Positions 1-64,000 of a stretch of 64,000 nucleotides of DNA are shown here, piece by piece. Every line of letters begins with the position of its first letter. Positions within the stretch are counted from its first letter, which is position 1. Source of the DNA: Williamsia sp. 1135 (lineage in GTDB: Bacteria > Actinomycetota > Actinomycetes > Mycobacteriales > Mycobacteriaceae). The stretch spans positions 1-64,000 of the forward strand of contig NZ_MJEI01000082.1 of the NCBI RefSeq assembly GCF_002095395.1. The letters are read 5' to 3'. The notes beneath the pieces are model-generated. The model was not told the DNA's origin, made no database searches, and worked only from the letters and a program-made list of their open reading frames with translations. The position numbers were made by a program, and so were the translations under genes.

Positions 1-102
1 GCAGACGGTCCCGCCACGTCCCGGCCCCTCACACTCGTCGGCCTGGACCGCGTCTTCCCGATCTACCCCACCCTGGCCGGCGGCCTCTCGGCGTTGACCT
101 GA
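1..102 (+). CDS. STAS-domain protein, C-terminal end (partial)
   Basis: The first 34 codons, open from base 1 to a TGA at 100-102, read as the tail of a STAS (anti-sigma-factor antagonist) domain. The segment LVGLDRVFPIYPTLAGGL has the typical LDRVF-x-Y-x-(T/S)-L ending of SpoIIAA/RsbV-like proteins. Such proteins bind anti-sigma factors or sensor partners in the cytoplasm. Most of the gene lies outside the window, so its conserved phosphorylatable serine cannot be checked. Confidence 0.6.
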   Translation, partial: ADGPATSRPLTLVGLDRVFPIYPTLAGGLSALT

Positions 103-144
103 ACGGATCGCTTCCACACCGAACTGGCCGCCGCGCATTAACGA

Positions 145-489
145 TTACCGACCTGACCGGGACAGGACGTCCGCAACGGTGAACTCTGCGGACGCAGCGA
201 TCAGCAGGTCGATGGCGCGGCGCTCGTTGGCTCGCTGCTGGCGTAGCGCAGCGTTTTTGGCGGCGCGGTCCGCCTCGGCGGCGGGGTCGCTTAAGGCCAC
301 CAGTGTTTCGTGGGTGGTGATCCAGCGTCGCACCGTCGCTTCGGACACTCCCAGCATCGCGCCCACGTAACGGCGGGCACCAACCTGCGAGCCGCCGCGG
401 GCGGCCAGCCGAGCGGTGTACATGCCGATCGCTCGTTCCCGAGTGGACTGGTCCGAGTACCTGCGCATCGCCACATTCTGCTCGATCAT
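145..489 (-). CDS. Solitary IS3-family OrfA-like transposase subunit (remnant)
   Basis: This 114-residue protein has the helix-turn-helix of IS3-family OrfA (RYSDQSTRERAI near the N-terminus, GVSEATVRRWI around residues 47-57). It is followed by the basic, Ala-rich helix that normally reads LRRANEILKAASAFFA; here it is degraded to LRQQRANERRAIDLLIAASA. No OrfB with a DDE domain follows downstream on the minus strand, where the STAS tail and the window edge lie. It is therefore probably an inactive remnant or a domesticated HTH protein. Confidence 0.6.
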   Translation of the reverse strand: MIEQNVAMRRYSDQSTRERAIGMYTARLAARGGSQVGARRYVGAMLGVSEATVRRWITTHETLVALSDPAAEADRAAKNAALRQQRANERRAIDLLIAASAEFTVADVLSRSGR

Positions 490-915
490 TGCTCGCCGGT
501 GCTCGCGTGCGCCGGTACCGATGAAGCCCGGCCGACGATAGGTCGGGTGACAGAAACGCGGCGAACGGCGTCCACCATGTGTCGTCTCGACACTGTTCGT
601 AGAGCCGCGGGTGAGGTCGTGGGCATCGGTCTTTGCCCCCGAGCGCGGCCGGGGAGGCCTTCGGTCGACATCGAATGACGCCGAGGAACGCCGCAGCGGG
701 GCGATCTGGGGGTTCCCCGCCGCACCATGGCCATCTCCTCGAGACCTTCTCAGCGTTACCGAACCTCCGGTGCCGCAGTAGCCTCGCCCGAGAGGCCGAC
801 CACCAGAGTCTGCGACACACGGCGGAGGGCAGGTGGGTACTTGAGGTTTATGCGTGTGGGGGTGGCGCTACAGTCGACGAGTTAAAACCCGCAGACCACG
901 AGGTAGAGAGAACGC
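490..915. other. Intergenic stretch without a convincing gene
   Basis: The open frames here overlap each other and have no family signature or ribosome site. The last ~60 bases lead into the DUF4193 gene and contain its purine-rich ribosome site (GAGGTAGAGAG, about 900-910). I see no tRNA, terminator or long repeat. Confidence 0.4.
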
Positions 916-1209
916 ATGGCCACCGATTACGACGCGCCCCGCTCAGTTCCCGACGCCCCCGAGGCCGACTCGCTCGAGGACCTCACTTCCCGGCGCGCAG
1001 AGGCCGCCATCGTTGACGACCAGGGCGAGGAAGACGCTGACTCGTTCGAGCTGCCCGGTGCAGATCTGTCCGGTGAAGAACTCACCGTCCGGGTCATTCC
1101 TAAAAGGAACGACGAGTTCACCTGCACTAGTTGCTTTCTCGTACAGCACCGCAGCCAACTCGCCCGCCAGCAGGGCCACGAGCTGCTGTGCCGCGACTGC
1201 GCGGACTAA
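916..1209 (+). CDS. DUF4193 family protein
   Basis: This 97-residue acidic protein starts MATDYDAPR, carries the family block ELPGADLSGEEL (about residues 46-57), and ends with a zinc-ribbon-like CxxC pair (CTSC near 74-77, LCRDCAD at the end). This is the full layout of DUF4193, a small protein near-universal in mycobacteria, Rhodococcus and Gordonia and usually chromosomal. A copy on a conjugative replicon next to an Lsr2 gene may represent host-adaptation cargo. The four cysteines suggest metal binding; no function is established. A GAGGTAGAGAG ribosome site sits just upstream. Confidence 0.85.
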   Translation: MATDYDAPRSVPDAPEADSLEDLTSRRAEAAIVDDQGEEDADSFELPGADLSGEELTVRVIPKRNDEFTCTSCFLVQHRSQLARQQGHELLCRDCAD

Positions 1210-1293
1210 CCATCGCCGCGCCTGCAGGAGTAGAAACCTGCTCCCGCAGCAGGTCGAATTCAAACAATCGAGGCCTTGTTACAGTCAGTACTC

Positions 1294-1671
1294 ATGGTGC
1301 AACTAATCTCCATGGCGTACACAGACGACCTCGACGGCGCCACTCTAGAACCTGACGACGTCCGTTCGATCGAGTGGTCGTGGCTCGGCGTCACCTACGA
1401 ATTGGACACCAGCGCAGCCCATCTCGACGCCATCGAGAACGGAGAAGTTTCTGTCGCCCGGCTGCTGCAGGCATCGACCCGCACCGGCGGGCGCCGCAAA
1501 CGTTTCCCTGCCGCCGAACGCGGTACGGCGCCCGAACCTAAGCCTGCCGCGCCCAGCGGGCAGGAACGGAACCGCGCCATTCGTGAATGGGCCCTGGCCG
1601 AGGGGTACGAAGTCAGTCCCCGCGGCCGTATCTCCGCCGACCTCGCTGCCGCCTACGACGACGCACACTGA
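1294..1671 (+). CDS. lsr2: Lsr2-family nucleoid-associated protein
   Basis: Lsr2 is the actinobacterial H-NS analogue. It binds AT-rich DNA, bridges it and silences foreign genes. The N-terminal dimerisation part reads DDLDGATLEPDDV followed by GVTYELD, and the C-terminal DNA-binding domain has the IREWA helix and the SPRGRISADL segment, the RGR AT-hook-like motif of Lsr2. An in-frame TTG lies 18 bases upstream (1276); the ATG at 1294 is chosen because Lsr2 homology begins just after it. Plasmid-borne Lsr2 copies are thought to act as stealth proteins that lower the fitness cost of incoming DNA; that role here is inferred. Confidence 0.85.
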   Translation: MVQLISMAYTDDLDGATLEPDDVRSIEWSWLGVTYELDTSAAHLDAIENGEVSVARLLQASTRTGGRRKRFPAAERGTAPEPKPAAPSGQERNRAIREWALAEGYEVSPRGRISADLAAAYDDAH

Positions 1672-1843
1672 CCGCTGCGGCCCGGCTTCACTGTCTAGGC
1701 GATGGCTCACTGCCTCTATGACCGACCGGCGCCCCGTCCTAGGCCGATGTGGGCCCGATCCTGATCCTGCAATTAGTAGAGGACTGGGCCGCGCCGACGA
1801 CGCGGGGGCGCTGTCGGTCAGCCGGCTTCTGCCGCTGCATTGA

Positions 1844-3196
1844 TCACATAACTGACTGGTGAACAACGATGCCGAGGAGGAAGATTCGGTTCACTGCGGC
1901 AGCGACCTGCTCGGCGGTCTCGTCCCGTTTGCTCAGGCACCGGAACATGATGTTGTTGGTGAACATGACCGCCATGTCGATCGGCGGCACATCAGCGGTG
2001 AACACCCCCCGGGTCTGTCCATCTTCGATGACGCCGACGATGAGCCCGGGAAAGAACAGTTCATCGCGGATACGGGTGGCGTTGACCTGCGATTGGGCGC
2101 CATGCAGGCTCAAGACCAATGCCATCGGCTCGACCAGGCGGCGGTGTTCGATGAGCAACTCGCTGAGCCGTAGACCAAAGCGCTCCACAATGACGGTGGG
2201 GGTGCGTCCGATGCGCCGGTCGGCGTCGATGCGTTTGCTCACGGCATCGAGAATGGGTGACAGACCAGCGACGATGACATCGACGTTGGTGGGGAATAAT
2301 CGGCGCAGCGTGGGCAGGTCGATCCCGGCGCGATGGGCGATGTGTGCCTGCCGGGTCGCGAAATACCCCCGCTGGGCGAACTCGATGGCTGCAGCGTCGA
2401 TCACAGCCTGCTCAGGATCGTCCGGCCACACATCCACACCCACGTCGTCGCCGTCGTCGTCGTCAGGGGGCGGCTCCATCAGGGACACCACCGCGTCGTC
2501 GATGTGGTCATGGCGTTCGTCGAAGTCGACCACTGCCGACAACAACGCCACTGCGCTGTCCCCCAGCAAACTGTCCGGTACCGAGGCCGGGTCATACTGC
2601 GCGCGTAGAACCAATCCTTCCGCCAGCGCGGTCAGCGCGACCGCGACCGCCTCCATCGTGAACGGCTGACGCAGGCTCAACCCGCCGAGCCGGGTGAATG
2701 CCGCGGACTGCGCGGCAACCACAGCGGCGGTAATCACGTCGTACTGATCGTGCACCGCGCGTGCCGGCGGGCCGTCTGGCGCTGCGAAGGCAGTGATCCG
2801 CAATCGCAACGGGGTGCTTGTCTCCCGGCGCAGGTGAGCATCAGCCTGCCCGGCCAAGTCCCGAATCCACTCCCGTGGGTCACCGTCGGCGCTCGCGAAA
2901 GTCTGCTCGAACAGGTCGGTGATCGCGCTATCGGGCGGCGGGGACCCGCCTGGAACGATGGAATGAAGCAATTCCTCGACGAATTGAGCTTTTCCGCCCG
3001 CTGCCCGGCTCCCCCGGGGATAGGCATTGTGGAAAGTTTGCGTCGATACTCCCGCCGCCGCAGCGACCTGTTCGATCCGTAGACCGCTCATCAACAACTC
3101 CGCGTCGCCGCTGGCAATCAACGCACGACCAGCAGCTAGCAAGCGGCTGCGTGAACTGTCAGATCGCTCCGACCCCGATGTCACCTTCGACCCCAC
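1844..3196 (-). CDS. Tandem TetR-type regulator (two TetR units fused)
   Basis: This 450-residue protein is about twice the usual TetR length. Residues ~15-65 form a first TetR helix-turn-helix (LRIEQVAAAAGVSTQTFHNAYP) with an all-helical ligand/dimer domain. A second HTH starts near residue 262 (VIDAAAIEFAQRGYFATR, then HRAGIDLPTLRRLFP) with its own C-terminal domain. An acidic linker rich in Asp separates the halves. Such tandem TetR proteins occur in mycolic-acid bacteria, but their ligands are unknown. The gene stands alone on the minus strand, divergent from a LuxR-type HTH gene with ~345 bp between them. Confidence 0.8.
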   Translation of the reverse strand: MGSKVTSGSERSDSSRSRLLAAGRALIASGDAELLMSGLRIEQVAAAAGVSTQTFHNAYPRGSRAAGGKAQFVEELLHSIVPGGSPPPDSAITDLFEQTFASADGDPREWIRDLAGQADAHLRRETSTPLRLRITAFAAPDGPPARAVHDQYDVITAAVVAAQSAAFTRLGGLSLRQPFTMEAVAVALTALAEGLVLRAQYDPASVPDSLLGDSAVALLSAVVDFDERHDHIDDAVVSLMEPPPDDDDGDDVGVDVWPDDPEQAVIDAAAIEFAQRGYFATRQAHIAHRAGIDLPTLRRLFPTNVDVIVAGLSPILDAVSKRIDADRRIGRTPTVIVERFGLRLSELLIEHRRLVEPMALVLSLHGAQSQVNATRIRDELFFPGLIVGVIEDGQTRGVFTADVPPIDMAVMFTNNIMFRCLSKRDETAEQVAAAVNRIFLLGIVVHQSVM

Positions 3197-3541
3197 CCTC
3201 TATGCGCTGTGACTTGATGACAAAGTCAAACACGCCGATAGATCACGTGCACGGTGGGGCAGCCCCACGCGCCCGGCCCTTGCGGGACGATCCTGCTCAC
3301 CACCTGCAACAACATCGTGTGCGACACAGGCGCCTCACCGGCGCACCACCGCGGGGTCTTTACGTGCAAAGATTCGCCGCCTGCTATTTGCGGTCAGAGT
3401 CAAAGCAGGCTGGATACCAACAGTCATCGTTAGTCCGTTAGCTAGAGCAACATTCATTACCTGCGCAACCGGCCGCGTGCTCCACTATTCGCGGCCTCCA
3501 GTGTCGAGAGGCGGGGTCGGCACGAGAACGGATCGTTACTT
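3197..3541. promoter_or_regulatory. Divergent intergenic region (TetR-type / LuxR-type genes)
   Basis: About 345 bp separate the start of the tandem TetR gene from the start of the LuxR-type HTH gene, so both promoters must lie here. Small inverted motifs such as CACGTG are present, but I see no strong operator or complete -35/-10 pair. No credible gene is encoded. Confidence 0.4.
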
Positions 3542-3943
3542 ATGACAGCTGTGAATGATCACGCGGTGACCGAGACGGCCGCAGTACATATCCCGCCCGT
3601 GCGCCCGGCTACAGGGCACCGCGGCCGCAGAATGGCCACAAGTACTCATTCCGGCGGACCTTTCGCTTCCGTGCCGCAGGCGGAAAGAGTTACCCACCGC
3701 GGCACTGCCACCACGACCGCCCCCAAGCTGTCCGACCGCGAAGTGCAGGTGCTGCGGGCCTGGCTGCTATCGGACTCCAAACGTGAAGCGGCAGCTCGAC
3801 TATTCATTACAGAGGCAACCGTCAGTACGCACCTGACAAGAATCAAAGCCAAATACGCAGCCCTAGGACGACCCGCCAGAACCAAAGTCGCCCTATTCGT
3901 GCGGGCTGTACAAGACGGGCACACCACATTCGACGAACACTGA
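3542..3943 (+). CDS. LuxR/GerE-type HTH protein
   Basis: This 133-residue protein has an unstructured N-terminal half and a C-terminal GerE helix-turn-helix: LSDREVQVLRAWLLSDSKRE, then AARLFITEATVSTHLTRI and a KYAALGR extension. The DREVQVLR and VSTHLTRIKAKY elements are those of LuxR-type output domains. There is no receiver or autoinducer-binding domain, so any regulation must come from the N-terminus or from a partner. A similar architecture is common in small mycobacterial and Gordonia regulators. The target genes are unknown. Confidence 0.75.
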   Translation: MTAVNDHAVTETAAVHIPPVRPATGHRGRRMATSTHSGGPFASVPQAERVTHRGTATTTAPKLSDREVQVLRAWLLSDSKREAAARLFITEATVSTHLTRIKAKYAALGRPARTKVALFVRAVQDGHTTFDEH

Positions 3944-4305
3944 CACCACAAGCAGCGGTCCTGCGGACTCCGACAAAGCTCGACGAGAGACGAGGACCAG
4001 TCGTTTGGGAAGCTCCCGATCGCGCGCAAATTACATCGGTGCAATGGCCAAGAAGAACCTCACGGGCGTAATTCACCCGATCAGACGACGCGCGCTCCTG
4101 AGTGCTGGACAGGGTGGCCCGCGCCTGGTTGAGCGTGCCATCAGGTGGGCACCAATGCTGGCAGGGTTGAGGCCGCTGCCGCATCAGCTATCGACAACCT
4201 AGGCGCCCAACGAGACCAGCGCCGATACGTCGGTGATGGCGGCGTGGGCGTAATTCGCGCCGGACCTTGCGCTCTGCCTCGCCGGTCTAGCGCGCCTCGC
4301 GGGCG
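3944..4305. other. Intergenic stretch before the restriction-modification genes
   Basis: These ~360 bp hold no gene I can support. There is a small hairpin-like element (CGGGCGTAATTCACCCG, near 4065-4081). The region presumably contains the promoter of the downstream RHH/methyltransferase/endonuclease operon, but no clear -35/-10 pair stands out. Confidence 0.35.
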
Positions 4306-4527
4306 GTGTCGGAGAAAGCTGATACAACTTTTGGCGTGGCATCTTCATCTAGCGGTACCCAGGACAGGCGCCGGCATTGGCGCGGTGAACGCAAGGCCGT
4401 GCTGGTACGTGTCCCGGTCGCCCTTGCTGACCAGCTGGCGCACGAGGCAGCGACGCGCGGTACGTCTGTGAGTGATTGTGCCGCAGCAATTCTTTCCAGC
4501 GCTCTCGGTGAAGACTCGGCGGCATGA
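4306..4527 (+). CDS. Small RHH/CopG-like protein leading the R-M operon
   Basis: This 73-residue basic protein starts with GTG. Its C-terminal half (KAVLVRVPVALADQLAHEAATRGTSVSDCAAAILSSAL) has the strand-helix-helix pattern of ribbon-helix-helix or Arc-type DNA-binding proteins: a beta-strand with alternating hydrophobics, then two helices with GTSVSD between them. Its stop overlaps the ATG of the methyltransferase (ATGA), so the two are translationally coupled. By position it could be the controller of the restriction-modification operon, analogous to C proteins but of a different fold. That role is inferred. Confidence 0.6.
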   Translation: MSEKADTTFGVASSSSGTQDRRRHWRGERKAVLVRVPVALADQLAHEAATRGTSVSDCAAAILSSALGEDSAA

Positions 4528-6230
4528 CGAGCTCACCGTTCGGCGGCGACCCCGTTGACACACAACTCCTACGCAAAGCCCGCGGCGCGTTCTTCACACC
4601 ACCGGCGTTGGCCGACTTCGTCTCGCGCTGGGCAATTCAGACACCTACGGACCGGATCCTCGAGCCCTCGTGCGGCGAGGCGGCATTCTTACTGTCAGCG
4701 GCCGGTCGCCTCGACCAGCTGCACGCCCCCAAGCAGCACCACCAGCTCGAGGGCATCGAGATCCACGCTCCCAGCGCCCGGTCGGCGACCAAACTAGTCG
4801 CAGCGACAGGACGGCCAGCGACCATCGGTGTGTCCGATTTTTTCGAAGTGCCCAGCGAACGTCGCTTTGATGCCGTGATCGGCAACCCGCCCTACATCAG
4901 GTACCAGGACCACTCCGGACACGCCCGCGCGAGCAGCAGGCAAGCCGCTCTACGCGGAGGCGTCGGCTTGACCGCGCTGGCCTCGACCTGGGCCGCAGCG
5001 ACCGTCCATGCCGCTGAGTTCCTGCGCCCCGGTGGCCGGCTCGGGCTAGTGGTCCCCGCCGAACTGCTGACCGTCAACTACGCCGCCGATGTTCGCCGCT
5101 ACCTGATGGAACGATTCGGTCGCGTCCGCCTCATCATGTTCACCGAGCGAGTGTTTCCCAGCGTCCAAGAAGAAGTGGTGCTGCTTCTCGCCGAGGACGC
5201 ACTGGCCTCCGGCGGCACCGACCACTGCGAACTGCATCAAGTGCGCTCGGTAGCCGACCTGAGCGACGAGCTCAACGACACAGACACCGACACCCGGCAC
5301 CGATGGTGGCCCACAGACAGCCGCGCCAAATGGACTCCGGCACTGCTGTCGACCGAGGCTCTTGCCGCCTACACTCCCCTGACCAGCAGTGACGGATTCA
5401 CCACCCTGCAGCAGTGGGGTGACACCACCTTAGGGGCGGTCACCGGCCGCAATGATTTCTTCGCCCTATCTCCAGTGCAGGTGAAACAGCTACGTCTGCG
5501 CGAGTCCGAGGTCGTTCGCCTCTCACCGCCCGGGAGTCGGCACCTGCGTGGTCTGTCGCTAACCACTACCGGCCTCAATGACCTCGGTGCGGCCGGCGCA
5601 CGCACCCTTCTGTTCCGTCCCGGCCCTGACCGCAAGAGCATGTCGCCGGGGGCTCGGCGGTACATCGCCGAAGGCGAGGACCTCGGCGTCGACCAGGCCT
5701 ACAAGTGCCGGGTGCGCTCCCCCTGGTGGCACGTGCCCATCAGCCCGCCCGCTGATCTGTTGTTGACGTATATGAACGCCGACACCCCACGCATCACCAC
5801 CAACGCCGCCGCCGCGGTCCACCTCAACAGCGTCCACGGGATCTACCTACAGAACGATCACCGCACCCTGGGATCGTCGGTGCTACCGATCGCCAGTCTC
5901 AACACGGCGACCCTGCTGGGCGCCGAACTAGTGGGGCGTGCCTATGGCGGTGGGATGCTCAAAATTGAACCGCGAGAAGCAGATCAACTCCCCGTCCCTT
6001 CCCCCCTGCTCGTCGAGCATCTCAAACCAGAGCTGCAGAAGATCAGGCCGGCGGTACGCGAAGCGTTGCGGCGCGGGGACCTTCTGGGTGCGGTCCGCAT
6101 CGTCGATCAACTCATCTTGCGTGAGCATCTCGACCTCACCGACGATCAGCACACCGAACTGGTCGCTGCGCACGCGTTGATGTCCGCTCGCCGCCTCGCC
6201 CGCAGCGCTAACCCAAGCAAGCCCACATAG
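4524..6230 (+). CDS. N6-adenine DNA methyltransferase (type II R-M)
   Basis: This 568-residue protein methylates adenine in a specific DNA site using S-adenosylmethionine. It has the gamma-class order: RKARGAFFTPPALADFV near residues 18-34, motif I ILEPSCGEAAFL (45-56) for AdoMet, motif IV NPPYIRYQ (121-128) as the catalytic loop, and a long C-terminal target-recognition region resembling the Eco57I/PstI/BsuBI-type enzymes. The next gene starts at the base following its stop and encodes a probable nuclease, so this is the protective half of a type II restriction-modification system. The target sequence cannot be read from the protein. Confidence 0.88.
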   Translation: MTSSPFGGDPVDTQLLRKARGAFFTPPALADFVSRWAIQTPTDRILEPSCGEAAFLLSAAGRLDQLHAPKQHHQLEGIEIHAPSARSATKLVAATGRPATIGVSDFFEVPSERRFDAVIGNPPYIRYQDHSGHARASSRQAALRGGVGLTALASTWAAATVHAAEFLRPGGRLGLVVPAELLTVNYAADVRRYLMERFGRVRLIMFTERVFPSVQEEVVLLLAEDALASGGTDHCELHQVRSVADLSDELNDTDTDTRHRWWPTDSRAKWTPALLSTEALAAYTPLTSSDGFTTLQQWGDTTLGAVTGRNDFFALSPVQVKQLRLRESEVVRLSPPGSRHLRGLSLTTTGLNDLGAAGARTLLFRPGPDRKSMSPGARRYIAEGEDLGVDQAYKCRVRSPWWHVPISPPADLLLTYMNADTPRITTNAAAAVHLNSVHGIYLQNDHRTLGSSVLPIASLNTATLLGAELVGRAYGGGMLKIEPREADQLPVPSPLLVEHLKPELQKIRPAVREALRRGDLLGAVRIVDQLILREHLDLTDDQHTELVAAHALMSARRLARSANPSKPT

Positions 6231-7121
6231 ATGGCCCGCAGCGACTCGTTCAGCCAATACGACCACCTGCTGCCCGCCGAGGTCGACGACCCCTGGGTCC
6301 ACAGCAACGGGCAGCCACCGGCCTACCGTCCCGACTACGACCTGCTCGGCCGACTGCTCACCATCCCCGTCGCGGCTGGTGCGGCATCGGAAAGCGGCAA
6401 GTTCGCCAACGGAATCGACGCGTGGATCGCGCAAGAATTGCGACGAGCAGGCTTCGGACCCGACGAGGTCTGGCCACGCTCGACCCGGCCCCGCGTCCTG
6501 CCCCGCGACATCACCATTCTGTTGGAAAAAGTGCCTACCGCGCTGCGCGACGAACTCGCAGAACGGCTGCTGACCATGGCAGCCGTCGCGCCGGTAGACG
6601 CCCGAGTCCTCGGCCAAGCGTATGCAAAACAGGTCGACGTAGTCATCGCCCGGTGGGACCGCGGCCCCGAGCTCCTCATTTCCACCAAAGCGCAACAGTC
6701 CAGCTTCGGCAAAAACCTCCCCAACCGATTTGAAGAGTCCTACGGCGACGCCAGCAACCTACGCGGACGCTACCCGCTGGCAGCCGTAGGCTACTTCTTT
6801 GTCCAACGCGCCACCATCATTCAGACCGAACCTGACGCGTTTGAACGCAGCATCGACATGATCCGCAAACTTCGCCATCGCGGCGACGCCAACGGATACA
6901 CCGCTACCGCTCTCCTACTCGTCGACTGGGATGCAGACAGCCACACACCAGTAGTCACCGCAGATCCCGGCCTCGTCCCAGAGGACGTCCAGCCCAGCCA
7001 GTTCTTCACCACCATGATCGACCACCTTCTCTCGGTGACACCGATCTCCTACCACGTCAAAGTCCGCGAACTCCGAGAGCGCCGAAACATCCCCGTGGCC
7101 GAAAACAACGACACCTTCTAG
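6231..7121 (+). CDS. Putative type II restriction endonuclease
   Basis: This 296-residue cytoplasmic protein follows the methyltransferase with no spacer. It has no strong signature overall, but residues ~134-153 read QVDVVIARWDRGPELLISTK, which fits the D...(E)...xK core of PD-(D/E)xK nucleases: a beta-strand with D136, then E147 and the STK153 strand. The later segment GDASNLRGRYPLAAVGYFF is also typical of restriction endonucleases partnered with adenine methylases. The gene position makes restriction endonuclease by far the best guess. A perfect 12-bp terminator hairpin ends the operon 137 bp downstream. Confidence 0.7.
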   Translation: MARSDSFSQYDHLLPAEVDDPWVHSNGQPPAYRPDYDLLGRLLTIPVAAGAASESGKFANGIDAWIAQELRRAGFGPDEVWPRSTRPRVLPRDITILLEKVPTALRDELAERLLTMAAVAPVDARVLGQAYAKQVDVVIARWDRGPELLISTKAQQSSFGKNLPNRFEESYGDASNLRGRYPLAAVGYFFVQRATIIQTEPDAFERSIDMIRKLRHRGDANGYTATALLLVDWDADSHTPVVTADPGLVPEDVQPSQFFTTMIDHLLSVTPISYHVKVRELRERRNIPVAENNDTF

Positions 7122-7163
7122 CGAGTGGGGATTCTGGCCACCATCAGATGAACCACCGAAGTG

Positions 7164-7552
7164 GAGCTGCCGCGACACCAGGCCCTACCGCGACCTAGCG
7201 CAGCTCCCGCACAATCGCCTCCCAGCGTCGACGACCTGGAGCCACACACCACCGAACAAGGCCGGCCACACACCAGGTGGCCGGCCTTCTTCATGTCCGC
7301 TGCGCGGTCACCTACATGGAAGCGCCTACGGCGCACAGTATTACCGACCTAGCGGTCTCATTCCCTCATAGGCCGATTCTTTCTACAGCCGGGCCTGCGG
7401 ACCAAGAGACTCCACCAAATAAGTGGCACGCGCTACCCGTCGCTGGCGCTCCGGTCCGCTTATTTCGCGCCACTTTTTTGTCTCCACTTCTTGGTCCTTC
7501 ACCCCGTCTGCGAATGCGGCCAGTTATGAGGAAATGAGGTGCTTCTGGTCAC
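7164..7552 (+). repeat. Imperfect ~390-bp direct repeat, copy R1
   Basis: This stretch is closely similar along its whole length to 9757-10133 (copy R2). Shared landmarks in order: GAGCTxCCGCGACACCA, the CGCACAATCGxCT block, a GGCCGGCC terminator stem, ATGTCCGCTGCGCGGTCACC, TTCCCT(C/G)ATAGGCCGATTC, a hairpin built on ACGCG/CGCG arms, and the 3' block GCGAATGCGGCCAGTTAT ending GGAAATGAGG. No protein-coding frame is conserved between copies, but the hairpin is. The repeat follows the endonuclease gene and precedes an unrelated accessory gene. Confidence 0.8.
7258..7288 (+). terminator. Strong terminator hairpin after the R-M operon
   Basis: The arms AAGGCCGGCCAC and GTGGCCGGCCTT form a perfect 12-bp stem with a 7-base loop (ACACCAG), followed by CTTCTTC. 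It is placed to end the restriction-modification transcript. A close relative with the same core stem lies at 9850-9879 in repeat copy R2. Confidence 0.8.
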
Positions 7553-7626
7553 CAACGACCAGCGCCTCACCTCACCCAGGCCGCCGGACACCCGGTCCGC
7601 GACCAGTGAGACCAGGAGAGCCCGAC

Positions 7627-8295
7627 ATGGCCAAAGGCAAAGCACGCGAACTGAACAAAGAAGAACGCCGGATCACCGGCAGCCGCCCCGAACACGCACG
7701 TACCCCGCTACCGCTGAGCACCAACGGCGTCATCACCAAAGTCGCCATCACGTGCTGTGGATCTCAAGACCACCGGATCAAAGCAGTCGCACCCGGCACC
7801 GGATCTGCCATGCTCCAAGTCGACTTCCACAGCGTGAGCATGCAATTCATCAGCGCCAAACAAGTCCAATTCGTACTCGGTCTGTTTGGCATCGCCCGCC
7901 AGGCCCGCATGGGAATGGCCGAAGTTCACCGGATGCCCGGAGTCATGGCAGGAGCCCGGCCCGACGTCCAAACCACGATGACCTGGACCCGCAACCCCAT
8001 GGGGTCAGCATCACGCGAACAGTTCGCCCACCCCGTCACCGGCAAAGTCTGGCCCTTCGTGACCCTCACCATCCCCCCGCTGTCGTTCTCCCTGCTCGAC
8101 ACGACCGCCATCGACACCATGATCGATGCGATGCACAAGGCCCACAAACTGGCCATCGCTACCTTCGAGGACGGACCACGATTCTCCCGTAACCCCCTGG
8201 CCCCCAGCTGGCGACCACCCGCCGAACAGAGCTACCGCATCACCGGCACCGGCTGGATCGCCAACGGACCACTACCCGAAAACGACCGCACCTAG
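7627..8295 (+). CDS. Hypothetical plasmid protein (222 aa)
   Basis: I do not recognise this protein. It starts at an ATG behind a good ribosome site (AGGAGAG). The N-terminus is charged (MAKGKARELNKEERR), the body is mixed alpha/beta with no signal peptide or membrane segment, and there is one CC pair near residue 39. It lies between repeat copy R1 and a paired hairpin region, one of a series of accessory genes in the same direction. The high G+C in third codon positions and clean start support it being a real gene. Confidence 0.65.
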   Translation: MAKGKARELNKEERRITGSRPEHARTPLPLSTNGVITKVAITCCGSQDHRIKAVAPGTGSAMLQVDFHSVSMQFISAKQVQFVLGLFGIARQARMGMAEVHRMPGVMAGARPDVQTTMTWTRNPMGSASREQFAHPVTGKVWPFVTLTIPPLSFSLLDTTAIDTMIDAMHKAHKLAIATFEDGPRFSRNPLAPSWRPPAEQSYRITGTGWIANGPLPENDRT

Positions 8296-8303
8296 ACGGT
8301 TAT

Positions 8304-8341
8304 CCCCAGGCCCGACTGTTATCCACAGAACGGGCCTGGGG
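8304..8341 (+). promoter_or_regulatory. 11-bp-stem hairpin enclosing a DnaA-box sequence
   Basis: CCCCAGGCCCG (8304-8314) pairs perfectly with CGGGCCTGGGG (8331-8341). The loop holds TTATCCACA (8319-8327), an exact consensus DnaA box, itself inside a small CTGT/ACAG stem. A second near-consensus box, TTATCCCCA (8300-8308), overlaps the left arm. It could simply be a terminator for the preceding gene, but DnaA boxes in a cruciform can also mark a priming or initiation site. Confidence 0.5.
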
Positions 8342-8350
8342 ACCGGGGAA

Positions 8351-8379
8351 TGCCGCGCGGCCCTGGGGGCCGCGCGGCA
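8351..8379 (+). terminator. Perfect 13-bp GC-rich hairpin
   Basis: TGCCGCGCGGCCC (8351-8363) and GGGCCGCGCGGCA (8367-8379) form a perfect 13-bp stem with a 3-base loop, immediately after the DnaA-box hairpin and before the next gene. A short TCCTTGT follows. A factor-independent terminator is the simplest reading; the tail is only weakly T-rich. Confidence 0.6.
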
Positions 8380-8425
8380 TCCTTGTCGGTAGCGAACCAC
8401 TCACCAAACCGACAAGGAACACCAA

Positions 8426-8740
8426 ATGATCTGCTGGAGCATCACCGCCCACACCAACACCTTCGCCGACAACGGCATCCTCGACGCTGGCGTTGAAACC
8501 ACCTACAACGACGCCCACCACGCCGCCGGCGACGCGGCGCTCGCTGCGCTCGACCACATCGCCGGCCAAGAGCCCGACGCCATCGTGTTCCTCTGCATCA
8601 GCATTGACGACAACCCCCTGCTCCTCGCCGCAGCTGGCCACGACGAACACGGCACCGTCGACCACGCCTCACTCACTGCCGCCGCCGCGCACGTCCGCGA
8701 CACTGGTCAGGCATACGCACCCGCACCTACGCCGTGGTGA
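8426..8740 (+). CDS. Small hypothetical protein (104 aa)
   Basis: I do not recognise this acidic soluble protein, which is rich in Ala, Asp and His. It contains an HTNTFADNG-like start and the stretch DAIVFLCISIDDNPLLLAAA, a hydrophobic beta-strand-like core. An AAGGAACACC element precedes the ATG. It lies in the accessory gene row and has no domain that predicts a function. Confidence 0.55.
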   Translation: MICWSITAHTNTFADNGILDAGVETTYNDAHHAAGDAALAALDHIAGQEPDAIVFLCISIDDNPLLLAAAGHDEHGTVDHASLTAAAAHVRDTGQAYAPAPTPW

Positions 8741-8801
8741 CTGACCCCACCCGTAACCTGTCGATGACCCGGACTCCCTCCACGAGCCCACTGATGAGCG
8801 A

Positions 8802-9758
8802 ATGGCACACATGAGCGCGAACGCACGGCCCGCTGACACCCTCTACCACTACACAACCGCAGACGGCCTGCTCGGAATCATCGACAAACCCAAGTTCAAC
8901 ACCACAATCACCGCCAACCCCGCCAAGGTGTTCGCTCGCGCTCTGAGCCTGCGAGCCTCCGATGTGCGATCCTCAACGACAGCGCCGAGCTCCGATACGG
9001 CGCCAACGTCATCGCACGACACATCGACGCCGCGATTTCAGGCATTACTAACCCCAGATTCGCAGCCCTGCTGAGGGGCCTCGCCGCCAACCTCCGCACC
9101 GCAAACCCGCTCACCAACAATGCTGCACCCGGTATGCGCCTCTACGCTGCCTGCTTCTGCAGCAACGGCGACCTACTGAGCCAATGGCGTGGATACGGAC
9201 ACAACGGCGGCGGATACTCGATCGGCATCCCCCGGGACGTCCTCGAAAGCCACACCTGGTCAGTTCGCGAAGGCAACATGCCGCCACTCAACAGTGACTG
9301 GCAGCAAGCCCGCTTGCAGCAAGTCTTCTACGGAGACGACGCCGCCGACCAGATCGCACAAGGCGTCGTCAAAGACCTGGTTCTACGCCACGGGCTCGTC
9401 ACATCAGGACCCATCGTCGATGACGACAGCGAATGGGCAACCATCATCGTCTCCCAGGCCCTCGCGACGCTCAAAGACGGCGGATTCGGTGAAGAAGACG
9501 AAACACGGCTCATCCTCACCGGTGACAGTGACGAACGCCCCCCAATTTCGCAGCGGGGCAACCGGACTCATCCCCTACCGCGACCTCATCGTCAACCTCA
9601 GGAACGACGACAACTACACACCCCACACCATCACCAGCCTCATCGTCGGTCCCGGACCCAACCAAGACCTTCGCGTCGAGGCCGCACAACGACTACTCAC
9701 CGTCAACGGTCACGACCCCACCATCGTCACCCCCTCGAAAACGCCCTACAAAGGCTGA
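8802..9758 (+). pseudogene. DUF2971 family protein, broken by two frameshifts
   Basis: Three pieces in two frames together read as one DUF2971 protein. The N-terminal piece (LYHYTTADGLLGIID) is in the 8802 frame. The central piece (ILNDSAELRYGANVIARHID, then FCSNGDLLSQWRGYG and GGGYSIG) is shifted from about 8968. The C-terminal piece (QFRSGATGLIPYRDL, then ITSLIVGPGPN and a KTPYKG end) returns to the first frame at about 9541. One base appears lost near GTGCGATCC and one gained in the run of six C near 9539-9544. DUF2971 proteins are of unknown function and are common in defence-rich regions. Either the gene is dead, or the assembly has two indels. Confidence 0.75.
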
Positions 9759-10133
9759 GCTACCGCGACACCACGCCCTACCGCGACCAAAGCAGCTCCC
9801 GCACAATCGGCTACCAGCGTCGACCGGCTGGAGCCACACACGACCGAACAGGCCGGCCGCCACACCAGGTGGCCGGCCTTTCGTATGTCCGCTGCGCGGT
9901 CACCTACATCGAAGCGCCTGCGGCGCGCAGTAGCTCCTCCCCAAAAAAGGGGAGGTTCTCATTCCCTGATAGGCCGATTCTTTCCACATCCGAACCTGCG
10001 GACCAAGAGACTCCACCACCAAAGTCCCACGCGCTGCGCTTATTTCGCGAGACTTTCCTGTCTCCGCTTCTTGGTCGCTCCGGCCCGTCTGCGAATGCGG
10101 CCAGTTATCAGGAAATGAGGGGCCTCCGGTCAC
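9757..10133 (+). repeat. Imperfect ~380-bp direct repeat, copy R2
   Basis: This is the second copy of the element at 7164-7552, starting at the stop region of the DUF2971 pseudogene. It keeps the terminator stem (AGGCCGGCC/GGCCGGCCT at 9850-9879), the GATAGGCCGATTC block, a hairpin with arms AAGTC/GACTT flanking ACGCG...CGCG, and the 3' CGGCCAGTTATCAGGAAATGA block. Relative to R1 the stem changes on both sides so that pairing is kept. It lies directly upstream of the LPD29-type gene. Confidence 0.8.
9850..9879 (+). terminator. Terminator hairpin in repeat copy R2
   Basis: AGGCCGGCC (9850-9858) and GGCCGGCCT (9871-9879) pair perfectly, followed by TTCG. It is placed to terminate the DUF2971 transcript and is the counterpart of the stem at 7258-7288. 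Confidence 0.7.
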
Positions 10134-10180
10134 GGTCGACCGGGCCAGGTCCCCGCCATCGGCAGAGGGAGACACCACAG

Positions 10181-10765
10181 ATGACCAGCTACAGCACCAA
10201 AGAAACCGCCTCCGAACTGCGTAAGCACCTGCGCCGAGTGTGGCCCGAGGTGAAGTTTTCGGTGCGCTGCAACCGGGGCACCGCCTCGGCCTGGATCGGT
10301 GTCGCCTGGACCGACGGACCGACCTACACCCAGGCCCGCGCCCAGTGGTCACAGTTCCAGGGTGCGCAGTTCAACGGCATGACCGACAGCTACGACCACA
10401 TCGACCCGAAACTGGTCTGCACCAACCCCGCTGAGCTGCCCGAGACCCGCGACTACCACTGCGACGGCATCAACGGAGCTCGCGGATTCTCCGACGAGGT
10501 GGTCCAGGCGACCGCCTCCCAGATGGTCACCGAGAACCCCGAGATGGCCGCAGCGTTCGCCGTCGAAGACATCGATCCGAACACCCTGACCGCCAACACG
10601 CTGCACCGATCGGCGGCCATGCTCACCATCACCGGCGACCGGTGGATGACCTACCTCGGCGAACCACTCACCGGCGACATCTACGACCTGGGCACCGCCA
10701 TCACCGCCGCGCTCAACCTGACCGACTACACCACCACCGGGCAACCGGCCCGCGTCGAGCGCTGA
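10181..10765 (+). CDS. LPD29-like domain protein
   Basis: This 194-residue protein starts at an ATG behind AGAGGGAG. The first ~85 residues (STKETASELRKHLRRVWPEV, then KFSVR, TASAWIGVAWTDGPT and GMTDSYDHI) match the layout of the LPD29 domain, one of the large-polyvalent-protein-associated domains found with ArdC-type anti-restriction and plasmid/phage proteins. The rest is unrecognised. By analogy it may help incoming plasmid DNA establish, but there is no catalytic motif to prove it. It follows repeat R2 directly and is probably co-transcribed with the next gene. Confidence 0.6.
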   Translation: MTSYSTKETASELRKHLRRVWPEVKFSVRCNRGTASAWIGVAWTDGPTYTQARAQWSQFQGAQFNGMTDSYDHIDPKLVCTNPAELPETRDYHCDGINGARGFSDEVVQATASQMVTENPEMAAAFAVEDIDPNTLTANTLHRSAAMLTITGDRWMTYLGEPLTGDIYDLGTAITAALNLTDYTTTGQPARVER

Positions 10766-10811
10766 GCCCGGCACCTAACCACTCCAACACGCCACCCGAG
10801 AGGAAATGATG

Positions 10812-11318
10812 ATGAGTGCATATCTCGTCGACCCCGAACATATTCACGTCCTGGTGCGCGCCGGCTTGCCCGGCCGCCTGGGAATGATCAGCTGGCCCAC
10901 CGACGATGACGCCATCCCCACCCCATCCAACGGGCTGATCGACGTCGGCCAGAGCCGGGTGCGCGCTCTACGGCCGGAATCGGCCAGCGCCGTCGGGCAG
11001 CTGCTCCTGGACGCCAACGCCGCGAGCGTGATCACCCGCTACCGCGAAGACGAGACCTACATCTACGACTACCAGCGCCCCGGCCGCGTGTTCGAGCCGA
11101 TCGAGATCCTCAAAGCAATCGACGGCTACGACTACCAGAGCTGCGAGGCCCCCGACTGGGCAACCAGCGAGGCCTTCCACTACTGGTACCACCTGCGCAT
11201 CACCCAGATCCGGCGCATCGCCGGGTACAGCGACGCCGACACTTGGGAAATCACGCCCACCACAGGGACTCTCGTGGATCAGCGGAGGAAGGAGGCGCGA
11301 GCGCGCCGGACGCAGTAG
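10812..11318 (+). CDS. Hypothetical protein downstream of the LPD29 gene
   Basis: I do not recognise this ~168-residue protein. Three ATG codons stand in tandem (10806, 10809, 10812); the third is chosen because it sits seven bases from the AGGA ribosome site. The sequence is aromatic-rich and soluble, with blocks such as ITRYREDETYIYDYQRPG and AFHYWYHLRITQIRRI that look like a folded alpha/beta domain. It begins ~45 bp after the LPD29-type gene and is likely in the same transcript. The basic C-terminus (RRKEARARRTQ) could contact nucleic acid. Confidence 0.6.
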   Translation: MSAYLVDPEHIHVLVRAGLPGRLGMISWPTDDDAIPTPSNGLIDVGQSRVRALRPESASAVGQLLLDANAASVITRYREDETYIYDYQRPGRVFEPIEILKAIDGYDYQSCEAPDWATSEAFHYWYHLRITQIRRIAGYSDADTWEITPTTGTLVDQRRKEARARRTQ

Positions 11319-11457
11319 TGGGTGCGGTGTCGGGCCACGTGCGACACCACGCGCAGCCCGGCCCAACCAACCCCCTCGGCTGGGCGCAACTGGTGGCGTT
11401 GCCTGAACCGCCGGAGCATCTCGAACAGCCGAACCGCCAGCGTCAAGTGCTTCTGGC

Positions 11458-11566
11458 ACCAAAACCCCACGCGCTGCGCTCATCGTGGGACTTTCCTACC
11501 GCCACCACTGGACCCGGCCAACCCGACCACGAGAGCGGCGGATTACCAGGAAATGACACCCCTCTC
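11458..11566 (+). repeat. Partial third copy (R3) of the hairpin element
   Basis: This segment resembles the 3' third of repeats R1/R2: CACGCGCTGCGCT followed by GGGACTTTCC, then a GG-rich block and GGATTACCAGGAAATGA. The hairpin uses a different pair of arms here (CCCACG/CGTGGG), so the stem is kept although its sequence differs. The rest of the intergenic stretch 11319-11696 holds the nrdH promoter and no gene. Confidence 0.55.
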
Positions 11567-11614
11567 ACTATCACTGAATCGTCCAACAAGTGACCCAATA
11601 GTTACCCAAAACCG

Positions 11615-11643
11615 TTGCAGCACAACAATTAATCGAATACAAT
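11615..11643 (+). promoter_or_regulatory. Promoter of the nrdH gene
   Basis: TTGCAG (11615-11620), a 17-base spacer and TACAAT (11638-11643) make a near-consensus sigma-70-type promoter about 55 bases before the NrdH start. The -35 lies in TTGCAGCACAAC, a string also found at 49770 beside a palindrome. Confidence 0.65.
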
Positions 11644-11696
11644 GGACCTATTGATACCGACACAACAGTCGCACAAAACCAGCGGAGGCCATCAGC

Positions 11697-11933
11697 ATGA
11701 CTGACACCACGATCACCGTCTACACCAAGCCCGCGTGCGTGCAGTGCAACGCCACCTACAAGGCACTGGACAAGGCGGGCCTGGACTACCGCGTCGTCGA
11801 CATCGCTGAAGACTCCGCAGCCCGCGATTACGTGATGAGCCTGGGCTACCTTCAAGCCCCGGTTGTCGTTGCGGGAGAACGTCATTGGAGTGGGTTTCGG
11901 CCCGATAACATCAAAAGCCTTCTGGCTGCGTGA
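11697..11933 (+). CDS. nrdH: NrdH-type redoxin (glutaredoxin-like)
   Basis: This 78-residue thioredoxin-fold protein has the active site CVQC (residues 14-17), preceded by VYTKPAC and followed by the ligand-binding block SLGYLQAPVVV, then HWSGFRPDNI with the WSGFRP signature of NrdH. NrdH passes electrons from thioredoxin reductase to class Ib ribonucleotide reductase in the cytoplasm. No nrdI, nrdE or nrdF is nearby, so the plasmid copy must work with host enzymes. A strong promoter lies upstream, and a small Cys-rich gene follows 14 bp downstream. Confidence 0.85.
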   Translation: MTDTTITVYTKPACVQCNATYKALDKAGLDYRVVDIAEDSAARDYVMSLGYLQAPVVVAGERHWSGFRPDNIKSLLAA

Positions 11934-11947
11934 AGAGAGGATCAACG

Positions 11948-12220
11948 ATGACTACCAGGACCCCGAGCAGCTATGCCGACCGAGCCGCACACTTTCGCAG
12001 TAGTGCCAATCAAGCCCGAGCTGCCGGCGACCTCGAGGTGGCCGCCCGCCTCGACGACTTCGCTCAGCGAGCAGAGCAGGCACACCAGGCGCGGCCCTGG
12101 GTCCGGGCTGAGGACGTGCGCTACGACGTCGACGACTGCTGCACCGAATGCTGCGAGCACTTCAGTGACCCACATCAACCGGACTGCCTCTACGCGGACC
12201 TGTCCTATGCCACCGCCTGA
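11948..12220 (+). CDS. Small cysteine-containing hypothetical protein
   Basis: This ~90-residue protein starts at an ATG behind GAGAGGA. The first half is a charged helix (SYADRAAHFRSSANQARAAG and LDDFAQRAEQAHQ) and the second half carries DDCCTECCEHFSDPHQPDC, five Cys and two His in 19 residues, which suggests a bound metal ion. It is the second gene after nrdH and probably shares its transcript. I know no named family that it fits. Confidence 0.6.
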   Translation: MTTRTPSSYADRAAHFRSSANQARAAGDLEVAARLDDFAQRAEQAHQARPWVRAEDVRYDVDDCCTECCEHFSDPHQPDCLYADLSYATA

Positions 12221-12272
12221 GCACGATCCCACACCACCCACACCACCCGCACCCGCCGACCAGGAGGAACCG

Positions 12273-12884
12273 ATGACCATCACCGCCAGTGACATGGACA
12301 CCAACACCCCTGCCGTTGACGACCAGCTGGGTGAAGCGGGTCTCTCGTTCGAGGAGTTCCCGGGCGGACTGGGAGCCGACCTCGACACCGAAAGCACCGT
12401 CACCACTGGCGTCGAAGCCGCTTTTCTCACCGCACTGATGTGGGCGCCGGCACCCATGGCCCGCGAAGTCCGCCAGATCATGGCCACCGGCGATCGGTGG
12501 GATCCGTTCTGGAGCGGCATGCACCGTGAGATCTTCCTGGCGATCTGCGCAGTCCTCGACGGTGGAGCACCCCCGAACCCGACACTGGTACAGGCCCACC
12601 TGTTCGAGACCGGACGGCTGCAGAAAGTTGAAGGTCACTTGCTGGCGATCATCTCCCCGTCCCGGGGCCCGATGGTCGGGGGCGCGGACCTGCCGCATCT
12701 GGCCGCCAAAGTCGTCGACCAGTGGTACCGCCGCGGCTACGCCGGCCTGCTGGCCCGGATGTCGCAGATCCGCGAGAGTGTCAGCGTCGAAGAACTCGCC
12801 GGGCACTGGGAAAACCTCACCGGACACCAGCAACGCGCCGAAGAACTCTGGCTCACCAAACGCGACCAGCTGGCCAAGCTATGA
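12273..12884 (+). CDS. DnaB N-terminal-domain protein without helicase domain
   Basis: The start at 12273 has an AGGAGG ribosome site. Residues ~50-150 (EAAFLTALMWAP, then WDPFWSGMHREIFLAICAVL, GAPPNPTLVQAHLFETGRL) match the all-helical N-terminal domain of replicative DnaB helicase, which mediates hexamer contacts and primase binding. The RecA-like motor with its Walker motifs is absent in this 203-residue protein. It could act as a decoy or adaptor that binds host DnaB or primase during plasmid replication; that is inference. Its stop overlaps the next start (ATGA). Confidence 0.7.
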   Translation: MTITASDMDTNTPAVDDQLGEAGLSFEEFPGGLGADLDTESTVTTGVEAAFLTALMWAPAPMAREVRQIMATGDRWDPFWSGMHREIFLAICAVLDGGAPPNPTLVQAHLFETGRLQKVEGHLLAIISPSRGPMVGGADLPHLAAKVVDQWYRRGYAGLLARMSQIRESVSVEELAGHWENLTGHQQRAEELWLTKRDQLAKL

Positions 12885-13102
12885 CCGCCTTGCGGCGCTC
12901 GTCGACGTCGACCGGTGGCCCCGTCCTTCGGGCCGAAGACTTGCACCGTATGGCCTGGCATATGCACCACGACGAACACATGAGTTGGGAACAGATCGCT
13001 ACAGAGCTCGAAGAACCGTTAGCTGCGGTGGAGCGGATGGCGGCCGCCTACGAGCAGGTCACCGACGTCGCGGCCGCCCACGCCCAACACACCTTGTTTT
13101 GA
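12881..13102 (+). CDS. Small HTH-like hypothetical protein
   Basis: This 73-residue protein overlaps the DnaB-N gene by four bases. After a basic N-terminus it reads MAWHMHHDEHMSWEQIATELEEPLAAVERMAAAY, a pattern like a sigma-70 region 4 or Trp-repressor-like helix-turn-helix (SWEQIATELEEPLAAVERM). It may therefore bind DNA and perhaps regulate the local operon. No exact family can be named. Confidence 0.55.
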   Translation: MTALRRSSTSTGGPVLRAEDLHRMAWHMHHDEHMSWEQIATELEEPLAAVERMAAAYEQVTDVAAAHAQHTLF

Positions 13103-13140
13103 CCGTAGAGCTTATCCAGATAACCCGAGGAGTGATCACG

Positions 13141-13320
13141 ATGGCCGCGGCGACGACCCGTACCGAAGAGCAGCTTCTTGCCGCGGTCGCCGCTGGGCAC
13201 GAGATGGCCGGCATGCCGCTGACCGAGGCTGACGAAGCCGCTGTGCGGCGCGTGGTCCGGGGCGAGACGACCGGCGACGATGAGGTTGCCCGTCTGCTGG
13301 CGGCGATTCGTTCCCGCTAG
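13141..13320 (+). CDS. VbhA-like antitoxin-type small protein
   Basis: This 59-residue protein starts at an ATG behind CGAGGAG. Its core GHEMAGMPLTEADEAAVRRVVRG, followed by DDEVARLLA, resembles the VbhA antitoxin domain, whose first helix blocks the ATP site of Fic-type AMP-transferases. The usual (S/T)xxxE(G/N) inhibitory motif is only partly kept (AGHEMAG). No Fic protein with an HPFxxGNG motif occurs in this window. It may be an orphan antitoxin, may act on a partner elsewhere, or may be an unrelated small protein. Confidence 0.5.
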   Translation: MAAATTRTEEQLLAAVAAGHEMAGMPLTEADEAAVRRVVRGETTGDDEVARLLAAIRSR

Positions 13321-13496
13321 ATGCCACCGAGCAGCGGTGAGGCGTTCCGGGCACAAGCGGCTGCCGGGCCCTTATCGAACGGCAGCGACCAACCGCCCGC
13401 GGGACGTGGGCATACGCGGGCACCATTTCGATCGTTGCGGCCGGGGTCGGTGAGCTCGCAACGTGATCGGCGCGCGACCGGGACGCCAAGAGCTGA

Positions 13497-13790
13497 TTAC
13501 CAGCGGCGGGTCGGGCGCGGGCCTGCGGTGCTTTTGGCCGTGCCGGCGAACCCGAACAGCAGCACGACCGGAATGAAGCACAGCCCCAACGCTGTTGCCA
13601 GGAGGGCTCTGGTGATGATCGGGGCGGCGGAGACCGGTGGCATCCAGATCATTGGCCGGCGCGGATCAGCGGGCCGAATCCATTGACCTTTGCGGGGCGG
13701 GTTTTTCACCCACCCGACCGCGAGGACGAGCAGTCCGGTTACAGCGCCGATCGCGAACCAGCCGATGATCAAAATCCATGCGGGATCCAT
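13497..13790 (-). CDS. Small two-helix membrane protein
   Basis: This 97-residue protein has two hydrophobic helices (WILIIGWFAIGAVTGLLVLA at residues ~5-24 and ALLATALGLCFIPVVLLFGF at ~63-82), separated by a basic Pro-rich loop (VKNPPRKGQW). It stands at the downstream end of the leftward membrane-protein operon. No family is recognised; similar small membrane proteins accompany actinobacterial conjugation genes. Confidence 0.6.
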   Translation of the reverse strand: MDPAWILIIGWFAIGAVTGLLVLAVGWVKNPPRKGQWIRPADPRRPMIWMPPVSAAPIITRALLATALGLCFIPVVLLFGFAGTAKSTAGPRPTRRW

Positions 13791-13959
13791 GACACCTACC
13801 CCCTTTCCGTCACCTCGTGTGTGAGGTGTTTGTTACCACAGAGCTGTGACACGTGTTGCTGTGGTTGCGCGGACACGTCTGTTCCCCCGGCCCTGGTGTG
13901 GGCCGGGGGAGCAGGCGAATTCGAGCAACCATCGTGTCGATGTGCGAGTCGCTTTTCGG

Positions 13960-15201
13960 TTAGGCCGCTGGCGCTGGTTGGGTCTGTGGATAGGTGATGT
14001 GCAGGCCGTCGACCGCGGCAGTGAGTCCGTCGCTGGCCTGTTTGGTTACCGACGCCGCGGCGTCTTTCGCGGGCTGCGCCCATTGGTCCAGGACCTCGTA
14101 CGGTGCTGCGGCCTGCTCGGCGGTCCAGCCACCCGAGATCGGCGGGATGCCGGCGATGTTCGTCGAGAAGTTCACATCGCCATCGGTGTTGACGGTGTAG
14201 TCGACCGCTGGGAGTCCGGCATCGGATGCTGTGGGTGCGTCGAGGACCAGTTCGTACTGGTTGGCTTCCGGATTTGGAAGCGGAGCGGGGGCCGGGGCGG
14301 GCGCAGGTGGCTTTTCCCATGGCGCGCCGGGGTTGGCGTTGGGGTCGCCGGCTCCCAGGGCATAGCCCAGGGCTGCGCCGATGATTGCGCCGGTTGTCCC
14401 GCCGGCGACGGCGGCGATAGCGCCGGCTCCGCCGGCGACGGCGGCTCCTGCGCCGAGGCCGATCAGTGCGCCGGTGCCGATGTTGAACGGCTGCGGCGGG
14501 ACGAACGAACCGACCGTGGCTCCGATCGCGGCACCGGCGGGCAGGGTGAACAGCCCGACAGCGATGGTGACCGGTACCCCGGCCGCGGTTGCGCCAGCAA
14601 CACCGCCGATTACTCCACCGAGCACGGCGGCGGCCGCCCTGCGGTCGGCTTCCTCATCGGAGAACCCGACCGATCGGAATCCTTGGGCGATCTTCGCTTC
14701 GGCGTAGGCCGAGTACTCGTTGATCGAGATGGCGTAGTCGCGGGGAATCTCGCCGGGCCGGTCGGTGACGAAGTTGCCGACCCGGATCTTCGCCGCCGGA
14801 TCCTCGACGATCTTCGGTGCGACCGGGGCGGTCGGGACCGGCGCGTGGATTGGGCCCGAGGGTGCCGGGTCATAGGTTCCGGCCGGCGGGCCGGACGGCT
14901 CCTCCCAGATCACCGGAGCCACTTCCTGCGGCGGCGAGGGCAGCACACCTTGGGGATAGTCCGGGACTGGTTCAGGTTCGGGCGCGGGAGCCGGGGGTTC
15001 GGGCACGTTGGTCACGCCGCCCTGTCCGGGGTCGGGGGTGGGTTCTTCGGTGGTGACTCCCCCTTGTTCAGGTTCGTCGGCGAAAGCTGGGCCGGCGAAT
15101 GCTGGGCTCATCGCCATGACAGCGATGATGCTGGCGGCCATGACTTTTCCGCGTGCATGTCGGTCAGATGCGCGGCGGTTCGGTGGGGTGTGCAGTGACA
15201 T
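13960..15201 (-). CDS. Large secreted protein with glycine-rich hydrophobic core
   Basis: This 413-residue protein begins with a signal peptide (basic start, hydrophobic VMAASIIAVMAMSPAF, then AFADEP as likely cleavage site). A Pro/Glu-rich stalk to about residue 120 follows, then a DEEADRR helix and ~120 residues of Gly/Ala-rich hydrophobic repeats of the glycine-zipper type (GGVIGGVAGATAAG, GALIGLGAGAAVAGGAG, GAIIGAALGYALGAG). A polar C-terminal domain ends it. It resembles Rhodococcus/Gordonia proteins annotated as insoluble-domain proteins. It could insert into the mycomembrane, perhaps as a surface or mating-pair component; this is inferred from its place beside conjugation genes. Confidence 0.65.
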   Translation of the reverse strand: MSLHTPPNRRASDRHARGKVMAASIIAVMAMSPAFAGPAFADEPEQGGVTTEEPTPDPGQGGVTNVPEPPAPAPEPEPVPDYPQGVLPSPPQEVAPVIWEEPSGPPAGTYDPAPSGPIHAPVPTAPVAPKIVEDPAAKIRVGNFVTDRPGEIPRDYAISINEYSAYAEAKIAQGFRSVGFSDEEADRRAAAAVLGGVIGGVAGATAAGVPVTIAVGLFTLPAGAAIGATVGSFVPPQPFNIGTGALIGLGAGAAVAGGAGAIAAVAGGTTGAIIGAALGYALGAGDPNANPGAPWEKPPAPAPAPAPLPNPEANQYELVLDAPTASDAGLPAVDYTVNTDGDVNFSTNIAGIPPISGGWTAEQAAAPYEVLDQWAQPAKDAAASVTKQASDGLTAAVDGLHITYPQTQPAPAA

Positions 15202-15234
15202 TGTGTGCTTCCTTTTTCGGTGGGTGTCGGCGGT

Positions 15235-16020
15235 TTAGGAGGTGGTGTCGGGGTCTTTGACGATGGAATTGATGAAGGTGCGACCGTTTGCGTCGATGGT
15301 CTGGATGAGTTGGTGGTAGGTGATGGGCTCACCTCCTCGTGGGAGTAGCTCGGTGAGTTCGACTGCCCAGAGGCCGTTGCCACGGTCAGTGATCTTCACG
15401 CAGTGAAGGGTGTCGGGGTCGAGTCGGTCGATGAAGGCCTGCATCTGGTCGGCCCGGTTGGGTTTGCCGAGCGGGGCCACGAGTTCTCTTGCTGCGGTTC
15501 CGGATCGCGTCACGTAGTAGGCGTATTCGAAGGCCTTGATGACCTCGGCACCGCCGACGTTCCCACCCGGATCGCGGCCGGTGGTGACCGGCCCGTCGGT
15601 GGTGTCGGGGCAGTCGGCGTTCGATGGCGCTGTGGCGGTCGGGGGCAGCGCGGCCGCCGGTGTTTGTCCCGTTGAGGATGTGCTGTCGCTGGCGCCGTTG
15701 AGCAGCACTGCGCCGATCGCCCCGATGACCAGGACCACGAGGACCAGGGCGCTGGCGATGATGTAGCCCCGCATGTTCCTTCGGTGGCCGGGCCGGGCCG
15801 GGGGCGGTGGTGTCGAGAGGGGGAACTCAGTGTGCGGGTGCGGCTGGTCTGCTGACGGCGGTCCTGAGGGTTCACCCGCGGGGTCGTACCCGTCAGTGGG
15901 GATGGCGTTGATGACGGTGGTGTCGTCGTCGTAGGGGCTGAGTGCGGGCGCTGGTGGGGCGTCGGGCTGAACGTTCCAGGGTTCGGCTGAGGCAGCCGGG
16001 ATGGGTTTGTTTCGCCTCAT
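15235..16020 (-). CDS. Membrane-anchored protein with extracytoplasmic domain
   Basis: This 261-residue protein has a Pro-rich cytoplasmic N-terminus (1-80), one membrane helix (YIIASALVLVVLVIGAIGAV, ~86-105), a Ser/Thr-rich linker, and an extracytoplasmic domain of ~130 residues. That domain (EVIKAFEYAYYVTRSG, then MQAFIDRLDPDTLHCVKI and GLWAVELTELLPRGG) resembles the NTF2-like accessory domains of secretion-system proteins. It lies 33 bp after the secreted-protein start in the leftward operon. It may work at the cell envelope together with that protein. Confidence 0.65.
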   Translation of the reverse strand: MRRNKPIPAASAEPWNVQPDAPPAPALSPYDDDTTVINAIPTDGYDPAGEPSGPPSADQPHPHTEFPLSTPPPPARPGHRRNMRGYIIASALVLVVLVIGAIGAVLLNGASDSTSSTGQTPAAALPPTATAPSNADCPDTTDGPVTTGRDPGGNVGGAEVIKAFEYAYYVTRSGTAARELVAPLGKPNRADQMQAFIDRLDPDTLHCVKITDRGNGLWAVELTELLPRGGEPITYHQLIQTIDANGRTFINSIVKDPDTTS

Positions 16021-16439
16021 CGTGGAGTCCTTTGCGTCGTGGGATCGCGGTCAGGGGTGGCGGCGGCTTTGGTGGACATCGCGGTCGATATCCAGTCCGA
16101 GAGGTGGGTGGCGCTGTCGCGTTCGGTCCACCAGGCGTTGCGGGTGTCAGCCCAGATGTGCGGTTGGCAGGTGAATGCCCGGCGGGTGCGCGACGGTGCA
16201 TCGGTGGGGGCACTCTCGCGGCGGCCCGGAGGGATGCGGGCGGGGGCGGTCGCTAGTTCGCCGTATTGCTGTCGTGTCGTGGCGATGGCTTCGGCGAGGG
16301 CAGCTTCGAGCCATTCGGTCCAGGCTGGGTAGGTGTTGAGGTCGCTCATCCAGGCCTTTTTGGCGGCGTCCCAGGTTTCCTGTGTGCACGAAAAGCTGTG
16401 CCGTTCTCGGGTCCAGGGCGTGTTCTGATCGTCGGTCAT
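16017..16439 (-). CDS. Protein with two ParB-C-like helical repeats
   Basis: This 140-residue soluble protein holds two copies of the same ~40-residue unit: RERHSFSCTQETWDAAKKAW...WTEWLEAALAEAI (~11-55) and RRAFTCQPHIWADTRNAWW...LSDWISTAMSTKA (~86-126). Each looks like the strand-helix-helix C-terminal domain of actinobacterial ParB-type proteins, joined by a PPGRR linker. The pseudo-dimer could bind DNA as one chain. It overlaps the preceding membrane gene by four bases. A centromere or oriT-binding role is possible but not shown. Confidence 0.5.
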   Translation of the reverse strand: MTDDQNTPWTRERHSFSCTQETWDAAKKAWMSDLNTYPAWTEWLEAALAEAIATTRQQYGELATAPARIPPGRRESAPTDAPSRTRRAFTCQPHIWADTRNAWWTERDSATHLSDWISTAMSTKAAATPDRDPTTQRTPR

Positions 16440-16451
16440 GGGGTGCTCTCC

Positions 16452-17120
16452 TCAGTACGGGCGCGGTGCGCGGGTAGCTGTGAGTCTTCCGGTTGTGGCG
16501 ATCAGAGCGACTGCTACCCAGCCCAGGACGAGACGGATGATCAGTGGGCCCAGCGTTGATTGCCACGGGCGGGCGGCGCTGAGGACGTCGAGCAGCCCCG
16601 ACGCCACAAGCACGGCCACGACGGCCAGTGCGCCGAGGGTGAGAAAGAAAATGTGCGGAGCTGGCGTGGTTTTGATGAGCACGACCAGCAGCACCGCTGC
16701 GGCAAGAACAGCGGCAACACTGCCTGCGACGGTGGCCGCGGTCTGGGTCGTCGGTACCGGCGCGATCGAGTTCTGGGCCCAATAGGTCGGCGAGATGTTG
16801 TTGTAGATGCTGGCCAGTGCCACCGCGCACAGCAGGTACGCCAGCAGACCGATGACGACCGCGCTCGCGACTACTCCCCCGGCGAACATCGACAGATGCA
16901 CACCGAGATCCACTGGGCGCCGCCGCGTGTCTTTCGGGTCGTCTGCGTCGATGAAGGAGCGCTCCGGCTCGGGCGGTTGCGGCGCGACCTCATAGGCCCG
17001 GGTGGTGTTGTCGGGGGTGCCGCGCTGGTATCCGGTGTACGGGTCGAGATGCGGAGTGCGGGTGTAGGGGTCCTGGTTGTAGCCGTAGAACCGGTCGTCG
17101 CGCTCGTGAGGGCTGCTCAT
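16452..17120 (-). CDS. Polytopic membrane protein (four helices)
   Basis: This 222-residue protein has a tyrosine- and proline-rich cytoplasmic N-terminus (FYGYNQDPYTRTPHLDPYTG) and then about four membrane helices from residue ~85. Its start overlaps the stop of the upstream gene by four bases. No transporter or enzyme motif is seen. The Tyr-rich tail is a possible docking segment. It sits in the membrane part of the leftward operon beside the mobilisation genes. Confidence 0.6.
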   Translation of the reverse strand: MSSPHERDDRFYGYNQDPYTRTPHLDPYTGYQRGTPDNTTRAYEVAPQPPEPERSFIDADDPKDTRRRPVDLGVHLSMFAGGVVASAVVIGLLAYLLCAVALASIYNNISPTYWAQNSIAPVPTTQTAATVAGSVAAVLAAAVLLVVLIKTTPAPHIFFLTLGALAVVAVLVASGLLDVLSAARPWQSTLGPLIIRLVLGWVAVALIATTGRLTATRAPRPY

Positions 17121-17704
17121 TGGAGGTGCCTGTGGGTGTTGCTGCGGTTTTGTGCGACGCGGTCTTGGCGCGCCAGATGGGCCGGCCGTTGCGCTGAGAC
17201 GGCTGTCTGGGTGGGGCTGCTTGCCTGATCTTCCTTCGGGCCGGGCGACAAGGGACCGGCCGCGCGATTCGCGGGATCTAGTCCCTTGAGTTGGCGGTTC
17301 TCTTGTCGTGCGGCAGCGACATTCGCGGAGACTGTGGACTCGACGTGTCCGTTGAACTCGTGCTGAAAGCGATGGAAGTGTTCGATGGTGGACTGGTGCG
17401 CTGAGGAGCCTTGGTGTGGATGGAACGGTTCTTCGCCCATCGGATACGGCGGCATCGAGTTGCGGTCGGCGAACCATTGGGTCACTTCGGGTGAGCCCGG
17501 TCCGTGTTTGCTGAGCAGTTTCCAGCCGTCTGTCAGTTCGCTCAGCCCGAACTGTTCGTCGTGCTGTCCGTAGGTGGCTATCTCCGTGATGGCGGTCTTG
17601 AACCACTGGTACACGTTGTCTTGAGGTTCCACGTGGGACAGCTCAAACTCTGCCTGTCGCAGCTTGTTCGATGTTGCTGATTGCTCTTGCTGGGGACTGC
17701 TCAT
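17117..17704 (-). CDS. Hypothetical soluble helical protein (195 aa)
   Basis: I do not recognise this protein. The first two thirds are helical and charged (QDNVYQWFKTAITEIATYG, EVTQWFADRNSMPPYPM, HRFQHEFNGHVEST), followed by a disordered Pro/Ser/Gln tail. It contains no membrane segment. It overlaps the downstream membrane gene by four bases and belongs to the same leftward operon. Confidence 0.6.
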   Translation of the reverse strand: MSSPQQEQSATSNKLRQAEFELSHVEPQDNVYQWFKTAITEIATYGQHDEQFGLSELTDGWKLLSKHGPGSPEVTQWFADRNSMPPYPMGEEPFHPHQGSSAHQSTIEHFHRFQHEFNGHVESTVSANVAAARQENRQLKGLDPANRAAGPLSPGPKEDQASSPTQTAVSAQRPAHLARQDRVAQNRSNTHRHLQ

Positions 17705-17706
17705 GT

Positions 17707-18099
17707 CTATATCTGCCTCGCTTTCGTGTTCTCGCTCGTCTGGTTTGTGCGTCTGATGTGACCCGGCTGGGCTGGGGTTGCGGCGGAGGACGGGGCCGCG
17801 GCACGCGGCTGTCCGGTGCCGGCATCGAGCGGCCCTGCCGCCCGAGTCGCAGGACTCTGGTCGCGTCCCGGGGCTTGCATAGCGCGGGCGTCGGCGTGGT
17901 AGTACCCGGCGTATTCGCGGTGTCGGTCGGTCGCGGCCGGGTCGAGAAGCACGGTGTTGGCCAGGCTTTCGGCGTGGTGGGCGGCTGAGCGTTCACGTTC
18001 GGAACCGGGTTCGGCGGCGACGGCCTCATGGATGGACTGTCGGGCCTCTTCGAGGATCGCGCCGACGCCGTCAGAGGGTGCGCGGTCTGCGCTGCTCAT
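17707..18099 (-). CDS. Hypothetical helical protein with disordered tail (130 aa)
   Basis: Its N-terminal half is an amphipathic helix pair (VGAILEEARQSIHEAVAA, then HHAESLANTVLLDPAATDRHREYAG) and its C-terminal half a Pro/Ala-rich low-complexity tail. Like its neighbour at 17117-17704 it begins MSS and ends basic. The stop of the upstream gene overlaps its start. No family is recognised. Confidence 0.55.
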   Translation of the reverse strand: MSSADRAPSDGVGAILEEARQSIHEAVAAEPGSERERSAAHHAESLANTVLLDPAATDRHREYAGYYHADARAMQAPGRDQSPATRAAGPLDAGTGQPRAAAPSSAATPAQPGHIRRTNQTSENTKARQI

Positions 18100-18515
18100 G
18101 CGCTGACCGCGTCAGGTGCTGGTGGCTGCGATGACTGTGTCCCGAGGTCGTCGCTGGGGCCGGCGGTGGTGGGCACGTCAGCCTTCGGGGTAGTTTCGGC
18201 ATCGGAGATTTGTTTGCGCCGGCCGCGTGCGGCGACGAGAGCTCCTTCGGGTTTAAGGCCGATCTCGGAGAGGATAGATGCCTTGGCCCCGTGCGTCTTT
18301 GCCAGTTCGTAGGCATCGAAGACCGCGTCCTCGTCCTCGGTCTGCCGCCTCGCGAGGGCCCGTTCCTGCGCGGTGCGATCGGCCTTATTGCTTTCGTAGG
18401 TGGCGACGGCGGCGGCCAGGTCTGCGATCTTTTGTTCGGTGTCGGACGGAATGATTTGCTGGCGATAGGCGTCGAGCACGCTGCTCGATGTCGCCTTGCT
18501 CTTGCTGGTGGCCAC
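18096..18515 (-). CDS. First gene of the leftward operon, coiled-coil-like protein
   Basis: This 139-residue protein has a long charged helix (DTEQKIADLAAAVATYESNKAD, then AQERALARRQTEDEDAVFDAYE) followed by the block AKASILSEIGLKPEGALVAARGRR, which looks like a short DNA-binding or winged element, and a disordered tail. As the promoter-proximal gene next to an array of three 9-bp repeats (18564-18590), it is a candidate autoregulator or relaxosome accessory factor. That role is inferred from position only. Confidence 0.6.
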   Translation of the reverse strand: MATSKSKATSSSVLDAYRQQIIPSDTEQKIADLAAAVATYESNKADRTAQERALARRQTEDEDAVFDAYELAKTHGAKASILSEIGLKPEGALVAARGRRKQISDAETTPKADVPTTAGPSDDLGTQSSQPPAPDAVSA

Positions 18516-18563
18516 TGCTGCCCCTTCCGGTTTTTTGGTGAAAAGTTGCCGAACCTCCCGGCG

Positions 18564-18590
18564 ATGTATCTAATGTATCTAATGTTTCTA
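18564..18590 (-). promoter_or_regulatory. Three tandem 9-bp repeats (operator-like)
   Basis: ATGTATCTA, ATGTATCTA and ATGTTTCTA follow each other without spacing on the plus strand, between the leftward operon and the mobilisation genes. Direct repeats one helical turn apart are typical of cooperative binding of a small dimeric (often ribbon-helix-helix) regulator. The AT-rich array is also a good promoter location for the leftward operon. Confidence 0.6.
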
Positions 18591-18778
18591 ATTCCGCAAG
18601 GGAGGCCGACATGGGCGTGGTGACCGAAGGCATGACCCTGGTCCTGAGCTTCTCTAGAGCGGGACACTGTCGTTGGGAGGACGACTGCGAAAATGGCAGT
18701 GCGCGTGGATGTTTTTGGTCTGAGTCACTGAGAGTGGCAGCGGGACAGAAAAAGTGCCAAATGCGGGAGCAAGATATT

Positions 18779-18835
18779 CCAAAACCCAATGGTTTTGGCT
18801 TGCGCCTGCGGCGAGCGCCCGCCAGGGTGGGCGGT
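18779..18835 (+). other. oriT: Candidate origin of transfer (oriT)
   Basis: Upstream of the MobC-like and relaxase genes lies a perfect 8-bp stem, CCAAAACC/GGTTTTGG (18779-18798). It is followed directly by CTTGCGCCTGCGG, reminiscent of TGCGCC(T)-type nick regions, and then by a second GC-rich inverted element (CGCCCGCC/GGGTGGGCG). A hairpin just 5' of a nick site upstream of mobC-relaxase genes is the standard oriT arrangement. The exact nick position cannot be read from the sequence. Confidence 0.5.
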
Positions 18836-18921
18836 GTGAGGTCGGCCGGCGGCGGTGGGCCGGTCGAGCAGTTGGCGGTCGCGGGCGGAGACGCGACCGA
18901 CGGAAATGACGGGGGCAGCAG

Positions 18922-19359
18922 GTGCGGGCAGTGAGCAGGGGCGGGTACCGCGCCCACACCTCGGGGCAGCCGCGCAGGCCGCGTCAGGTGTGGTTGTCGG
19001 AGGAGGAGCGGGCCGTGATCGAGCGGGCCGCGGCGCAGATGGAGTTGACGCCGATGGCGTTCGTCGCTGCCGCCGGCGTGCGGGCAGCGAAGGCCGCCAC
19101 CGGCAGCGAGACGGCCGTGACCGAGAAGGGTTCGGCGGCGGTGCCGCTCGATGTGGCCCAGGCCCGGGAGTTGCTCGATGAGGTCCGGCGGTTGCGCCGA
19201 TTGATGGGCAATGTGGCCGGCAACCTCAACGATGTGGCCCGGCACGCGAACTCCACCGGGCAGCTCGCGCCCGAAACCGCGGCGGTCCTGGACTTCGTGC
19301 GCCGCACCAATGAGCGCACCGATGCCGAACTCATGGGGTTGTTGCGGAGGCTGCGGTGA
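18922..19359 (+). CDS. MobC-like relaxosome accessory protein
   Basis: This ~145-residue basic protein starts with GTG. It has a ribbon-helix-helix start (RQVWLSEEERAVIERAAAQM, then TPMAFVAAAGVRAA) and the MobC C-terminal signature (LRRLMGNVAGNLNDVARHAN, followed by LDFVRRTNERTDA). MobC-family proteins bind oriT and open the DNA for the relaxase. Its stop overlaps the GTG start of the relaxase gene, fitting the classic mobC-relaxase pair. Confidence 0.8.
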   Translation: MRAVSRGGYRAHTSGQPRRPRQVWLSEEERAVIERAAAQMELTPMAFVAAAGVRAAKAATGSETAVTEKGSAAVPLDVAQARELLDEVRRLRRLMGNVAGNLNDVARHANSTGQLAPETAAVLDFVRRTNERTDAELMGLLRRLR

Positions 19360-20957
19360 TCGACAAGATCGGGCGCGGCTGGGACGCACCCGGTCTCATC
19401 TCGTACCTGATGGGGCCGGGCCGGAGCAATGAGCACACCCGCCCTACGGTGATCGCGTCGTGGCAGTCCGACCCGGGCGCGCTGCAACCGGCACAGATCG
19501 GCCCCGACGACTTTGACTTCGACCCGGCGGGCATGGCCGCGTTGCGGGCGCATGTGCAGGCCCCGGCCGACGCGGCGGGTCTGCCCCGTCGCCAGCCCGC
19601 CGAGGGCGAGCCGGGGTTCACCAAACACGGCTATGTGTGGCACTGCTCGATCGCTCTGCCCGCTGGCGATGGAGCGCTCAGCCATGAGCAGTGGGGCCAG
19701 ATTGCCGCCGACGTGATGGACCGCACCGGCATAGCCCCGGCCACTGATCCCGGGGGGTGCCGGTGGGTCGCCGTGCATCACGGCAGCAGCGCGCAGGGCA
19801 ACGACCACATTCACATCGCGGCCACCCTGGTTCGTCAGGACACCGGCACACGGTTCTACCCCAAGAACGACTTTCACGTGGTCCGATCAGTGGCGCGGGA
19901 CTGGGAGCAGCGGCTGGGTCTGACTGAAACCGAACAAGACGATCGCAGCGCCGACCGGGCGGCCACGCGCGGCGAGCAGGAGAAGACCACCCGCCAGCGC
20001 GCCGCGGGCCGGTTGCGTGATCGCCCGCGCACCGACACGGCCGAGACGATCCGCGGGCAGCTGCGACAAACGGTCGCCGAAACGGCCGCCACCGCAGGAT
20101 CACCCGATGAGTTCCTGGCCGGTCTGCGCGCTCACGGGATGCTGGTCCATCTGCGCCGCGACGGCGCCGGAGCGGTCAGCGGGTACGCGGTAGCCGATCC
20201 CGAGTTCACGACCAAGGCAGGCAAGCCGGTGTTCTACGGCGGCGGCAAACTCGCGTCGGATCTGTCGTGGCCGAAGATCACCGCAGGCCTTGCCCGCCAC
20301 GGCGGCCCGCTGCCCGAGCGGCCGGCAGAAAAGATCACCTGGGATCTGACCTCGCAGAAACTCCGCGAGGCCGCCGGTGCCGTCGTCCTCGCCCGAAGCG
20401 AGCTGCGCTCCACAGGAGATGATCGAGTCCGCGGCGACATCGCCGTGGCCGGACAACGGCTGCTGGTCGCCTACTCACGGGTCACCGACGGCACGCACCC
20501 CGAACCGGGACGGCCCCGCACCGCAGCGGTGTGGCACGGGCACCGCTCCGCCCGCGCCGCCCGCGCCGCCCAGCCGCGCAGCCCGCAGACCGGACCGGCG
20601 GCAGCAGCCGCTGATGCCCTCAACGACGCCGCCCGTCACCTACTGGCGTTGCGGATGGTCGCCGAACGCGGCCCGTCCCGGAGCGCCAGTATCGAACTCG
20701 CCGTCGCCCTGGCCGGGCTCATGCTCGAAATCGCTGCGTGGCACGAACACCGCCACCAACCACACGCCGCCAGCGCCGCCCGCTCTAGCGCGAACCACGT
20801 CCGCGCCGGCGCACCGCAAGCACTCACTCCCACCGCGCCGGCCACTGCCCCGCGCACCGATACTGCTCCGCGCGCACCGGCACTTGCCCCGCGCCCAGGC
20901 CTGCCCCAGCACCGGGGCCGATCCCCGCAGCCCCCACCGAAAGGACCGACACGATGA
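19356..20957 (+). CDS. Relaxase (MOB_P-like conjugative nickase)
   Basis: The relaxase nicks oriT, stays bound to the 5' end through a tyrosine and is carried into the recipient. The N-terminal catalytic domain shows GLISYLMGPG with Tyr17 as likely nucleophile and the metal-binding histidines in VAVHHGSSAQGNDHIHIAA (HIH at 151-153), as in MOB_P/VirD2-type enzymes. Residues ~230-330 form a middle domain (SPDEFLAGLRAHGMLVHLRR) often seen in actinobacterial relaxases. The C-terminus is Pro/Ala-rich. At 533 residues it has no helicase domain. It overlaps both flanking genes. Confidence 0.88.
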   Translation: MIDKIGRGWDAPGLISYLMGPGRSNEHTRPTVIASWQSDPGALQPAQIGPDDFDFDPAGMAALRAHVQAPADAAGLPRRQPAEGEPGFTKHGYVWHCSIALPAGDGALSHEQWGQIAADVMDRTGIAPATDPGGCRWVAVHHGSSAQGNDHIHIAATLVRQDTGTRFYPKNDFHVVRSVARDWEQRLGLTETEQDDRSADRAATRGEQEKTTRQRAAGRLRDRPRTDTAETIRGQLRQTVAETAATAGSPDEFLAGLRAHGMLVHLRRDGAGAVSGYAVADPEFTTKAGKPVFYGGGKLASDLSWPKITAGLARHGGPLPERPAEKITWDLTSQKLREAAGAVVLARSELRSTGDDRVRGDIAVAGQRLLVAYSRVTDGTHPEPGRPRTAAVWHGHRSARAARAAQPRSPQTGPAAAAADALNDAARHLLALRMVAERGPSRSASIELAVALAGLMLEIAAWHEHRHQPHAASAARSSANHVRAGAPQALTPTAPATAPRTDTAPRAPALAPRPGLPQHRGRSPQPPPKGPTR

Positions 20958-22333
20958 CCGCACCCGAGAGCGACGTCCCTACCCTGTCGCTGCCCCGTAG
21001 CGAACTGCTGGCCTACGCGATGGCCGCCCGCATGGTCTCCGGCGCTCTGCGCGCCCGCCGCGAAGCCAACGGCCGCGCCGCGTGGGCCGACGACGAGCAC
21101 GGGGCGCGAATGGAGCTGGCCGCCGATGCCGCTGCGATCGACCTACTCACCCCGGCGCAAGCCGAGCAGTGGAACCGAATCGTCGCGGACGGAGACGCGG
21201 TGTCAGTCCGCCACGACCCCGCAGGGATGGTCGTCTCCCACGCCGACCTCCCCGACGGATCACAGGTCGTTCAAGGCGTCCTTGGTGACCGCGTGGTCAC
21301 CGTCGCCGCCGGCAGCCAGCAGACCGGGCAGCAGGTGCAGGACTGGCTCGCAGACTCCCCCACCCACGACCGGCTCACCGATCTACGGTCGGTGGCCACA
21401 GACATCGCGGACGACCGGGCGGCCACCCTGACCCCGGACGCCGAGTCCAAGGTGCGAGTCGATGACGATCTGCTCACCGGGGCAGTGCCGGAGGTCGACC
21501 CGGAGCCAGAGCAGTTGCAGACGTTGGCTGAGCGGCTCGACGGGCGCATACCGGCGCGGGTGTTCGACGACCCGCGGTGGGGTCTGGCGGAGAAACGATT
21601 CGCCGAATACACCACAGCCGGTGCCGATCCCGATGTGCTCGCTGACGCGGTGGCCGGGCTGAGCTTCGACGCGAAAGTCCGCACCCCGGCCGGACTGGCC
21701 GCGTGGCAACTGCACCGGACGATGAAAGGGATGACAGAGCCCGCGACCGAAGACCAGGCCCGCCGCGAAGCCGCCGTCGAATGGCTGGCCACCGAAGCCG
21801 GCACCGGCCCGGACGACCGTGCGCGGGCTGCCCGACTCATCGGACAGTTCGATGACGCTTTCGACGCGCAGCTGGCCGACAAATACCCCGGGCTGCTCAA
21901 CGCCGCCGACGCCCAGTTCCACGATCACAACGGGCGCAGCGCCTCCGAACACGACCTCGCCGCCGAGCACGAGCAGACAGCAGAACGCGCCGACGACGAG
22001 CACCTGGCCGTCATCTCCGCCCCCGCCGACACCAGCGACGAGCACCTCACCGCCTCCCCCGAGGAACCGGAGCTCGCAGACGACCGCGACAGTGACTACG
22101 GCATGGCCGTCGACCACGAGCACACCGCGGCCGACGAACAGCAGCACGCCCAGCACGCCGAATCCGATCGCAGCGAACTCGCCGCAGGGCCTGTGCAAGC
22201 TGCCGCCGCTCCCCTGGCGACGACCGGCCCCGCCGCAACGCAGGGCCAGTCACGCGGAAAGCGGGTAGCTGCCGCTCGCCCGGCACGCACCCAACAGAAG
22301 ACCCAGACCCGCGTACGCCCCCGCACAGGATGA
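20954..22333 (+). CDS. Relaxase-linked hypothetical protein
   Basis: This 459-residue acidic protein overlaps the relaxase gene (ATGA). It has a helical N-terminus (LPRSELLAYAMAARMVSGAL), a beta-rich middle (SVRHDPAGMVVSHADLPDG) and a C-terminal low-complexity region rich in His, Glu and Ala. No catalytic motif is visible. Genes at this position in actinobacterial mobilisation modules are usually unnamed relaxase partners. A link to relaxosome assembly or recruitment to the coupling protein is inferred from coupling alone. Confidence 0.6.
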   Translation: MTAPESDVPTLSLPRSELLAYAMAARMVSGALRARREANGRAAWADDEHGARMELAADAAAIDLLTPAQAEQWNRIVADGDAVSVRHDPAGMVVSHADLPDGSQVVQGVLGDRVVTVAAGSQQTGQQVQDWLADSPTHDRLTDLRSVATDIADDRAATLTPDAESKVRVDDDLLTGAVPEVDPEPEQLQTLAERLDGRIPARVFDDPRWGLAEKRFAEYTTAGADPDVLADAVAGLSFDAKVRTPAGLAAWQLHRTMKGMTEPATEDQARREAAVEWLATEAGTGPDDRARAARLIGQFDDAFDAQLADKYPGLLNAADAQFHDHNGRSASEHDLAAEHEQTAERADDEHLAVISAPADTSDEHLTASPEEPELADDRDSDYGMAVDHEHTAADEQQHAQHAESDRSELAAGPVQAAAAPLATTGPAATQGQSRGKRVAAARPARTQQKTQTRVRPRTG

Positions 22334-22430
22334 CGTCGACGACACGCTGTCCCCGCGTCATGCATCACCGCGTGGTTCCCCGAAAGCACACCCCTCTGAC
22401 ACACCGACCCCAAGACAGGAGACACCGAAC

Positions 22431-22928
22431 ATGAACGCCATCAACATCAACCACGACGCCGGACCGGACTGGCGGTACATCCCGTCACCGCTGCCGTGGC
22501 AAGGTGCGATCGGGGTTGCCGCGTCGGGGATCGTGGCCGCTGCGCTGGCTCACTACACCGCCCACGCCGCCCGCAGCGGCGACGGCGCGTTCGCTGCCAT
22601 GATGGGCAGGCTCCATGACGTGATCACCGGCTTCTGGGCGTTCGTCACCGGCCCAGCGGTACTGACCCTGCTGGCGCTGGCCGGTGCGGCCGGAGTCGTG
22701 GCCGTCCACCTTGTCTGCGCCCGCCGCTATGGCCTCGCGCCCGCGTCACCTAAGCAGTATCGAGAAGCGATCAGCGCCGCCGCGCTGTCAGCGGCCGGCG
22801 TCTTCGCGGCTGGGTATCACTACACCGCAATCGAATCCAAACTGACAGCACCGTCCAGCTTCGCTGAGATGGGGGCGGTGGTGTGCCTGGCCATTACAGG
22901 GGGCGCGGTCATCGCGCTCCGGCGGTAA
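22431..22928 (+). CDS. Membrane protein at the end of the mobilisation operon
   Basis: This 165-residue protein starts at an ATG behind CAGGAGA. It contains about four hydrophobic helices (GAIGVAASGIVAAALAHY, AVLTLLALAGAAGVVAVHLV, AISAAALSAAGVFAAGY, MGAVVCLAITGGAVIAL). It has no known family signature. Located after the relaxase and its partner and convergent with the type IV secretion operon, it may help couple transfer to the envelope. Confidence 0.6.
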   Translation: MNAININHDAGPDWRYIPSPLPWQGAIGVAASGIVAAALAHYTAHAARSGDGAFAAMMGRLHDVITGFWAFVTGPAVLTLLALAGAAGVVAVHLVCARRYGLAPASPKQYREAISAAALSAAGVFAAGYHYTAIESKLTAPSSFAEMGAVVCLAITGGAVIALRR

Positions 22929-22994
22929 AAATAGCCCACACTGGCCACCACGTCTTCACGACGCGGCGACGGGCGGGCCTCCCGTGAACCGAAT

Positions 22995-23312
22995 CTAGTC
23001 TGACGCCCGTTGTGTGCGGGCAGCGTCGACGAGCCCGAAGCTCTGGGGATCAGAGATGAGACGGTTCACGGTGTATCCAAGGGTGGCCGGCCCGGAATCA
23101 CCTCTGGCCGTCAGGACGATGGCCGCACGGTTCCCTGCGGGTTCGATCACGACTTCGAGATCTACCCCGTCGTCGAGTTGAGCTGTCAGATGTGAGGTCC
23201 ACTGTGGCGCGGTCCGCGTGTCTCCGGGGAGCTCGACGTAGACCGCGGCAATCACCGGCTCATCGGAGTTCGGGTGGCTCGTGGTCGGCATGGCTACTGC
23301 TACGCGTGGCAT
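22995..23312 (-). CDS. Small hypothetical protein at the end of the T4SS operon
   Basis: This ~105-residue soluble protein is read from an ATG at 23312, four bases past the stop of the transglycosylase gene. An upstream in-frame extension to 23375 would overlap that gene and is not favoured. The body is beta-rich (PVIAAVYVELPGDTRTAPQW, then GVDLEVVIEPAGNRAAIVL) and ends with GYTVNRLISDPQSFGL. No family is recognised. It is the last gene of the long leftward conjugation operon. Confidence 0.5.
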   Translation of the reverse strand: MPRVAVAMPTTSHPNSDEPVIAAVYVELPGDTRTAPQWTSHLTAQLDDGVDLEVVIEPAGNRAAIVLTARGDSGPATLGYTVNRLISDPQSFGLVDAARTQRASD

Positions 23313-23316
23313 CGGT

Positions 23317-23820
23317 TTAGCGCGCGGGAGCGGTGGTGAACATCGAGCGCACGTCCTTGCGAACGGTAGGGTCATCGACTCGCGCCAGTCCGCCTCGGTA
23401 TGCCGCCGCGATCGATACCGGATCGGTCCGGTGGCCGGCGGACCGCAGGTTGGTGACCGTCATGCAGTCCAGTCGTACGAGGGCACCGATGGCGTCTGCG
23501 ATGTCGAAGGGTGAGGCGATGCCGTTGCCGTCGTCGTCGGCGCCGTAGACAGCGAACATCGAGGGGAGCAGTTGGGCGGGGCCTTCGGCACCGCTCGGGG
23601 AGATCGCATCGGTGCGCCATCGGGATTCAGCCCACACCTGCGTCGCGATGAACTCGGGGGTGACTTCGGTGTGCGCGCATTGCAACGGGCCAGTGGCCAC
23701 GGCGTGCTGGTACGCGGAAGGAACATCTACCGGGGTGCTGTGGGCTGGACCTGAGCCGCTGACCACGAGGGCGGCAGCTAGTGCGCATGTTGTAAGTGTG
23801 CTCGTGACTGAGACTTTCAT
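23317..23820 (-). CDS. Secreted lytic transglycosylase (VirB1-like)
   Basis: This 167-residue protein has a signal peptide (TLTTCALAAALVVSGSGPAHS) and a compact SLT domain: the catalytic Glu in TQVWAESRW (about residue 66), then SPSGAEGPAQLLPSMFAVYG and a Tyr-containing AAAYRGG. It cleaves glycan strands to let the conjugation channel through the cell wall. A second enzyme of this type, fused to NlpC/P60, is encoded at 36666-37766 in the same operon. Confidence 0.75.
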   Translation of the reverse strand: MKVSVTSTLTTCALAAALVVSGSGPAHSTPVDVPSAYQHAVATGPLQCAHTEVTPEFIATQVWAESRWRTDAISPSGAEGPAQLLPSMFAVYGADDDGNGIASPFDIADAIGALVRLDCMTVTNLRSAGHRTDPVSIAAAYRGGLARVDDPTVRKDVRSMFTTAPAR

Positions 23821-24036
23821 GTGGTGCCCATCTCCTCGGTTCGAGTTTCGGTTCTGTGGGTGTGGGTGTGGCCGGAGTGCGCGCCGCTGGGGAGGGACGC
23901 GTTTCCGGCCACACCCGCGCCGCCGGTCAGCGAAGAGTCTGGGAGTGTGCTGACCAACGACGAGTTTGGTGATGCCTGCCGCTGCGAGTGCTGCTTCGCT
24001 GGGTCAGGCCGAGCGCCCGGTGGCCGTTGCTGTCGG
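23821..24036. other. Intergenic stretch inside the conjugation operon
   Basis: A ~215-bp gap between the transglycosylase and the next gene upstream. The open frames here look like shadows. No terminator or operator stands out. Confidence 0.3.
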
Positions 24037-24723
24037 TCAGCACACCGTCCACCAGGTGTCGCCGCACGGGTTGGACCGGACCTGTCCGGTCCAACCCGTG
24101 CGATGAAGTATGTGTGTGCACTGCGCGGCTATGTCGTCGGGTACTGACACCCCGTCCTGGTCGGAGTGCACTGAGAGGACGGTGGGTTCGACTTCGATGC
24201 GGCCGTCGCCGCGGCACCACAATTCGATGCTCAACGTCGCCCACGGGGCGCTGGAGTGCAGCACCTCGAAGGCTCTGACGAACGCTTCGAGCGAGACGGT
24301 GGTGTCGGCGGCGACCAGAAGGTCGGGGCGGGCGGCGACCAACGCTGCCCAGTCGATCACGGCCCACGTGCAGCCGTAGCCCCGCTGGAGCTGATGGACT
24401 TGTCCGTTGCACTGCTCGAAGAGCAGATCCCAGGCAGGGGCGTGCAGGTCTTGATATGCCCGAAAGTGGGCAATGTCGGCGGCGCACGCGGTGCACTGGG
24501 GGCTGGTGTGCCGGATCTCGAGCAACTGCGTGGACTTGTGGGGCAGGTACACCACCTCGTAGCCGAGGCTGGCGTAGTCGTCGTCGAGCACCGACACCGA
24601 GTAGCTGTCGTCGTAGAGCGAGCGCACGGCGTCACCGGCACTGAAATGCCCTGGCAGGTGCCAGGGCCCGTCCGGATGAAAGGCCCTGCTGCGGTAGTCC
24701 GGCGCGGTATCGGAAGAGTTCAT
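24037..24723 (-). CDS. Hypothetical protein (228 aa) carrying a large palindrome
   Basis: I do not recognise this soluble protein. It is aromatic and acidic, with a CTACAADIAHFRAY segment (CxxC, residues ~77-80) and a helical middle (LVAARPDLLVAADTTVSLEAFVRAFEVL). The last 22 codons contain a perfect 19-bp inverted repeat (24063-24102), unusual for coding DNA. It lies between the DUF4913/small membrane genes and the transglycosylase in the leftward conjugation operon. Confidence 0.6.
   Translation of the reverse strand: MNSSDTAPDYRSRAFHPDGPWHLPGHFSAGDAVRSLYDDSYSVSVLDDDYASLGYEVVYLPHKSTQLLEIRHTSPQCTACAADIAHFRAYQDLHAPAWDLLFEQCNGQVHQLQRGYGCTWAVIDWAALVAARPDLLVAADTTVSLEAFVRAFEVLHSSAPWATLSIELWCRGDGRIEVEPTVLSVHSDQDGVSVPDDIAAQCTHILHRTGWTGQVRSNPCGDTWWTVC
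24063..24102. repeat. Perfect 19-bp inverted repeat with 2-bp spacer
   Basis: CGCACGGGTTGGACCGGAC (24063-24081) and GTCCGGTCCAACCCGTGCG (24084-24102) are exact complements around CT. It lies wholly inside the 3' end of the gene at 24037-24723. No T-run follows in either direction, so a simple terminator is unlikely. Confidence 0.85.
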
Positions 24724-24785
24724 CGCCCGTCTCTCCTTCTGTGTCAGCTGGTTTCAGTGCTGTGGTTGTGGCGGTCGGCCCATAG

Positions 24786-25040
24786 TCAGGACCACCGCGC
24801 GAGCGCGAGGAGGTTGCCGCCGAGCGCCACTATCCACACGCCGGTCATTAGTACGTATGCAGCCGTGATCAGCATCTGTGTGCCGCGTGGGCGGGTCTGG
24901 GGGTGACAGTCACGTCGGCCGAACCCGACACGTGCGATCCACCACATGGTGCTGATCACCGCAATGAGACTGGCGCACAGAACTACCCAGTCCCAGATTC
25001 CGCCGTCCGCCGCCGCACTGGCCGCCACCTGTGTTGTCAT
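24786..25040 (-). CDS. Small two-helix membrane protein in the T4SS operon
   Basis: This 84-residue protein has two membrane helices (WDWVVLCASLIAVISTMWWI and LITAAYVLMTGVWIVALGGN) with a short basic loop (GRRDCHPQTRPRG). Its start overlaps the stop of the DUF4913 gene by four bases. It is probably a minor subunit or chaperone-like partner of the channel; no family is named. Confidence 0.6.
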   Translation of the reverse strand: MTTQVAASAAADGGIWDWVVLCASLIAVISTMWWIARVGFGRRDCHPQTRPRGTQMLITAAYVLMTGVWIVALGGNLLALARWS

Positions 25041-25624
25041 GTCTGGTCCCTTTCGGTGGCGTGGCGATCTGTGGGGCCGGGCCTCTGGTCATCGGTAGGG
25101 GCCGCGGTGTCGAGGTAGCGGCGTTGGGGTTCGTGGAGGTCGGTGGTACAGCGGTTGAACGGCCCTGTCGGGGCGATGAGAACTCCCAGATGGTGATCGA
25201 AGTGATCACGCAGGTACGCCGAGACTGCTTCTGGCCCTTCAATGGCGGCAGCGATCTGCACGGACCGCAGCACCCAGAACCGGGTGATCGCTTCGGGGTG
25301 TTCGTACCAGCGGGTGCACCACCGCACATCGCCTTGTCCGGAGCTGCTGAGTTTGCGTTCACACCACCCTGAGACGTTGGCCTCTACCCAGGGGATGAGC
25401 ACAGCAAGGTCCGGTGGGCCGGCCTCGGCGGCTCCAGCCGGCGGCGTCTCGGTCGCGGGCTCTGTCTCGTCGCCGCTGTTGTCGATGGCGGGTGGGGTGT
25501 CGGCGAGACGTTCGAGCGAGTCAAGCGCTTGAGCGTGCAGCGTCGTGCTGTCGCTGACCCGCGCGAGCTGGTCCTGCATCGCTGCCAGGGTTGCTCGCAG
25601 TTCGGCAATCTCGTTGGTAGTCAT
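25037..25624 (-). CDS. DUF4913 domain protein
   Basis: A 195-residue protein with an N-terminal coiled coil (IAELRATLAAMQDQLARV), a Pro/Glu linker and the DUF4913 domain at ~70-155: LIPWVEANVSGWCERKL, then WCTRWYEHPEAITRFWVLR and HFDHHLGVLIAPTGPFNRC. DUF4913 is found almost only beside TraG/VirD4-type coupling proteins in actinobacterial integrative elements and plasmids, as here, where it overlaps that gene by four bases. A role as adaptor of the coupling protein is inferred. Confidence 0.8.
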   Translation of the reverse strand: MTTNEIAELRATLAAMQDQLARVSDSTTLHAQALDSLERLADTPPAIDNSGDETEPATETPPAGAAEAGPPDLAVLIPWVEANVSGWCERKLSSSGQGDVRWCTRWYEHPEAITRFWVLRSVQIAAAIEGPEAVSAYLRDHFDHHLGVLIAPTGPFNRCTTDLHEPQRRYLDTAAPTDDQRPGPTDRHATERDQT

Positions 25625-27357
25625 GCACTCTGGGCTTTGGTGGTGTTCTCGGTCCCGGCGATCTGGTGCAGGTGGCGGCCCAGGGAGTTCGTAGTTCCTA
25701 GGGCGGTCATGGCGCTGTCGCGGATCTCGCTGGTTGCTCGGCGGGCGATGTCTTTGATTTCGCGCGAGTCGTCTTCGGTGTACCAGGGCAGCAAGTCCAT
25801 CAGGACCGGGCGCGAACCTTGGCGGATGAGCAGTGCGTGCGCCCGTGACATCGCGGCGACCTCCTCGGGCCGCATGATCGGTTCATCGACGAGGGAACGT
25901 GATTTTCCTTGCGGTCCATTGGAGTTGGTTTGCCAGATCTTGTGCGTGCCCACGAGGTCGGAGATCATTCGGGCGTCCTCGATGTTTTGCAGCCCGGCCC
26001 CGATGATGCGGCAGGTCGATGCGCCCCACAGTGCGCCCATCTGTTCGCGGCCCCACACACCCATGCCCTGTTGGTAGGACTGCAAGATGACGTCGACGAG
26101 AATTCCTTTGCTACCCAGGTGGGACGCCTTGTCGGGGAGTTCCTTGATTCGGCAGATATTGGCTGCCTCATCGAGCACCATCGTGACGGGCGGATCGACG
26201 CGGCCACCTTGCGCGGAGGCGGCGAGGTCGCCAAGTTTGAAGATGTGATCAACCATCGCGGCCACGACCGGGCCGGAGCTTTCCGCTCCTTCTTGGGTCA
26301 TCAGATACAGGGTGGGCGCGTCGTCGGTGGTGGCGGTGAACAATGTCCACAGGTCCAGTTCGGGAACCTCGTGGTCGGGTTGGTCGATCCAGGTATCGGG
26401 TGGGGTGATCCACGTCAGCGCCGACTCGTCCTGGATGCAGGCCAGGGCGGCCGCCGCACCGCCCTGGATCCCGCCCAGGGTTTCGTGCGGGAGGTCGAGT
26501 TGGCCTTCGAGGGCGTCGGCGGCCCGGCGTTGTCCGTGCTCGCGTAGCAGCTCTACCGGCTTGCGGGAGTAGGTGTCGATCCACGTCACGACATCGCGCA
26601 TGGTGTGCCCAGATAGTGCGGCGGCGAGCAGGTTTCGGGCCAGCATGAACTTGGCTCCGGAATCGAAGAAGCCGGAGTTGCCGCTCTCGGAGTTGTTCGA
26701 TCCGACTCCGGCCATGAAGTGGGTGGCGATCCGCTTGGCGGAGTTGAACGACGTGATGTCGCGCAGGATGTTCCACCACCACATCTGTGTGGCGAACGCG
26801 ATCTGGCCGGGATCGTAGGCGTAGATAGGTCCGTGCACTTTGCGCATCGCGGCCGTCAAGATCCACAGATCAGGTTTGTTCGAGGTGGCCACGACCGCGC
26901 CGGGCGCGGCGAGAATCCGCGGCACCGCTTGCGAGGAGGTCTTGTTCGACCGAGGACCCATGATGACGAGGCAGAAGTCCTCCAGCGTTTTGTACAACAG
27001 CTTCTTACGGCCGGCGACCTTACCGATCACGACGGCCAGCTGCGCCATGTCCTGGCCATCGTGGTCGTCGAGACCGCGCAGCTCGGCCCCCTTCTTCGCT
27101 GCCCCTGCGCCCATGACGTCCCCGAGGTCCTTGGTGTCGCGGAGCTTGCGCTGGGCGGGGGTCAAACCCCACAGCGGGTAGGTCACCGTGGCCACGGCCG
27201 CGATCGCTGCGCCGATCACCAGGCCGGCTCCGACCACGATCCATTGTGGCCAGCCGGTGACCATCTGCACGCCGGTCAGCGCGCCCAGATACACCACGGC
27301 CGCGATGACGCTGCCGGCGATGATCTGCCCGGCGTTGTCGCCGCCCGGGGTGCTCAT
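25621..27357 (-). CDS. VirD4/TraG-type coupling ATPase
   Basis: This 578-residue inner-membrane ATPase would recruit the relaxase-DNA complex and feed it to the channel. It has two N-terminal membrane helices (~11-31, 38-60), a Walker A variant GPRSNKTSS (134-142), Walker B VTMVLDEAAN with D396/E397, and a downstream sensor VILQSYQQG. The start at 27357 is used because it overlaps the upstream gene in ATGA style; a longer frame upstream lacks support. The GPRSNKT form, without the usual GSGKS, is typical of actinobacterial TraG-like proteins. Confidence 0.85.
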   Translation of the reverse strand: MSTPGGDNAGQIIAGSVIAAVVYLGALTGVQMVTGWPQWIVVGAGLVIGAAIAAVATVTYPLWGLTPAQRKLRDTKDLGDVMGAGAAKKGAELRGLDDHDGQDMAQLAVVIGKVAGRKKLLYKTLEDFCLVIMGPRSNKTSSQAVPRILAAPGAVVATSNKPDLWILTAAMRKVHGPIYAYDPGQIAFATQMWWWNILRDITSFNSAKRIATHFMAGVGSNNSESGNSGFFDSGAKFMLARNLLAAALSGHTMRDVVTWIDTYSRKPVELLREHGQRRAADALEGQLDLPHETLGGIQGGAAAALACIQDESALTWITPPDTWIDQPDHEVPELDLWTLFTATTDDAPTLYLMTQEGAESSGPVVAAMVDHIFKLGDLAASAQGGRVDPPVTMVLDEAANICRIKELPDKASHLGSKGILVDVILQSYQQGMGVWGREQMGALWGASTCRIIGAGLQNIEDARMISDLVGTHKIWQTNSNGPQGKSRSLVDEPIMRPEEVAAMSRAHALLIRQGSRPVLMDLLPWYTEDDSREIKDIARRATSEIRDSAMTALGTTNSLGRHLHQIAGTENTTKAQSA

Positions 27358-28052
27358 GCTGCCGTCTCCTGGCGCAGTCCGGCCGTGCGCGCCAGGTAGC
27401 GGCACCGGTCGGCCACCACAGCTCCCAGCGTGGAGCTGGCGTCGATGCACACCGCATCGGTGCCGGTGGGGCAGCGCAGTTCGTAGAACGGTCCCGGACC
27501 CCGGCCGGCGCTGCCCGGGCCGCTGATGATGCCCTGCTCGGTCACCAGAGGGAGCACTGCCTTCGCGGCGGCGGCGGTGACCGCATCGCGGCCAGGGGTC
27601 AGGTCTGCGGCCACGGCCGCCAGATCGAGGGCGAGATCCTCGGACCCGCTGCCGGCGAGCAGCTCGGCGAACGTGGCGGTCGATCGCGAGTCGAGCAGGT
27701 GGGCGATGGTGATCGGCGGCCAGTCCACCATGGACGCTGCGTGTAGTGCGGCAGCGACCACCACCGACGCTTCGGGCACCACCAGGCGCATCGCGTCGGG
27801 TAGCGCGCTGGTGAGCTGGTCCGCGATCGCACCAGCGACGCGCACGTCAGTGCTCAGCGAGATCGCCGGCCACCATCCGCGGCGCTGCCCCCCGGCGGTG
27901 GATGCTGCACTGACCACAGCGGTCTGCGGGCAGTGGCGCCACGGGGCGGCGAGCAGGGCGGCCGGAGTGTGGGTGATCATCAGCTGCGTGTGCGGCGCAG
28001 TCCACAGCTCTATGCCGGGCTCGTGCTGCACGGGTGTGTGGTTATGCGACAT
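27354..28052 (-). CDS. Hypothetical protein between the two conjugation ATPases
   Basis: This 232-residue soluble Ala-rich protein overlaps both neighbours. It has repeated hydrophobic helices (VAGAIADQLTSALPDAMRL, VVVAAALHAASMVDW, LALDLAAVAADL) and a final GPFYELRCPTG strand. No family is recognised. Being wedged between the VirB4-like and VirD4-like genes suggests an adaptor for one of these ATPases. Confidence 0.6.
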   Translation of the reverse strand: MSHNHTPVQHEPGIELWTAPHTQLMITHTPAALLAAPWRHCPQTAVVSAASTAGGQRRGWWPAISLSTDVRVAGAIADQLTSALPDAMRLVVPEASVVVAAALHAASMVDWPPITIAHLLDSRSTATFAELLAGSGSEDLALDLAAVAADLTPGRDAVTAAAAKAVLPLVTEQGIISGPGSAGRGPGPFYELRCPTGTDAVCIDASSTLGAVVADRCRYLARTAGLRQETAA

Positions 28053-29715
28053 GACCTTTGATCCCTTCCCAGGCGGTGTCGGTGTTGTAGATGTCGAGTT
28101 CTTTGGGGGTGAGTTCGAGCATCACGGGCAGGCCCATGCGGGCACCGGATTTGACGAGGTACTTGCCGCGGCCAGGGTGGCGCTGGCCGGGAACCCAGGT
28201 CGGTGGGGCGGACCACTTGGTCACCATCTGCCGTTCCCGGCTGGTGAACGGGGTGATTTCGTGCAGGCGGCCCATTTCGGCGTTGTCGAGGCCGCCGAGG
28301 ATCTTCACGCCGTTGCGTGCGGCCATGCCTTTGGCTTTGGCACGGTCCTGCTCGGTGGGCAGAGCGTCGAGGTCGGTGGTCGAGTGTGTCGATTGGGCCG
28401 AGACGATGCCGCGGTGCCGGTTGAGGCGGGTGACGCGATCGGACTTTTCCACCAGTCCGGGTGCGGCCCGCAGCGCCCGCCACAGCTCGTCTTGGGGTTG
28501 GAAGATGTTGCGGCGCACGCCACTGGCCTGCTGTGCCTCGACTACCGAGGTAGCCCAGGTCCAGGCGCACATCATGGCCGCCGAGACCACTGCATCGCTG
28601 TCGTCTTCGATCGCTGAGAGCGATAGGGACACTGCGGGTACGTCTTTGGGCACCTTGAAGGTAGAGGGGCGGTCGAACATGCCGTTGATCGGACCGTCCG
28701 GACTGCACAGCAGGTCCATGGTGTTGCGGAAGTCGCGGATCTCGCGGGCGTAGGAGAGGTCTTCGGCGCCGGCGCTCGCGCGGGGGGCTACGGCCATGAT
28801 CTTGCGCAGCGGATCGCTGCCGTCGTCGATGGCGCGCAGCACATCAGGAATGGTGGGATCGGTGCCCGGGCCAGCGGCGTCGGCGGCGATGGCCGTCGCT
28901 GTTCCCAGCAGCAGACGTTCGGTGGGGCCTAGTTCGTGGCCCCCGGCGATGGTGAACAGCGATTCGAGCAACGCCAGACGACGGCCGTTGGCCATGGCCA
29001 GCAGTTGTTCGCGCTCAGCGCCGGTGGCGGCGTTGATGACCGCGCGCAGCGGCCCCAGGTCGAGGGGGTTGAGGGAATCCATCCCCACTCCTCGCCCGAC
29101 ACGGAACACCGCACCGCCCATGGCGTGCACCAGGGGCGTGTATTCGTCTTTGAGGTCGCCGGGAATCACGCCGGTGAACCCGAAGCCCACCAGCCCCATC
29201 AGCAGACGTTTGATGGCGGTCGACTTGCCCACGCCGGGCTGGCCCTGCACCCAGATTCCGGTGTTGGTGACCAGCCCGTCGATCAGCCATTGCGCGGGGT
29301 CGAGGCCGATCGGTTCGGCGGTGTGCAGGTTCCGGCCGAACGGCACCCCGCGCACTTGCGCACCGGCGGGGGCAGGGAACGGGTAGAAGCCGGGCATCTG
29401 CGCGGTCGTGGACTGCCAGAGTTGCCCGGCCTCGACATTGGCGGCCCATCCCCCGAACTCGCGCCGATCGCCCTTGGGGCTGGGCATCGGTCCGAGCGCA
29501 GCGTTCAGGACCTCGAACGGCATGTGCGGGTCGAGATGGTCGTAGGAGAAGTCCTCGGCGTCGGGGTCCTCGGCGGCGACCGAGCGTTTGCCCAGCCCCA
29601 GCGCCGACAGGATGCGTTCGCCCATGCTCACCCGCACCCCTTCGGCGGCGACGCTGTCCTCGGCCGGGGCGTCAGGGCGGGCGGTGATGTCGGTCAGTGC
29701 GGTGTGATGTCCCAT
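28042..29715 (-). CDS. VirB4-like conjugation ATPase
   Basis: The 557-residue protein powers assembly or transport by the type IV channel. Walker A is GQPGVGKST (158-166), followed by the GVIPGDLKDEYTPLV strand and, further on, an acidic Walker B-like segment (FQPQDELWRAL) and an SAQSTHSTTDL sensor. The order fits actinobacterial VirB4/TraC-type ATPases that lack the long N-terminal VirB4 domain. The ATG at 29715 is one base from the stop of the SCO6880 gene; an upstream extension would overlap it heavily. Confidence 0.82.
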   Translation of the reverse strand: MGHHTALTDITARPDAPAEDSVAAEGVRVSMGERILSALGLGKRSVAAEDPDAEDFSYDHLDPHMPFEVLNAALGPMPSPKGDRREFGGWAANVEAGQLWQSTTAQMPGFYPFPAPAGAQVRGVPFGRNLHTAEPIGLDPAQWLIDGLVTNTGIWVQGQPGVGKSTAIKRLLMGLVGFGFTGVIPGDLKDEYTPLVHAMGGAVFRVGRGVGMDSLNPLDLGPLRAVINAATGAEREQLLAMANGRRLALLESLFTIAGGHELGPTERLLLGTATAIAADAAGPGTDPTIPDVLRAIDDGSDPLRKIMAVAPRASAGAEDLSYAREIRDFRNTMDLLCSPDGPINGMFDRPSTFKVPKDVPAVSLSLSAIEDDSDAVVSAAMMCAWTWATSVVEAQQASGVRRNIFQPQDELWRALRAAPGLVEKSDRVTRLNRHRGIVSAQSTHSTTDLDALPTEQDRAKAKGMAARNGVKILGGLDNAEMGRLHEITPFTSRERQMVTKWSAPPTWVPGQRHPGRGKYLVKSGARMGLPVMLELTPKELDIYNTDTAWEGIKGHVA

Positions 29716-29716
29716 G

Positions 29717-31213
29717 TCAGCTTCCCCATCGTTCGGTCGAGATCTTCGACAATCCGGCGCTCGGCTCAATGCCGATACCGAGCGAGGCGGCGAAGGTCGC
29801 TGCCATGGCCTTGCGTGCGCGGCGGAAGTGAATCTTGGCCTGTCCCATGCGTTCTTCGACATCTGAGCACGCCGCGGCGAGGGTTTGTTCGTTGCGGACC
29901 GTGGTGGTCACGTACATGGTGAACCGGCCCAGACCGGCACCGAGGGATTCTTCCTGCGCTGCCCGGCGGGCCTTGACCCGGTCGTCGTGGTCACGTTGTG
30001 TCTCATCCTTTTTCGTCTTGTTCGCCCAGATGCGACGGAAGGTGCCGGCGTTCACCTCGTCCTCTACCTTTTTGGAGGCTTCGGCGGCGCTGTAGGGGCG
30101 ATAGACCAGCGATACCCGGCGGTGATACTTCCCTGGTGAGACCAGTGGAATGAGCTGGCGGTAGCGCGTCACTCCTCGAGGTGGGGCCTTCATCAGCCAC
30201 GACACCGAGTAGCCCGAGTCGTGGGCGTAGATGTCGGCTGATTCCTCGGTGCGCAAGGGTCCGGCGTCGGCCCACTCCCACAGTTCGTCGTCCTGGGAGA
30301 GGTCGGCCGTGCGTACCGCCGGGTCGAATGCGGCGCGCAGATAGCGGATCGTTTGTCCGGTGCTGGCGCGGTGGGTCACCGTCATTCCTGATGCGGCCAG
30401 CGAACTTTCGAACCGCGGCAGCATGTTGACCACTTCTGCGGCACCTTCGGCGAGGGTTTTGGGTTCGGGGACGGCGTTTTTCAAATCGAAATTGATGGTC
30501 ACCAGGCAGGTGACCTCTGCGGTCGTTGCCCGGCTCTGGGAGACCAGCTCGGTCAAGATGTCCCGGCATACCTGCGGAGAGTCTTTGACCAGGCGGCCGT
30601 CTTCCCAGCCGCCGGCCGCGGTGCCCACGGTGTAGGCCCGCTGGTTCACTCCCCCGCTGGGCGCAGATTCGGCGGTGAACGCGATCGCCGCGACCAGCGG
30701 CATGTGCCCCAGATCGGCCAGCAGGCCACCGAAGTTCGTCACCCACTGCAAGGCGTCCTCATCATCAGCGAGGGTCAATCCGACCGGTGAGACGTGCAGG
30801 CGGGCCGAGAGGATCCCGGTGCGGCGGTTCCAGATCAGGCACTGGTAGCCGCCGCGCCCGTCTTCGACCTTGATCGGGCACAGCGGAGCTAGGACGCCGG
30901 GCAGGTTCTCCCCTCGCGGCACCTCTTCGAACACGTCATCGGCCCATGCGGTCGCGTTGCCGGCGCTGGCCCACCGTCCGTGATGAGCGATATGTCCCAT
31001 CGCCGTGCGCTCCCCGAACGGGATGACCGTCAAAAACAGGGCGGGCACCGCGACCGCGACGAGTACGAGGGTGAACGACAGGCTCCCGAGCATGGGGGAC
31101 ATGCAGATCGCGAAGATGCTCGCGAACACCGCGATCGTGCCTTTGGTGCCGAGTTTGCCCACTCCCCAGCCGCGGGATTTGCGGAAGCCGGTGTAGGCCG
31201 GGCTGCTACTCAT
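29717..31213 (-). CDS. SCO6880-family T4SS membrane protein
   Basis: This 498-residue protein begins with two membrane helices (TIAVFASIFAICMSPML and FTLVLVAVAVPALFLTV, PrgI-like) followed by a large cytoplasmic domain with WASAGNATAWADDVFE and GGYQCLIWNRRTG blocks. This is the architecture of the SCO6880 family, a standard component of actinobacterial type IV secretion that resembles the N-terminal part of VirB4 and works with the truncated VirB4 ATPase encoded next. A basic C-terminal helix (KIHFRRARKAM) ends it. Confidence 0.8.
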   Translation of the reverse strand: MSSSPAYTGFRKSRGWGVGKLGTKGTIAVFASIFAICMSPMLGSLSFTLVLVAVAVPALFLTVIPFGERTAMGHIAHHGRWASAGNATAWADDVFEEVPRGENLPGVLAPLCPIKVEDGRGGYQCLIWNRRTGILSARLHVSPVGLTLADDEDALQWVTNFGGLLADLGHMPLVAAIAFTAESAPSGGVNQRAYTVGTAAGGWEDGRLVKDSPQVCRDILTELVSQSRATTAEVTCLVTINFDLKNAVPEPKTLAEGAAEVVNMLPRFESSLAASGMTVTHRASTGQTIRYLRAAFDPAVRTADLSQDDELWEWADAGPLRTEESADIYAHDSGYSVSWLMKAPPRGVTRYRQLIPLVSPGKYHRRVSLVYRPYSAAEASKKVEDEVNAGTFRRIWANKTKKDETQRDHDDRVKARRAAQEESLGAGLGRFTMYVTTTVRNEQTLAAACSDVEERMGQAKIHFRRARKAMAATFAASLGIGIEPSAGLSKISTERWGS

Positions 31214-31258
31214 AGGTGTGTCCTTGTCTGCTCTGGTGGATGCGTCGATGGTGGTGGG

Positions 31259-33148
31259 TCATGGCATGTCCGGCCCGAACTCGTTCTCGCCGCTGCTACC
31301 GCCGAGTGATTCGGTGGCCAGCGAGTCGGCTCCGCTCTGTACCTCTCCTGCGGCTTCTTTGGCGGCCATCGCCCCGGCGACGTATGGGTTGGCTGCCGCT
31401 GCCCCGCCGGCGGCCTCGGCACCTGCCGCGCCGCCCTCGGCCGATCCGGCCACCGGCACGCCGCCGTCTGCGCCGGAGTCGGTGCCGATACCGCCGCCGG
31501 CGTCGGGGCTTTCCTCGGCCGGGCTCGGTCCCATATCTGCGCCGGACCCGTCGTCTGCTTCGCCTCCGGCTCCGTCCTCGCTGCCGCCGGTGCCGTTGCC
31601 CTCGCCCTTGGCGCCCGAGCCCGGGCCGCCGGGGCTGTTGCCCGGGCTGGGATCTGCTTCGGGGCCTTGCGGGGCGCTGCCTGGGCCGGTGGAGTCCATG
31701 TAGTTCGACTGCGAGTCTCCGCCGCTGCCCAAGGAATTGGACATTTGGCTGATCATGCCCGCGCCGCCCGCCCCTGCGGCCAGGGCGGTTCCGGCTGAGC
31801 CGCCTCCGGCGATACCTGGGGTGAGGAAACTGAAGAACGCGAGCATGGTCGGCAGTGACAAGATCGCCAGCGCCAGGACCATCAGCCCGACCATCACGGC
31901 CGAGAGTGACTTTTCGGTGCCCATGAGCTTCCAGGCCAGCGAATACAGCATGGCTGCGGCCGGTTTGTAGAGCACCAGGGCGGTGAGCATCCCGACGATC
32001 TTGGGGAACCACGCGCGCCCCCACGGCGCGAGCTGGCCGGCGGCAGCGAAGATCAACAGCGCGAACAGCACGACGATGCCCGCCTGGCGGGCGAAGCCGA
32101 GTACCCATTGAATGAAACTCAGCACTACCGCGACAATGCCTAGCAGCAGCACGCCGCCGGGGTTGGAGATGGTCTGGATACCGAGCATTTCCCGCATTCT
32201 CGGGCCGAACTCTTCGGCGCCTTTGGCGGTGATCTGCTGGGCGAAGTCGTCTCCGGCGTGCAGCGCGCCGGACAGGACGATCATCGACAGCGACGAGATC
32301 ATGATGAATTTCAGTGCCCCGAGGGCGAACTCGGCGGCCGGGCCGCTGCGGCGCAGCATCATCATGCCGATCGCTGAGCCGATGATCCCGGCCGCGATGA
32401 TCATCATGGCGACGGTCTGGATGGGCTTTTCACCGTTGAGCGCGCCCGCGTAGGAGATGTCGATGGAGTCGGTTTTGAGCCACCACGACATCGACAGGAC
32501 CAGCAGGTCGCCGGAGAATTTGCCAACCGATTCGCAGGCTTGGGCAAACCAGTTGTCCAGCATCTCTTTTCCAGCGTTGAGCGGGTTGAGTTTGCCCAGG
32601 TCCACTTTCTCTTCGACATCGCCCGCGCCGGGGGTGACGGTGCCACCTTCGGTGAGCTTGATGAACTTGCCGCCCTCGTCGTATTGGGCGGGCGCAGGAT
32701 CGCCGGTGGGGTCCGAGCAGATCGGGATCTTGCCCCGCGCTTTCTCGCAGTCCAAGACGCCGCTGCCGTCGAGCAGCTCGATGTGCTCGGGAGCGAGTTG
32801 CTGGGGCAGGCCGGTCCCGGCTCCGGTGGTGCCGACGTAGTTACCTTCGGTGTCGAAGATGTAGGCGTACATGTCTTTGGACTGCTCACGCAGCCCGTGC
32901 TCTTCGCACTCGCCGAAATCGCGGTGATCGCTGCACTTGATGATCTGATACTTGTCTTCGTGCTCGTCCATCGGTGTGAGCCACGACTTCTGCTCGGCGG
33001 TCAGCGTCGGCTTAGGGGGCATCCAGCCCGGCGCGGTAGCCGGGTCCGCGGCCGCTAGACCCGCCCCGACGGTCAGTACCGCCAGCAGTGCCACCAGCGC
33101 GGTCACCACGGGGCCGGTCAGGCGGCGCAGCTCGGCCGACGGGTTCAC
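31259..33148 (-). CDS. VirB6/TrbL-like channel protein
   Basis: This ~629-residue protein has an N-terminal signal-like helix (TALVALLAVLTVGAGLAAA), an extracytoplasmic domain of ~200 residues with Cys pairs (IIKCSDHRDFGECEEHG), then six or more membrane helices (~230-440) and a long Gly/Ala/Ser-rich tail. This is the layout of the TrbL/VirB6 inner-membrane pore of conjugation systems. The GTG at 33148 is chosen because it overlaps the upstream stop (GTGA) and has an AAGGAG site seven bases away; the ATG at 33175 would overlap the previous gene by 31 bases. Confidence 0.78.
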   Translation of the reverse strand: MNPSAELRRLTGPVVTALVALLAVLTVGAGLAAADPATAPGWMPPKPTLTAEQKSWLTPMDEHEDKYQIIKCSDHRDFGECEEHGLREQSKDMYAYIFDTEGNYVGTTGAGTGLPQQLAPEHIELLDGSGVLDCEKARGKIPICSDPTGDPAPAQYDEGGKFIKLTEGGTVTPGAGDVEEKVDLGKLNPLNAGKEMLDNWFAQACESVGKFSGDLLVLSMSWWLKTDSIDISYAGALNGEKPIQTVAMMIIAAGIIGSAIGMMMLRRSGPAAEFALGALKFIMISSLSMIVLSGALHAGDDFAQQITAKGAEEFGPRMREMLGIQTISNPGGVLLLGIVAVVLSFIQWVLGFARQAGIVVLFALLIFAAAGQLAPWGRAWFPKIVGMLTALVLYKPAAAMLYSLAWKLMGTEKSLSAVMVGLMVLALAILSLPTMLAFFSFLTPGIAGGGSAGTALAAGAGGAGMISQMSNSLGSGGDSQSNYMDSTGPGSAPQGPEADPSPGNSPGGPGSGAKGEGNGTGGSEDGAGGEADDGSGADMGPSPAEESPDAGGGIGTDSGADGGVPVAGSAEGGAAGAEAAGGAAAANPYVAGAMAAKEAAGEVQSGADSLATESLGGSSGENEFGPDMP

Positions 33149-33849
33149 TGGAGGGCTCCTTCGAACAGGTGCCATCCGCCCTCGGCGGAGATCTCCGCCC
33201 GCGGCACGTCATCGGCGGGGGCGTCGCCGTAAAGGCCGGGCTGGAGCTTCCAGTCCCCGCCGATCCACACGACCGAAAACCGGATCACGGTGACCGCATC
33301 GTCAGAATCGGTCGGGACAGCGAAATCAGTGCTGGCCGCGTAGTCGCTGTACGGGCGGGCCGGGCGCCACGCCACCACCCGGGGCAGGCGCTGATCGGGC
33401 TCCATCGATGCTTGCAGGTCGGCCACCGACACCCGGAACGCGTCGACCGCTTCTCGATCCCCGACCACCTGGCGCTCGTAGATGTCGTCGGTCCCGGACA
33501 GGACCGACAGCCGAAGCGCGATCTGCCAGGCCGCGAGGACCGCGCCGATCTCGGTGTGCGCGAACCCGTAGGCGCTGACTCCATCGAGCTCGCGTGGCCC
33601 GGCGGCTTCGGAGAACGGAAGCTCGGCCCGGCCGACGACCTGCCAGGTGATTGCGGTCGACGGGGCTTGCGTCACCGTCGCAGTGCTGGTGCCGCTGCCG
33701 TCATCATCGTTAGTGTCGCGCTGGGAAATGACCACGATGGTCGCGACGATGAGCGCGAGCAGGACCGCGAGCACCGCGACGAGGACAAGTGCGGTGCGCG
33801 ATGGGCCGCCGGCGGGTGGTCGGCGGAACTCGGGGGTGGTGAACGACAT
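33145..33849 (-). CDS. VirB8-like membrane protein, paralogue 1
   Basis: This 234-residue protein has a short cytoplasmic N-terminus, one membrane helix (ALVLVAVLAVLLALIVATIVV) and a periplasm-facing domain with AYGFAHTEIGAVLAAWQIALRL, a long linker helix and VIRFSVVWIGGDWKL. It shares that plan with the gene at 33862-34590 (ASGYSHTPQGAVMAAAQISFRL; FARAALAWVDGDWKY), so the two are paralogues. The NTF2-like fold suggests VirB8/TcpC-type scaffold proteins of the conjugation channel. Confidence 0.7.
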   Translation of the reverse strand: MSFTTPEFRRPPAGGPSRTALVLVAVLAVLLALIVATIVVISQRDTNDDDGSGTSTATVTQAPSTAITWQVVGRAELPFSEAAGPRELDGVSAYGFAHTEIGAVLAAWQIALRLSVLSGTDDIYERQVVGDREAVDAFRVSVADLQASMEPDQRLPRVVAWRPARPYSDYAASTDFAVPTDSDDAVTVIRFSVVWIGGDWKLQPGLYGDAPADDVPRAEISAEGGWHLFEGALQ

Positions 33850-33861
33850 GGCGCTGCGCTC

Positions 33862-34590
33862 CTAGATGCGGGTGAAACCGTCGAGTGACGGCGAATCGGG
33901 AAGGTCGGTGGCCATCGGTGAGAACTGGTCGCTGTATTTCCAGTCGCCGTCGACCCACGCCAGGGCGGCGCGGGCGAACCGGAACTGTCCGCCCTGACCC
34001 GGGAAGGCCAGCCACAAGCTCACGGCGGTGTCGGTGTAGTCCGCGATCTTGAACGCCGCAGGCGCAGAGGCGTACTGGCCGATGAGTGCGGCGTCGAGCG
34101 GATTGGCCGAGCGGGCATCGATCAGCTGTTGACGGGTCTGCTGATCAACCGCGGTCTGGGCGTTGACCACGTCGGTGAAGTCCGGCGACCACGCGAGGCG
34201 GAACGAGATCTGCGCGGCCGCCATCACCGCGCCCTGCGGGGTGTGGCTGTAGCCGCTGGCGACCGCGCCGCGGATCTGCGCGGGACCGTCGGAGGAGGAG
34301 AACGGCAACGGGACTCCGTCGACGCGCTGCCACGAAATGTCGTGCGGTGCGCCGGTGAGCCACAGCGGATCGGCTGGCGTGCGGATCAGGGCTGGTTGCT
34401 GAGGCAGTACCGATCCCTTCCCGGCCGCCTGCGTCGCACCGGGCACGGCTACCTGCTGTGGTTGATCGTCGGTGTCGCTGCCGCGACTGACGATCCACAC
34501 AGCCGCCACCAGAACCCCCACAGCGATCCCGGCGGCCAGCCATCGCCAGTCCAGTGTGCGGCCGGCGAACTCCTTTGTCGTCAACGCCAT
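33862..34590 (-). CDS. VirB8-like membrane protein, paralogue 2
   Basis: This 242-residue protein has one membrane helix (WLAAGIAVGVLVAAVWIV) and an extracytoplasmic domain parallel to its downstream neighbour: DGVPLPFSSSDGPAQIRGAVASGYSHTP against the AELPFSEAAGPRELDGVSAYGFAHTE of the other, and a matching WVDGDWKY strand. The pair likely forms a hetero-oligomeric ring. It lies 12 bp upstream of paralogue 1. Confidence 0.7.
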   Translation of the reverse strand: MALTTKEFAGRTLDWRWLAAGIAVGVLVAAVWIVSRGSDTDDQPQQVAVPGATQAAGKGSVLPQQPALIRTPADPLWLTGAPHDISWQRVDGVPLPFSSSDGPAQIRGAVASGYSHTPQGAVMAAAQISFRLAWSPDFTDVVNAQTAVDQQTRQQLIDARSANPLDAALIGQYASAPAAFKIADYTDTAVSLWLAFPGQGGQFRFARAALAWVDGDWKYSDQFSPMATDLPDSPSLDGFTRI

Positions 34591-34621
34591 TGCAAGGCAA
34601 CCTTTCCTAGAGAGAGTTCTT

Positions 34622-34873
34622 TTAGTTGGCGAACACGAGGATGCCGCCGATGGAGCTGAACGATCCGCCGATGAGCAGTCCCACCCACAACCAGATGCTG
34701 CTTTCTAGAGCGGCTTTGGCGACGGTCGATCGTCCGCGAGCGCCGACGATCATCAACATGCACACCGTCATTCCACTCATCACGGCCACGATGCCGAACC
34801 CGGTCAGCAGCGTCCCGATCACGAAATCGGAGAACTCGTCCAGGTTTTTCGGGGCGTCATCGGCGTCACCCAC
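34622..34873 (-). CDS. Small two-helix membrane protein (VirB2/pilin-like), copy 1
   Basis: This 83-residue protein has two membrane helices (VIGTLLTGFGIVAVMSGMTV and SIWLWVGLLIGGSFSSIGGIL) joined by a basic GARGRSTVAK loop. The same GARGRS..AK loop occurs in the protein at 35117-35461. The helix-basic loop-helix plan fits VirB2/TrbC-type pilin or related small channel subunits. Its start overlaps the next upstream gene by eight bases. Confidence 0.65.
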   Translation of the reverse strand: MGDADDAPKNLDEFSDFVIGTLLTGFGIVAVMSGMTVCMLMIVGARGRSTVAKAALESSIWLWVGLLIGGSFSSIGGILVFAN

Positions 34874-35117
34874 CGAACTGCTCCCAGTTCAGCTGGCCCT
34901 CTTTCGGAGTGCCGTACTTGATCTCATCGCCGCCGGACTCGGCCGAGTCAGCCCCCGCCTCAGGGGCCGCCGACTCGCTCGCGGCCGGCGCACTGGGCGA
35001 CGGAGAGGGCGTGTCCGACGGCGTAGCCGTCGCCGGGCCACCGCCCACTATCAGCACTACCAGCGCCGCCAGCACGCACAGCGCCCACGCGGCGGCGCGG
35101 TACAGGCGGGCAGCCAT
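34866..35117 (-). CDS. Small membrane/secreted protein with Ser-Pro-rich tail
   Basis: This 83-residue protein has an N-terminal signal anchor (AWALCVLAALVVLIVGGGPATA), a low-complexity TPSPSPSAP stretch and an acidic tail ending NWEQFGG. It overlaps both neighbouring pilin-like genes. It may be a secreted companion of those subunits. No known family. Confidence 0.55.
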   Translation of the reverse strand: MAARLYRAAAWALCVLAALVVLIVGGGPATATPSDTPSPSPSAPAASESAAPEAGADSAESGGDEIKYGTPKEGQLNWEQFGG

Positions 35118-35461
35118 TACGAGACCATGTCGAAGATGCCGACCAGGGACGCCGCGCAGATCAAGCCGCCGAAGATCCAGGGGAAGTGCATGACCGCGTC
35201 TTTGGCGTAGTTGGATCGACCGCGAGCACCCAGCACCATCCCGACAGTGACGAACAGGCCGGCGGCCATCGCGCAGACATACAGGAGCGTTTTGCCCATA
35301 CCGAGGAAGGTGTTGACGCCGTTTTGTGCCTTCTCCGGCAGCGGCACCGGTTCGGGGTCGGGGAAGTTGCCGTCGGCCAAGACCGCTGCGGCGTGATGCG
35401 GGTGGGGCAGGGCGTCGATGATCGCGGGCCCCTGGGACCACAACTCGAGTAGTGCAGACAT
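35117..35461 (-). CDS. Small two-helix membrane protein (VirB2/pilin-like), copy 2
   Basis: A 114-residue protein with an N-terminal soluble part (AIIDALPHPHHAAAVLADGNF) and two membrane helices (LLYVCAMAAGLFVTVGMVL and WIFGGLICAASLVGIFDMV) around the GARGRSNYAK loop shared with 34622-34873. The two copies are probably paralogous subunits of one structure. Confidence 0.65.
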   Translation of the reverse strand: MSALLELWSQGPAIIDALPHPHHAAAVLADGNFPDPEPVPLPEKAQNGVNTFLGMGKTLLYVCAMAAGLFVTVGMVLGARGRSNYAKDAVMHFPWIFGGLICAASLVGIFDMVS

Positions 35462-35476
35462 GGGCGGTGTTTCCTT

Positions 35477-36004
35477 TCAGGAAATCCGGCGGAGACGTTC
35501 TCCGGCGGATGCTTCGGTGGTCGATGCACTCTCACGTGGCGCGGGCTCATCGACGGGCTGGTCGGTGGTGACCAGAGGCAGCACCGCAGTAACCAGTGCT
35601 TCGCGGCAGCTGCGGGCGCGCATGACCCATGCCGGCGGAACTTCGGCTACCACGTCGTGGCGTATCGCCTCGATAGGTGTGGCCAGAGCGCGTAGCTCCT
35701 TGACCCACGGGAACCAGAGCACGGCAGGAACATTGGGCTCCATCATCCGTGCGCGGTCGCGGACCTGGGCGGGTGGTTTGTCGCCACAATCGGCGTTGAT
35801 CACGACCACCGGGTGCGGCATGAACACCGCCGCAAGCCGGGTAGCGGCAGCGAGGTCCGAGCTGACCGATCGGCAGACCAGCACGTCGACCGGATCGCTC
35901 TGATCGTCGACGACCCCCGCGTCGCGGGCCCCGATCAACGCTGCGATCAGTGAGGTCCCCACTCCCCCGCCCACTCCGCCTACGACAGGCTGGCGGGCGC
36001 TCAT
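35477..36004 (-). CDS. P-loop-like protein with degenerate Walker A
   Basis: This 175-residue soluble protein begins GGVGGGVGTSLIAALIG, which resembles the Walker A of ParA/CpaE/TadZ ATPases but lacks both lysines (…GVGTS instead of GVGKTT). VLVCRSVSSDLAAATRLA and VVVINADCGDKPP continue the Rossmann-like pattern. It may bind a partner or localise the channel without ATP hydrolysis, as some TadZ/CpaE proteins do. It overlaps the lipoprotein gene upstream (ATGA). Confidence 0.6.
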   Translation of the reverse strand: MSARQPVVGGVGGGVGTSLIAALIGARDAGVVDDQSDPVDVLVCRSVSSDLAAATRLAAVFMPHPVVVINADCGDKPPAQVRDRARMMEPNVPAVLWFPWVKELRALATPIEAIRHDVVAEVPPAWVMRARSCREALVTAVLPLVTTDQPVDEPAPRESASTTEASAGERLRRIS

Positions 36005-36645
36005 CGGGTCACCACCCCGCACCGGCCCTCGGCGTCGGAGGTCACCGACCACCGTCCGTCGCTGCGGGTTTTGATCAACGCGATCTGGGCGATGACCCGG
36101 CGCGGTGCTACCGGCGCGGTTGCGTCCCATCGTTGGGTCACCGCGACCAGCCGCACCGCGCGCGACTCGCTGTCGGAGGGCTGATCTTCCGCCCCGAGCT
36201 GCGCATCGACGCGGGCCTGGGCGCGCTGGGTGGCCAGGTCCGTCCAGTCTTGCCCGGGCGAGCCCGTCGGCGGTGAGCTGGCCAGACGCTTGGCGCACGC
36301 GTCGGTCAGCAGAGGCGCTGCGCGCAGCGCCGCTTGGTACGGGCTGGTGTCGGTGGTGGTGTCCCACCCAAACCAGACCCGTGCCGCGGCCAGCGCCACC
36401 GAGGTCGGGTCGAGGCGATCGACGACCACTCCCGGCGGCAGCGCCGACGGAAGAGCCGCCGAGGTGCTCGGCTGCTGCGGAGCAAGGCCCCACGAGGTGG
36501 TGGCCGGCGGGGTGAACGCCGGCAGCGATTGAGTCGCCATCGTCGTTGAGACCGCGCCGCGGTCGTCGGAGGCTCCGCCCATCCCGCACGCCGTGGCAGC
36601 CACCACCACGAGCGCCAGCGGCGCACCGTATCGAATTCGTCTCAT
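36001..36645 (-). CDS. Lipoprotein of the conjugation cluster
   Basis: This 214-residue protein has a signal peptide with lipobox-like end (PLALVVVAATACG) and an exported domain: LAAARVWFGWDTTTDTSPYQ, then RLVAVTQRWDATAPV and a C-terminal WSVTSDAEGRC. The ATG at 36645 with the AGGGAG site is preferred over a GTG six bases upstream. It resembles the NTF2-like lipoproteins seen in other actinobacterial T4SS clusters and likely supports the outer part of the channel. Confidence 0.65.
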   Translation of the reverse strand: MRRIRYGAPLALVVVAATACGMGGASDDRGAVSTTMATQSLPAFTPPATTSWGLAPQQPSTSAALPSALPPGVVVDRLDPTSVALAAARVWFGWDTTTDTSPYQAALRAAPLLTDACAKRLASSPPTGSPGQDWTDLATQRAQARVDAQLGAEDQPSDSESRAVRLVAVTQRWDATAPVAPRRVIAQIALIKTRSDGRWSVTSDAEGRCGVVTR

Positions 36646-36665
36646 AATCACTCCCTTTCAGTGCG

Positions 36666-37766
36666 TCACCAGAATCGGCGGACGTACTGTTCCTCTCCGT
36701 CGAAGCCGCTCAGAGGGCTGATCTTGACGACATCGCCCGACTGCGGGGCGTGCAAGATCATGTCCTGACCGTTCTGTTTGCCGTAGTAGATGGCCACGTG
36801 GTGGGTGTTGCCGCCCGGGCCGAAGTAGATGAAGTCGCCCGGTAGCTTGTCTGCCGATGAGATCTGCTTGCCCCGTGCATCATTGAGTTGCCCGGGGTTG
36901 GAGTTGTCACCGGTGTAGTGCGGCAACACGATCTGCTTGCTGGTGGCTTGGGCCAGTCCGTACAACGTCAGGCCCGAGCAGTCGAAACCGATCTTTTCGG
37001 TGTCACCGTTGGCGTCGGCGGCACCACCACCGTCAGAAATGCCCTTCGTGGGACCGTCGGCGTTTCCGCCGCCCCACGCGTACGGGGTGCCCAGCCAGCG
37101 GGCAGCGGCCTGGATGATTTTCTTGGCGACCGGGCCGGAGAGCTTTCCTCCGCGGCCGCCGCTACCGCCCTGTTCGAGGGAGGAGTACTTCGGGATCAGG
37201 CTCTTGATCTTCGGGGCGTACGACTCGGTTTCGCCGTTGTTGATCTTCGGGCCGCCGTTGGCGAGTACGCATCCGTAGCCGCAGTTGTAGGCCGACAGCA
37301 CGATATCGAGATCGTCGCCCTGGATACGGCCTGACGCCTTGTCTTTCTGGGCTTGTTCGAGTGTTTTGCAGTCGAATTCGGCCTGAGCCATGATCGCATC
37401 GGGCGGATCGAACGCTGAGGCGGTGCCGTTACCGTTGGCGTCGACCGCATACGAGGGCCAGGTGTAGGGCATGAACTGCGACAAACCCTGCGCCCCGGCC
37501 GGGGACACCGCATTCGGATTCCATCCCGACTCGACCTCGATCTGCGCCGCAATGACTGGCGCAGAGATTCCTTTGCAGCGCTTGCCGGCTTTGATGACCC
37601 ACGGTTCGAACTCGGGGGGCACGACACCGGTCTTGAGTCCAGCCTGGCTGCTATAGCCGCCGGTGTCGTCGTCGGGCTGCTGATAGGACGCAGCCGCGAA
37701 GAACATCACGAACAGGACCGGCACCAGGAGCAAAACTCCTAGCAGCAAACCCAGTGATTTCTTCAC
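36666..37766 (-). CDS. Bifunctional peptidoglycan hydrolase (SLT plus NlpC/P60)
   Basis: This 366-residue membrane-anchored enzyme starts with a membrane helix (LLLGVLLLVPVLFVMFFAA). An SLT transglycosylase domain follows with catalytic Glu in IEVESGW (about residue 78) and SPAGAQGLSQFMPYTW. A C-terminal NlpC/P60 domain has the catalytic Cys in GFDCSGLT and His in THHVAIYYG. It cuts glycan strands and stem peptides to open the wall for the conjugation channel, like VirB1/TcpG-type proteins. The full catalytic sets are present, so it is predicted active. Confidence 0.88.
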   Translation of the reverse strand: MKKSLGLLLGVLLLVPVLFVMFFAAASYQQPDDDTGGYSSQAGLKTGVVPPEFEPWVIKAGKRCKGISAPVIAAQIEVESGWNPNAVSPAGAQGLSQFMPYTWPSYAVDANGNGTASAFDPPDAIMAQAEFDCKTLEQAQKDKASGRIQGDDLDIVLSAYNCGYGCVLANGGPKINNGETESYAPKIKSLIPKYSSLEQGGSGGRGGKLSGPVAKKIIQAAARWLGTPYAWGGGNADGPTKGISDGGGAADANGDTEKIGFDCSGLTLYGLAQATSKQIVLPHYTGDNSNPGQLNDARGKQISSADKLPGDFIYFGPGGNTHHVAIYYGKQNGQDMILHAPQSGDVVKISPLSGFDGEEQYVRRFW

Positions 37767-37881
37767 GGCGGGTACACCTTCCCCAGCTCAAACATGTTGC
37801 TCGATAACGGTTTGTCGTACGTATCTCTCTGGTTGGGGTGCACTCCCATACGCCCCAACCAGAGGCATGACGTGCCCGGGG

Positions 37882-39447
37882 TTAGTAGCCCTGGGCCTCG
37901 ATGCGGCCCAGCAGCCACTTGGCCAGCCACAACGTCGCGGACTCGCCGCGCTGATCGACCGGCGTTTTGTTGTAGGCCGTGTGCGCGCCGAGCAGCGCAT
38001 ACGAGGCCACTTCGATGGCCTGAGTGGCCAACTCGTCGGGCTTGGTCAAACTCAGGAACGCGTCATACTCGGGCATCCGGACCACTTGGCCGATGTCGTC
38101 GAGCATCGACGACGAGAACACCACACGGGCCAGCTCCAGCGGCAGCGATGCCGGATTGACCGACGCCGCCAACGAGACACGCCCCACCTCGGTACTCACC
38201 GAACGGACAGCCTTGATGATGTCGGCCGGATCAGCAGTGGCCACGTTCGTCAGCAGCGTCACCGCACGTTGAGTGGCGTACGGCCCAATGTCTTCCTTCT
38301 TGAGGTTGAGCAGCGGGACCACCGCGGCGATGGCCTTCGACTTGCTCGACAGCGCACAGATACCGTCGCCGGTCCCGCAAAAACTCGTGACCCGATCACT
38401 GAGGACACCGAAGCCGTCTGGGCGAGCTCCCACGACACCCTGGCCACCGGGGTTCGGACCGACAAAGGATTCGGCGCCGGGCAACTGGATCGCCGGACTA
38501 GAGGTGCCGGTCTCGGCATCGGGGTCGGCGGTGGTCGGGGTACGGGCCGGATCACTCAACAGGCCTGCGGCCAGGATGTCCTTCGCGGGGAATGCGCCCT
38601 TGTTGTTGCCGATCTCCGAGAGCACGTCGCCGGCGATCAGTGAGCCTTGCGAGTAGCCAAGGATGGCGACTTTCGATGACGGGCAGTCGCTATCGATCTG
38701 TTCAAGACGCTTCTTCACTGCGGCGGTGCCCTGCGCCCGCGATTCACCCAACGTCAGCGGATCGCCATGAGCGACTTGCCCTATCGGTCCTCCAACCTGA
38801 GCGACATACGGGATCTGCTCAAAGCCCACCGAGAGCCCCACTTCCCCGGAGCCGGTCGTCGGTGCAGCCGGGACAGTGGATGTCGCAGACGGTGCCGAGC
38901 TGGAGGTCGACGGTGAGTCCTCACCGTCCGAGGGGCTTGTGTCGGGCCATAGGTCCGTTGCCTCCGAATCAATCGTCGGCGCGGATCCACTTGTCGTAGT
39001 GGGAGCCGCCGTTGACCACAAGGGCGCGTCTGGGTCTGCGCCGGCGTCCTGGCCATACGTCGCCGTGGCGGCGGGAGACTCGATTCCGGCTGGAACAGAC
39101 GAGGGCCCTGGGATGGGAACCCCGCGCTCAACAGCAGCTTTCAGCGGATTGACGACATTGCCAAGCATCCCCGGAACGATCTTAGGGTCCGACTTGTTGG
39201 TCGTTTCCCACGTTCCAGGCACAGCTAGAACGAACACGTCCTTGCAATCCGTCGCTGCAACGGCAGGTCCTGCCGCGTTGGTAATGATCAGTGCACTTGC
39301 GGCCGTGATCCCGACGGATAGAGCGGTGGCGAGGAGTTGCTTGCCAGGCCGGGTCTCGAAATGCGGGCGCTTTATAGGTACGGCAGAAGCTGACATATCG
39401 ACCTTTGAGGAGTTGCGAGTGGGCCGGACCGCCCAAAAAACAGACAT
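37882..39447 (-). CDS. Secreted cutinase-family protein
   Basis: This ~521-residue protein has a signal peptide (LLATALSVGITAASALII…AVAAT), the cutinase start DVFVLAVPGTWE, a ~110-residue Ser/Thr/Pro-rich insert, and the nucleophile box VAILGYSQGSLIAGDVL with Ser in GYSQG. Cutinase-like enzymes of mycolic-acid bacteria hydrolyse esters or act as cell-wall lipid thioesterases/esterases. As the first gene of the conjugation operon it may act on the mycomembrane during mating. An ATG at 39396 is an alternative start that gives a cleaner signal peptide; the ATG at 39447 has a GGAAGG site. Confidence 0.75.
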   Translation of the reverse strand: MSVFWAVRPTRNSSKVDMSASAVPIKRPHFETRPGKQLLATALSVGITAASALIITNAAGPAVAATDCKDVFVLAVPGTWETTNKSDPKIVPGMLGNVVNPLKAAVERGVPIPGPSSVPAGIESPAATATYGQDAGADPDAPLWSTAAPTTTSGSAPTIDSEATDLWPDTSPSDGEDSPSTSSSAPSATSTVPAAPTTGSGEVGLSVGFEQIPYVAQVGGPIGQVAHGDPLTLGESRAQGTAAVKKRLEQIDSDCPSSKVAILGYSQGSLIAGDVLSEIGNNKGAFPAKDILAAGLLSDPARTPTTADPDAETGTSSPAIQLPGAESFVGPNPGGQGVVGARPDGFGVLSDRVTSFCGTGDGICALSSKSKAIAAVVPLLNLKKEDIGPYATQRAVTLLTNVATADPADIIKAVRSVSTEVGRVSLAASVNPASLPLELARVVFSSSMLDDIGQVVRMPEYDAFLSLTKPDELATQAIEVASYALLGAHTAYNKTPVDQRGESATLWLAKWLLGRIEAQGY

Positions 39448-39937
39448 AGCGATGCCTTCCAGTGCCAGGGCTGGTCAGAGAGAAAGAAGTCAGGACGCCG
39501 CGGGGCGTACACCAAAGGCAAGAGAACGAACCCGGACGATGGGGTGTCCCAGTGGACACGTCGGACCAGACACCATCCGATACCGGTACGGCTCGCACGC
39601 GAACCCCACCGGCTGCGCGGGACACCCCACACGCGGCGACAACGCGCCACGGCCGCTCGCAATAACACCTAAACTGGAAGAGTTCGGTGCTGTACCTACG
39701 GGTTCAGAGGCTGGACATTCGGTGCTCGGTGAGCGGCTAGACCGCAAATCTTGATCGCTCACTCGGTGCTTTTCGCCCTGGGAGAGGCCAGACGCCAAAT
39801 CACGTCCTCTCCCAGGGTCCCCCGGTCTGTCAGGCGGTCGCGCCCGAATCGTCACGTGTTCCTCCACGAGAACCTCCTTATTCTACTATCTCATAATAAA
39901 ACACACTTCTTAAGACCATGCAATAGAATCTGATGAT
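39448..39937. promoter_or_regulatory. Divergent promoter and leader of the conjugation operon
   Basis: Leftward: TTGCAT (39918-39923 complement) and TTTATT/TATTAT (39893-39900 complement) form a promoter, followed by a consensus AAGGAGG site and GTG at 39867 and a 12-bp hairpin (39776-39817). Rightward: TAGAAT (39924-39929) lies 8 bases before the GTG of the XRE gene, suggesting a leaderless start. The two promoters overlap, so one bound repressor could control both operons. No confident gene lies in the leader, although a 125-codon frame opens at 39867. Confidence 0.6.
39776..39817 (-). promoter_or_regulatory. Leader hairpin of the conjugation operon
   Basis: CCCTGGGAGAGG (39776-39787) and CCTCTCCCAGGG (39806-39817) form a perfect 12-bp stem with an 18-base loop in the leader between the promoter and the cutinase-family gene. 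No T-run follows, so attenuation or mRNA stabilisation is as likely as termination. Confidence 0.6.
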
Positions 39938-40447
39938 GTGACCTCAGGCGAAGAGTCCTCCAAAGTTGGTAATCGTGAGACGAAGAGACTTCGCGTGAGC
40001 CGTCGCGTATTGCGTGGGTTTGCTCCAGAGCACTTCAAGTCCCTTCGGATCGATGCGGGCCTTTCGCGTGGAGAACTCGGGCGGATAGCTGATGTGAGTG
40101 AAGGGGCTATCCGAGCTTGGGAAGTGGGTGAGGCTGTGCCACAGGTGGACACCCTCGATCGGGTGATGACCGCTCTTGGCCGTCCGATTAGCGAAGTAGT
40201 TCAGGTGCGGGCCGATGATCGGTATCTGGCGGACCTTCGCGTTCTGGCCGGATTGACTCAGCCGCAGTTGGCCCAACGGGCGGGCTGCTCCACTGCGCAG
40301 CTTGCGGCCGTCGAGCGCGCTCACCGGCCGCTCAAAGAGCCGTTGCTGACGAACATCGCAGCCGCACTGGGCACTGACAAGTCGGTCGTGGACGCGGCCT
40401 ACACGCGAACGCGACGACGGCCACCGACTCCAAGGCCTATGCCGTGA
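39938..40447 (+). CDS. Tandem XRE-type regulator (two HTH domains)
   Basis: This 169-residue protein has two Cro/CI-type HTH domains: FKSLRIDAGLSRGELGRIADVSEGAIRAWE at ~34-63 and LADLRVLAGLTQPQLAQRAGCSTAQLAAVE at ~95-124. It starts at a GTG eight bases after a -10 element, probably leaderless. It sits on the shared promoter region of the leftward conjugation operon and so is a good candidate for its repressor. No ligand or protease-sensing domain is present; the ImmA/IrrE-like protease at 42480-43010 could be its inactivator. Confidence 0.8.
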   Translation: MTSGEESSKVGNRETKRLRVSRRVLRGFAPEHFKSLRIDAGLSRGELGRIADVSEGAIRAWEVGEAVPQVDTLDRVMTALGRPISEVVQVRADDRYLADLRVLAGLTQPQLAQRAGCSTAQLAAVERAHRPLKEPLLTNIAAALGTDKSVVDAAYTRTRRRPPTPRPMP

Positions 40448-40489
40448 TGTCACAGGTTGCTACTCCTCCCCGGCGCACTCCCTATACTG

Positions 40490-40504
40490 GCGCTAATATA
40501 GCGC
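40490..40504 (+). promoter_or_regulatory. Palindromic operator before the second XRE gene
   Basis: GCGCTA-ATA-TAGCGC is a perfect 6-bp palindrome just downstream of a TATACT -10 element (40483-40488) and ~55 bases before the start of the XRE-type gene. The position suits an autorepression operator. Confidence 0.6.
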
Positions 40505-40558
40505 ACATATGTAAGCGGCGCGAGGGTGCCGGCCGGGAGCTACGCGAGGATGGTTGAC

Positions 40559-41128
40559 ATGCAACGCTTCGCCGATGTGATTAATCGGCGGAGACGTGAG
40601 CTGGGGCTAAGTCTTGCGTCTGTAGCTGCTGCGAATGGGCCTTCAGAACCCACGATGGTTCGCATTGAGAGCGGACAGAGTCCCCCTCTTCGTAACCCGA
40701 CGTTGGCAAAGCTCGATGTTGCCCTCAAGTGGCCGGCCGGCAGCGCTCGCAACGTTTACCAGGGCGGCGATCCACTGGTCAGCGAGCAGGCGGGTACGAC
40801 GGCGACGCACGGCGAGATTGCGGTTGCTGTCGGAACCATCACAGATCTCGTCGAAACTGTTACTGAGCTGAGCAACTACACCGCAGCGCACCCAGATCCC
40901 GAACTTGGCGAAGTTCTAGCCCGACTCCGGTACATCGTTTCTCCACTGGTCGGACGGGTGGTCGCAGATATGCTCCGTGACGAAAACCGACATGGAGTTG
41001 CGCCCAACCGGATTGCAGAGGCAATCCAGGTGTTTTTAGACACTCCCCCAGCAGACGTCACTCCATCGAGAACTGCGGCGAACACAGAGCTACGTAGACT
41101 AGCCGCGCGGACCCAGCAGAACGAGTAA
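40559..41128 (+). CDS. XRE-family regulator with C-terminal extension
   Basis: This ~189-residue protein has an N-terminal HTH (ADVINRRRRELGLSLASVAAANGPSEPTMVRIESGQSPP, ~4-42) and a helical C-terminal domain (AVAVGTITDLVETVTELSNY, RLRYIVSPLVGRVVADML). The ATG at 40559 has a GAGG site at good distance; an ATG nine bases upstream is an alternative. It follows a palindromic operator and is followed by a 113-codon gene. Together they face the nucleoside hydrolase/ImmA/membrane operon. Confidence 0.75.
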   Translation: MQRFADVINRRRRELGLSLASVAAANGPSEPTMVRIESGQSPPLRNPTLAKLDVALKWPAGSARNVYQGGDPLVSEQAGTTATHGEIAVAVGTITDLVETVTELSNYTAAHPDPELGEVLARLRYIVSPLVGRVVADMLRDENRHGVAPNRIAEAIQVFLDTPPADVTPSRTAANTELRRLAARTQQNE

Positions 41129-41147
41129 CACACTGAGAGGCGAGTCG

Positions 41148-41489
41148 GTGAATCAAACAGAAGAGCGCATCAAGCTCGTGGTTCAAACACTCCTGAACGA
41201 GGACGGTTTATCTGAGATCAGTGGCACTGTGGGGTGTTCGATCCAGCAGCTACAGAGCGGTGAGCTAACACCCTCTCAGATCGCCGTACTCGAGCGCACG
41301 TTGAGACTCCAAGAGTCATTTTTCAATCTTGGTGACTCCAACACTGAAGCGGAGCTCCGCCTAGTCAGAGCCCTCAAATTTGCAGGCCCGGAGAGGATAC
41401 GCCTGCGCGGAGCCCCACCTGTCGCTTTTCTTGCTCAGGCGTTAGAAGAAGTAGATCGCGCTGATTCCATCGACGCGCAAGAGCAATAA
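41148..41489 (+). CDS. Small HTH-like protein overlapping the opposite operon
   Basis: This 113-residue GTG-started protein is mostly helical (IKLVVQTLLNEDGLSEISGTVGCSIQQLQSGELTPSQIAVLERTL), with GCSIQQLQSGELTPSQI resembling the recognition part of a Cro-like domain. Its last ~115 bases overlap, on the opposite strand, the 3' end of the membrane-protein gene at 41374-42483. The tail-to-tail overlap implies that transcription of one affects the other. Confidence 0.6.
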   Translation: MNQTEERIKLVVQTLLNEDGLSEISGTVGCSIQQLQSGELTPSQIAVLERTLRLQESFFNLGDSNTEAELRLVRALKFAGPERIRLRGAPPVAFLAQALEEVDRADSIDAQEQ

Positions 41490-42483
41490 CATCTTCGGCG
41501 GTATTCGTTGGAACCGTCTCTCTGTTCTTTGCATGCAGTAGTTCCGCGTCGAAGTTGTCAGCACACAAAGTGGCCGCATCTAGCTTCAAAAAGTGCAGTG
41601 CTTCGATAGTTTCAGTAATTTGTCGAACAAGCCGGGTGTCGGGAGGCATAGCCGCAATCTCTGGGAGCCGGACATGAGGAGCGCGGTCGGTCACCACCCT
41701 CCAAACGGTCGGCAGGACAACAATCCACTCCCCCGTGAGGGTCGGTCCGTGCTGTCGCCCACGCAAGATCCATGCAGCCAGGCCGAGCAACCCAATTACG
41801 CACATACCCAGCGTGAAGTAGGCAAACAGATTTCCGTTGCTATCGCGTTGGAGCCGCTCAGCGGCCGAGAGCTTGCCCTGCCAGCTGGAGATCGAATACC
41901 AAAGCAGCATGACCGCGTTCACGCCCGTCGTGAAAAATAAGAGCACTGCAGCAGCGATGATCGCGGTCGAAGGCCGACGTTCATGGTCCCCATGGCGGAG
42001 GGATACAAGCACTACGATCAGCGCGTATAGGTCCCACAGCACGATTGCGCCGGCGTAAACCACGAAATAGCCGACGGACGTAACGGCGGAGGCTTCTTCG
42101 ATGGAGGTGGTCCGGTCGCCCCCGGCGACTCGATCAAGCAATATCAAGATGATGCTCACTGTCACCAGGAGCACGAGGTTCGCTGACCACCAACCGGAGT
42201 GTTTTCGGTGCTTGTCCCTTGAGATGTGGGCCGCCGAAGCTGCCACCAAAGCCGCAGCAACGCAGAGGATATGGGCAGCAACACGCACACTGCGCTCGTC
42301 GGCTAGTTCGACTGCCCAGTCGTTCAGGGGACCAAATTTTATGGTGTCCACCAGTGCAAAGCACGCGATAAGGAGCGTGAATAGATGTGCTACCGAACGC
42401 ATGACCGCAAAACGAGCTAACACTGTCACCCACGCGATGACGACTATTGAAGCATCAATCCACAACGGCAGATCGTTCCTCAT
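41374..42483 (-). CDS. MAB_1171c-type multi-helix membrane protein
   Basis: This 369-residue protein has about seven membrane helices in its first 250 residues (SIVVIAWVTVLARFAVM, LFTLLIACFALVDTI, LVLLVTVSIILILLDRV and others) and a cytoplasmic C-terminal domain (RLPEIAAMPPDTRLVRQITETIEALHFLK, AEDVIALARRWNQRD). The plan matches the MAB_1171c (DUF6545) family of putative transporters, often found next to ImmA/IrrE proteases and XRE regulators in actinobacteria. It overlaps the protease gene by four bases. Substrate and direction are unknown; a sensor role is also possible. Confidence 0.75.
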   Translation of the reverse strand: MRNDLPLWIDASIVVIAWVTVLARFAVMRSVAHLFTLLIACFALVDTIKFGPLNDWAVELADERSVRVAAHILCVAAALVAASAAHISRDKHRKHSGWWSANLVLLVTVSIILILLDRVAGGDRTTSIEEASAVTSVGYFVVYAGAIVLWDLYALIVVLVSLRHGDHERRPSTAIIAAAVLLFFTTGVNAVMLLWYSISSWQGKLSAAERLQRDSNGNLFAYFTLGMCVIGLLGLAAWILRGRQHGPTLTGEWIVVLPTVWRVVTDRAPHVRLPEIAAMPPDTRLVRQITETIEALHFLKLDAATLCADNFDAELLHAKNRETVPTNTAEDVIALARRWNQRDLLLLTPEQEKRQVGLRAGVSSPGLQI

Positions 42484-43010
42484 CGTGGTCCAAGGAACGT
42501 GTCTAGAACTGACGATGCACTTAACATCCGCTGACCCCTCTGTATCAAATCGAAATCTTCGTCTCGTGCCAGCGTCAGCATGAGTAACTGACTTGCCAAC
42601 AGCTCTGCGGACGCCTCGTCGGCGTTATCGAATGTCTCGCGGCGAAGTGCGTTGATGACGAGGTCTCTTGGGAGGGATGGAAACCACGCGGCCAGCAGGT
42701 CTTCGGTGATGCCCTCGCCCTGTTTGCCGCATGTATGTCCTAGCAGAATGTGGGCCAACTCGTGGGCGACGATCAAACGGGAGGGCCACTCACCCGACGC
42801 CGTGTCGTAGACGATGATGTGCGCGCTTTCAGTGGTTAGCACCATGCCGGAGATACCGTCAGAACCGCCGCCGACGGGAAATCCTGACAACGTGATTGCT
42901 CGCCCACACCGGTCCTGCGTGAAGGCGACAAGATCGTCGACACTAGAACACCTGCTTGACGCTGCACTACGAACAACTTTCTTAATGCGATGCGACGTAG
43001 TCTTTTTCAT
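42480..43010 (-). CDS. ImmA/IrrE-type zinc metalloprotease
   Basis: This ~176-residue protein has the zinc motif HELAHILLGH (HExxH plus downstream His) preceded by RLIVAHELAH and a beta-rich start with GMVLTTESAHIIVYD. ImmA/IrrE proteases cleave XRE-type repressors to derepress mobile elements or stress genes. The ATG at 43010 overlaps the stop of the nucleoside hydrolase gene (ATGA). Two XRE-type repressors are encoded in the facing operon and are the obvious candidate substrates. Confidence 0.82.
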   Translation of the reverse strand: MKKTTSHRIKKVVRSAASSRCSSVDDLVAFTQDRCGRAITLSGFPVGGGSDGISGMVLTTESAHIIVYDTASGEWPSRLIVAHELAHILLGHTCGKQGEGITEDLLAAWFPSLPRDLVINALRRETFDNADEASAELLASQLLMLTLARDEDFDLIQRGQRMLSASSVLDTFLGPR

Positions 43011-43915
43011 ATCAGGTTGCGCCGGATTGTTGCTCTGATCGCGTTCCTGTCGACGTGCGCGACACCGCGATGTCGGGAGGCTGCCCCGGTCTTCGCTGGA
43101 TGAAGACGGACCACCCCTGCATCCACGTCGACGAGGGCTGGGCGAGAACTCATGTTGGTGTGTCGTAGTGCTACACATGCCGCGACGCTGTCGTGGGCAG
43201 GCACGCCCCACTGGGGCCCGTACCCGTAGCTAGCTGCCCTGGATCGCCCATAGCTCTCATGTACGGCACGAAGTGCTTGGCTCGCCTCGCCAGTTCCGAA
43301 GTCGGTATCGTCGAGCACTACGGTTCGAGTGACGTCAAGGCCCACCCACGTGGTACGAAGGTCGCTGTGAGCCACGGCCGTTGATGCACGAGGGTTATGC
43401 CGCGTGTTGGTGTCCCCAGCAGCGGATAACCAGTCGCTGGGCTCCCCGAACCCATGGCCACCCATGACGATTACATCGCCGATCCATTCGGTAATCCGTG
43501 GTTCCATCTCAAGGGCCAGAGCCAGGTTCGTGAGAGGCGCGATTGCCAATAGCGCCCCCCGGCCGGCGGTGCGCTTAGCGAAGTCAATGATTGCTTCGGC
43601 GGCAGGTTGCGCCGAGCTCGCGGACGGGGGCTGCCGGGCGTCCGTCAAGGTATCTCCCAGGCCGTCTGAGCCGTGAGCGTCACCCCGAACCCAGCTGGCG
43701 GTCGGAGGGCCCCCTGTAACCACAGCGGACGACGATCCCCACAGATCCAGTACCCACTGGGCGTTCCGAGCCGCCTCCCCCGCGGTGCAATTCCCCCAGG
43801 TCGTCGATATTCCATGGAGCTTGCCTGCGGCCAGCACAAGACTGATGGCGAGTGAGTCATCCACCCCGCAATCAGTGTCTACCCACACGAGCTGCTCGTC
43901 AGTGAGCTGCCTCAT
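43007..43915 (-). CDS. Inosine-uridine-type nucleoside hydrolase
   Basis: This 302-residue enzyme hydrolyses the N-glycosidic bond of nucleosides to base and ribose. The family motif DTDCGVDDSLA (13-23) gives the calcium-binding aspartates, ALLAIAPLTNLALAL is the central strand, GDTNTRHNPRAS is the substrate loop and PAHDSVAACVAL carries the catalytic His-Asp. All key residues are present, so it should be active. It heads an operon with the ImmA/IrrE-type protease and MAB_1171c-type protein, an unusual partnership that suggests a nucleoside-linked signal rather than salvage. Confidence 0.85.
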   Translation of the reverse strand: MRQLTDEQLVWVDTDCGVDDSLAISLVLAAGKLHGISTTWGNCTAGEAARNAQWVLDLWGSSSAVVTGGPPTASWVRGDAHGSDGLGDTLTDARQPPSASSAQPAAEAIIDFAKRTAGRGALLAIAPLTNLALALEMEPRITEWIGDVIVMGGHGFGEPSDWLSAAGDTNTRHNPRASTAVAHSDLRTTWVGLDVTRTVVLDDTDFGTGEASQALRAVHESYGRSRAASYGYGPQWGVPAHDSVAACVALRHTNMSSRPALVDVDAGVVRLHPAKTGAASRHRGVAHVDRNAIRATIRRNLI

Positions 43916-44021
43916 TAGTCCCCCATGTATTAGTGGCTATGTAAGCGGTAGGGTCAATTATGTGTGCACCAACCGCGTGTCGCTACCCCAAAAGCGCCTT
44001 TTGTGTAGCCAAAATAGGGCC

Positions 44022-44312
44022 ATGGCAGACCTCCCCGCAATTGCAGAGCCCACGGGCTCGGTTGACATGGCATCGCCAAGTTGCGTGAGGCGAGCTAAAG
44101 CTGGTCGGCCGCGAAAGGATCCTACGGGCGATGAACTGGACCGATTGAACGTCCGGATGCCCAGACGGCTCAAGGCTGCGGCGATCGCCAAAGCCGGCGA
44201 ACACGGGATGACCCTGACGGACTACCTGGCAGGGCTTATCGCCGCGGACATGCCTGACGAGACCACCCATGACATTCCAGGAATACAGGAGGTGTTGCCG
44301 CAGTCTGCGTAG
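44022..44312 (+). CDS. Small RHH-type regulator upstream of rep
   Basis: A 96-residue protein: basic AGRPRKDPTGDELDRLNVRMPRRLKAAAIAKAGEHGMTLTDYLAGLIAADM. Residues ~40-75 give the strand-helix-helix of a ribbon-helix-helix protein (LNVRMPRRLKAAAIAKA…GMTLTDYLAGLI). It ends 52 bp before a terminator and ~160 bp before the replication initiator and may control copy number. Confidence 0.7.
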   Translation: MADLPAIAEPTGSVDMASPSCVRRAKAGRPRKDPTGDELDRLNVRMPRRLKAAAIAKAGEHGMTLTDYLAGLIAADMPDETTHDIPGIQEVLPQSA

Positions 44313-44364
44313 ATCTAGCGCCATCGACAGCTAAATAACGCTGCGCGGAAGCCACACCTAACAA

Positions 44365-44399
44365 GAAGAAACCCCCCGGCGGACACCGGAGGGTCTTCG
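44365..44399 (+). terminator. Terminator between the RHH gene and rep
   Basis: GAAGA(A)ACCCCCCGG and CCGGAGGGTCTTC pair with one mismatch and a one-base bulge around a CGGACA loop, followed by GTTT. It separates the small regulator from the rep gene. Confidence 0.65.
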
Positions 44400-44469
44400 T
44401 TTGAAGTTAGGGGACCGAGTTACCAGCTCGGTCCGTTGAGGCTTCCGCCTCATCCCCGAAGGGACTGTC

Positions 44470-45717
44470 TTGACCGGACAGCCTCAGGGTACCGCGCACC
44501 CTTTTGCGCGTCCACACCCTGCACATCACGTGTCGGAAACAACATCCGACCCCAGGCCCATCGCTCGTCGTTACTGCGGGTCCACTCCCCTGCGCCGGCG
44601 GCGCGGGCGCGCCACCACCGTTCGCGGCAGGCTGTTCGCGATCATCGCCCAAGCCGCGCCCCGTGCGGACGCGGTGAAGATCGTCGAGAAGATGGGCGTG
44701 CGCGACAGCATCGCCCTGGACCTGGGCAAAGACGCCTACGCCGGGGTCCCCTGCTGGAACAAAGACGAACACTGGATCACCTGGGCGGTCCCTATCGCTT
44801 ACGCCCAGCACTACAACCAGATCCGGCACCTCATTGGTGCCCACAGCACCAAACACCGCAAAGACGACATCTCCCTCACAACCCTGATCAAAATCGCGGC
44901 CGCCCACGCAATCCACGCAGACTTCCGCACCGGCCGTAACTGCCGACCCACCCTCGACAGACTCATCGAAATCACTGGTTACGGCGAACGCACCATCCAA
45001 CGAGCACGCCACGTCCTTCGACTCATCGGCGTGGCCACTGAGATCGTTCGTGGCCGCCAACGCACCCTGCCTGAGCGCCTCGCCTCCCACCGCGTCGGCA
45101 GCCGCGCTCGAGGATGGGCCTCGGTCTACGCCCTGCACAGCCCCCAGCTTGTGGATAAAACCGCACGTCATAACCTCGCGGCACCCCACCCCGAAGGGCA
45201 CCCTTTAGGGTGCCTATCCCCCCTTGGTAACTACTCACTAACCCCCACCGCCTGCGGCGGAGAGCTCAAAGGCCACGCTGCGCGTGACCGAGCTACCGAC
45301 AAGAGGAGGTGGACCGGGCCACCACCGGATCAGAAAGGGCTCCTGCTGGCCTCCAGATGGCGACAAGACCCACACACACCGACCTGGGGCCGCCGATACA
45401 CCCCCGCCGCCTGGTCCCACGTCCTAGCCCAACCAGCCGCCCACGACTGGACCAGCCGCGACCTCAACCAACTCCTGCGCGACTACACCCTGCCCGGCAA
45501 CGGCAACTGGATCGCCCACAACCCCCACAAACCCATCGCCCTGCTCGCCGGCATCCTCAACCACCACGGCGACCTCCAGAATCGTCCGGCTGCCATCGAC
45601 GACGCGCGTGAAGCCGAAGTTACCCACCAACGCCAAACCCAACTGGCGTGTGAACGCTGCGATGACCAAGGCTGGCTGCTCCCCTACACCGACGTAGGCA
45701 CCCGCTGTGGGCATTAG
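44470..45717 (+). CDS. rep: Plasmid replication initiator protein
   Basis: This ~415-residue basic protein matches the layout of actinobacterial plasmid initiators: a strand-rich N-terminus (NKDEHWITWAVPIAYAQHYNQI), a winged-helix segment with TLDRLIEITGYGERTIQRARHVLRLIG (~165-190), a Pro/Arg-rich linker and a C-terminal zinc-ribbon-like end (CERCDDQGWLLPYTD…RCGH). It binds iterons downstream and opens the origin. The TTG start has an AAGGGA site six bases away; a GTG at 44530 is the alternative. A consensus DnaA box (reverse, 45150-45158) lies inside the gene. ParA and its partner follow the iterons. Confidence 0.75.
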   Translation: MTGQPQGTAHPFARPHPAHHVSETTSDPRPIARRYCGSTPLRRRRGRATTVRGRLFAIIAQAAPRADAVKIVEKMGVRDSIALDLGKDAYAGVPCWNKDEHWITWAVPIAYAQHYNQIRHLIGAHSTKHRKDDISLTTLIKIAAAHAIHADFRTGRNCRPTLDRLIEITGYGERTIQRARHVLRLIGVATEIVRGRQRTLPERLASHRVGSRARGWASVYALHSPQLVDKTARHNLAAPHPEGHPLGCLSPLGNYSLTPTACGGELKGHAARDRATDKRRWTGPPPDQKGLLLASRWRQDPHTPTWGRRYTPAAWSHVLAQPAAHDWTSRDLNQLLRDYTLPGNGNWIAHNPHKPIALLAGILNHHGDLQNRPAAIDDAREAEVTHQRQTQLACERCDDQGWLLPYTDVGTRCGH

Positions 45718-45750
45718 GAACGAGGTGTTAATTGCGGGGAAGGTGCCCTC

Positions 45751-45848
45751 GATACCGCTATACCGCTATACATCTGTCCCCCATGCCCGCGTTCCCTCCC
45801 GCCATCATGCGGTCAAGCGGTACAGCGGTAAAGAGGTAAAGAGGTAAA
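45751..45848 (+). repeat. Iteron cluster A of the plasmid origin
   Basis: GATACCGC, TATACCGC and TATACATC follow one another with 8-bp period at 45751-45774. After a ~42-bp spacer come GCGGTACA, GCGGTAAA, GAGGTAAA and GAGGTAAA, again with 8-bp period (45817-45848) and complementary in sense (GCGGTA against TACCGC). Two facing clusters of 8-bp iterons are a typical initiator-binding or partition array. The sequence from 45737 to 45832 is nearly identical to ~45980-46074. Confidence 0.7.
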
Positions 45849-45861
45849 GCTAACGACACAC

Positions 45862-45927
45862 GCGCCAGCCTGCAGGCGGTGCGAGGACTATGGCTGGCTG
45901 CTCCCCCACTACAACAACCCGACGTAG
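45862..45927 (+). pseudogene. Relic of a second rep gene 3' end
   Basis: The frame ending TAG at 45925-45927 reads ACRRCEDYGWLLPHYNNPT, a diverged copy of the C-terminal CERCDDQGWLLPYTD of the rep gene just upstream. It lies before iteron cluster B, as the real 3' end lies before cluster A. It is thus a leftover of a related replicon, most likely from recombination between two rep-ori modules. Confidence 0.65.
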
Positions 45928-45979
45928 GCCACACCACTGGTGGTCGTTTGGAACGAAGTAGCGCGTGCGTGGACCCTGG

Positions 45980-46182
45980 GGAAGGTTGCCCGCTATACCG
46001 CTATACCGCTATACATCTGTTCCCCATGCCCGCGTTCCCTCCCGCCATCATGCGGTCAAGCGGTAGAGCGGCAAAGCCCACCTGGGGTAAAGCGGTGCAA
46101 ATGTACAGCGGGCTTGAGGTATTGCGGTATAGACCGCACTCTGCAATGATGTCTGTACCGCTTGATGTCTATACCGCTTAGG
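45980..46182 (+). repeat. Iteron cluster B and parA promoter region
   Basis: TATACCGC, TATACCGC, TATACATC (45994-46017), a spacer identical to cluster A, GCGGTAGA and GCGGCAAA follow. Further GCGGTATAGACCGC-like (near 46120-46136) and CTATACCGC (near 46170-46178) elements lie just before parA. The second group may be the partition site bound by the ParA/RHH pair and also the parA operator. No gene lies between 45928 and 46225. Confidence 0.65.
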
Positions 46183-46225
46183 ACCAGGCCCGAGAGCTGA
46201 ATCTTCATAAGTAAGGAAAGAAACG

Positions 46226-46816
46226 TTGCCAATCATTTCAGCAGCCAACACAAAAGGTGGCGTCGGAAAGACCACCACAGCGATGTACCTCGCGAACGAG
46301 TACGCACGGGCCGGAAGGGAAGTGACCGTCGTCGACCTAGACAAGCAGGGCTCGGCGTCGGTGTGGGCAGACAAAGCCTCCGACCGCGGTACCCCGCTAC
46401 CTTTTGCTGTGGAGGTCTCCAACACCAAGCGCATTAGCCGACTCGCAGACAGCAAGGGGAGCGACCACCTCATCGTCATTGACACCCCGCCGGGAGATAG
46501 CTCCGTGATCGAAGGGGCGATCGACGTGTCGGACTTCGTCATTATTCCCACCACACCGTCCGAGCTCGACACCGACCGAGTCTGGGAGACCATTCCAACA
46601 GTCCGGGACGGACAGCTATACGGAGTGCTCGTAGCGTCCGCGGTCCTCCATACCCGGCTCCTCAATGACGTAATCACGGCTCTGGATGAGAACGAAGTAA
46701 GCCGCTTCAAAACGGTCGTGAGCTTCGCTCAGCGCTACAGGCAGGCCGTGGGCTATCGTCCTCGCCGCGACGCGACCTACGCCGACGTTGCCGAAGAGAT
46801 CGGAGCAGCGCTGTGA
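46226..46816 (+). CDS. parA: ParA-type partition ATPase
   Basis: This 196-residue protein is a small ParA of the type Ib length. The deviant Walker A is KGGVGKTTTA (residues ~10-19), Walker A' is VVDLDKQGSA, and Walker B is LIVIDTPPG. It segregates plasmid copies by forming dynamic gradients on the nucleoid. It starts with TTG behind AAGGAAAG. The GTG start of its small partner overlaps its stop. The iteron-rich region upstream is the likely partition site. Confidence 0.9.
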   Translation: MPIISAANTKGGVGKTTTAMYLANEYARAGREVTVVDLDKQGSASVWADKASDRGTPLPFAVEVSNTKRISRLADSKGSDHLIVIDTPPGDSSVIEGAIDVSDFVIIPTTPSELDTDRVWETIPTVRDGQLYGVLVASAVLHTRLLNDVITALDENEVSRFKTVVSFAQRYRQAVGYRPRRDATYADVAEEIGAAL

Positions 46817-47046
46817 GCGGCGGGATTCAACGCAAACCAAGCGACATGGGGCCACGCATCAAACCAGCGGCAGCCAAAGTGGCCGACACCTTCATCAAAT
46901 CCTCCGGCACCCAGTCCCAACTCACCGTGCGCATCGATACCAATGTCCACCGCAGGTTCAAAATCGCGACGACCACAGCCGACGTTTCAATGGCCGAGAT
47001 TGTGGAAGACGCGATCCGCGCCTGGCTCCGTGACCACGACGTATAG
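46813..47046 (+). CDS. parB: RHH centromere-binding partner of ParA
   Basis: This 77-residue protein overlaps parA. After a basic tail it has the ribbon-helix-helix core TVRIDTNVHRRFKIATTTADVSMAEIVEDAIRAWL (~38-72). Small RHH proteins of this kind bind the centromere iterons and stimulate ParA in type Ib partition systems. They also autoregulate the operon. No ParB of the large family is present. Confidence 0.8.
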   Translation: MSGGIQRKPSDMGPRIKPAAAKVADTFIKSSGTQSQLTVRIDTNVHRRFKIATTTADVSMAEIVEDAIRAWLRDHDV

Positions 47047-47053
47047 CCAGTAA

Positions 47054-47105
47054 CCGTACCCCTGTACCTCGATACCGCACGCGGTATCGAGGTACGGGGG
47101 TACGG
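47054..47105. repeat. 24-bp-stem inverted repeat after the par operon
   Basis: The two arms, CCGTACCCC-t-GTACCTCGATACCG and its complement, pair over 24 positions with one wobble, around a CACG loop. The inner part GATACCGC/GCGGTATC equals the iteron sequence of the origin. It could be an additional initiator or partition-protein site and also terminate the parA-parB transcript. Confidence 0.65.
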
Positions 47106-47348
47106 GGCCGGGATGCATGCCTGGCCTTGCTAGCCAACTATAACCACCAGGCCGGGGCCGAAATAACGTTGCGCTGCAACAATTGCCGAATATGCATTCG
47201 GATAGTTAACGCCGGAGCGCGCGTATGTGTTGCTGTTGGGGAGTGCTTCTGGGTCCAGCTCCACCGCATCGTGGCCGGGTCGAACGTCACGACCACCGTC
47301 TGGCTCATGTGGCGGTTGCTCGGTGGGCGTGGGGGAGTGCGATAGCAG
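47106..47348. promoter_or_regulatory. Intergenic region with palindromes and promoter-like DNA
   Basis: Contains GTTGC-GCT-GCAAC (near 47168) and CCGAAT-ATGC-ATTCGG (near 47187-47202) in an AT-richer stretch. CAACAATTGCCGAATA resembles the nrdH promoter (CAACAATTAATCGAATA). Open frames on both strands here lack family signatures or ribosome sites, so none is called. Confidence 0.4.
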
Positions 47349-47570
47349 ATGCCAGGCACCCACAAGCAGGGCCGCACCCGCACGTGGCCGTTGGAGCTCG
47401 CGACCGACACCTCGACCACGGCCATCCACACGTTATGCGAAGACTTCATCCATGCCCATTGGACTCCCTGGTGCCATGGCTCGACCCGTAGCCCGTACGC
47501 CCGATCAGCCAGCGTCACCGCCCGCCGGCCTAACGCGGGGAAAGCAAACGACCACACATCGGCCATGTGA
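47349..47570 (+). CDS. Possible small protein (73 aa), weakly supported
   Basis: A short frame starting at an ATG behind GGGGGAG at long spacing. The product is His/Thr-rich and soluble (ELATDTSTTAIHTLCEDFIHAHWTPWCHG). Third codon positions are mostly G/C, as expected for a real gene here. A longer frame on the opposite strand (to 47566) is equally open but runs into the promoter-like region, so the plus-strand frame is slightly preferred. No family is recognised. Confidence 0.3.
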   Translation: MPGTHKQGRTRTWPLELATDTSTTAIHTLCEDFIHAHWTPWCHGSTRSPYARSASVTARRPNAGKANDHTSAM

Positions 47571-47828
47571 ACCAGGACAGGACGCGGGGGATCGAAGACC
47601 CGCACAGCCGGACCCCCGCCTAGTTCCTCGAACACATTTGCGAATACTGTGCGACATGGTGCGGGTCGCGGCGGGAAGGGTCTCGACCCGCACCACATCG
47701 GCCACCCACCACAGGAATCACGAAGAGCGCGCTCACCGATCGGCCATGTGTCGGTCAGGCTGGCAATACTGGTGGGGCAGGCACACTGGAGATCGCACCG
47801 GTTGCAGGCAGTAGGGGAGGCGAGGGTC

Positions 47829-48131
47829 ATGAAGGCGCAGCGTTTTGAGGCTGGCCCGGTCGCGCTGATGGCAGCGATTCTGGAAGGGTCAGAGAACCTG
47901 GCTGGCGCATTGTGCGTTGCCGATCCCGCTGCCCACGACAAGGAACGCTGGGCTAACGAGCAGCGCTCAGAGGTTCGTCGTCTCGCTGATGCCGCCGCCC
48001 ACTGCCGCCAGTGCCCGGCACGTGAGCGCTGCCGCACCTGGGCCGGCAATCAGCCCCGCGGTCGCATTACCGGCATCACACCGGCCCACCCTGCACCGCA
48101 GTACCTCGGCAAGTACCGCCGAACGCACTAG
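47829..48131 (+). CDS. WhiB-like iron-sulphur regulator
   Basis: A 100-residue protein with the four-cysteine WhiB pattern: ALCVADPAAHDKE (Cys 29), then AHCRQCPARERC (C-x2-C-x5-C, around 59-68). WhiB-like proteins hold a [4Fe-4S] cluster and control transcription by binding the principal sigma factor. The typical G(V/I)WGG turn after the cysteines is replaced by TWAGNQPRGR, so the family call rests on the cysteine spacing. A GGGGAGG site precedes the ATG. Confidence 0.75.
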   Translation: MKAQRFEAGPVALMAAILEGSENLAGALCVADPAAHDKERWANEQRSEVRRLADAAAHCRQCPARERCRTWAGNQPRGRITGITPAHPAPQYLGKYRRTH

Positions 48132-48290
48132 CAGGGGACTGAGACTCGACCGCGACGTCCGCTCGCTGACCGGCCAGCGCGCCGCAGCGATTTTCCTTGG
48201 CAGGGGAGTGCTGGCTATTTATCCTCGAAACATCGGGAATGCCACAGGCGCAACGATTCACCACGACACGAGAGGTGCGGAGTAGAGGTC

Positions 48291-48878
48291 ATGGTCGTCC
48301 GTGGGTTGTGTTCGGAGTGTTGGGTGGATTACGCGCATGCCGAATACACGCTCTCGGACGCAGAGGGAGAGTGGAGGGCCTGGGCGAACGGGGCTGTGGC
48401 GCAGTTCCAGGCGATAACCGGCCGCCCTGAGCCTCCGTGGCCTCCTCGCCACCCTTCCCTGACACCGGCCAGTCCTCAGTGGGACGACGCCGCCTACTCG
48501 CTGACCGCATTCGTGGCCGAGAACTACCCGTACCGAGACTCCTACCCCGACGCTGGGTGGGCGCGGTACTCATTGATGATCGAATCGCCCGGCCCGCGGG
48601 CAATTGACCGCTTGCTCACCGCGGCCTTTCAGGAAGGCGCGCTCACCCAGTACCGCCCCGGCCGGCGGCCATTTGCCACGCTGACCGTTCACGATCAGCG
48701 TTCGCTCGAGTTCACGCTCCAGAAATATCACCTGCCCACCCCAGCAGCGTGGCAGTGGTGGACCACCGTCACCACCCCACACAAACTCGCGGACGACGAC
48801 ATACCGTCGCCAGACCCCGACTGCCTCATCTGCCGCAGCAAACACACTCCACCGCAACCCAACCAATCGCACCACTGA
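48291..48878 (+). CDS. Hypothetical protein (195 aa)
   Basis: I do not recognise this soluble protein. It has a CSECW pair near the start, a tryptophan-rich middle (EWRAWANGAVAQFQAITG, then PQWDDAAYSLTAFVAENYPYR) and a second Cys pair at the end (DCLICRSKH). The paired CxxC ends suggest one zinc site. The ribosome site GAGGTC and G/C-rich third positions support it. It follows the WhiB-like gene in the same direction. Confidence 0.6.
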   Translation: MVVRGLCSECWVDYAHAEYTLSDAEGEWRAWANGAVAQFQAITGRPEPPWPPRHPSLTPASPQWDDAAYSLTAFVAENYPYRDSYPDAGWARYSLMIESPGPRAIDRLLTAAFQEGALTQYRPGRRPFATLTVHDQRSLEFTLQKYHLPTPAAWQWWTTVTTPHKLADDDIPSPDPDCLICRSKHTPPQPNQSHH

Positions 48879-48933
48879 CCGCCCATTTTCGCCCCCTACT
48901 TCTCGAAGCCAGGGAGGGAAGTGGGCTTCCGCG

Positions 48934-49149
48934 TCATGAGGCCAGTGCGATGACGATGCAGACGCTGCACAAGATGACCGACACCAGCAGGAGCAAGACC
49001 AGATCCTGGCCGGCGATCGAGATCGTGTTCTTCGTCGGCGCAGGGCCGTCGACGTGATGGGTCCATAGATGGCGCGTCGGCGCCGAACCATCCACGCTCA
49101 CAGAGTCGTTGCCGGTCCACTCCGGCGGGATGTTGTTGTCCTCGGTCAT
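48934..49149 (-). CDS. Small C-terminally anchored membrane protein
   Basis: This 71-residue protein starts at an ATG behind GGAG. It has a polar N-terminus and one C-terminal membrane helix (DLVLLLLVSVILCSVCIVIAL). Its start overlaps the stop of a small frame upstream (ATGA), so the two were probably co-translated. No family is recognised. Confidence 0.5.
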   Translation of the reverse strand: MTEDNNIPPEWTGNDSVSVDGSAPTRHLWTHHVDGPAPTKNTISIAGQDLVLLLLVSVILCSVCIVIALAS

Positions 49150-49333
49150 TCCGAATGCTCCACTGATGCAGGCTGATAGGACGATAGTGCGTGTTTGGTG
49201 CACCAGGCCAACGCGACCTCACCACAGGCCGCCACCATCAGCAGAGCCCACCCCACCAAGGAATCCCACAGGCAGCGAACCCGGCCATGATCGCCAGATA
49301 CGGTGCAGCTTCGACCGACCACCGATCCTTCAT
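49146..49333 (-). pseudogene. Small membrane protein gene with probable frameshift
   Basis: An ATG at 49333 behind AAGGGG opens VEAAPYLAIMAGFAACG but soon stops. The neighbouring frame continues SLVGWALLMVAACGEVALAW and ends with a TGA that overlaps the next gene's ATG. Joined, the two pieces would form one two-helix protein. This looks like a single-base indel near 49255-49270. Confidence 0.4.
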
Positions 49334-49995
49334 GAACCACCCCTTATGTAGATCCATCAAGAACGATTAACTATCGCACAACAGCCAGCTAGAGCGCACG
49401 ACCCCAGTTCTAGGGCCACCAGTTCATACCGGTCTCTAGATCCTCGCGGTGTGCTCGCGGGAGGTTTCAGAGTTCTGACCGACAGGTCCGGCGGTGCTGC
49501 TGTCCAGGTGTGAGGTGTTTACGATGGGGGCGCGTGTCGAAGGCGGGCGACGTATCAGCCTGTAGGGGAGGGGAAAGCGCGGTGCTCGGAAGGTTCTTTG
49601 GTCGCCGATCAACTGATCCAGAACTGTCACCGATGTCGTGGGACTTCACATGGTGACCCCAATGCTGGGGTAACCGAAAGAACTTGTGATTGCACGGTGT
49701 TGGTCGCTCGCTCGTTCGGCAGGGTTGAGCTGAGACTCGGTGCATTTCGTCACTGGTGACGAAATTCATTGCAGCACAACTTGTTACGCCGATAATGTAT
49801 CTTATGTAAGGTAGAAGCTAGAAACTGCTGCTAGGCAGGGCAATCCATTCGCCGACTATATCGTGCCGCGACTACAGTGGCCCGTTCCGCGTTGGTCTTC
49901 GGCGACCTCGGGGCGAGGCTCAATTTGAACTCCGACGTCGTGGATGTGATCGTCGTGGTTAGCGAGATCGGCTTGATGCTGGGACTGCCAGCGTC
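49334..49995. other. Intergenic region with left palindrome of the CBASS block
   Basis: About 660 bp without a credible gene. It contains the 20-bp palindrome at 49745-49764, followed by TTGCAGCACAAC and ATAATGTATC. These mark the left end of the defence/iron block. Confidence 0.45.
49745..49764. repeat. 20-bp palindrome with TG centre, left copy
   Basis: TTTCGTCACTGGTGACGAAA: 9-bp perfect arms around a TG dinucleotide. The same 20 bases occur at 57379-57398 in the same orientation. Downstream of both copies comes a related stretch beginning TTGC(A/G)(G/C)CAC. Confidence 0.85.
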
Positions 49996-50421
49996 TCACC
50001 CTTTCGCGAGGCCCAGTGGGTGTGGCGCTTCGCTCCCGAGCCATTTTCCGGTGAACAACCATTGTTCGTAGAAGTAGAGCCATTCGCTGGCCCAGGGGAC
50101 GATGGTGGTCGCAATCAGGTCCTTGGATCCGTCAAACTCGTTGCCGTAGTAAAGGCAGAGCTCGTTGCCTGGGTAGATGTGGGGTAGCGGCTCAAGGGGG
50201 CGTGTCTCGAGCTCCGGGGTCAAGACGGTTACCCGTGGACGCCGTCGGTGCGTGTAACGAATGCCCACGGTGTAGGCGATGCTCATCGGTGTCGGTTGCA
50301 GGGTGACAGACCACACCAGCGTGCCCGCCTTGATCAATGGCCTTCGCACACTGGGGAACTGCCGCTGAAGGTCAATCGCCTGCTGAATGACGGTCAGCTG
50401 CTTACCGTGCGGCCTGGCCAC
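49996..50421 (-). CDS. CBASS E2-like conjugation protein (type II-short)
   Basis: This 141-residue protein has the E2-like core of short type II CBASS operons: SVTLQPTPMSIAYTVGIRY as the central sheet, then PHIYPGNELCLYYG with Cys89 as likely catalytic cysteine, and IVPWASEWLYFYEQWLFTGKW as the C-terminal helix. In this class an E2-only protein links to the CD-NTase and primes it. The GTG start overlaps the CD-NTase gene by 20 bases. No E1 or JAB protein is encoded, so it is not a long type II system. Confidence 0.82.
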   Translation of the reverse strand: MARPHGKQLTVIQQAIDLQRQFPSVRRPLIKAGTLVWSVTLQPTPMSIAYTVGIRYTHRRRPRVTVLTPELETRPLEPLPHIYPGNELCLYYGNEFDGSKDLIATTIVPWASEWLYFYEQWLFTGKWLGSEAPHPLGLAKG

Positions 50422-51553
50422 CGTAGAACCTGTGGGCAGGAATCGTCGTGGTTGTCGCGGCGGTCGTGAGGCGTCCGCCGGCCGAGAGGTTCACATTTCC
50501 GCCCTCCCTGGCGCGGTTGGTGGCCGCGCCGATGTGTTGGAGAGCCTGTTCGACAGGATCAGTGCCGAAGGCCTTCGCGAATCGTTGATGCAGTGCGGTG
50601 GTGCCGGAGGTTTCCAGGACGAAGCCGGTGAGGTCGCGCTCGACCGCTGTGCGCCACTGCTCGAACTTCAGTCGGCGAATCTCGTAATCGTTCCACTTGT
50701 CAGCGAAGTTCTCGCCCGCGCACGCGGGGTTCTCCACCCAGTATTTTCCGGCGCGGTTCTCGATGTGATCGTGCATGCGCTGCACCGCGCTGATGGTCGC
50801 ATCAACGAGATCGGTCTTGCCCTGGTACGTTAGGCCTGCGAGAGTCGTGATAAGGCTGGACGGCGGTCGGTCGTCGAGGTCCTCGGCGAAGAAAATGTCG
50901 CGGTGCCGTTTGAGGATCTGGACCACCCGATGGAGCGGTGTGCGGACGCGGTGCTTAGGCACGTCGTCGACCGAACCGTAGGACTTGGCGAGCGCAACTC
51001 GTTCAGCATCGAACTGTCGGGCGCATTGGCGGCGGAACCACTCGACGTAGGCCAATGGGTCGGACTTCTGCCAGTTTCGCAGGTTGAGATCGGTGAGTTC
51101 GATCGCGGTCGCCGATGGAGACTCGACGTCGAGGATGGCGGGCAGCACGTCCATGTGGAAGTGCTCGTAGTGGAGGCACCATGAGCGCCGACCTTCGGAC
51201 ACCTGGTTGGGGCTCTCGCAGGCGGCGCCGTCGTGATCGCGGTGGTATTCCGCGAGCAGTCGTCCGACCCGCTTCTTGAGCTCTTCCTGGCTGATGGACG
51301 TCTTTGCGATGTCGAGCAGGGACACCAGGTCGAGGTCATACTCACCGGCTCGGTGAAGAGGGCGGACGACTGTGCCGAGCATGAAGCTGCCCTGGACATA
51401 GACCTGCGCGCCGGCCTGCGAAAGGTGGTCACCCAGATCTTGGTAGCAGGATTCAGCGGCCCGGAACGCCGCCTCGTTGATGTCGAGCTCAGCGATGGTG
51501 GCCCCGAGGAGCTGGGAGATCTGCTGTTCTTTGCTGTCGGCGAGGATGGTCAT
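50402..51553 (-). CDS. CBASS cyclic-oligonucleotide synthase (CD-NTase)
   Basis: This 383-residue nucleotidyltransferase makes a cyclic di- or trinucleotide alarm signal upon phage infection. It has the GS motif GSFMLGT (55-61), the metal-binding DLD (73-75) and the third acidic residue in HFHMDVLPAILD (D135). The helical C-terminal half (HRVVQILKRHRDIFF) is typical of CD-NTases. The product cannot be inferred from the sequence. The ATG at 51553 lies 43 bp after the stop of the effector gene. All catalytic residues are intact. Confidence 0.88.
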   Translation of the reverse strand: MTILADSKEQQISQLLGATIAELDINEAAFRAAESCYQDLGDHLSQAGAQVYVQGSFMLGTVVRPLHRAGEYDLDLVSLLDIAKTSISQEELKKRVGRLLAEYHRDHDGAACESPNQVSEGRRSWCLHYEHFHMDVLPAILDVESPSATAIELTDLNLRNWQKSDPLAYVEWFRRQCARQFDAERVALAKSYGSVDDVPKHRVRTPLHRVVQILKRHRDIFFAEDLDDRPPSSLITTLAGLTYQGKTDLVDATISAVQRMHDHIENRAGKYWVENPACAGENFADKWNDYEIRRLKFEQWRTAVERDLTGFVLETSGTTALHQRFAKAFGTDPVEQALQHIGAATNRAREGGNVNLSAGGRLTTAATTTTIPAHRFYGGQAAR

Positions 51554-51596
51554 GGCATGAGTGCTTCCGGGTGGGAGGTGATGTGGACGGGTGGGG

Positions 51597-52847
51597 TCAT
51601 GAGTCTGTTTCCAACGCCAGGACGTAGGTGCCGTCGATGCGGTCGAACACGCGGAGCTGAGCGTGAGCCGCGGCCATATGGGCGCGGCCAATTTCTACCG
51701 CTGCGGCGGCAGGTACCGCGAGGACGAGACTGATCGGCTGATTGCGATGGTCCGCCTCGATGGCCGCGAGGACTTCGCGCCACGTATCGATGAGCGCCTG
51801 AAGATCCTCAGAGCTGCGCAGGATCGTGGGACTCAACGAAACACCCTCTGCGCGGATGTCATAGCGCGGTGCGTTGCGCAACGTGCCGGGAAGCGAGTCA
51901 AGGTCGACCGGCCCGCTGATGCTCACCGTGACGAGCGGAGCACCAGAACCTGGAACTGCCGTGACACGAAACTGCAGGTTGTTGCTGCGGCCGTGGGAGT
52001 ACCACCCCCAGCCGTCGCCGGTTCCGCGCCGACGGTTGTGGACGGTTACGTTTGTGACGTCGTCGAGCAACACGCCGAGCTGCACGAGAATCGGAATTCG
52101 TGCGAGCGCGAACACCGAGATGTGATCGACCTGCTTGGTCTTGAGATGGTTGCTCAGAGGCCGCAGACGCTTCCCCAGAGTGAGGGCAGCGGCCTTCCAG
52201 TACGTGGGGTCGCTGTCGTCTTCGCCATCAAGGGAGCGGAGGTCGACCTCACAGTTGCGGCTGTCGTCATGCAGGCTGAAGTCGGGGAACCGCTGGTCCT
52301 CCAACAGGGCACGGATCACGGCCTGTTTGCTGAAGTCGACTGCCTGTCCGCGCACGTCGCCGGACACACGAATGACGGTGCTCTTGGGTTTGCGTAGCAG
52401 TCCCGTCAGCTCGTGGATGTCGCGCTCGTGCTGCTCTTTGAGCGCGCGCAGCTCATCCTCGTTGTAGGTCGACCAGTGCTCGAAGGTGTCGATTACCTTG
52501 TGCTCACCCGGGCAGAGCAACATCAGGTTGTGCGGCAGTGCGCGTTGCGTCAGCGGCATCGAACTTGCGCCCCGCGGCGACCCTTTCTCGGTCGTGGCAC
52601 CGATGATGTGGGCGAGCTGTCCTGTGAACACAGACTGACCGGTCGTCTCGTCGTCGGCCAGAAACTCCTTGCAAAACGTGCACCGCCCACCAGCAGCAAC
52701 CCACACGCGTCTGGCGTCGAGGTCGCCGACGGTCACACGCTTCCCCCGACGGTCGAAAGCGCCAAACATCTCGACCCGATCCGTGGGGTCGGTCGTGTCT
52801 GACTCGTGCGTCGCAGTCGTGGGCATGGGGCGGGTCCTACGAGACAT
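51597..52847 (-). CDS. cap5: Cap5-like CBASS effector (HNH nuclease with SAVED domain)
   Basis: This 416-residue protein is the killer of the CBASS operon. The N-terminal HNH nuclease has RCTFCKEF (C56, C59), QLAHIIGA (H80), PHNLMLLCPGEHKVID (N107, C112, H116). The C-terminal SAVED domain (~200-416), with HISVFALARIPILVQLGVLL and GPVDLDSLPG, senses the cyclic nucleotide. On binding, Cap5 oligomerises and degrades cellular DNA. An ATG at 52826 with a better ribosome site is an alternative start. It is the first gene of the leftward operon. Confidence 0.88.
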   Translation of the reverse strand: MSRRTRPMPTTATHESDTTDPTDRVEMFGAFDRRGKRVTVGDLDARRVWVAAGGRCTFCKEFLADDETTGQSVFTGQLAHIIGATTEKGSPRGASSMPLTQRALPHNLMLLCPGEHKVIDTFEHWSTYNEDELRALKEQHERDIHELTGLLRKPKSTVIRVSGDVRGQAVDFSKQAVIRALLEDQRFPDFSLHDDSRNCEVDLRSLDGEDDSDPTYWKAAALTLGKRLRPLSNHLKTKQVDHISVFALARIPILVQLGVLLDDVTNVTVHNRRRGTGDGWGWYSHGRSNNLQFRVTAVPGSGAPLVTVSISGPVDLDSLPGTLRNAPRYDIRAEGVSLSPTILRSSEDLQALIDTWREVLAAIEADHRNQPISLVLAVPAAAAVEIGRAHMAAAHAQLRVFDRIDGTYVLALETDS

Positions 52848-53035
52848 GTGCGCGTACCGGGCCGGTATTTGCGCCGCGCGGGGTGGGCCGGACCCAGGGC
52901 CCGACAGCCATGATGCTTACACGGCTGTCATTATCATACTTGCGACCACCGACAAACTTGGGGCGCAATCGGAGATCAGTCTAGATTTACCTAGAAAGAC
53001 GTTCTTGTCTAGCTCATTCTAGGTATGCTCTCGGT
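52848..53035. promoter_or_regulatory. Divergent promoter region of CBASS and AAA ATPase genes
   Basis: The ~190 bp between the CBASS operon and the ATPase gene are AT-rich and contain TACCTAGAA (52988-52996) and TTCTAGGTA (53017-53025), exact inverted copies. A TATGCT -10-like element for the ATPase gene follows. The inverted pair may bind a regulator that acts on both directions. Confidence 0.55.
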
Positions 53036-54313
53036 ATGGACTCGTCGGTATACACCCCAGGAGCTGGTCACCTGCCACCCGTGCTGGCCGGCCGCGACGA
53101 CCTGCTACACGCAATGACTGTGCGGCTGAACGACGTCGCCAACGTCGGACGGACTCGGTCAGAAGACGTGGTGTTCACCGGCGTGCGCGGGGTGGGCAAG
53201 ACCGCCATGCTCACTGCCTACAGCGCTGCTGCTGCCGAACGGGGCTTCGAGGTAATCAGCTATCAAGCCGTGACCGGTCAGGCGGGGCTAGTGGAGTCGG
53301 TGCTGGCGCGCGCCGCACTGCGCATCGACCAAGAGGTAAAGGCCTGGGCACGAGCCCGCCGAGCCCTCGACAGGATCTCGGGTGTCTCGCTTGGCGTGGC
53401 CGGTATCAGCGCCGGGGTCAACGTCCACGAGCAAACCGCCACCGCCCGCCGAGTCCACCCCGAAGCCCTCGCGGAGGCACTCGCCACCCTCGCCGCAGAG
53501 ATCCGACGCGATGCACCCACCGGCGGGGTTCTGATTACAGTCGACGAAATGCAGGTCGCGGCGAAAAGCGACCTACCGCTTCTCGCCGCAACCCTGCACC
53601 GGCTCAATGTCGAGCACCCACAGGCTGCGGTCGCGTTCGCTGGCACCGGGCTACCCCACGTCCCGACGGTGCTTCGTGAGGCCGGCGTCACCCACCCTGA
53701 TCGCCTGTTCCTCATCGAAGAACTCGCGCCAGTGCTTCCTCCCACCGAAGCGCGCTACGCCGTCATCGAGCCCGCCCGCCGCGCGGGGGTGTCCTGGTCA
53801 ACTGAGGCCGCAGACCGAATCGTCGTATTAACCAACGGATACCCCGCACATCTGCAGCTATTCGCCGATGAGGCCTGGCGCGCCGCCCCGGGCCCCGGTT
53901 CCATCAGTGTCGATGACGTCGACGCCGGGGCCCGCCGTGCCGGCGACCGACTCGTCCGCCAATCTCTAGGACCACGCCTTAACGAACTACCGCCCCGCCA
54001 ACTGGAGTACCTGACCGCGATCGCCCTGCACGGCGGAAGCGTCACCACTCGCGTTGTCGCCGAAACTCTAGGGCGCCAGCAACGAGAACTGTCCTGGATC
54101 CGCGACGAGCTCCTGCGAGCCGGGGACGTCTACGCACCCAGTCGGGGCCGGGTGGTCATGTCCGTCCCAGCCTTCGCACCGTTCCTGCTCTCCCACTACA
54201 ACGACGCACGAGACGCCAGCGACACCCCACTACTCCCCCTTGCAGCCATGCGGTCCAACGCCGCACCCGAAGCGCCGGAGCCCCTCCCCGCGCCCAACAC
54301 CGACGGCGCCTGA
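53036..54313 (+). CDS. AAA/STAND-like ATPase
   Basis: This 425-residue cytoplasmic protein has a P-loop (GVRGVGKTA, 49-57), Walker B GGVLITVDEMQ (D170, E171), a VAFAGTGLPHV sensor-1-like strand and a C-terminal winged-helix-like region (LEYLTAIALHGGSVTTRVVAETLGR). It belongs with the ORC/STAND-like ATPases often annotated only as ATP-binding proteins in mycobacteria. It is divergent from CBASS and shares its promoter region. A role as a defence switch is inferred. The C-terminal Pro/Glu tail is disordered. Confidence 0.75.
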   Translation: MDSSVYTPGAGHLPPVLAGRDDLLHAMTVRLNDVANVGRTRSEDVVFTGVRGVGKTAMLTAYSAAAAERGFEVISYQAVTGQAGLVESVLARAALRIDQEVKAWARARRALDRISGVSLGVAGISAGVNVHEQTATARRVHPEALAEALATLAAEIRRDAPTGGVLITVDEMQVAAKSDLPLLAATLHRLNVEHPQAAVAFAGTGLPHVPTVLREAGVTHPDRLFLIEELAPVLPPTEARYAVIEPARRAGVSWSTEAADRIVVLTNGYPAHLQLFADEAWRAAPGPGSISVDDVDAGARRAGDRLVRQSLGPRLNELPPRQLEYLTAIALHGGSVTTRVVAETLGRQQRELSWIRDELLRAGDVYAPSRGRVVMSVPAFAPFLLSHYNDARDASDTPLLPLAAMRSNAAPEAPEPLPAPNTDGA

Positions 54314-54438
54314 CCGGGGCACCGGACATCTCGTGGGAGCTGAGTCGCCTCGTGTAGTTCGAACAGACGGCTGACCCATCAGCACCGGCTCAGATTACGG
54401 AAATAGCAGAAGCATCGAGTCTCGTTCTCTCCTAGCGC

Positions 54439-54471
54439 AACTGGTACCGAGACGTGTTGAAGTGAGACGAG
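54439..54471 (+). repeat. 33-bp imperfect repeat, copy 1
   Basis: Begins AACTGGTACCGAGACGTGTT and ends GAGACGAG. Matches copy 2 at 54733-54765 except for one base in the first 21 and a small block before the final GACGAG. Confidence 0.6.
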
Positions 54472-54732
54472 TGGGGTGTGGATGTGCTCGCCCGACCCAG
54501 GACCCGGCGCTCATCAGGTCGCACGGCATGTGCGTGTACGCGGATAACGGACGGACGGTAGGTCAGTCTGACGGGCGGCAACTTAGGATCTTCGAGCATG
54601 CCGGCTGCTGGCAGGCATACGAGCCGGACACGGATCGCTGAATCGTCGATCCGGTATGCACGCTCAACATCGCGTATGCACCTAAAGATGCAGTTAGACA
54701 AGTACTTTCATCTGTTTGCACTCGCCCTACTT

Positions 54733-54765
54733 AACTGGTACTGAGACGTGTTGGTCGAAGACGAG
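54733..54765 (+). repeat. 33-bp imperfect repeat, copy 2
   Basis: Begins AACTGGTACTGAGACGTGTT and ends AAGACGAG. It lies 294 bp from copy 1 in the same orientation. The pair could be remnants of an element end or regulatory sites. Confidence 0.6.
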
Positions 54766-54924
54766 TCGGTTGCCCCTAGCGAATCGACAACTGGGAGCTG
54801 AACCGACCACAGGGAGCTTGGGGTGAGTACAGTTCGTTCGTGGGAGAGTCTCCCGCGTGAGAGGACCGGATGGTGCCGAGAATGCGTCTCAGTGGACAAC
54901 TGGTGTGTAAGAGTCTCTGAAGAG

Positions 54925-55139
54925 CTAGTGCGGTGAATGGTCCATGCTCAGTGAGAAGTCCGCCAACTTCAGCGTCATGTCGGGGTGCTCGCTCAGAGTG
55001 GTCGCGTGGAACGCCCGACGACCTTCTAGGGGAGTCGGGGGTTCGACGCTCCGCGCGAGCCGGTCGTCATCACGTCAACGACCGTCGCCACGTCCTTCCG
55101 GGAGATGAGTGCTGGCGCTCCTTCCCCGAACTTCCGCAT
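54925..55139 (-). pseudogene. Small coding remnant with frameshift upstream of the iron genes
   Basis: A frame from the ATG at 55139 reads MRKFGEGAPALISRKDVA and TVVDVMTTGSRGA before stopping. The adjacent frame continues EGRRAFHATTLSEHPDMTL and KLADFSLSMDHSPH to a TAG at 54925. Both parts are protein-like, and a one-base indel near 55030-55050 would join them. The family is not clear. Confidence 0.35.
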
Positions 55140-55208
55140 GGCATACACCTAGTGGTTCACCACTGTTCTAGCTGTAGTGCACTCATAATTCCTGTGCCTT
55201 CACTCGGG

Positions 55209-56249
55209 TCAGAGCAGGATCCTTCGTAGGTCATCGATCACAGCGTTTGCGCCGGCGAGGTTGTAGCCGTCGAACCATGGTGCGGAGTTGACTTTGAAGG
55301 CACGCCCAGCGCTTACTGCAGACAGTGTCGACCACAATGGGTTCGAGATGAGGGCTTGTTCGACCGCGTTCCCCGCGTTGGCTTGGCCGCCTGCGCCGAC
55401 GTAGTAGATGATGACGTCGCCGTCGATCAGCTGCAGGTTTTCTCTGCTCAGGCTGGTATTGACCTTGCTCGGGTCGGCGTCAGCCAAGGAGTTTGCGGTC
55501 GGGACGATCCCTGCCCCAGAAAGGATGTCGGCGTACAGGAACGTCGTTGATGCGGCGAGTGTGTTGTATGTGCGTATGTCGCCGGAAGTGTCCGAGACTC
55601 GGACCACTGATAGCCGAACCCCGTTAGGCCACGCCTGCTCCATGTCGGAACGGAGAGTGGTAACGCGTTCGTCGAGTGCACCGAAGTTCTGCGTCGCCTG
55701 GGTTGCGAGTCCGACGGTGTCGGCGACGTCGATGTATTGGTCTCTCCAGTACGTGAACGGTATCAACACGGTGGGGGCGATAGCTGACAAGTCGGTGTAG
55801 TACTTGTCCCCGATTGGTTGGCGCCCGACGATCAGGTCGGGTGTAGCTGCGGCGATCGCTTCGAGTTGTATGTCTCCGGTCGCGGTGACGCCGATGGAAG
55901 GCAGATCTTGCGCGGTGGTGCTGACCAGTGTGCGCAGTCCGCCACCCAGGGTTCCGGTGGCCACGACCGGAGCCCTCAGTTCGTCGAGAGCTTGTAACCC
56001 GACGTATGCGTCAAGGCTCACCACCCTTTGTGGAGCTACTGGGATTGCGACTGGCCCCATCGGTGTCTCGATGGTGCGAGTCGAGTAATCGGCGTTGTTG
56101 TTCCCGGAGTCGTTGTCGAAGGAGCAAGCGGCACCGAATAACGCTGCGAGGGAGAGGCCTGCTGCGGCCCCGAAGTGTCGGCGTGAGAGATCGTCGGTGA
56201 GGGTGCTGTCTGCGACGGCAGGTTCGTGCACGATGTTCAGCGAGGCCAT
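55209..56249 (-). CDS. Siderophore-binding ABC lipoprotein (FecB/FhuD-like)
   Basis: This 346-residue exported protein binds ferric siderophores for uptake. It has a twin-arginine-type signal with lipobox (SRRHFGAAAGLSLAALFGAAC), the family start RVVSLDAYVGLQALDEL, then SIGVTATGDIQLEAIAAATPDLIVG and a C-terminal lobe ending AVIDDLRRIL. Both lobes of the periplasmic-binding fold are complete. The ATG at 56249 has AAGGA at five bases. No permease or ATPase gene is nearby, so it must use host transporters or be an orphan. The reductase gene lies 37 bp upstream. Confidence 0.82.
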   Translation of the reverse strand: MASLNIVHEPAVADSTLTDDLSRRHFGAAAGLSLAALFGAACSFDNDSGNNNADYSTRTIETPMGPVAIPVAPQRVVSLDAYVGLQALDELRAPVVATGTLGGGLRTLVSTTAQDLPSIGVTATGDIQLEAIAAATPDLIVGRQPIGDKYYTDLSAIAPTVLIPFTYWRDQYIDVADTVGLATQATQNFGALDERVTTLRSDMEQAWPNGVRLSVVRVSDTSGDIRTYNTLAASTTFLYADILSGAGIVPTANSLADADPSKVNTSLSRENLQLIDGDVIIYYVGAGGQANAGNAVEQALISNPLWSTLSAVSAGRAFKVNSAPWFDGYNLAGANAVIDDLRRILL

Positions 56250-56286
56250 GGGCATCCTTACATAGGGGTGATGTGTTTGGGGGCGT

Positions 56287-57147
56287 TCATAACCCGACTT
56301 GTTCGAGCGCGCTATCGACGACCTGTGTGAGTTCTTTACCGGACTTGCCATCGGCAATTGCCTGCTCTCGAATCGCATCGATGTGCTGTTGGACTTGCGT
56401 GTAGCGCTGCTGCCACTGTTCTTTGTCGCGCCGCCAGTACCCTTTGATTTCGAATCTGTCGGGACCCCAAGATCGTTCGCGGTGAAAATACTTGCGGATG
56501 GACCGGGCTTCGGAGGCTTCAGTGGCTGCCCACACATATCCTGGGCCGACGGGAAGGCGACAAGCCCGTACTGCGTCAGATAGCGGAGTTACGGTGCTAG
56601 CCAGCTCTACTCGGCCTGGCTCTTGGCGATCAGTATGTAGCCACTGATAGGAAACAGCGCCTTGGGTGGGAACGGTCTGTTCGTCAGCGTGATTCGGTAC
56701 TGAGGCAATTACGAATGCCCTAGCGCCTGCCGGGAGTTGCTCGATGGCACGGGTCAAAGCCGGCAGCCCTGTCATATCAGCGACGAGTAGCTGCCAGCGG
56801 CTGTCGACGGGCGGTTTGTACCACCCGCGCGCTTCGGAGACTTCCAGCCGGTCACCGGGTTTGGCCCCGAGTGCCCACTTCGCTGCTATCCCACCGTCGT
56901 GGACGGCGAAATCGACATCGAGGAACGGTCCCTGCGGATCGAATGCGCGCACGGTGTAACTACGTACAACCCGTTCGGCAGCAGTACCGAAGAACAGTCT
57001 TAATCTCTCGTCAGGTACGCCGGTGCTTTCGAACTCTTCGAGCCCCGAGCCCCCGAATCGAACCCTGATCATTGCCGGTGTCACGAACATCGTGGATACT
57101 GTCACCGCATCGAATGTTCGCGGACCCGCGGAACTGACCATCGACAC
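56287..57147 (-). CDS. Siderophore-interacting protein (ViuB-like reductase)
   Basis: This 286-residue cytoplasmic flavoprotein releases iron from siderophores. It has the SIP fold: VTPAMIRVRFGG, the FAD-binding RSYTVRAFDPQG, DFAVHDGGIAAKWA, the NAD(P)H-binding LLVADMTGLPALTRAIE and the C-terminal YVWAATEASEARSIRKYF, then GYWRRDKEQWQQRY. It is the first gene of the iron operon, behind an IdeR-like box. It is co-transcribed with the binding lipoprotein. Confidence 0.87.
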   Translation of the reverse strand: MSMVSSAGPRTFDAVTVSTMFVTPAMIRVRFGGSGLEEFESTGVPDERLRLFFGTAAERVVRSYTVRAFDPQGPFLDVDFAVHDGGIAAKWALGAKPGDRLEVSEARGWYKPPVDSRWQLLVADMTGLPALTRAIEQLPAGARAFVIASVPNHADEQTVPTQGAVSYQWLHTDRQEPGRVELASTVTPLSDAVRACRLPVGPGYVWAATEASEARSIRKYFHRERSWGPDRFEIKGYWRRDKEQWQQRYTQVQQHIDAIREQAIADGKSGKELTQVVDSALEQVGL

Positions 57148-57182
57148 TCAGCTACTTTCTCGACTCGGACATACCCTCGATT

Positions 57183-57201
57183 TAAGCCAAGCCTACCCTT
57201 A
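57183..57201 (-). promoter_or_regulatory. IdeR/DmdR-like iron box
   Basis: On the minus strand TAAGGGTAGGCTTGGCTTA lies ~36 bases before the SIP gene. It matches the iron-box consensus TTAGGTTAGGCTAACCTAA at 12 of 19 positions, including the central TAGGCT. Iron-loaded IdeR would repress the siderophore operon here. Confidence 0.5.
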
Positions 57202-57378
57202 GGTTTGTGGTTCGACGGAGCCTGGGTATCAAGCGGCGACGTATCGACCCGCTGTCGTAGATCGCGGGGGATCTCCAACGCAGAATCGCGACCGGGCTGA
57301 CGGCTGCGTCGAGGGCGGCGCTAGCGCCGGTGTGACGGGGAACGATCGCCGGGCACGCGACTACGTTGGACGCTCTAC

Positions 57379-57398
57379 TTTCGTCACTGGTGACGAAA
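57379..57398. repeat. 20-bp palindrome with TG centre, right copy
   Basis: Same 20 bases as at 49745-49764, in direct orientation. The downstream flank (TTGCGCCAC…GGTAATATAGATTACG) resembles that of the left copy (TTGCAGCAC…GATAATGTATCTTATG). Confidence 0.85.
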
Positions 57399-57790
57399 TC
57401 GGTTGCGCCACACCGGTAATATAGATTACGTCGGCTAAAGGATGATGCCTTGATGAGCGCTACTCTTCACCCGAGTTGGATGATCGTCGCAGGTCACCGA
57501 GTACGCAGCCTGCGCTACAACCATGTAGCGCAGATGGGGAGTAGCGGATCAGCGAGATCGCCCTGCGACAGGTCCTCGTTCTTGTCCGTCGTTTCGGTTG
57601 TGCATGCTTGTGCCGGTGAGCACGAACGTCAACTGGCCTGTAGGCGGGGCGGCCGTCGGGGCGCGGTGAGATTTCCACCCGGCACTCCTCTTGTTAGTTT
57701 GGCGGACTGGCGCGTAGTTGGACATTGAGACGGCTGGGGGTCATCGCTTCCAATTCATCCTTTTCTGGATTCATGGAACGCTGTACTGTT

Positions 57791-58126
57791 ATGCGGGTGG
57801 AGATGACGAAACACCGTGATGCGTTAGCACGGTTTGGGTATGCGTTGTCGGATGCGACGCGTACACAGATTCTGTTGAGTTTGCGGCAAGGGCCGGGCTA
57901 TCCAGCGGAGTTGGCGGAGGCGATTGGGGTGTCTCGGCAAACGCTGTCCAATCATTTGGCGTGTTTGCGGGGGTGCGGTCTGGTGGTGGCGGTCCCGGAG
58001 GGGCGACGTAGCCGGTATGAACTCGCCGACCCCCGGATCGGCCAAGCGCTTGAGGACTTGCTCGGAGTTGTTCTGGCGGTTGATCCCTCGTGTTGTCCAG
58101 ATTCTGGATCGAAGGATTGCTGCTGA
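57791..58126 (+). CDS. ArsR/SmtB-family metal-responsive repressor
   Basis: This ~111-residue winged-helix protein has the ArsR core: ALARFGYALSDATRTQILLSLRQGPGYPAELAEAIGVSRQTLSNHLACLRGCGLV, a wing (VVAVPEGRRSRYEL) and a cysteine-rich C-terminus (DPSCCPDSGSKDCC). The Cys in LACLRGCG and at the C-terminus fit CmtR-like Cd/Pb sensing. Its stop overlaps the start of the cation-transporter gene (TGATG), so the pair is an autoregulated metal-efflux operon. Upstream in-frame ATG codons exist (57773), and the start is not certain. Confidence 0.8.
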   Translation: MRVEMTKHRDALARFGYALSDATRTQILLSLRQGPGYPAELAEAIGVSRQTLSNHLACLRGCGLVVAVPEGRRSRYELADPRIGQALEDLLGVVLAVDPSCCPDSGSKDCC

Positions 58127-58866
58127 TGACTTCTGATCTGGGTATGCCTACTCCGAAAGCCGCTGGCCGCTTGACCTCCGCGCGCCGCGGGGTGCTGTCG
58201 CGGCGGATCCGGTACTTCGTCGCGGCGACCATTACCTACAACGTCATCGAGGCTGTGATTGCGCTGGGGGAGGGCGCGCGAGTGTCTTCGACCGCGCTGA
58301 TCGGTTTCGGCCTGGATTCGGTGATCGAGGTGTCCTCGGCTGCTGCGGTGGCGTGGCAGTTCGCTGGCCGAGATCCTGAAGCGCGGGAAAAGGTTGCGTT
58401 GCGCATCATCGCGTTCTCCTTCTTCGCCCTCGCTACATATGTGACCGTCGATGCGGTCCGCGGCCTGCTCGGGGGCGACGGGGCTAGGCACTCCACCGTC
58501 GGTATCGTTTTGGCTGCAGTTAGTTTGGCGATCATGCCCGTCCTGTCGTGGGCGCAGCGCAGAGCGGGCCGGGAGCTGGGGTCACTGTCGGCGGTGGCGG
58601 ATTCCAAGCAAACTCTGCTGTGCACCTACCTCTCGGCAGTGCTGCTGGTGGGGCTCATTCTCAATAGCACGCTGGGGTGGTCCTGGGCCGACCCCAGCGC
58701 CGCACTGGTCATTGCCGCCATCGCCGTGCGCGAGGGAATCAATGCCTGGAAGGGCGACAGCTGCTGCCCCCGGCCGGTAGGCCAGGCAGCGCCGACCCAT
58801 AACTGCCAGTGCTGCAGCCCGGAGCCGCCGCGGAGTCGACAGTGTGAGAACCATGCCCACGATTAG
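58126..58866 (+). CDS. Cation diffusion facilitator-like metal exporter
   Basis: This 246-residue inner-membrane protein has about six helices: YFVAATITYNVIEAVIAL, the CDF-like ALIGFGLDSVIEVSSAA with polar metal ligands in helix 2, then TVGIVLAAVSLAIM, DSKQTLLCTYLSAVLLVGL with the Asp/Lys of helix 5, and a last AALVIAAIAVREG helix. A cysteine-rich tail (DSCCPRP…HNCQCC) may bind the metal. It would pump Cd, Zn or a related ion under control of the ArsR protein. It lacks the long cytoplasmic domain of classical CDF proteins. Confidence 0.8.
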   Translation: MTSDLGMPTPKAAGRLTSARRGVLSRRIRYFVAATITYNVIEAVIALGEGARVSSTALIGFGLDSVIEVSSAAAVAWQFAGRDPEAREKVALRIIAFSFFALATYVTVDAVRGLLGGDGARHSTVGIVLAAVSLAIMPVLSWAQRRAGRELGSLSAVADSKQTLLCTYLSAVLLVGLILNSTLGWSWADPSAALVIAAIAVREGINAWKGDSCCPRPVGQAAPTHNCQCCSPEPPRSRQCENHAHD

Positions 58867-59191
58867 GCCCCTCGCCAAAGAGATGTACGTCCACGAGATG
58901 CAGGCCGCCCGCAGTGCCGTCACTGCTGAGGAGCGGTGGTATCACCTGGAGCGAGCCCATATCTTGTCGCAGCCGTATCCGTGGCTGCACACCCGCAACC
59001 ACCTAGTCATGCTCACTCTAGCGCTGCGTCAACATGATCGCCGCGAGGCTTTTGGCCAGATAGTTCGGATTATCGTCGCTGCGCCCGGGTCACTGACCGG
59101 CCGGTACCCCACGGGAAACACGGGCCGCACCGCGGCAGGCCTGACTACACCCATGCCGGTGCCCGGCGATCTAGCCGCAGCCGCGGGCTAG
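58844..59191 (+). CDS. DUF3703 family protein
   Basis: This ~112-residue protein has the DUF3703 layout: EERWYHLERAHILSQPYPWLHTRNHLVMLTLALRQHDRREAFGQIVRI, then GSLTGRYPTGNTGRTAAGLTTPMPVPGD. DUF3703 genes are regularly found with ArsR/CDF metal-resistance genes. A GTG at 58844 or an ATG at 58853 may be the start; both overlap the exporter gene. Function unknown. Confidence 0.8.
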   Translation: MRTMPTIRPLAKEMYVHEMQAARSAVTAEERWYHLERAHILSQPYPWLHTRNHLVMLTLALRQHDRREAFGQIVRIIVAAPGSLTGRYPTGNTGRTAAGLTTPMPVPGDLAAAAG

Positions 59192-59239
59192 CGAAACAGG
59201 GCTGCATGCGGGAGTGCGCCACGCTAGGTCCGTAGAACT

Positions 59240-59262
59240 AACTACTATCATTTATAGTAGTT
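59240..59262 (+). promoter_or_regulatory. BlaI/CopY-type operator before the CopC-like gene
   Basis: AACTACTAT (59240-59248), five bases, ATAGTAGTT (59254-59262): a perfect 9-bp inverted repeat with the ACTAC/GTAGT core of BlaI, MecI and CopY operators. The ATG at 59270 lies seven bases further on. It is the best of four such sites in this region. Confidence 0.8.
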
Positions 59263-59269
59263 TGGCGGG

Positions 59270-59905
59270 ATGGTTTCCTCGGCGGCACGTGTGTGCAGAA
59301 TGATTGTTGGTGTCGCACTCGTGGCTCTGGGTCTGAGTCTGGGCGTCGGACCGGCAGCGGCACACAGTTCACTGGTCTCGTCGAATCCGGCCGCCGACAG
59401 TGCCCTTGAGCAGCCCCCCACCGCAATCGAGTTGACCTTCAACCAGGACATCTCCGAGAGTTTCGCGACCATCGCGGTGCGCGACGACACCGACACCCAG
59501 ATCGAGGTCTCGGCACCCTCGGTGGTCGGGACTGTCGTTACTGCCCGTCTGCCCACCGGACTCGCTGCAGGTGGTTTCACCGTCGGATACCGCGTGGTTT
59601 CTGCGGACGGGCACCCCATCACCGGAGAGTTCACCTTCACCGTCGCCGCAGGGGTGGCCGCTACCGACACCGGGGAAGCAGCACCGGCGATCCCGGGCGG
59701 CTCTTCGGTCGCCGACAGACCCGCACAGGACACCCATCGGGGCGATGACCCCGATGGATCACTCGATTCCAACTGGATCGTGGTGGTGGTGATCCTCGCT
59801 GTCGTTCTGGGTTTGGCCATTATTGGTGGCCTGCTGCTCTACAGTTCACGCCGCCACTCTGATGAGGATCCGACAGACCGGCCAGGGGCCGGCGACAGTA
59901 AGTGA
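59270..59905 (+). CDS. CopC-like copper-binding membrane-anchored protein
   Basis: This 211-residue protein has a signal peptide (MIVGVALVALGLSLGVGPAAAH) so that the mature protein starts with the copper-ligand His (AHSSLVSSNPAADSAL), then the CopC beta-barrel (IELTFNQDISESFATIAVRD, GFTVGYRVVSADGHPITGEFTF with the second His) and a C-terminal membrane helix (IVVVVILAVVLGLAIIGGLLL). CopC carries copper outside the membrane. The BlaI/CopY-type operator lies right before the start. Confidence 0.85.
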   Translation: MVSSAARVCRMIVGVALVALGLSLGVGPAAAHSSLVSSNPAADSALEQPPTAIELTFNQDISESFATIAVRDDTDTQIEVSAPSVVGTVVTARLPTGLAAGGFTVGYRVVSADGHPITGEFTFTVAAGVAATDTGEAAPAIPGGSSVADRPAQDTHRGDDPDGSLDSNWIVVVVILAVVLGLAIIGGLLLYSSRRHSDEDPTDRPGAGDSK

Positions 59906-59978
59906 CGTACGGAGTGCTTTGGCCCATCTGGTGCGTGCCAAACGAATAGGGGCATTCGGACGCAGGACGTTTCGCGTC

Positions 59979-60001
59979 ACAAACTATGACATCTAGTAGT
60001 T
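59979..60001 (+). promoter_or_regulatory. BlaI/CopY-type operator before the mini-ORF
   Basis: ACAAACTAT-N5-CTAGTAGTT matches the consensus at 6 and 8 of 9 positions. It stands seven bases before an ATG, exactly as at the CopC-like gene. Confidence 0.55.
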
Positions 60002-60008
60002 TGAGGCG

Positions 60009-60062
60009 ATGGCGGCGATCTCGCCTGAGGTGAGCATGCATGACCACATATGGTGCGGGTAG
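60009..60062 (+). CDS. Mini-ORF (17 aa) behind an operator
   Basis: Encodes MAAISPEVSMHDHIWCG, with a His-x-His…Cys cluster. The promoter-operator-start arrangement (TAGTAGTTTGAGGCGATGG) copies that of the CopC-like gene (TAGTAGTTTGGCGGGATGG). It may be a metal-binding peptide, or the start of a gene lost by deletion. The rest of the gap to 60119 shows nothing. Confidence 0.3.
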   Translation: MAAISPEVSMHDHIWCG

Positions 60063-60119
60063 GTGCGGCGCTGAGATCAGGTGCAGGGTTCGTTATCGCC
60101 GGGTGCCAGATCAGTGCTG

Positions 60120-61097
60120 CTAGGTGATGAATACGCAGTAGACGGCCGAGAGAGCGGCCATTGAGATGACGGCGGCAAGGGCCGCGCCTGCTATCGGTAG
60201 CACTGCTGCTGCTGCATAGGTCAGAGGGCGAGGGCTCGGGGAGGTCTCTGCGGCGAGGACGTGCAGCCGCCGGTCGTTGGTGGTTTGGATGTCGGCGTCG
60301 CCGGCGTCGTAGCCCACGCCGTGCATGGTGGGGCTGGCGGCTTGCTGTTCGAGGACTCGGCACAGCGCGGACCGGACTGCGGCGCGGCTGGTGGTGCGGG
60401 CCGCTGCGCGGTCGGCGTCGAGTTCGACGAGCATCGCCAACGCGCCGGGTGCGCGGGCCAGCAGCGGGACGATCGGCAACGTTCGGGCGAGCAGGGCGCT
60501 CAGTGCCAGGATGCGGTGGTGGCGGCCGTGCAGATGAGCTCGTTCATGCTCGAGCACTGCTGCTGCCTCGGTGGGTGTTAGGCACGCGTGAAGGCCTTCG
60601 GTGGCGACGACCAGGCCGGGGCTGCCGGCGACGCTGTAGGCGAACGGCAACGGATGATCGAGCCATAGCTCGCGGTAGCGGCTGTCCGGGTCCTGCCTGG
60701 TTCGCGCGAGGACGGTCAGGACGTCGTCGTGGTAGCCGCGAAGCTTGGTCCGCGAGCGGCGTTGCTGGCGTCCTACTGCGGTGAAACGGCCCAGGAAGAA
60801 CACCGCTACAACAGCGACGCCGCCGACCGCTATTTCCGACACCCAGGGCGCCATGGTGTGCTGCGCCGAGCTCAGACACCGGATCCAGATGTCGGTCATA
60901 CCTTCGGCCGGAGCGTGATCGGGCCAGGCCACCACCACGCCCGCCGACAGGGCGAGAAAAAAGAAGGTGGCGATGCTTGCGAGCCACCCGACCAGCATCA
61001 GTCGCGGCGCAACTGCGAGCGGCTGCACGGCCAGCACCCGGGGCATGACGACCCCGATCAGGGCTGCCGCCAGGGCCAGGGTGACCGCGAGCGTCAC
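60120..61097 (-). CDS. M56-family membrane metalloprotease (BlaR1-like)
   Basis: This 325-residue protein has three or more membrane helices and a cytoplasmic zinc-protease domain with HERAHLHGRHH (HExxH in AVLEHERAHLH, ~residue 183). M56 proteases cleave the BlaI/MecI-type repressor when a signal is sensed. Unlike BlaR1, no penicillin-binding sensor domain is attached, so the signal is unknown. Its start overlaps the repressor gene by four bases. Confidence 0.85.
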   Translation of the reverse strand: MTLAVTLALAAALIGVVMPRVLAVQPLAVAPRLMLVGWLASIATFFFLALSAGVVVAWPDHAPAEGMTDIWIRCLSSAQHTMAPWVSEIAVGGVAVVAVFFLGRFTAVGRQQRRSRTKLRGYHDDVLTVLARTRQDPDSRYRELWLDHPLPFAYSVAGSPGLVVATEGLHACLTPTEAAAVLEHERAHLHGRHHRILALSALLARTLPIVPLLARAPGALAMLVELDADRAAARTTSRAAVRSALCRVLEQQAASPTMHGVGYDAGDADIQTTNDRRLHVLAAETSPSPRPLTYAAAAVLPIAGAALAAVISMAALSAVYCVFIT

Positions 61098-61453
61098 CTG
61101 CGGGCCTTGCGGGGAAGGTTCTTTCGGAGCGCGTCGGTTTCCTCCGGTGTGGCAGTCCGCGCAAAATGCATCAGGACTGCGGTCGGGTCGTCGCTGGAGT
61201 TGAGGATGTCACGCAGCGCCTGGGAGGTGACTTGCTCGCGGGTGTTCGCAGCGGTGTAGTGATAAGCGCGGCTCACTTTGGTCCTGGTCAAGAAGCCTTT
61301 GGCGTGCAGATTGGTCACCACGGTCAAAATGGTGGTGTACGCCAGCTGCCGGTCCGCCATCGCGGCGAGGATGTCGTGGACCGACAACTGTTCGGGGGCG
61401 GCGTCCCACACGAGGTCCATGACGTCGGCTTCGAGCGTGCCCAGCTGCTTCAT
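61094..61453 (-). CDS. BlaI/MecI/CopY-family repressor
   Basis: This 119-residue winged-helix protein reads LGTLEADVMDLVWDAAPEQLSVHDILAAM, then LAYTTILTVVTNLHAKGFLTRTKVSRAYHYTA: the complete BlaI/MecI domain with the recognition helix YTTILTVVTNL and wing. The C-terminal dimer helix carries the region normally cleaved by the partner protease. It binds ACTAC/GTAGT sites; four candidates lie nearby. Confidence 0.9.
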   Translation of the reverse strand: MKQLGTLEADVMDLVWDAAPEQLSVHDILAAMADRQLAYTTILTVVTNLHAKGFLTRTKVSRAYHYTAANTREQVTSQALRDILNSSDDPTAVLMHFARTATPEETDALRKNLPRKARR

Positions 61454-61496
61454 CGTTCTATTGTCTCTACTGGCTGGGTGATCGTCCACCGGCGCC

Positions 61497-62666
61497 TCAT
61501 CCGAGGTCGACCCCTCGATTGCGAAGCCACTGCGCGGGGTCGAGTTTGAGGCCGTCGCTTTGCCAGACCTCGTAATGTAGATGGGGGCCGGTGGAGTAGC
61601 CGCGGTTACCGACGGTGGCGATCTGCTCACCGGCCTGCACCCGCTGTCCCGCACTGACCAGGGTCTCGTTGATATGTCCGTATACCCCGATCGTGCCGTC
61701 GTCTTGCAGCACCCGGATCCACAGCCCGAACCCGTCCGCCGGGCCGGACTCGATAATTTCCCCGTCACTGGTCGAGACCACCGGAGTACCAATGACGTTG
61801 GCGATATCGAGACCGTAGTGCGTTGAATTCCAACGTGATCCGTAGCCAGAGGTGACGGTGCCATACGTCGGAGCCGCCGAGGCCAGCCGGGGCGGCGGCG
61901 GGGTGGGTTCAGTCGGGGCGCTGCGGCCCCGTTGGGCCACCAGGTCCTCGATAGCAGTGGTCAACGCATCGAGCGGCGCCGGCGGGGCTACCGCGGTGGA
62001 GGTGGCCTGCTGTGTGCTGACCGGTCTGATGGCAACGGGCTGCGAACCCGCGGCCGGTCCGGCAGCAGCCATGGTGCGTGCGACGGGATCGGCCGCCGGT
62101 TCAGGGTCATGGGTGAGCGCGGTCGCAGCGGTACCGCCCGCGGCGAGCAGAACCACCGCAGCCACCAGCGACCCGCTGATACCGGCCGACCGAGTGACTG
62201 CGCTGCTGCTGCCGCGCTCGTGTCGCTGGTCGAGTTGCTCGCAATAGCTGGAGGCCACCTCTGGCCTGCGGGCGGTCTGGTCACACACCGTCCGCTCCCA
62301 CGGCGCGGTCGCCACCGACCACACGCCAAGAATCCCGGGCCGCGGGGCCGGCGGCTGGGGACGGTGCCTGACAGGGCCAACGCTCGAACCCGTACCGGGC
62401 GCTGGTGTCCTGGGGTGAGGCCAGAAAGCCTGGGCAGGGTGCGCCTGGGTCGGGCGCCGCGAGGACTGCGAGAGCACAGACGCGGGCGGGTGGGTCATTG
62501 GCCGCGGCTCGATCACCACGGGGCGGTGACGGCCTCGATGTGGCCGGGCCGGTGATGACTGACCGTCGGCGAGGGGCGGGCGAGGTGGTGCGGTAGCGAG
62601 CGGCCCGCGCAGCGACTCCTCATGGACGTCAAACGGGGCGAGATCGGGTGTGCGATGCCGTGCCAA
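61497..62666 (-). CDS. M23 peptidoglycan endopeptidase
   Basis: This ~389-residue protein has a long Pro/Arg-rich cytoplasmic N-terminus, one membrane helix (GSLVAAVVLLAAGGTAATAL, near residue ~176), a coiled linker and a C-terminal M23 LytM domain with HYGLDIAN and GPHLHYEVW as zinc ligands. It cleaves peptide cross-links or activates amidases. The TTG at 62666 is used because it has a GAAGGA site six bases away; an extension upstream to 62906 runs through the operator region and is not favoured. The ligands are complete. Confidence 0.82.
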   Translation of the reverse strand: MARHRTPDLAPFDVHEESLRGPLATAPPRPPLADGQSSPARPHRGRHRPVVIEPRPMTHPPASVLSQSSRRPTQAHPAQAFWPHPRTPAPGTGSSVGPVRHRPQPPAPRPGILGVWSVATAPWERTVCDQTARRPEVASSYCEQLDQRHERGSSSAVTRSAGISGSLVAAVVLLAAGGTAATALTHDPEPAADPVARTMAAAGPAAGSQPVAIRPVSTQQATSTAVAPPAPLDALTTAIEDLVAQRGRSAPTEPTPPPPRLASAAPTYGTVTSGYGSRWNSTHYGLDIANVIGTPVVSTSDGEIIESGPADGFGLWIRVLQDDGTIGVYGHINETLVSAGQRVQAGEQIATVGNRGYSTGPHLHYEVWQSDGLKLDPAQWLRNRGVDLG

Positions 62667-62729
62667 GTGAAGTCCTTCAATCAGATCGGGCCATGCAACA
62701 AAGTGATATCGAGCAGGACTCGAACAGGT

Positions 62730-62752
62730 TACTACTATGTTGGTTAGTTTTT
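62730..62752 (-). promoter_or_regulatory. BlaI-type operator on the M23 side
   Basis: TACTACTAT-N5-TTAGTTTTT matches AACTACTAT-N5-ATAGTAGTT at 8 and 6 of 9 positions with the same 5-base spacer, ~65 bases before the M23 gene start. Confidence 0.55.
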
Positions 62753-62919
62753 CACTTTGCGGGTGAAGCCAGGGGTCGGACTCTGCCGCAACGGGCCCGG
62801 CGTGGTGGTGTGGTCCCTGCGGGCGCGCCGGGTCAGTCGGGCGATTGTCGCCTGTCTTGGGGGTGAGATTGGTCCCTCGGCAGTGTCTGCACGAGGTCGT
62901 CGTCACGTCACTGTCCGTA

Positions 62920-62942
62920 AACTACTAGGGGTCTTAGTTGTT
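62920..62942 (+). promoter_or_regulatory. BlaI-type operator on the transpeptidase side
   Basis: AACTACTAG-N5-TTAGTTGTT matches the consensus at 8 and 7 of 9 positions with the same spacer. It ends 24 bases before the GTG start of the transpeptidase gene. Confidence 0.6.
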
Positions 62943-62966
62943 GTGCGTGTTGAGGAGCGTAACCCA

Positions 62967-64000
62967 GTGCCAGAGCGCCATCGTATGGCTGATGTCCAGA
63001 TCAATCGGCGGGGATTGTTGGCACTGGGTGGAGGTGCGGCAGCGGCAGCTTTCCTGGCGGCCTGCTCCACAAACAATTCACCCCTGTCCACTTCGTCGAC
63101 GAGCTCGTCGCCCGCTGTTGCCGGGGTACCGGGGGGAGCGGTCACCTTCACCCCGGCCCCGGGCACCCAGGGGTTTGATCCGCTGGGCGCGGTTTTGGTC
63201 ACCGTCGCCGGGGGGACGCTGGTGGAAGTGGTCATGACCAACGATCAAGGCCGGGTCATTCCCGGCATCATGACCCCCGACGCGGTGACGTGGAAACCCG
63301 ATACCCCGCTGGGCTATGACAGGACCTATCAACTGGCGGTGACCAGTCGAGATGACACCGGCCGCAGCACCGAGGTCGCCAGTACGTTCGGCACCGTCAC
63401 GCCCGACAACCTCACCACCGCGTCGTTGGTGTCCACCGGCGGCGGAGCGCTCACCGAGGGCGCTACCTACGGGGTGGGAGTGGTCGCGGTCATCAAATTC
63501 GACGAACCCATCCCGGACCGGGCCGCCGCGCAGCGCTGTCTGTCGGTACAGACCGAGCCACCGGTGCAGGGGCAGTGGAGCTGGGTCGATGACCAGAATG
63601 TGCACTACCGGCCCCGGGAGTACTACCCGCCGGGCACCACGGTGGCTGTCCGCGCCGACATTTACGGGGTCGACCTGGGCAAGGGGCTCTACGGGCAAGA
63701 AGACCTCGCTCGCTCGTTCGTCATCGGCGACTCGCACGTCTCCATTGCCGACGACAACACCAAACAGGTCGCCGTGTTCACCAACGGGCAGCTGGTACGT
63801 ACGATGCCGACCTCGATGGGCCGCGGTGGCACGGAGACCGTCAACGGCCGGACCATTCACTTTTGGACCCAGCGGGGCATCTACACCGTGCTCGACAAGG
63901 CCAACCCGGTCATCATGGACTCCTCGACCTATGGGCTGCCGGTCAATTCGCGTCTGGGCTATCGTCAGACGATCAATTATGCGACCCGGATCAGCAACGA
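62967..64000 (+). CDS. L,D-transpeptidase lipoprotein (partial, runs off the window)
   Basis: This exported enzyme makes 3-3 cross-links in peptidoglycan. It has a Tat-like lipoprotein signal (INRRGLLALGGGAAAAAFLAAC), Ig-like domains (GPLGAV…VTVAGG, VVAVIKFDEPIPD) and the start of the YkuD catalytic domain (SVIGDSHVSIA-like FVIGDSHVSIADD, TMPTSMGRGG, then YGLPVNSRLGYRQTINYATR). The catalytic HxxS…SxGC motif should follow beyond base 64000. The GTG at 62967 has GAGGAG nine bases upstream. Such enzymes give tolerance to many beta-lactams. Confidence 0.88.
   Translation, partial: MPERHRMADVQINRRGLLALGGGAAAAAFLAACSTNNSPLSTSSTSSSPAVAGVPGGAVTFTPAPGTQGFDPLGAVLVTVAGGTLVEVVMTNDQGRVIPGIMTPDAVTWKPDTPLGYDRTYQLAVTSRDDTGRSTEVASTFGTVTPDNLTTASLVSTGGGALTEGATYGVGVVAVIKFDEPIPDRAAAQRCLSVQTEPPVQGQWSWVDDQNVHYRPREYYPPGTTVAVRADIYGVDLGKGLYGQEDLARSFVIGDSHVSIADDNTKQVAVFTNGQLVRTMPTSMGRGGTETVNGRTIHFWTQRGIYTVLDKANPVIMDSSTYGLPVNSRLGYRQTINYATRISN

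What the first reader, a model, noticed from the sequence alone, without database searches (positions are those of the whole stretch)
39938..43915. Possible new module: two XRE regulators facing nucleoside hydrolase, ImmA/IrrE protease and MAB_1171c-type membrane protein
The leftward genes overlap by four bases each, so they work together. An ImmA/IrrE protease with candidate XRE substrates in the facing operon suggests regulated derepression. A nucleoside hydrolase in such an operon is unusual and suggests that a nucleoside or nucleotide-derived molecule is the signal or the target. I know no described system with this set.
Basis: inference. Interest (0 to 1): 0.68.

Follow-up and report, generated by a model that had tools for sequence, protein, structure and literature searches.

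The report
Plasmid switch with nucleoside hydrolase
Six neighbouring plasmid genes form a conserved, apparently undescribed switch that combines a seven-helix membrane protein, a putative protease, gene regulators and a swappable enzyme (here a nucleoside hydrolase), often beside the genes that move the plasmid between soil bacteria.

Summary
The set is xre1, hth2, EspR-like (rightward) facing DUF6545-type 7TM protein, M78-like protease and nucleoside hydrolase (leftward). Thirteen loci pair this hydrolase with the protease; 12 of them have hth2, but only 6 have xre1.

Two further findings. (1) An operator-like site, TATRTAAGYG, lies upstream of both facing operons: in 168 kb of eight close loci all 23 matches with at most one mismatch are there. 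(2) The EspR-like/protease/DUF6545 trio is widespread, and in relatives the enzyme slot holds P450, FAD monooxygenase, methyltransferases or esterases. A cutinase-type transfer gene is near in 19 of 30 hth2 loci (9 of 17 in the less biased survey).

Best reading: a ligand-responsive, proteolysis-based switch influencing plasmid transfer, working like ICEBs1 ImmA/ImmR but with a membrane receptor and a ligand-making or ligand-removing enzyme. Ligand, cleavage and transfer control are inferred.

The parts
39995..40447 (+). xre1: two tandem XRE-type HTH domains (alternative GTG start 39938); lies between the transfer genes and hth2; not a constant part (6 of 13 hydrolase loci)
   Evidence: PF13560 and PF01381; start chosen from alignment A6; counts
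40491..40517 (.). Operator-like inverted repeat upstream of hth2: CGCTAATATA-7 nt-TATGTAAGCG; same 17-nt register in L003 and L005
40550..41128 (+). hth2: HTH regulator with conserved C-terminal region, remotely like EspM (NF052403 E 4e-7, 29 bits against a cut-off of 550)
   Evidence: family survey
   Evidence: alignment; EspR by mixed profile (5e-9) and (hhalign 88%, 2.9e-6, to an EspR-type profile that hits EspR at 4e-28); five close orthologs alone do not hit EspR
41374..42483 (-). mem: divergent DUF6545/MAB_1171c-type protein, predicted 7 TM helices, N-out/C-in, cytosolic tail
42480..43010 (-). prot: ImmA/IrrE (M78)-like metallopeptidase, HEXXH and downstream Glu kept; 4-nt overlaps on both sides
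43007..43915 (-). NH: PF01156 nucleoside hydrolase of a separate clade; DxDxxxDD and HD motifs kept, Asp in place of the usual active-site Glu (GDTN)
43938..43947 (+). Operator-like half-site TATGTAAGCG, 22 nt upstream of the NH start codon
37885..39447 (-). Context: cutinase-type gene heading the leftward transfer region, divergent from xre1; putative regulated target
   Evidence: PF01083; its family is in 19 of 30 hth2 loci

Best explanation
It is a plasmid-borne, ligand-responsive regulatory switch. Two facing operons are co-regulated through one shared operator, probably bound by hth2. Inferred mechanism: the 7TM DUF6545-type protein senses a small molecule and, through its cytosolic tail, gates the translationally coupled M78-like protease. 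The protease then cleaves the EspR-like protein (or hth2, or xre1 where present), relieving repression of the module and of the adjacent conjugation genes. The first gene of the leftward operon is an enzyme that makes, trims or removes the ligand; in this version it is a nucleoside hydrolase acting on a nucleoside-like compound, possibly altered at its 5' end. Supported by computation: conservation, operon structure, shared operator-like site, intact catalytic motifs, 7TM topology, interchangeable enzyme slot, frequent proximity to transfer genes. Inferred: ligand sensing, cleavage, identity of the binding protein, control of transfer.
For: Hydrolase directly before the protease in 13 loci. 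Of 17 near-full-length hth2 places in 397 genomes of the order, 16 have the protease in the fetched stretch. Of 60 protease loci, 55 have the DUF6545-type gene adjacent and 52 have both it and an EspR-like gene (profiles built partly from these loci). Operator: 12 exact and 11 one-mismatch TATRTAAGYG sites in 168 kb of 8 close loci, all upstream of hth2 or NH; 0 exact in 341 kb of 23 other loci and 0 exact in the 858 kb of the 60 survey loci. 7TM with N-out/C-in charge pattern over 48 homologs; the model resembles receptors. Enzyme slot varied: P450, FAD monooxygenase, ICMT, LCM methyltransferase, GDSL, alpha/beta hydrolase. Cutinase-type transfer gene in 19 of 30 hth2 loci; in the survey loci, 3 of 9 with hth2 against 1 of 51 without. 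The window has relaxase and TraG-type coupling protein.
Against: No experiment. The number of operator sites in the window is not above chance (3 against 2.0 expected; 31 of 100 shuffles reach 3); only their placement is unusual, and the pattern was drawn from these promoters. No such site lies upstream of the transfer operon and no shared motif was found between xre1 and cutinase, so control of transfer rests on position only. 11 of 30 hth2 loci (8 of 17 in the survey) lack the cutinase gene in the stretch held. The site has no exact copy in the more distant hth2 loci and is missing from the NH promoters of L006, L010 and L011. L175 has hth2 and P450 but no recognised protease. xre1 is in 10 of 30 hth2 loci and in L002 lies on the far side of the hydrolase. 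The 7TM model is shallow (7 sequences, pLDDT 72, pTM 0.60). The window protease is below the M78 cut-off. Six hth2 loci show no clear enzyme, and several neighbours of trios without hth2 are plainly unrelated (DNA ligase, tRNA synthetase).
Confidence: 0.42

Rival explanations
1. An autonomous stress- or metabolite-responsive regulatory cassette, carried as plasmid cargo, that controls mainly its own enzyme and not conjugation; proximity to transfer genes reflects conserved plasmid backbone order.
For: The shared site lies only at the module's own two promoters. 11 of 30 hth2 loci lack the cutinase gene in the stretch held. 51 of 60 survey loci have no hth2 gene, and 50 of those 51 no cutinase gene, so the trio by itself is not a conjugation system.
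Against: Adjacency to the cutinase gene recurs with different enzyme variants (NH, P450, ICMT, LCM, FAD, GDSL, alpha/beta hydrolase), and hth2 loci carry it more often than other trios (3 of 9 against 1 of 51).
Confidence: 0.33
2. A defence or addiction module: the protease senses infection or plasmid loss, derepresses the module, and the hydrolase acts as effector by destroying nucleosides.
For: PADLOC capP matches the protease weakly (3e-6) and xre1 matches HTH-containing models such as RmrA (6e-14) and capH (1e-8), probably through the common HTH domain. M78/HTH pairs regulate CBASS in the CapP/CapH system (recalled). A CBASS operon lies about 6 kb away.
Against: No PADLOC hit for the hydrolase, membrane protein, hth2 or orf3. 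The enzyme slot is filled by P450 and methyltransferases in relatives, unlike toxic effectors. No relative of the hydrolase alignment was confirmed in viral contigs.
Confidence: 0.12
3. A membrane transporter with a catabolic enzyme: nucleoside uptake and salvage under a local repressor.
For: NCBI names the broader family a putative transporter; hydrolase catalytic motifs are intact.
Against: The hydrolase is in a separate clade from the genome's other two (100/99), the partner enzyme is not nucleoside-related in relatives, and a transporter does not explain the conserved protease and EspR-like protein.
Confidence: 0.08

Closest known systems
ImmA/ImmR of ICEBs1 (Bacillus subtilis)
   Same: M78-type metalloprotease encoded beside HTH regulators on a transferable element; there the protease cleaves the repressor and transfer is derepressed (passages of PMC6540685 seen)
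   Different: ICEBs1 uses a RapI/PhrI sensor-pheromone pair; here a 7TM protein and an enzyme gene are in the operon, the protease's usual neighbour is EspR-like, and cleavage is not shown
EspR (Mycobacterium tuberculosis ESX-1 regulator)
   Same: EspR-like members from other genomes are EspR relatives by profile (3.7e-28); window orf3 joins them by profile-profile comparison
   Different: Window orf3 is shorter with a reduced HTH region, and EspR is not known to me to pair with a protease (recalled)
MAB_1171c / DUF6545 family
   Same: Membrane protein aligns with family members over the 7TM region and tail, 19% identity to L009
   Different: Window protein falls below both curated models; the only paper found (PMC8707978, passages seen) reports about half the biofilm in a MAB_1171c knockout and calls it a transporter
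CapH/CapP regulators of CBASS
   Same: HTH regulator plus M78-type protease (recalled; weak capP match)
   Different: No CBASS genes in the module; the window's CBASS lies apart
Actinobacterial conservons with P450 (cvn loci, recalled)
   Same: Membrane-associated signalling cassettes with an attached P450 in some members
   Different: By recall those encode a sensor-kinase-like protein, a roadblock protein and a GTPase; none of the six module genes was identified as such

Membership tests
M78 (ImmA/IrrE) metallopeptidase | HEXXH zinc site with a downstream Glu | tested here: met
   H, E, H of HEXXH and two downstream Glu invariant in 8 aligned sequences
M78 (ImmA/IrrE) metallopeptidase | Passes Pfam PF06114 gathering cut-off | tested here: not met
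   Window protein 15.5 of 22 bits; of 7 homologs scanned L003 (22.9) and L007 (23.6) pass. I therefore call it M78-like
ImmA/ImmR-type switch | Protease cleaves an HTH repressor encoded nearby | not testable with these tools
   Only adjacency shown
ImmA/ImmR-type switch | Lies beside conjugation genes | tested here: met
   Relaxase, TraG-type protein, NlpC/P60 and cutinase genes in window; cutinase gene in 19 of 30 hth2 loci, 9 of 17 in the order survey
EspR family | Sequence profile match to EspR over HTH and C-terminal part | tested here: inconclusive
   Mixed profile 5e-9, profile-profile 2.9e-6; five closest orthologs alone no hit
IU nucleoside hydrolase (PF01156) | Fold and DxDxxxDD Ca site | tested here: met
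   163.9 bits, motif kept in 13 of 13 module members, model matches nucleoside hydrolases, TM 0.83
Salvage nucleoside hydrolase | Groups with the genome's other hydrolases (presumed salvage) and has Glu in the E-x-N ribose motif | tested here: not met
   Separate clade 100/99; Asp in 13 of 13 module and 6 of 6 sister rows; but 3 of 18 outside rows also have Asp
MAB_1171c family (NF042915) | Curated cut-off of the model | tested here: not met
   No hit for the window protein; relatives L009, L150, L158 pass, L002 does not
GPCR | Homology to eukaryotic receptors | tested here: inconclusive
   The 50 fold matches shown are all GPCRs, VIA Z 17.2 to 15.3, but Foldseek E 0.03 or worse and a shallow model; likeness of a helix bundle only

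The most novel reading that the evidence does not exclude
A family of bacterial hormone-like circuits: each cassette encodes one tailoring enzyme that makes a private small-molecule signal, a GPCR-like 7TM DUF6545 receptor, a protease gated by that receptor and an EspR-like target. Plasmids use it to time conjugation, and the nucleoside hydrolase version uses a nucleoside-derived pheromone.
Probability: 0.25. Interest if true: 0.88.

Novelty: new variant of a known kind. Interest (0 to 1): 0.6.

Why it matters
If right, it gives a concrete, testable signalling circuit for plasmid transfer in Rhodococcus, Gordonia and relatives, for which my few searches found no description. It would also give a function to two orphan protein families (DUF6545 proteins and their partner M78-like proteases) and suggest a class of small-molecule signals whose chemistry is set by an exchangeable enzyme.

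Tried and rejected
Pfam gave no family at the thresholds used for orf3, and PADLOC none for orf3 or the membrane protein; NCBIfam gave orf3 only a chance-level hit (maiA, 0.041) and the membrane protein none; Pfam gave the membrane protein only Oxidored_q3 below its cut-off. Profile methods were needed. No solved structure matched the protease profile A1 up to E 0.1. In viral contigs 84 stretches matched a hydrolase pattern and none was confirmed. Megablast of window 36000-60000 against plasmids gave only patchy matches in 5 records. A search for an xre1 operator in the xre1-cutinase gap gave no convincing shared motif; a 12-bp hairpin at 39776-39817 was found but not explained. Sigma-70 promoter scans at both operator sites were empty. 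Genes around the five sister hydrolases without the module (L012, L014-L017) gave no substrate clue on inspection only. The defence reading was considered and set low.

Limits of the counts. In one search the script marked two L002 sites as 'elsewhere' because it used a stop-to-stop frame; they lie 74 and 136 nt upstream of the annotated hth2 start, and I count them as promoter sites. The operator pattern was drawn from these promoters, so the hits there are largely in-sample; only the absence elsewhere is an independent test. The profiles were built from members of the loci they were then counted on, and the cutinase profile from 8 of its 19 positive loci. L006/L010 and L018/L019 are near-duplicates. 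Rows dropped: 11 partial hth2 matches (28 places listed, 17 near full length); L005 from the protease tree (no protease found); 41 of the 59 other hydrolase loci were not put in the tree.
Full report
WHAT IS THERE. The window is bases 1-64000 of an 80,544-base contig that carries ParA and ParG-like genes, a relaxase and a TraG-type coupling protein, so it is plasmid-like. At 39995-43915 lie six genes: rightward xre1, hth2 and orf3, and leftward (from the right) nucleoside hydrolase, M78-like protease and DUF6545-type membrane protein.

CONSERVATION. tblastn of protease and membrane protein in plasmids found 24 and 9 records. Eight stretches were opened: Rhodococcus erythropolis (two), R. opacus, Gordonia (three), Hoyosella and Nocardia. 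A genome scan for the hydrolase alignment gave 70 loci. Eleven are actinobacterial and fall in the window's hydrolase clade; of the other 59, 18 were put in the tree and all fell outside it. Six of the 11 (L010, L011, L013, L018, L019, L036) have the module and five (L012, L014-L017) do not. With five plasmids (L002, L003, L004, L006, L008), one further genome (L178, hydrolase profile E 1e-15) and the window that makes 13 loci with hydrolase directly before protease. Of these 13, 12 have hth2, 12 have orf3 and the membrane gene, and 6 have xre1. The hydrolase version is rare: 21 of 397 genomes of the order match the alignment at E 1e-40, but only the own genome and one non-module relative score below 1e-60.

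THE CORE TRIO. The protease profile hit 159 of 397 genomes of the order. Of 60 loci fetched, 55 have a DUF6545-type gene adjacent, 53 an EspR-like gene near (46 on the same strand) and 52 both (Pfam's DUF6545 was checked on four members only). hth2 marks a subtype: of 17 near-full-length hth2 places in the same 397 genomes, 16 have the protease in the fetched stretch; the exception, L175, has a P450 beside hth2. Across all 30 hth2 loci held, 19 also carry the cutinase-type gene that heads the transfer region in the window, and two more only the NlpC-type gene. That figure is raised by the plasmid collection: among the 17 survey places it is 9 of 17, and among the 60 protease loci 3 of 9 with hth2 against 1 of 51 without.

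THE ENZYME SLOT. In the 30 hth2 loci the extra enzyme, on either strand beside the trio, is the hydrolase (12), P450 (6: L009, L118, L143, L158, L164, and L175 without protease), GDSL lipase (L157, L176), FAD monooxygenase (L174), ICMT-type (L173) or LCM-type (L177) methyltransferase, or a divergently placed alpha/beta hydrolase (L007); six loci showed no clear enzyme (L005, L110, L151, L163, L165, L179), two of them disturbed by insertion sequences. P450 in L118, L143, L164 and L175 and GDSL in L176 rest on similarity to L158 and L157, the others on Pfam or the record's annotation. In trios without hth2 the next gene is often an oxygenase, methyltransferase or hydrolase, but sometimes plainly unrelated. 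On a protease tree the hydrolase label needs one change (support 57/76; shuffled mean 9.5) and P450 two, so enzyme and protease are mostly inherited together; L118 may be an independent P450 pairing, which the supported branches do not force.

A SHARED OPERATOR-LIKE SITE. TATRTAAGYG has two exact matches in the 64-kb window, upstream of hth2 (40508) and upstream of the hydrolase (43938), and one match with a mismatch, 40491, which forms an inverted repeat with 40508. The number is not above chance (2.0 expected; 31 of 100 shuffles reach 3); the placement is what is unusual. In eight close loci (168 kb) all 12 exact and 11 one-mismatch sites lie upstream of hth2 or of the hydrolase. Twenty-three other loci (22 with hth2, 341 kb) have 0 exact and 9 one-mismatch sites, one of them at hth2 of L009; the 60 survey loci (858 kb, overlapping that set) have 0 exact and 9 one-mismatch. 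Hydrolase promoters with such sites: window, L002, L003, L004; without: L006, L010, L011. The inverted repeat keeps its 17-nt register in window, L003 and L005. This argues that the two facing operons share a regulator; hth2 is my guess because its promoter carries most of the sites.

THE HYDROLASE. It has the PF01156 fold (pLDDT 85; nearest solved: plant and Leishmania hydrolases). The Ca-site motif DxDxxxDD is kept in 13 of 13 module members and the Asp of the HD motif in 13 of 13; the His is Asn in L011 and Tyr in L018, L019 and L178. Module and sister hydrolases form one clade (100/99) apart from the two other hydrolases of the same genome, which I presume to be salvage enzymes; inside the clade module and non-module rows are mixed (L008, L036 and L013 branch with the sisters). 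Their ribose motif has Asp where the two paralogs and 15 of 18 outside rows have Glu. In the canonical enzyme this Glu and an Asn six residues before it contact the ribose 5'-OH (recalled), and that Asn has no clear counterpart in the alignment. I infer a changed 5' end of the substrate.

THE MEMBRANE PROTEIN. AlphaFold2 with seven sequences gives a seven-helix bundle and a poorly modelled tail (pLDDT 72, pTM 0.60). Charge of the loops over 48 homologs alternates as expected for N-out, C-in. The 50 fold matches shown are all GPCRs (VIA Z 17.2 down to 15.3, where the tool's note gives about 14 as the best for helical models without relatives). Foldseek E-values are weak (0.03 or worse) and GPCRs are abundant in the PDB, so I read this as receptor-like topology, not homology.

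THE EspR-LIKE PROTEIN. Seven EspR-like members from other genomes hit EspR as a profile at 3.7e-28. Window orf3 with its four close orthologs does not hit it alone but aligns to that profile (88%, 2.9e-6). Its HTH region is shortened, so it may have lost DNA binding and act as the proteolysed part; this is inference.

MECHANISM AND LIMITS. The parts fit a sensor (7TM), a gate (protease), targets (EspR-like, hth2, xre1 where present) and an enzyme that sets the ligand level. It works like ICEBs1 ImmA/ImmR (PMC6540685, passages seen) but is not filed as one, because cleavage is untested and the window protease is under the M78 cut-off. Control of conjugation rests on position alone; no shared operator was found at the transfer promoter.

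LITERATURE. Searches of open-licence PMC for MAB_1171c, DUF6545, EspR or ImmA with related terms, nucleoside hydrolase with Rhodococcus plasmids, cutinase with conjugative plasmids and bacterial GPCR-like receptors listed no paper on this module (listings only, apart from the two papers named here). Only PMC8707978 holds the word MAB_1171c: a knockout with about half the biofilm of the control (passages seen).

Noticed in passing
window 50002-52847 (-): A CBASS operon: CD-NTase, stand-alone E2-like protein and HNH-SAVED endonuclease.
   Followed up: partly
window 39776-39817: Perfect 12-bp hairpin with 18-nt loop in the gap between cutinase and xre1, with three near-copies of an 11-mer nearby; role unknown.
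   Followed up: no
L003 8624-12895, L005 114-1718, L151 4014-6241: Insertion sequences sit inside or beside the membrane gene in three module copies (L151 by similarity to L003), as if its loss is tolerated or selected.
   Followed up: no
L175 6563-8657: P450 convergent with an hth2-family gene, without a recognised protease or DUF6545-type gene.
   Followed up: no
L012, L014, L015, L016, L017: Rhodococcus and Hoyosella hydrolases of the same clade outside the module.
   Followed up: partly
L138, L139, L141, L142, L147, L150: mpaB/Lcp-type oxygenase family after the EspR-like/protease/DUF6545 trio, abutting it in five of six (Pfam on L150 only).
   Followed up: no
window 40550-41128: hth2 aligns weakly with EspM, and orf3 with EspR, both ESX-1 regulators in mycobacteria; a shared ancestry of plasmid and ESX-1 regulators would be worth a look.
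   Followed up: no
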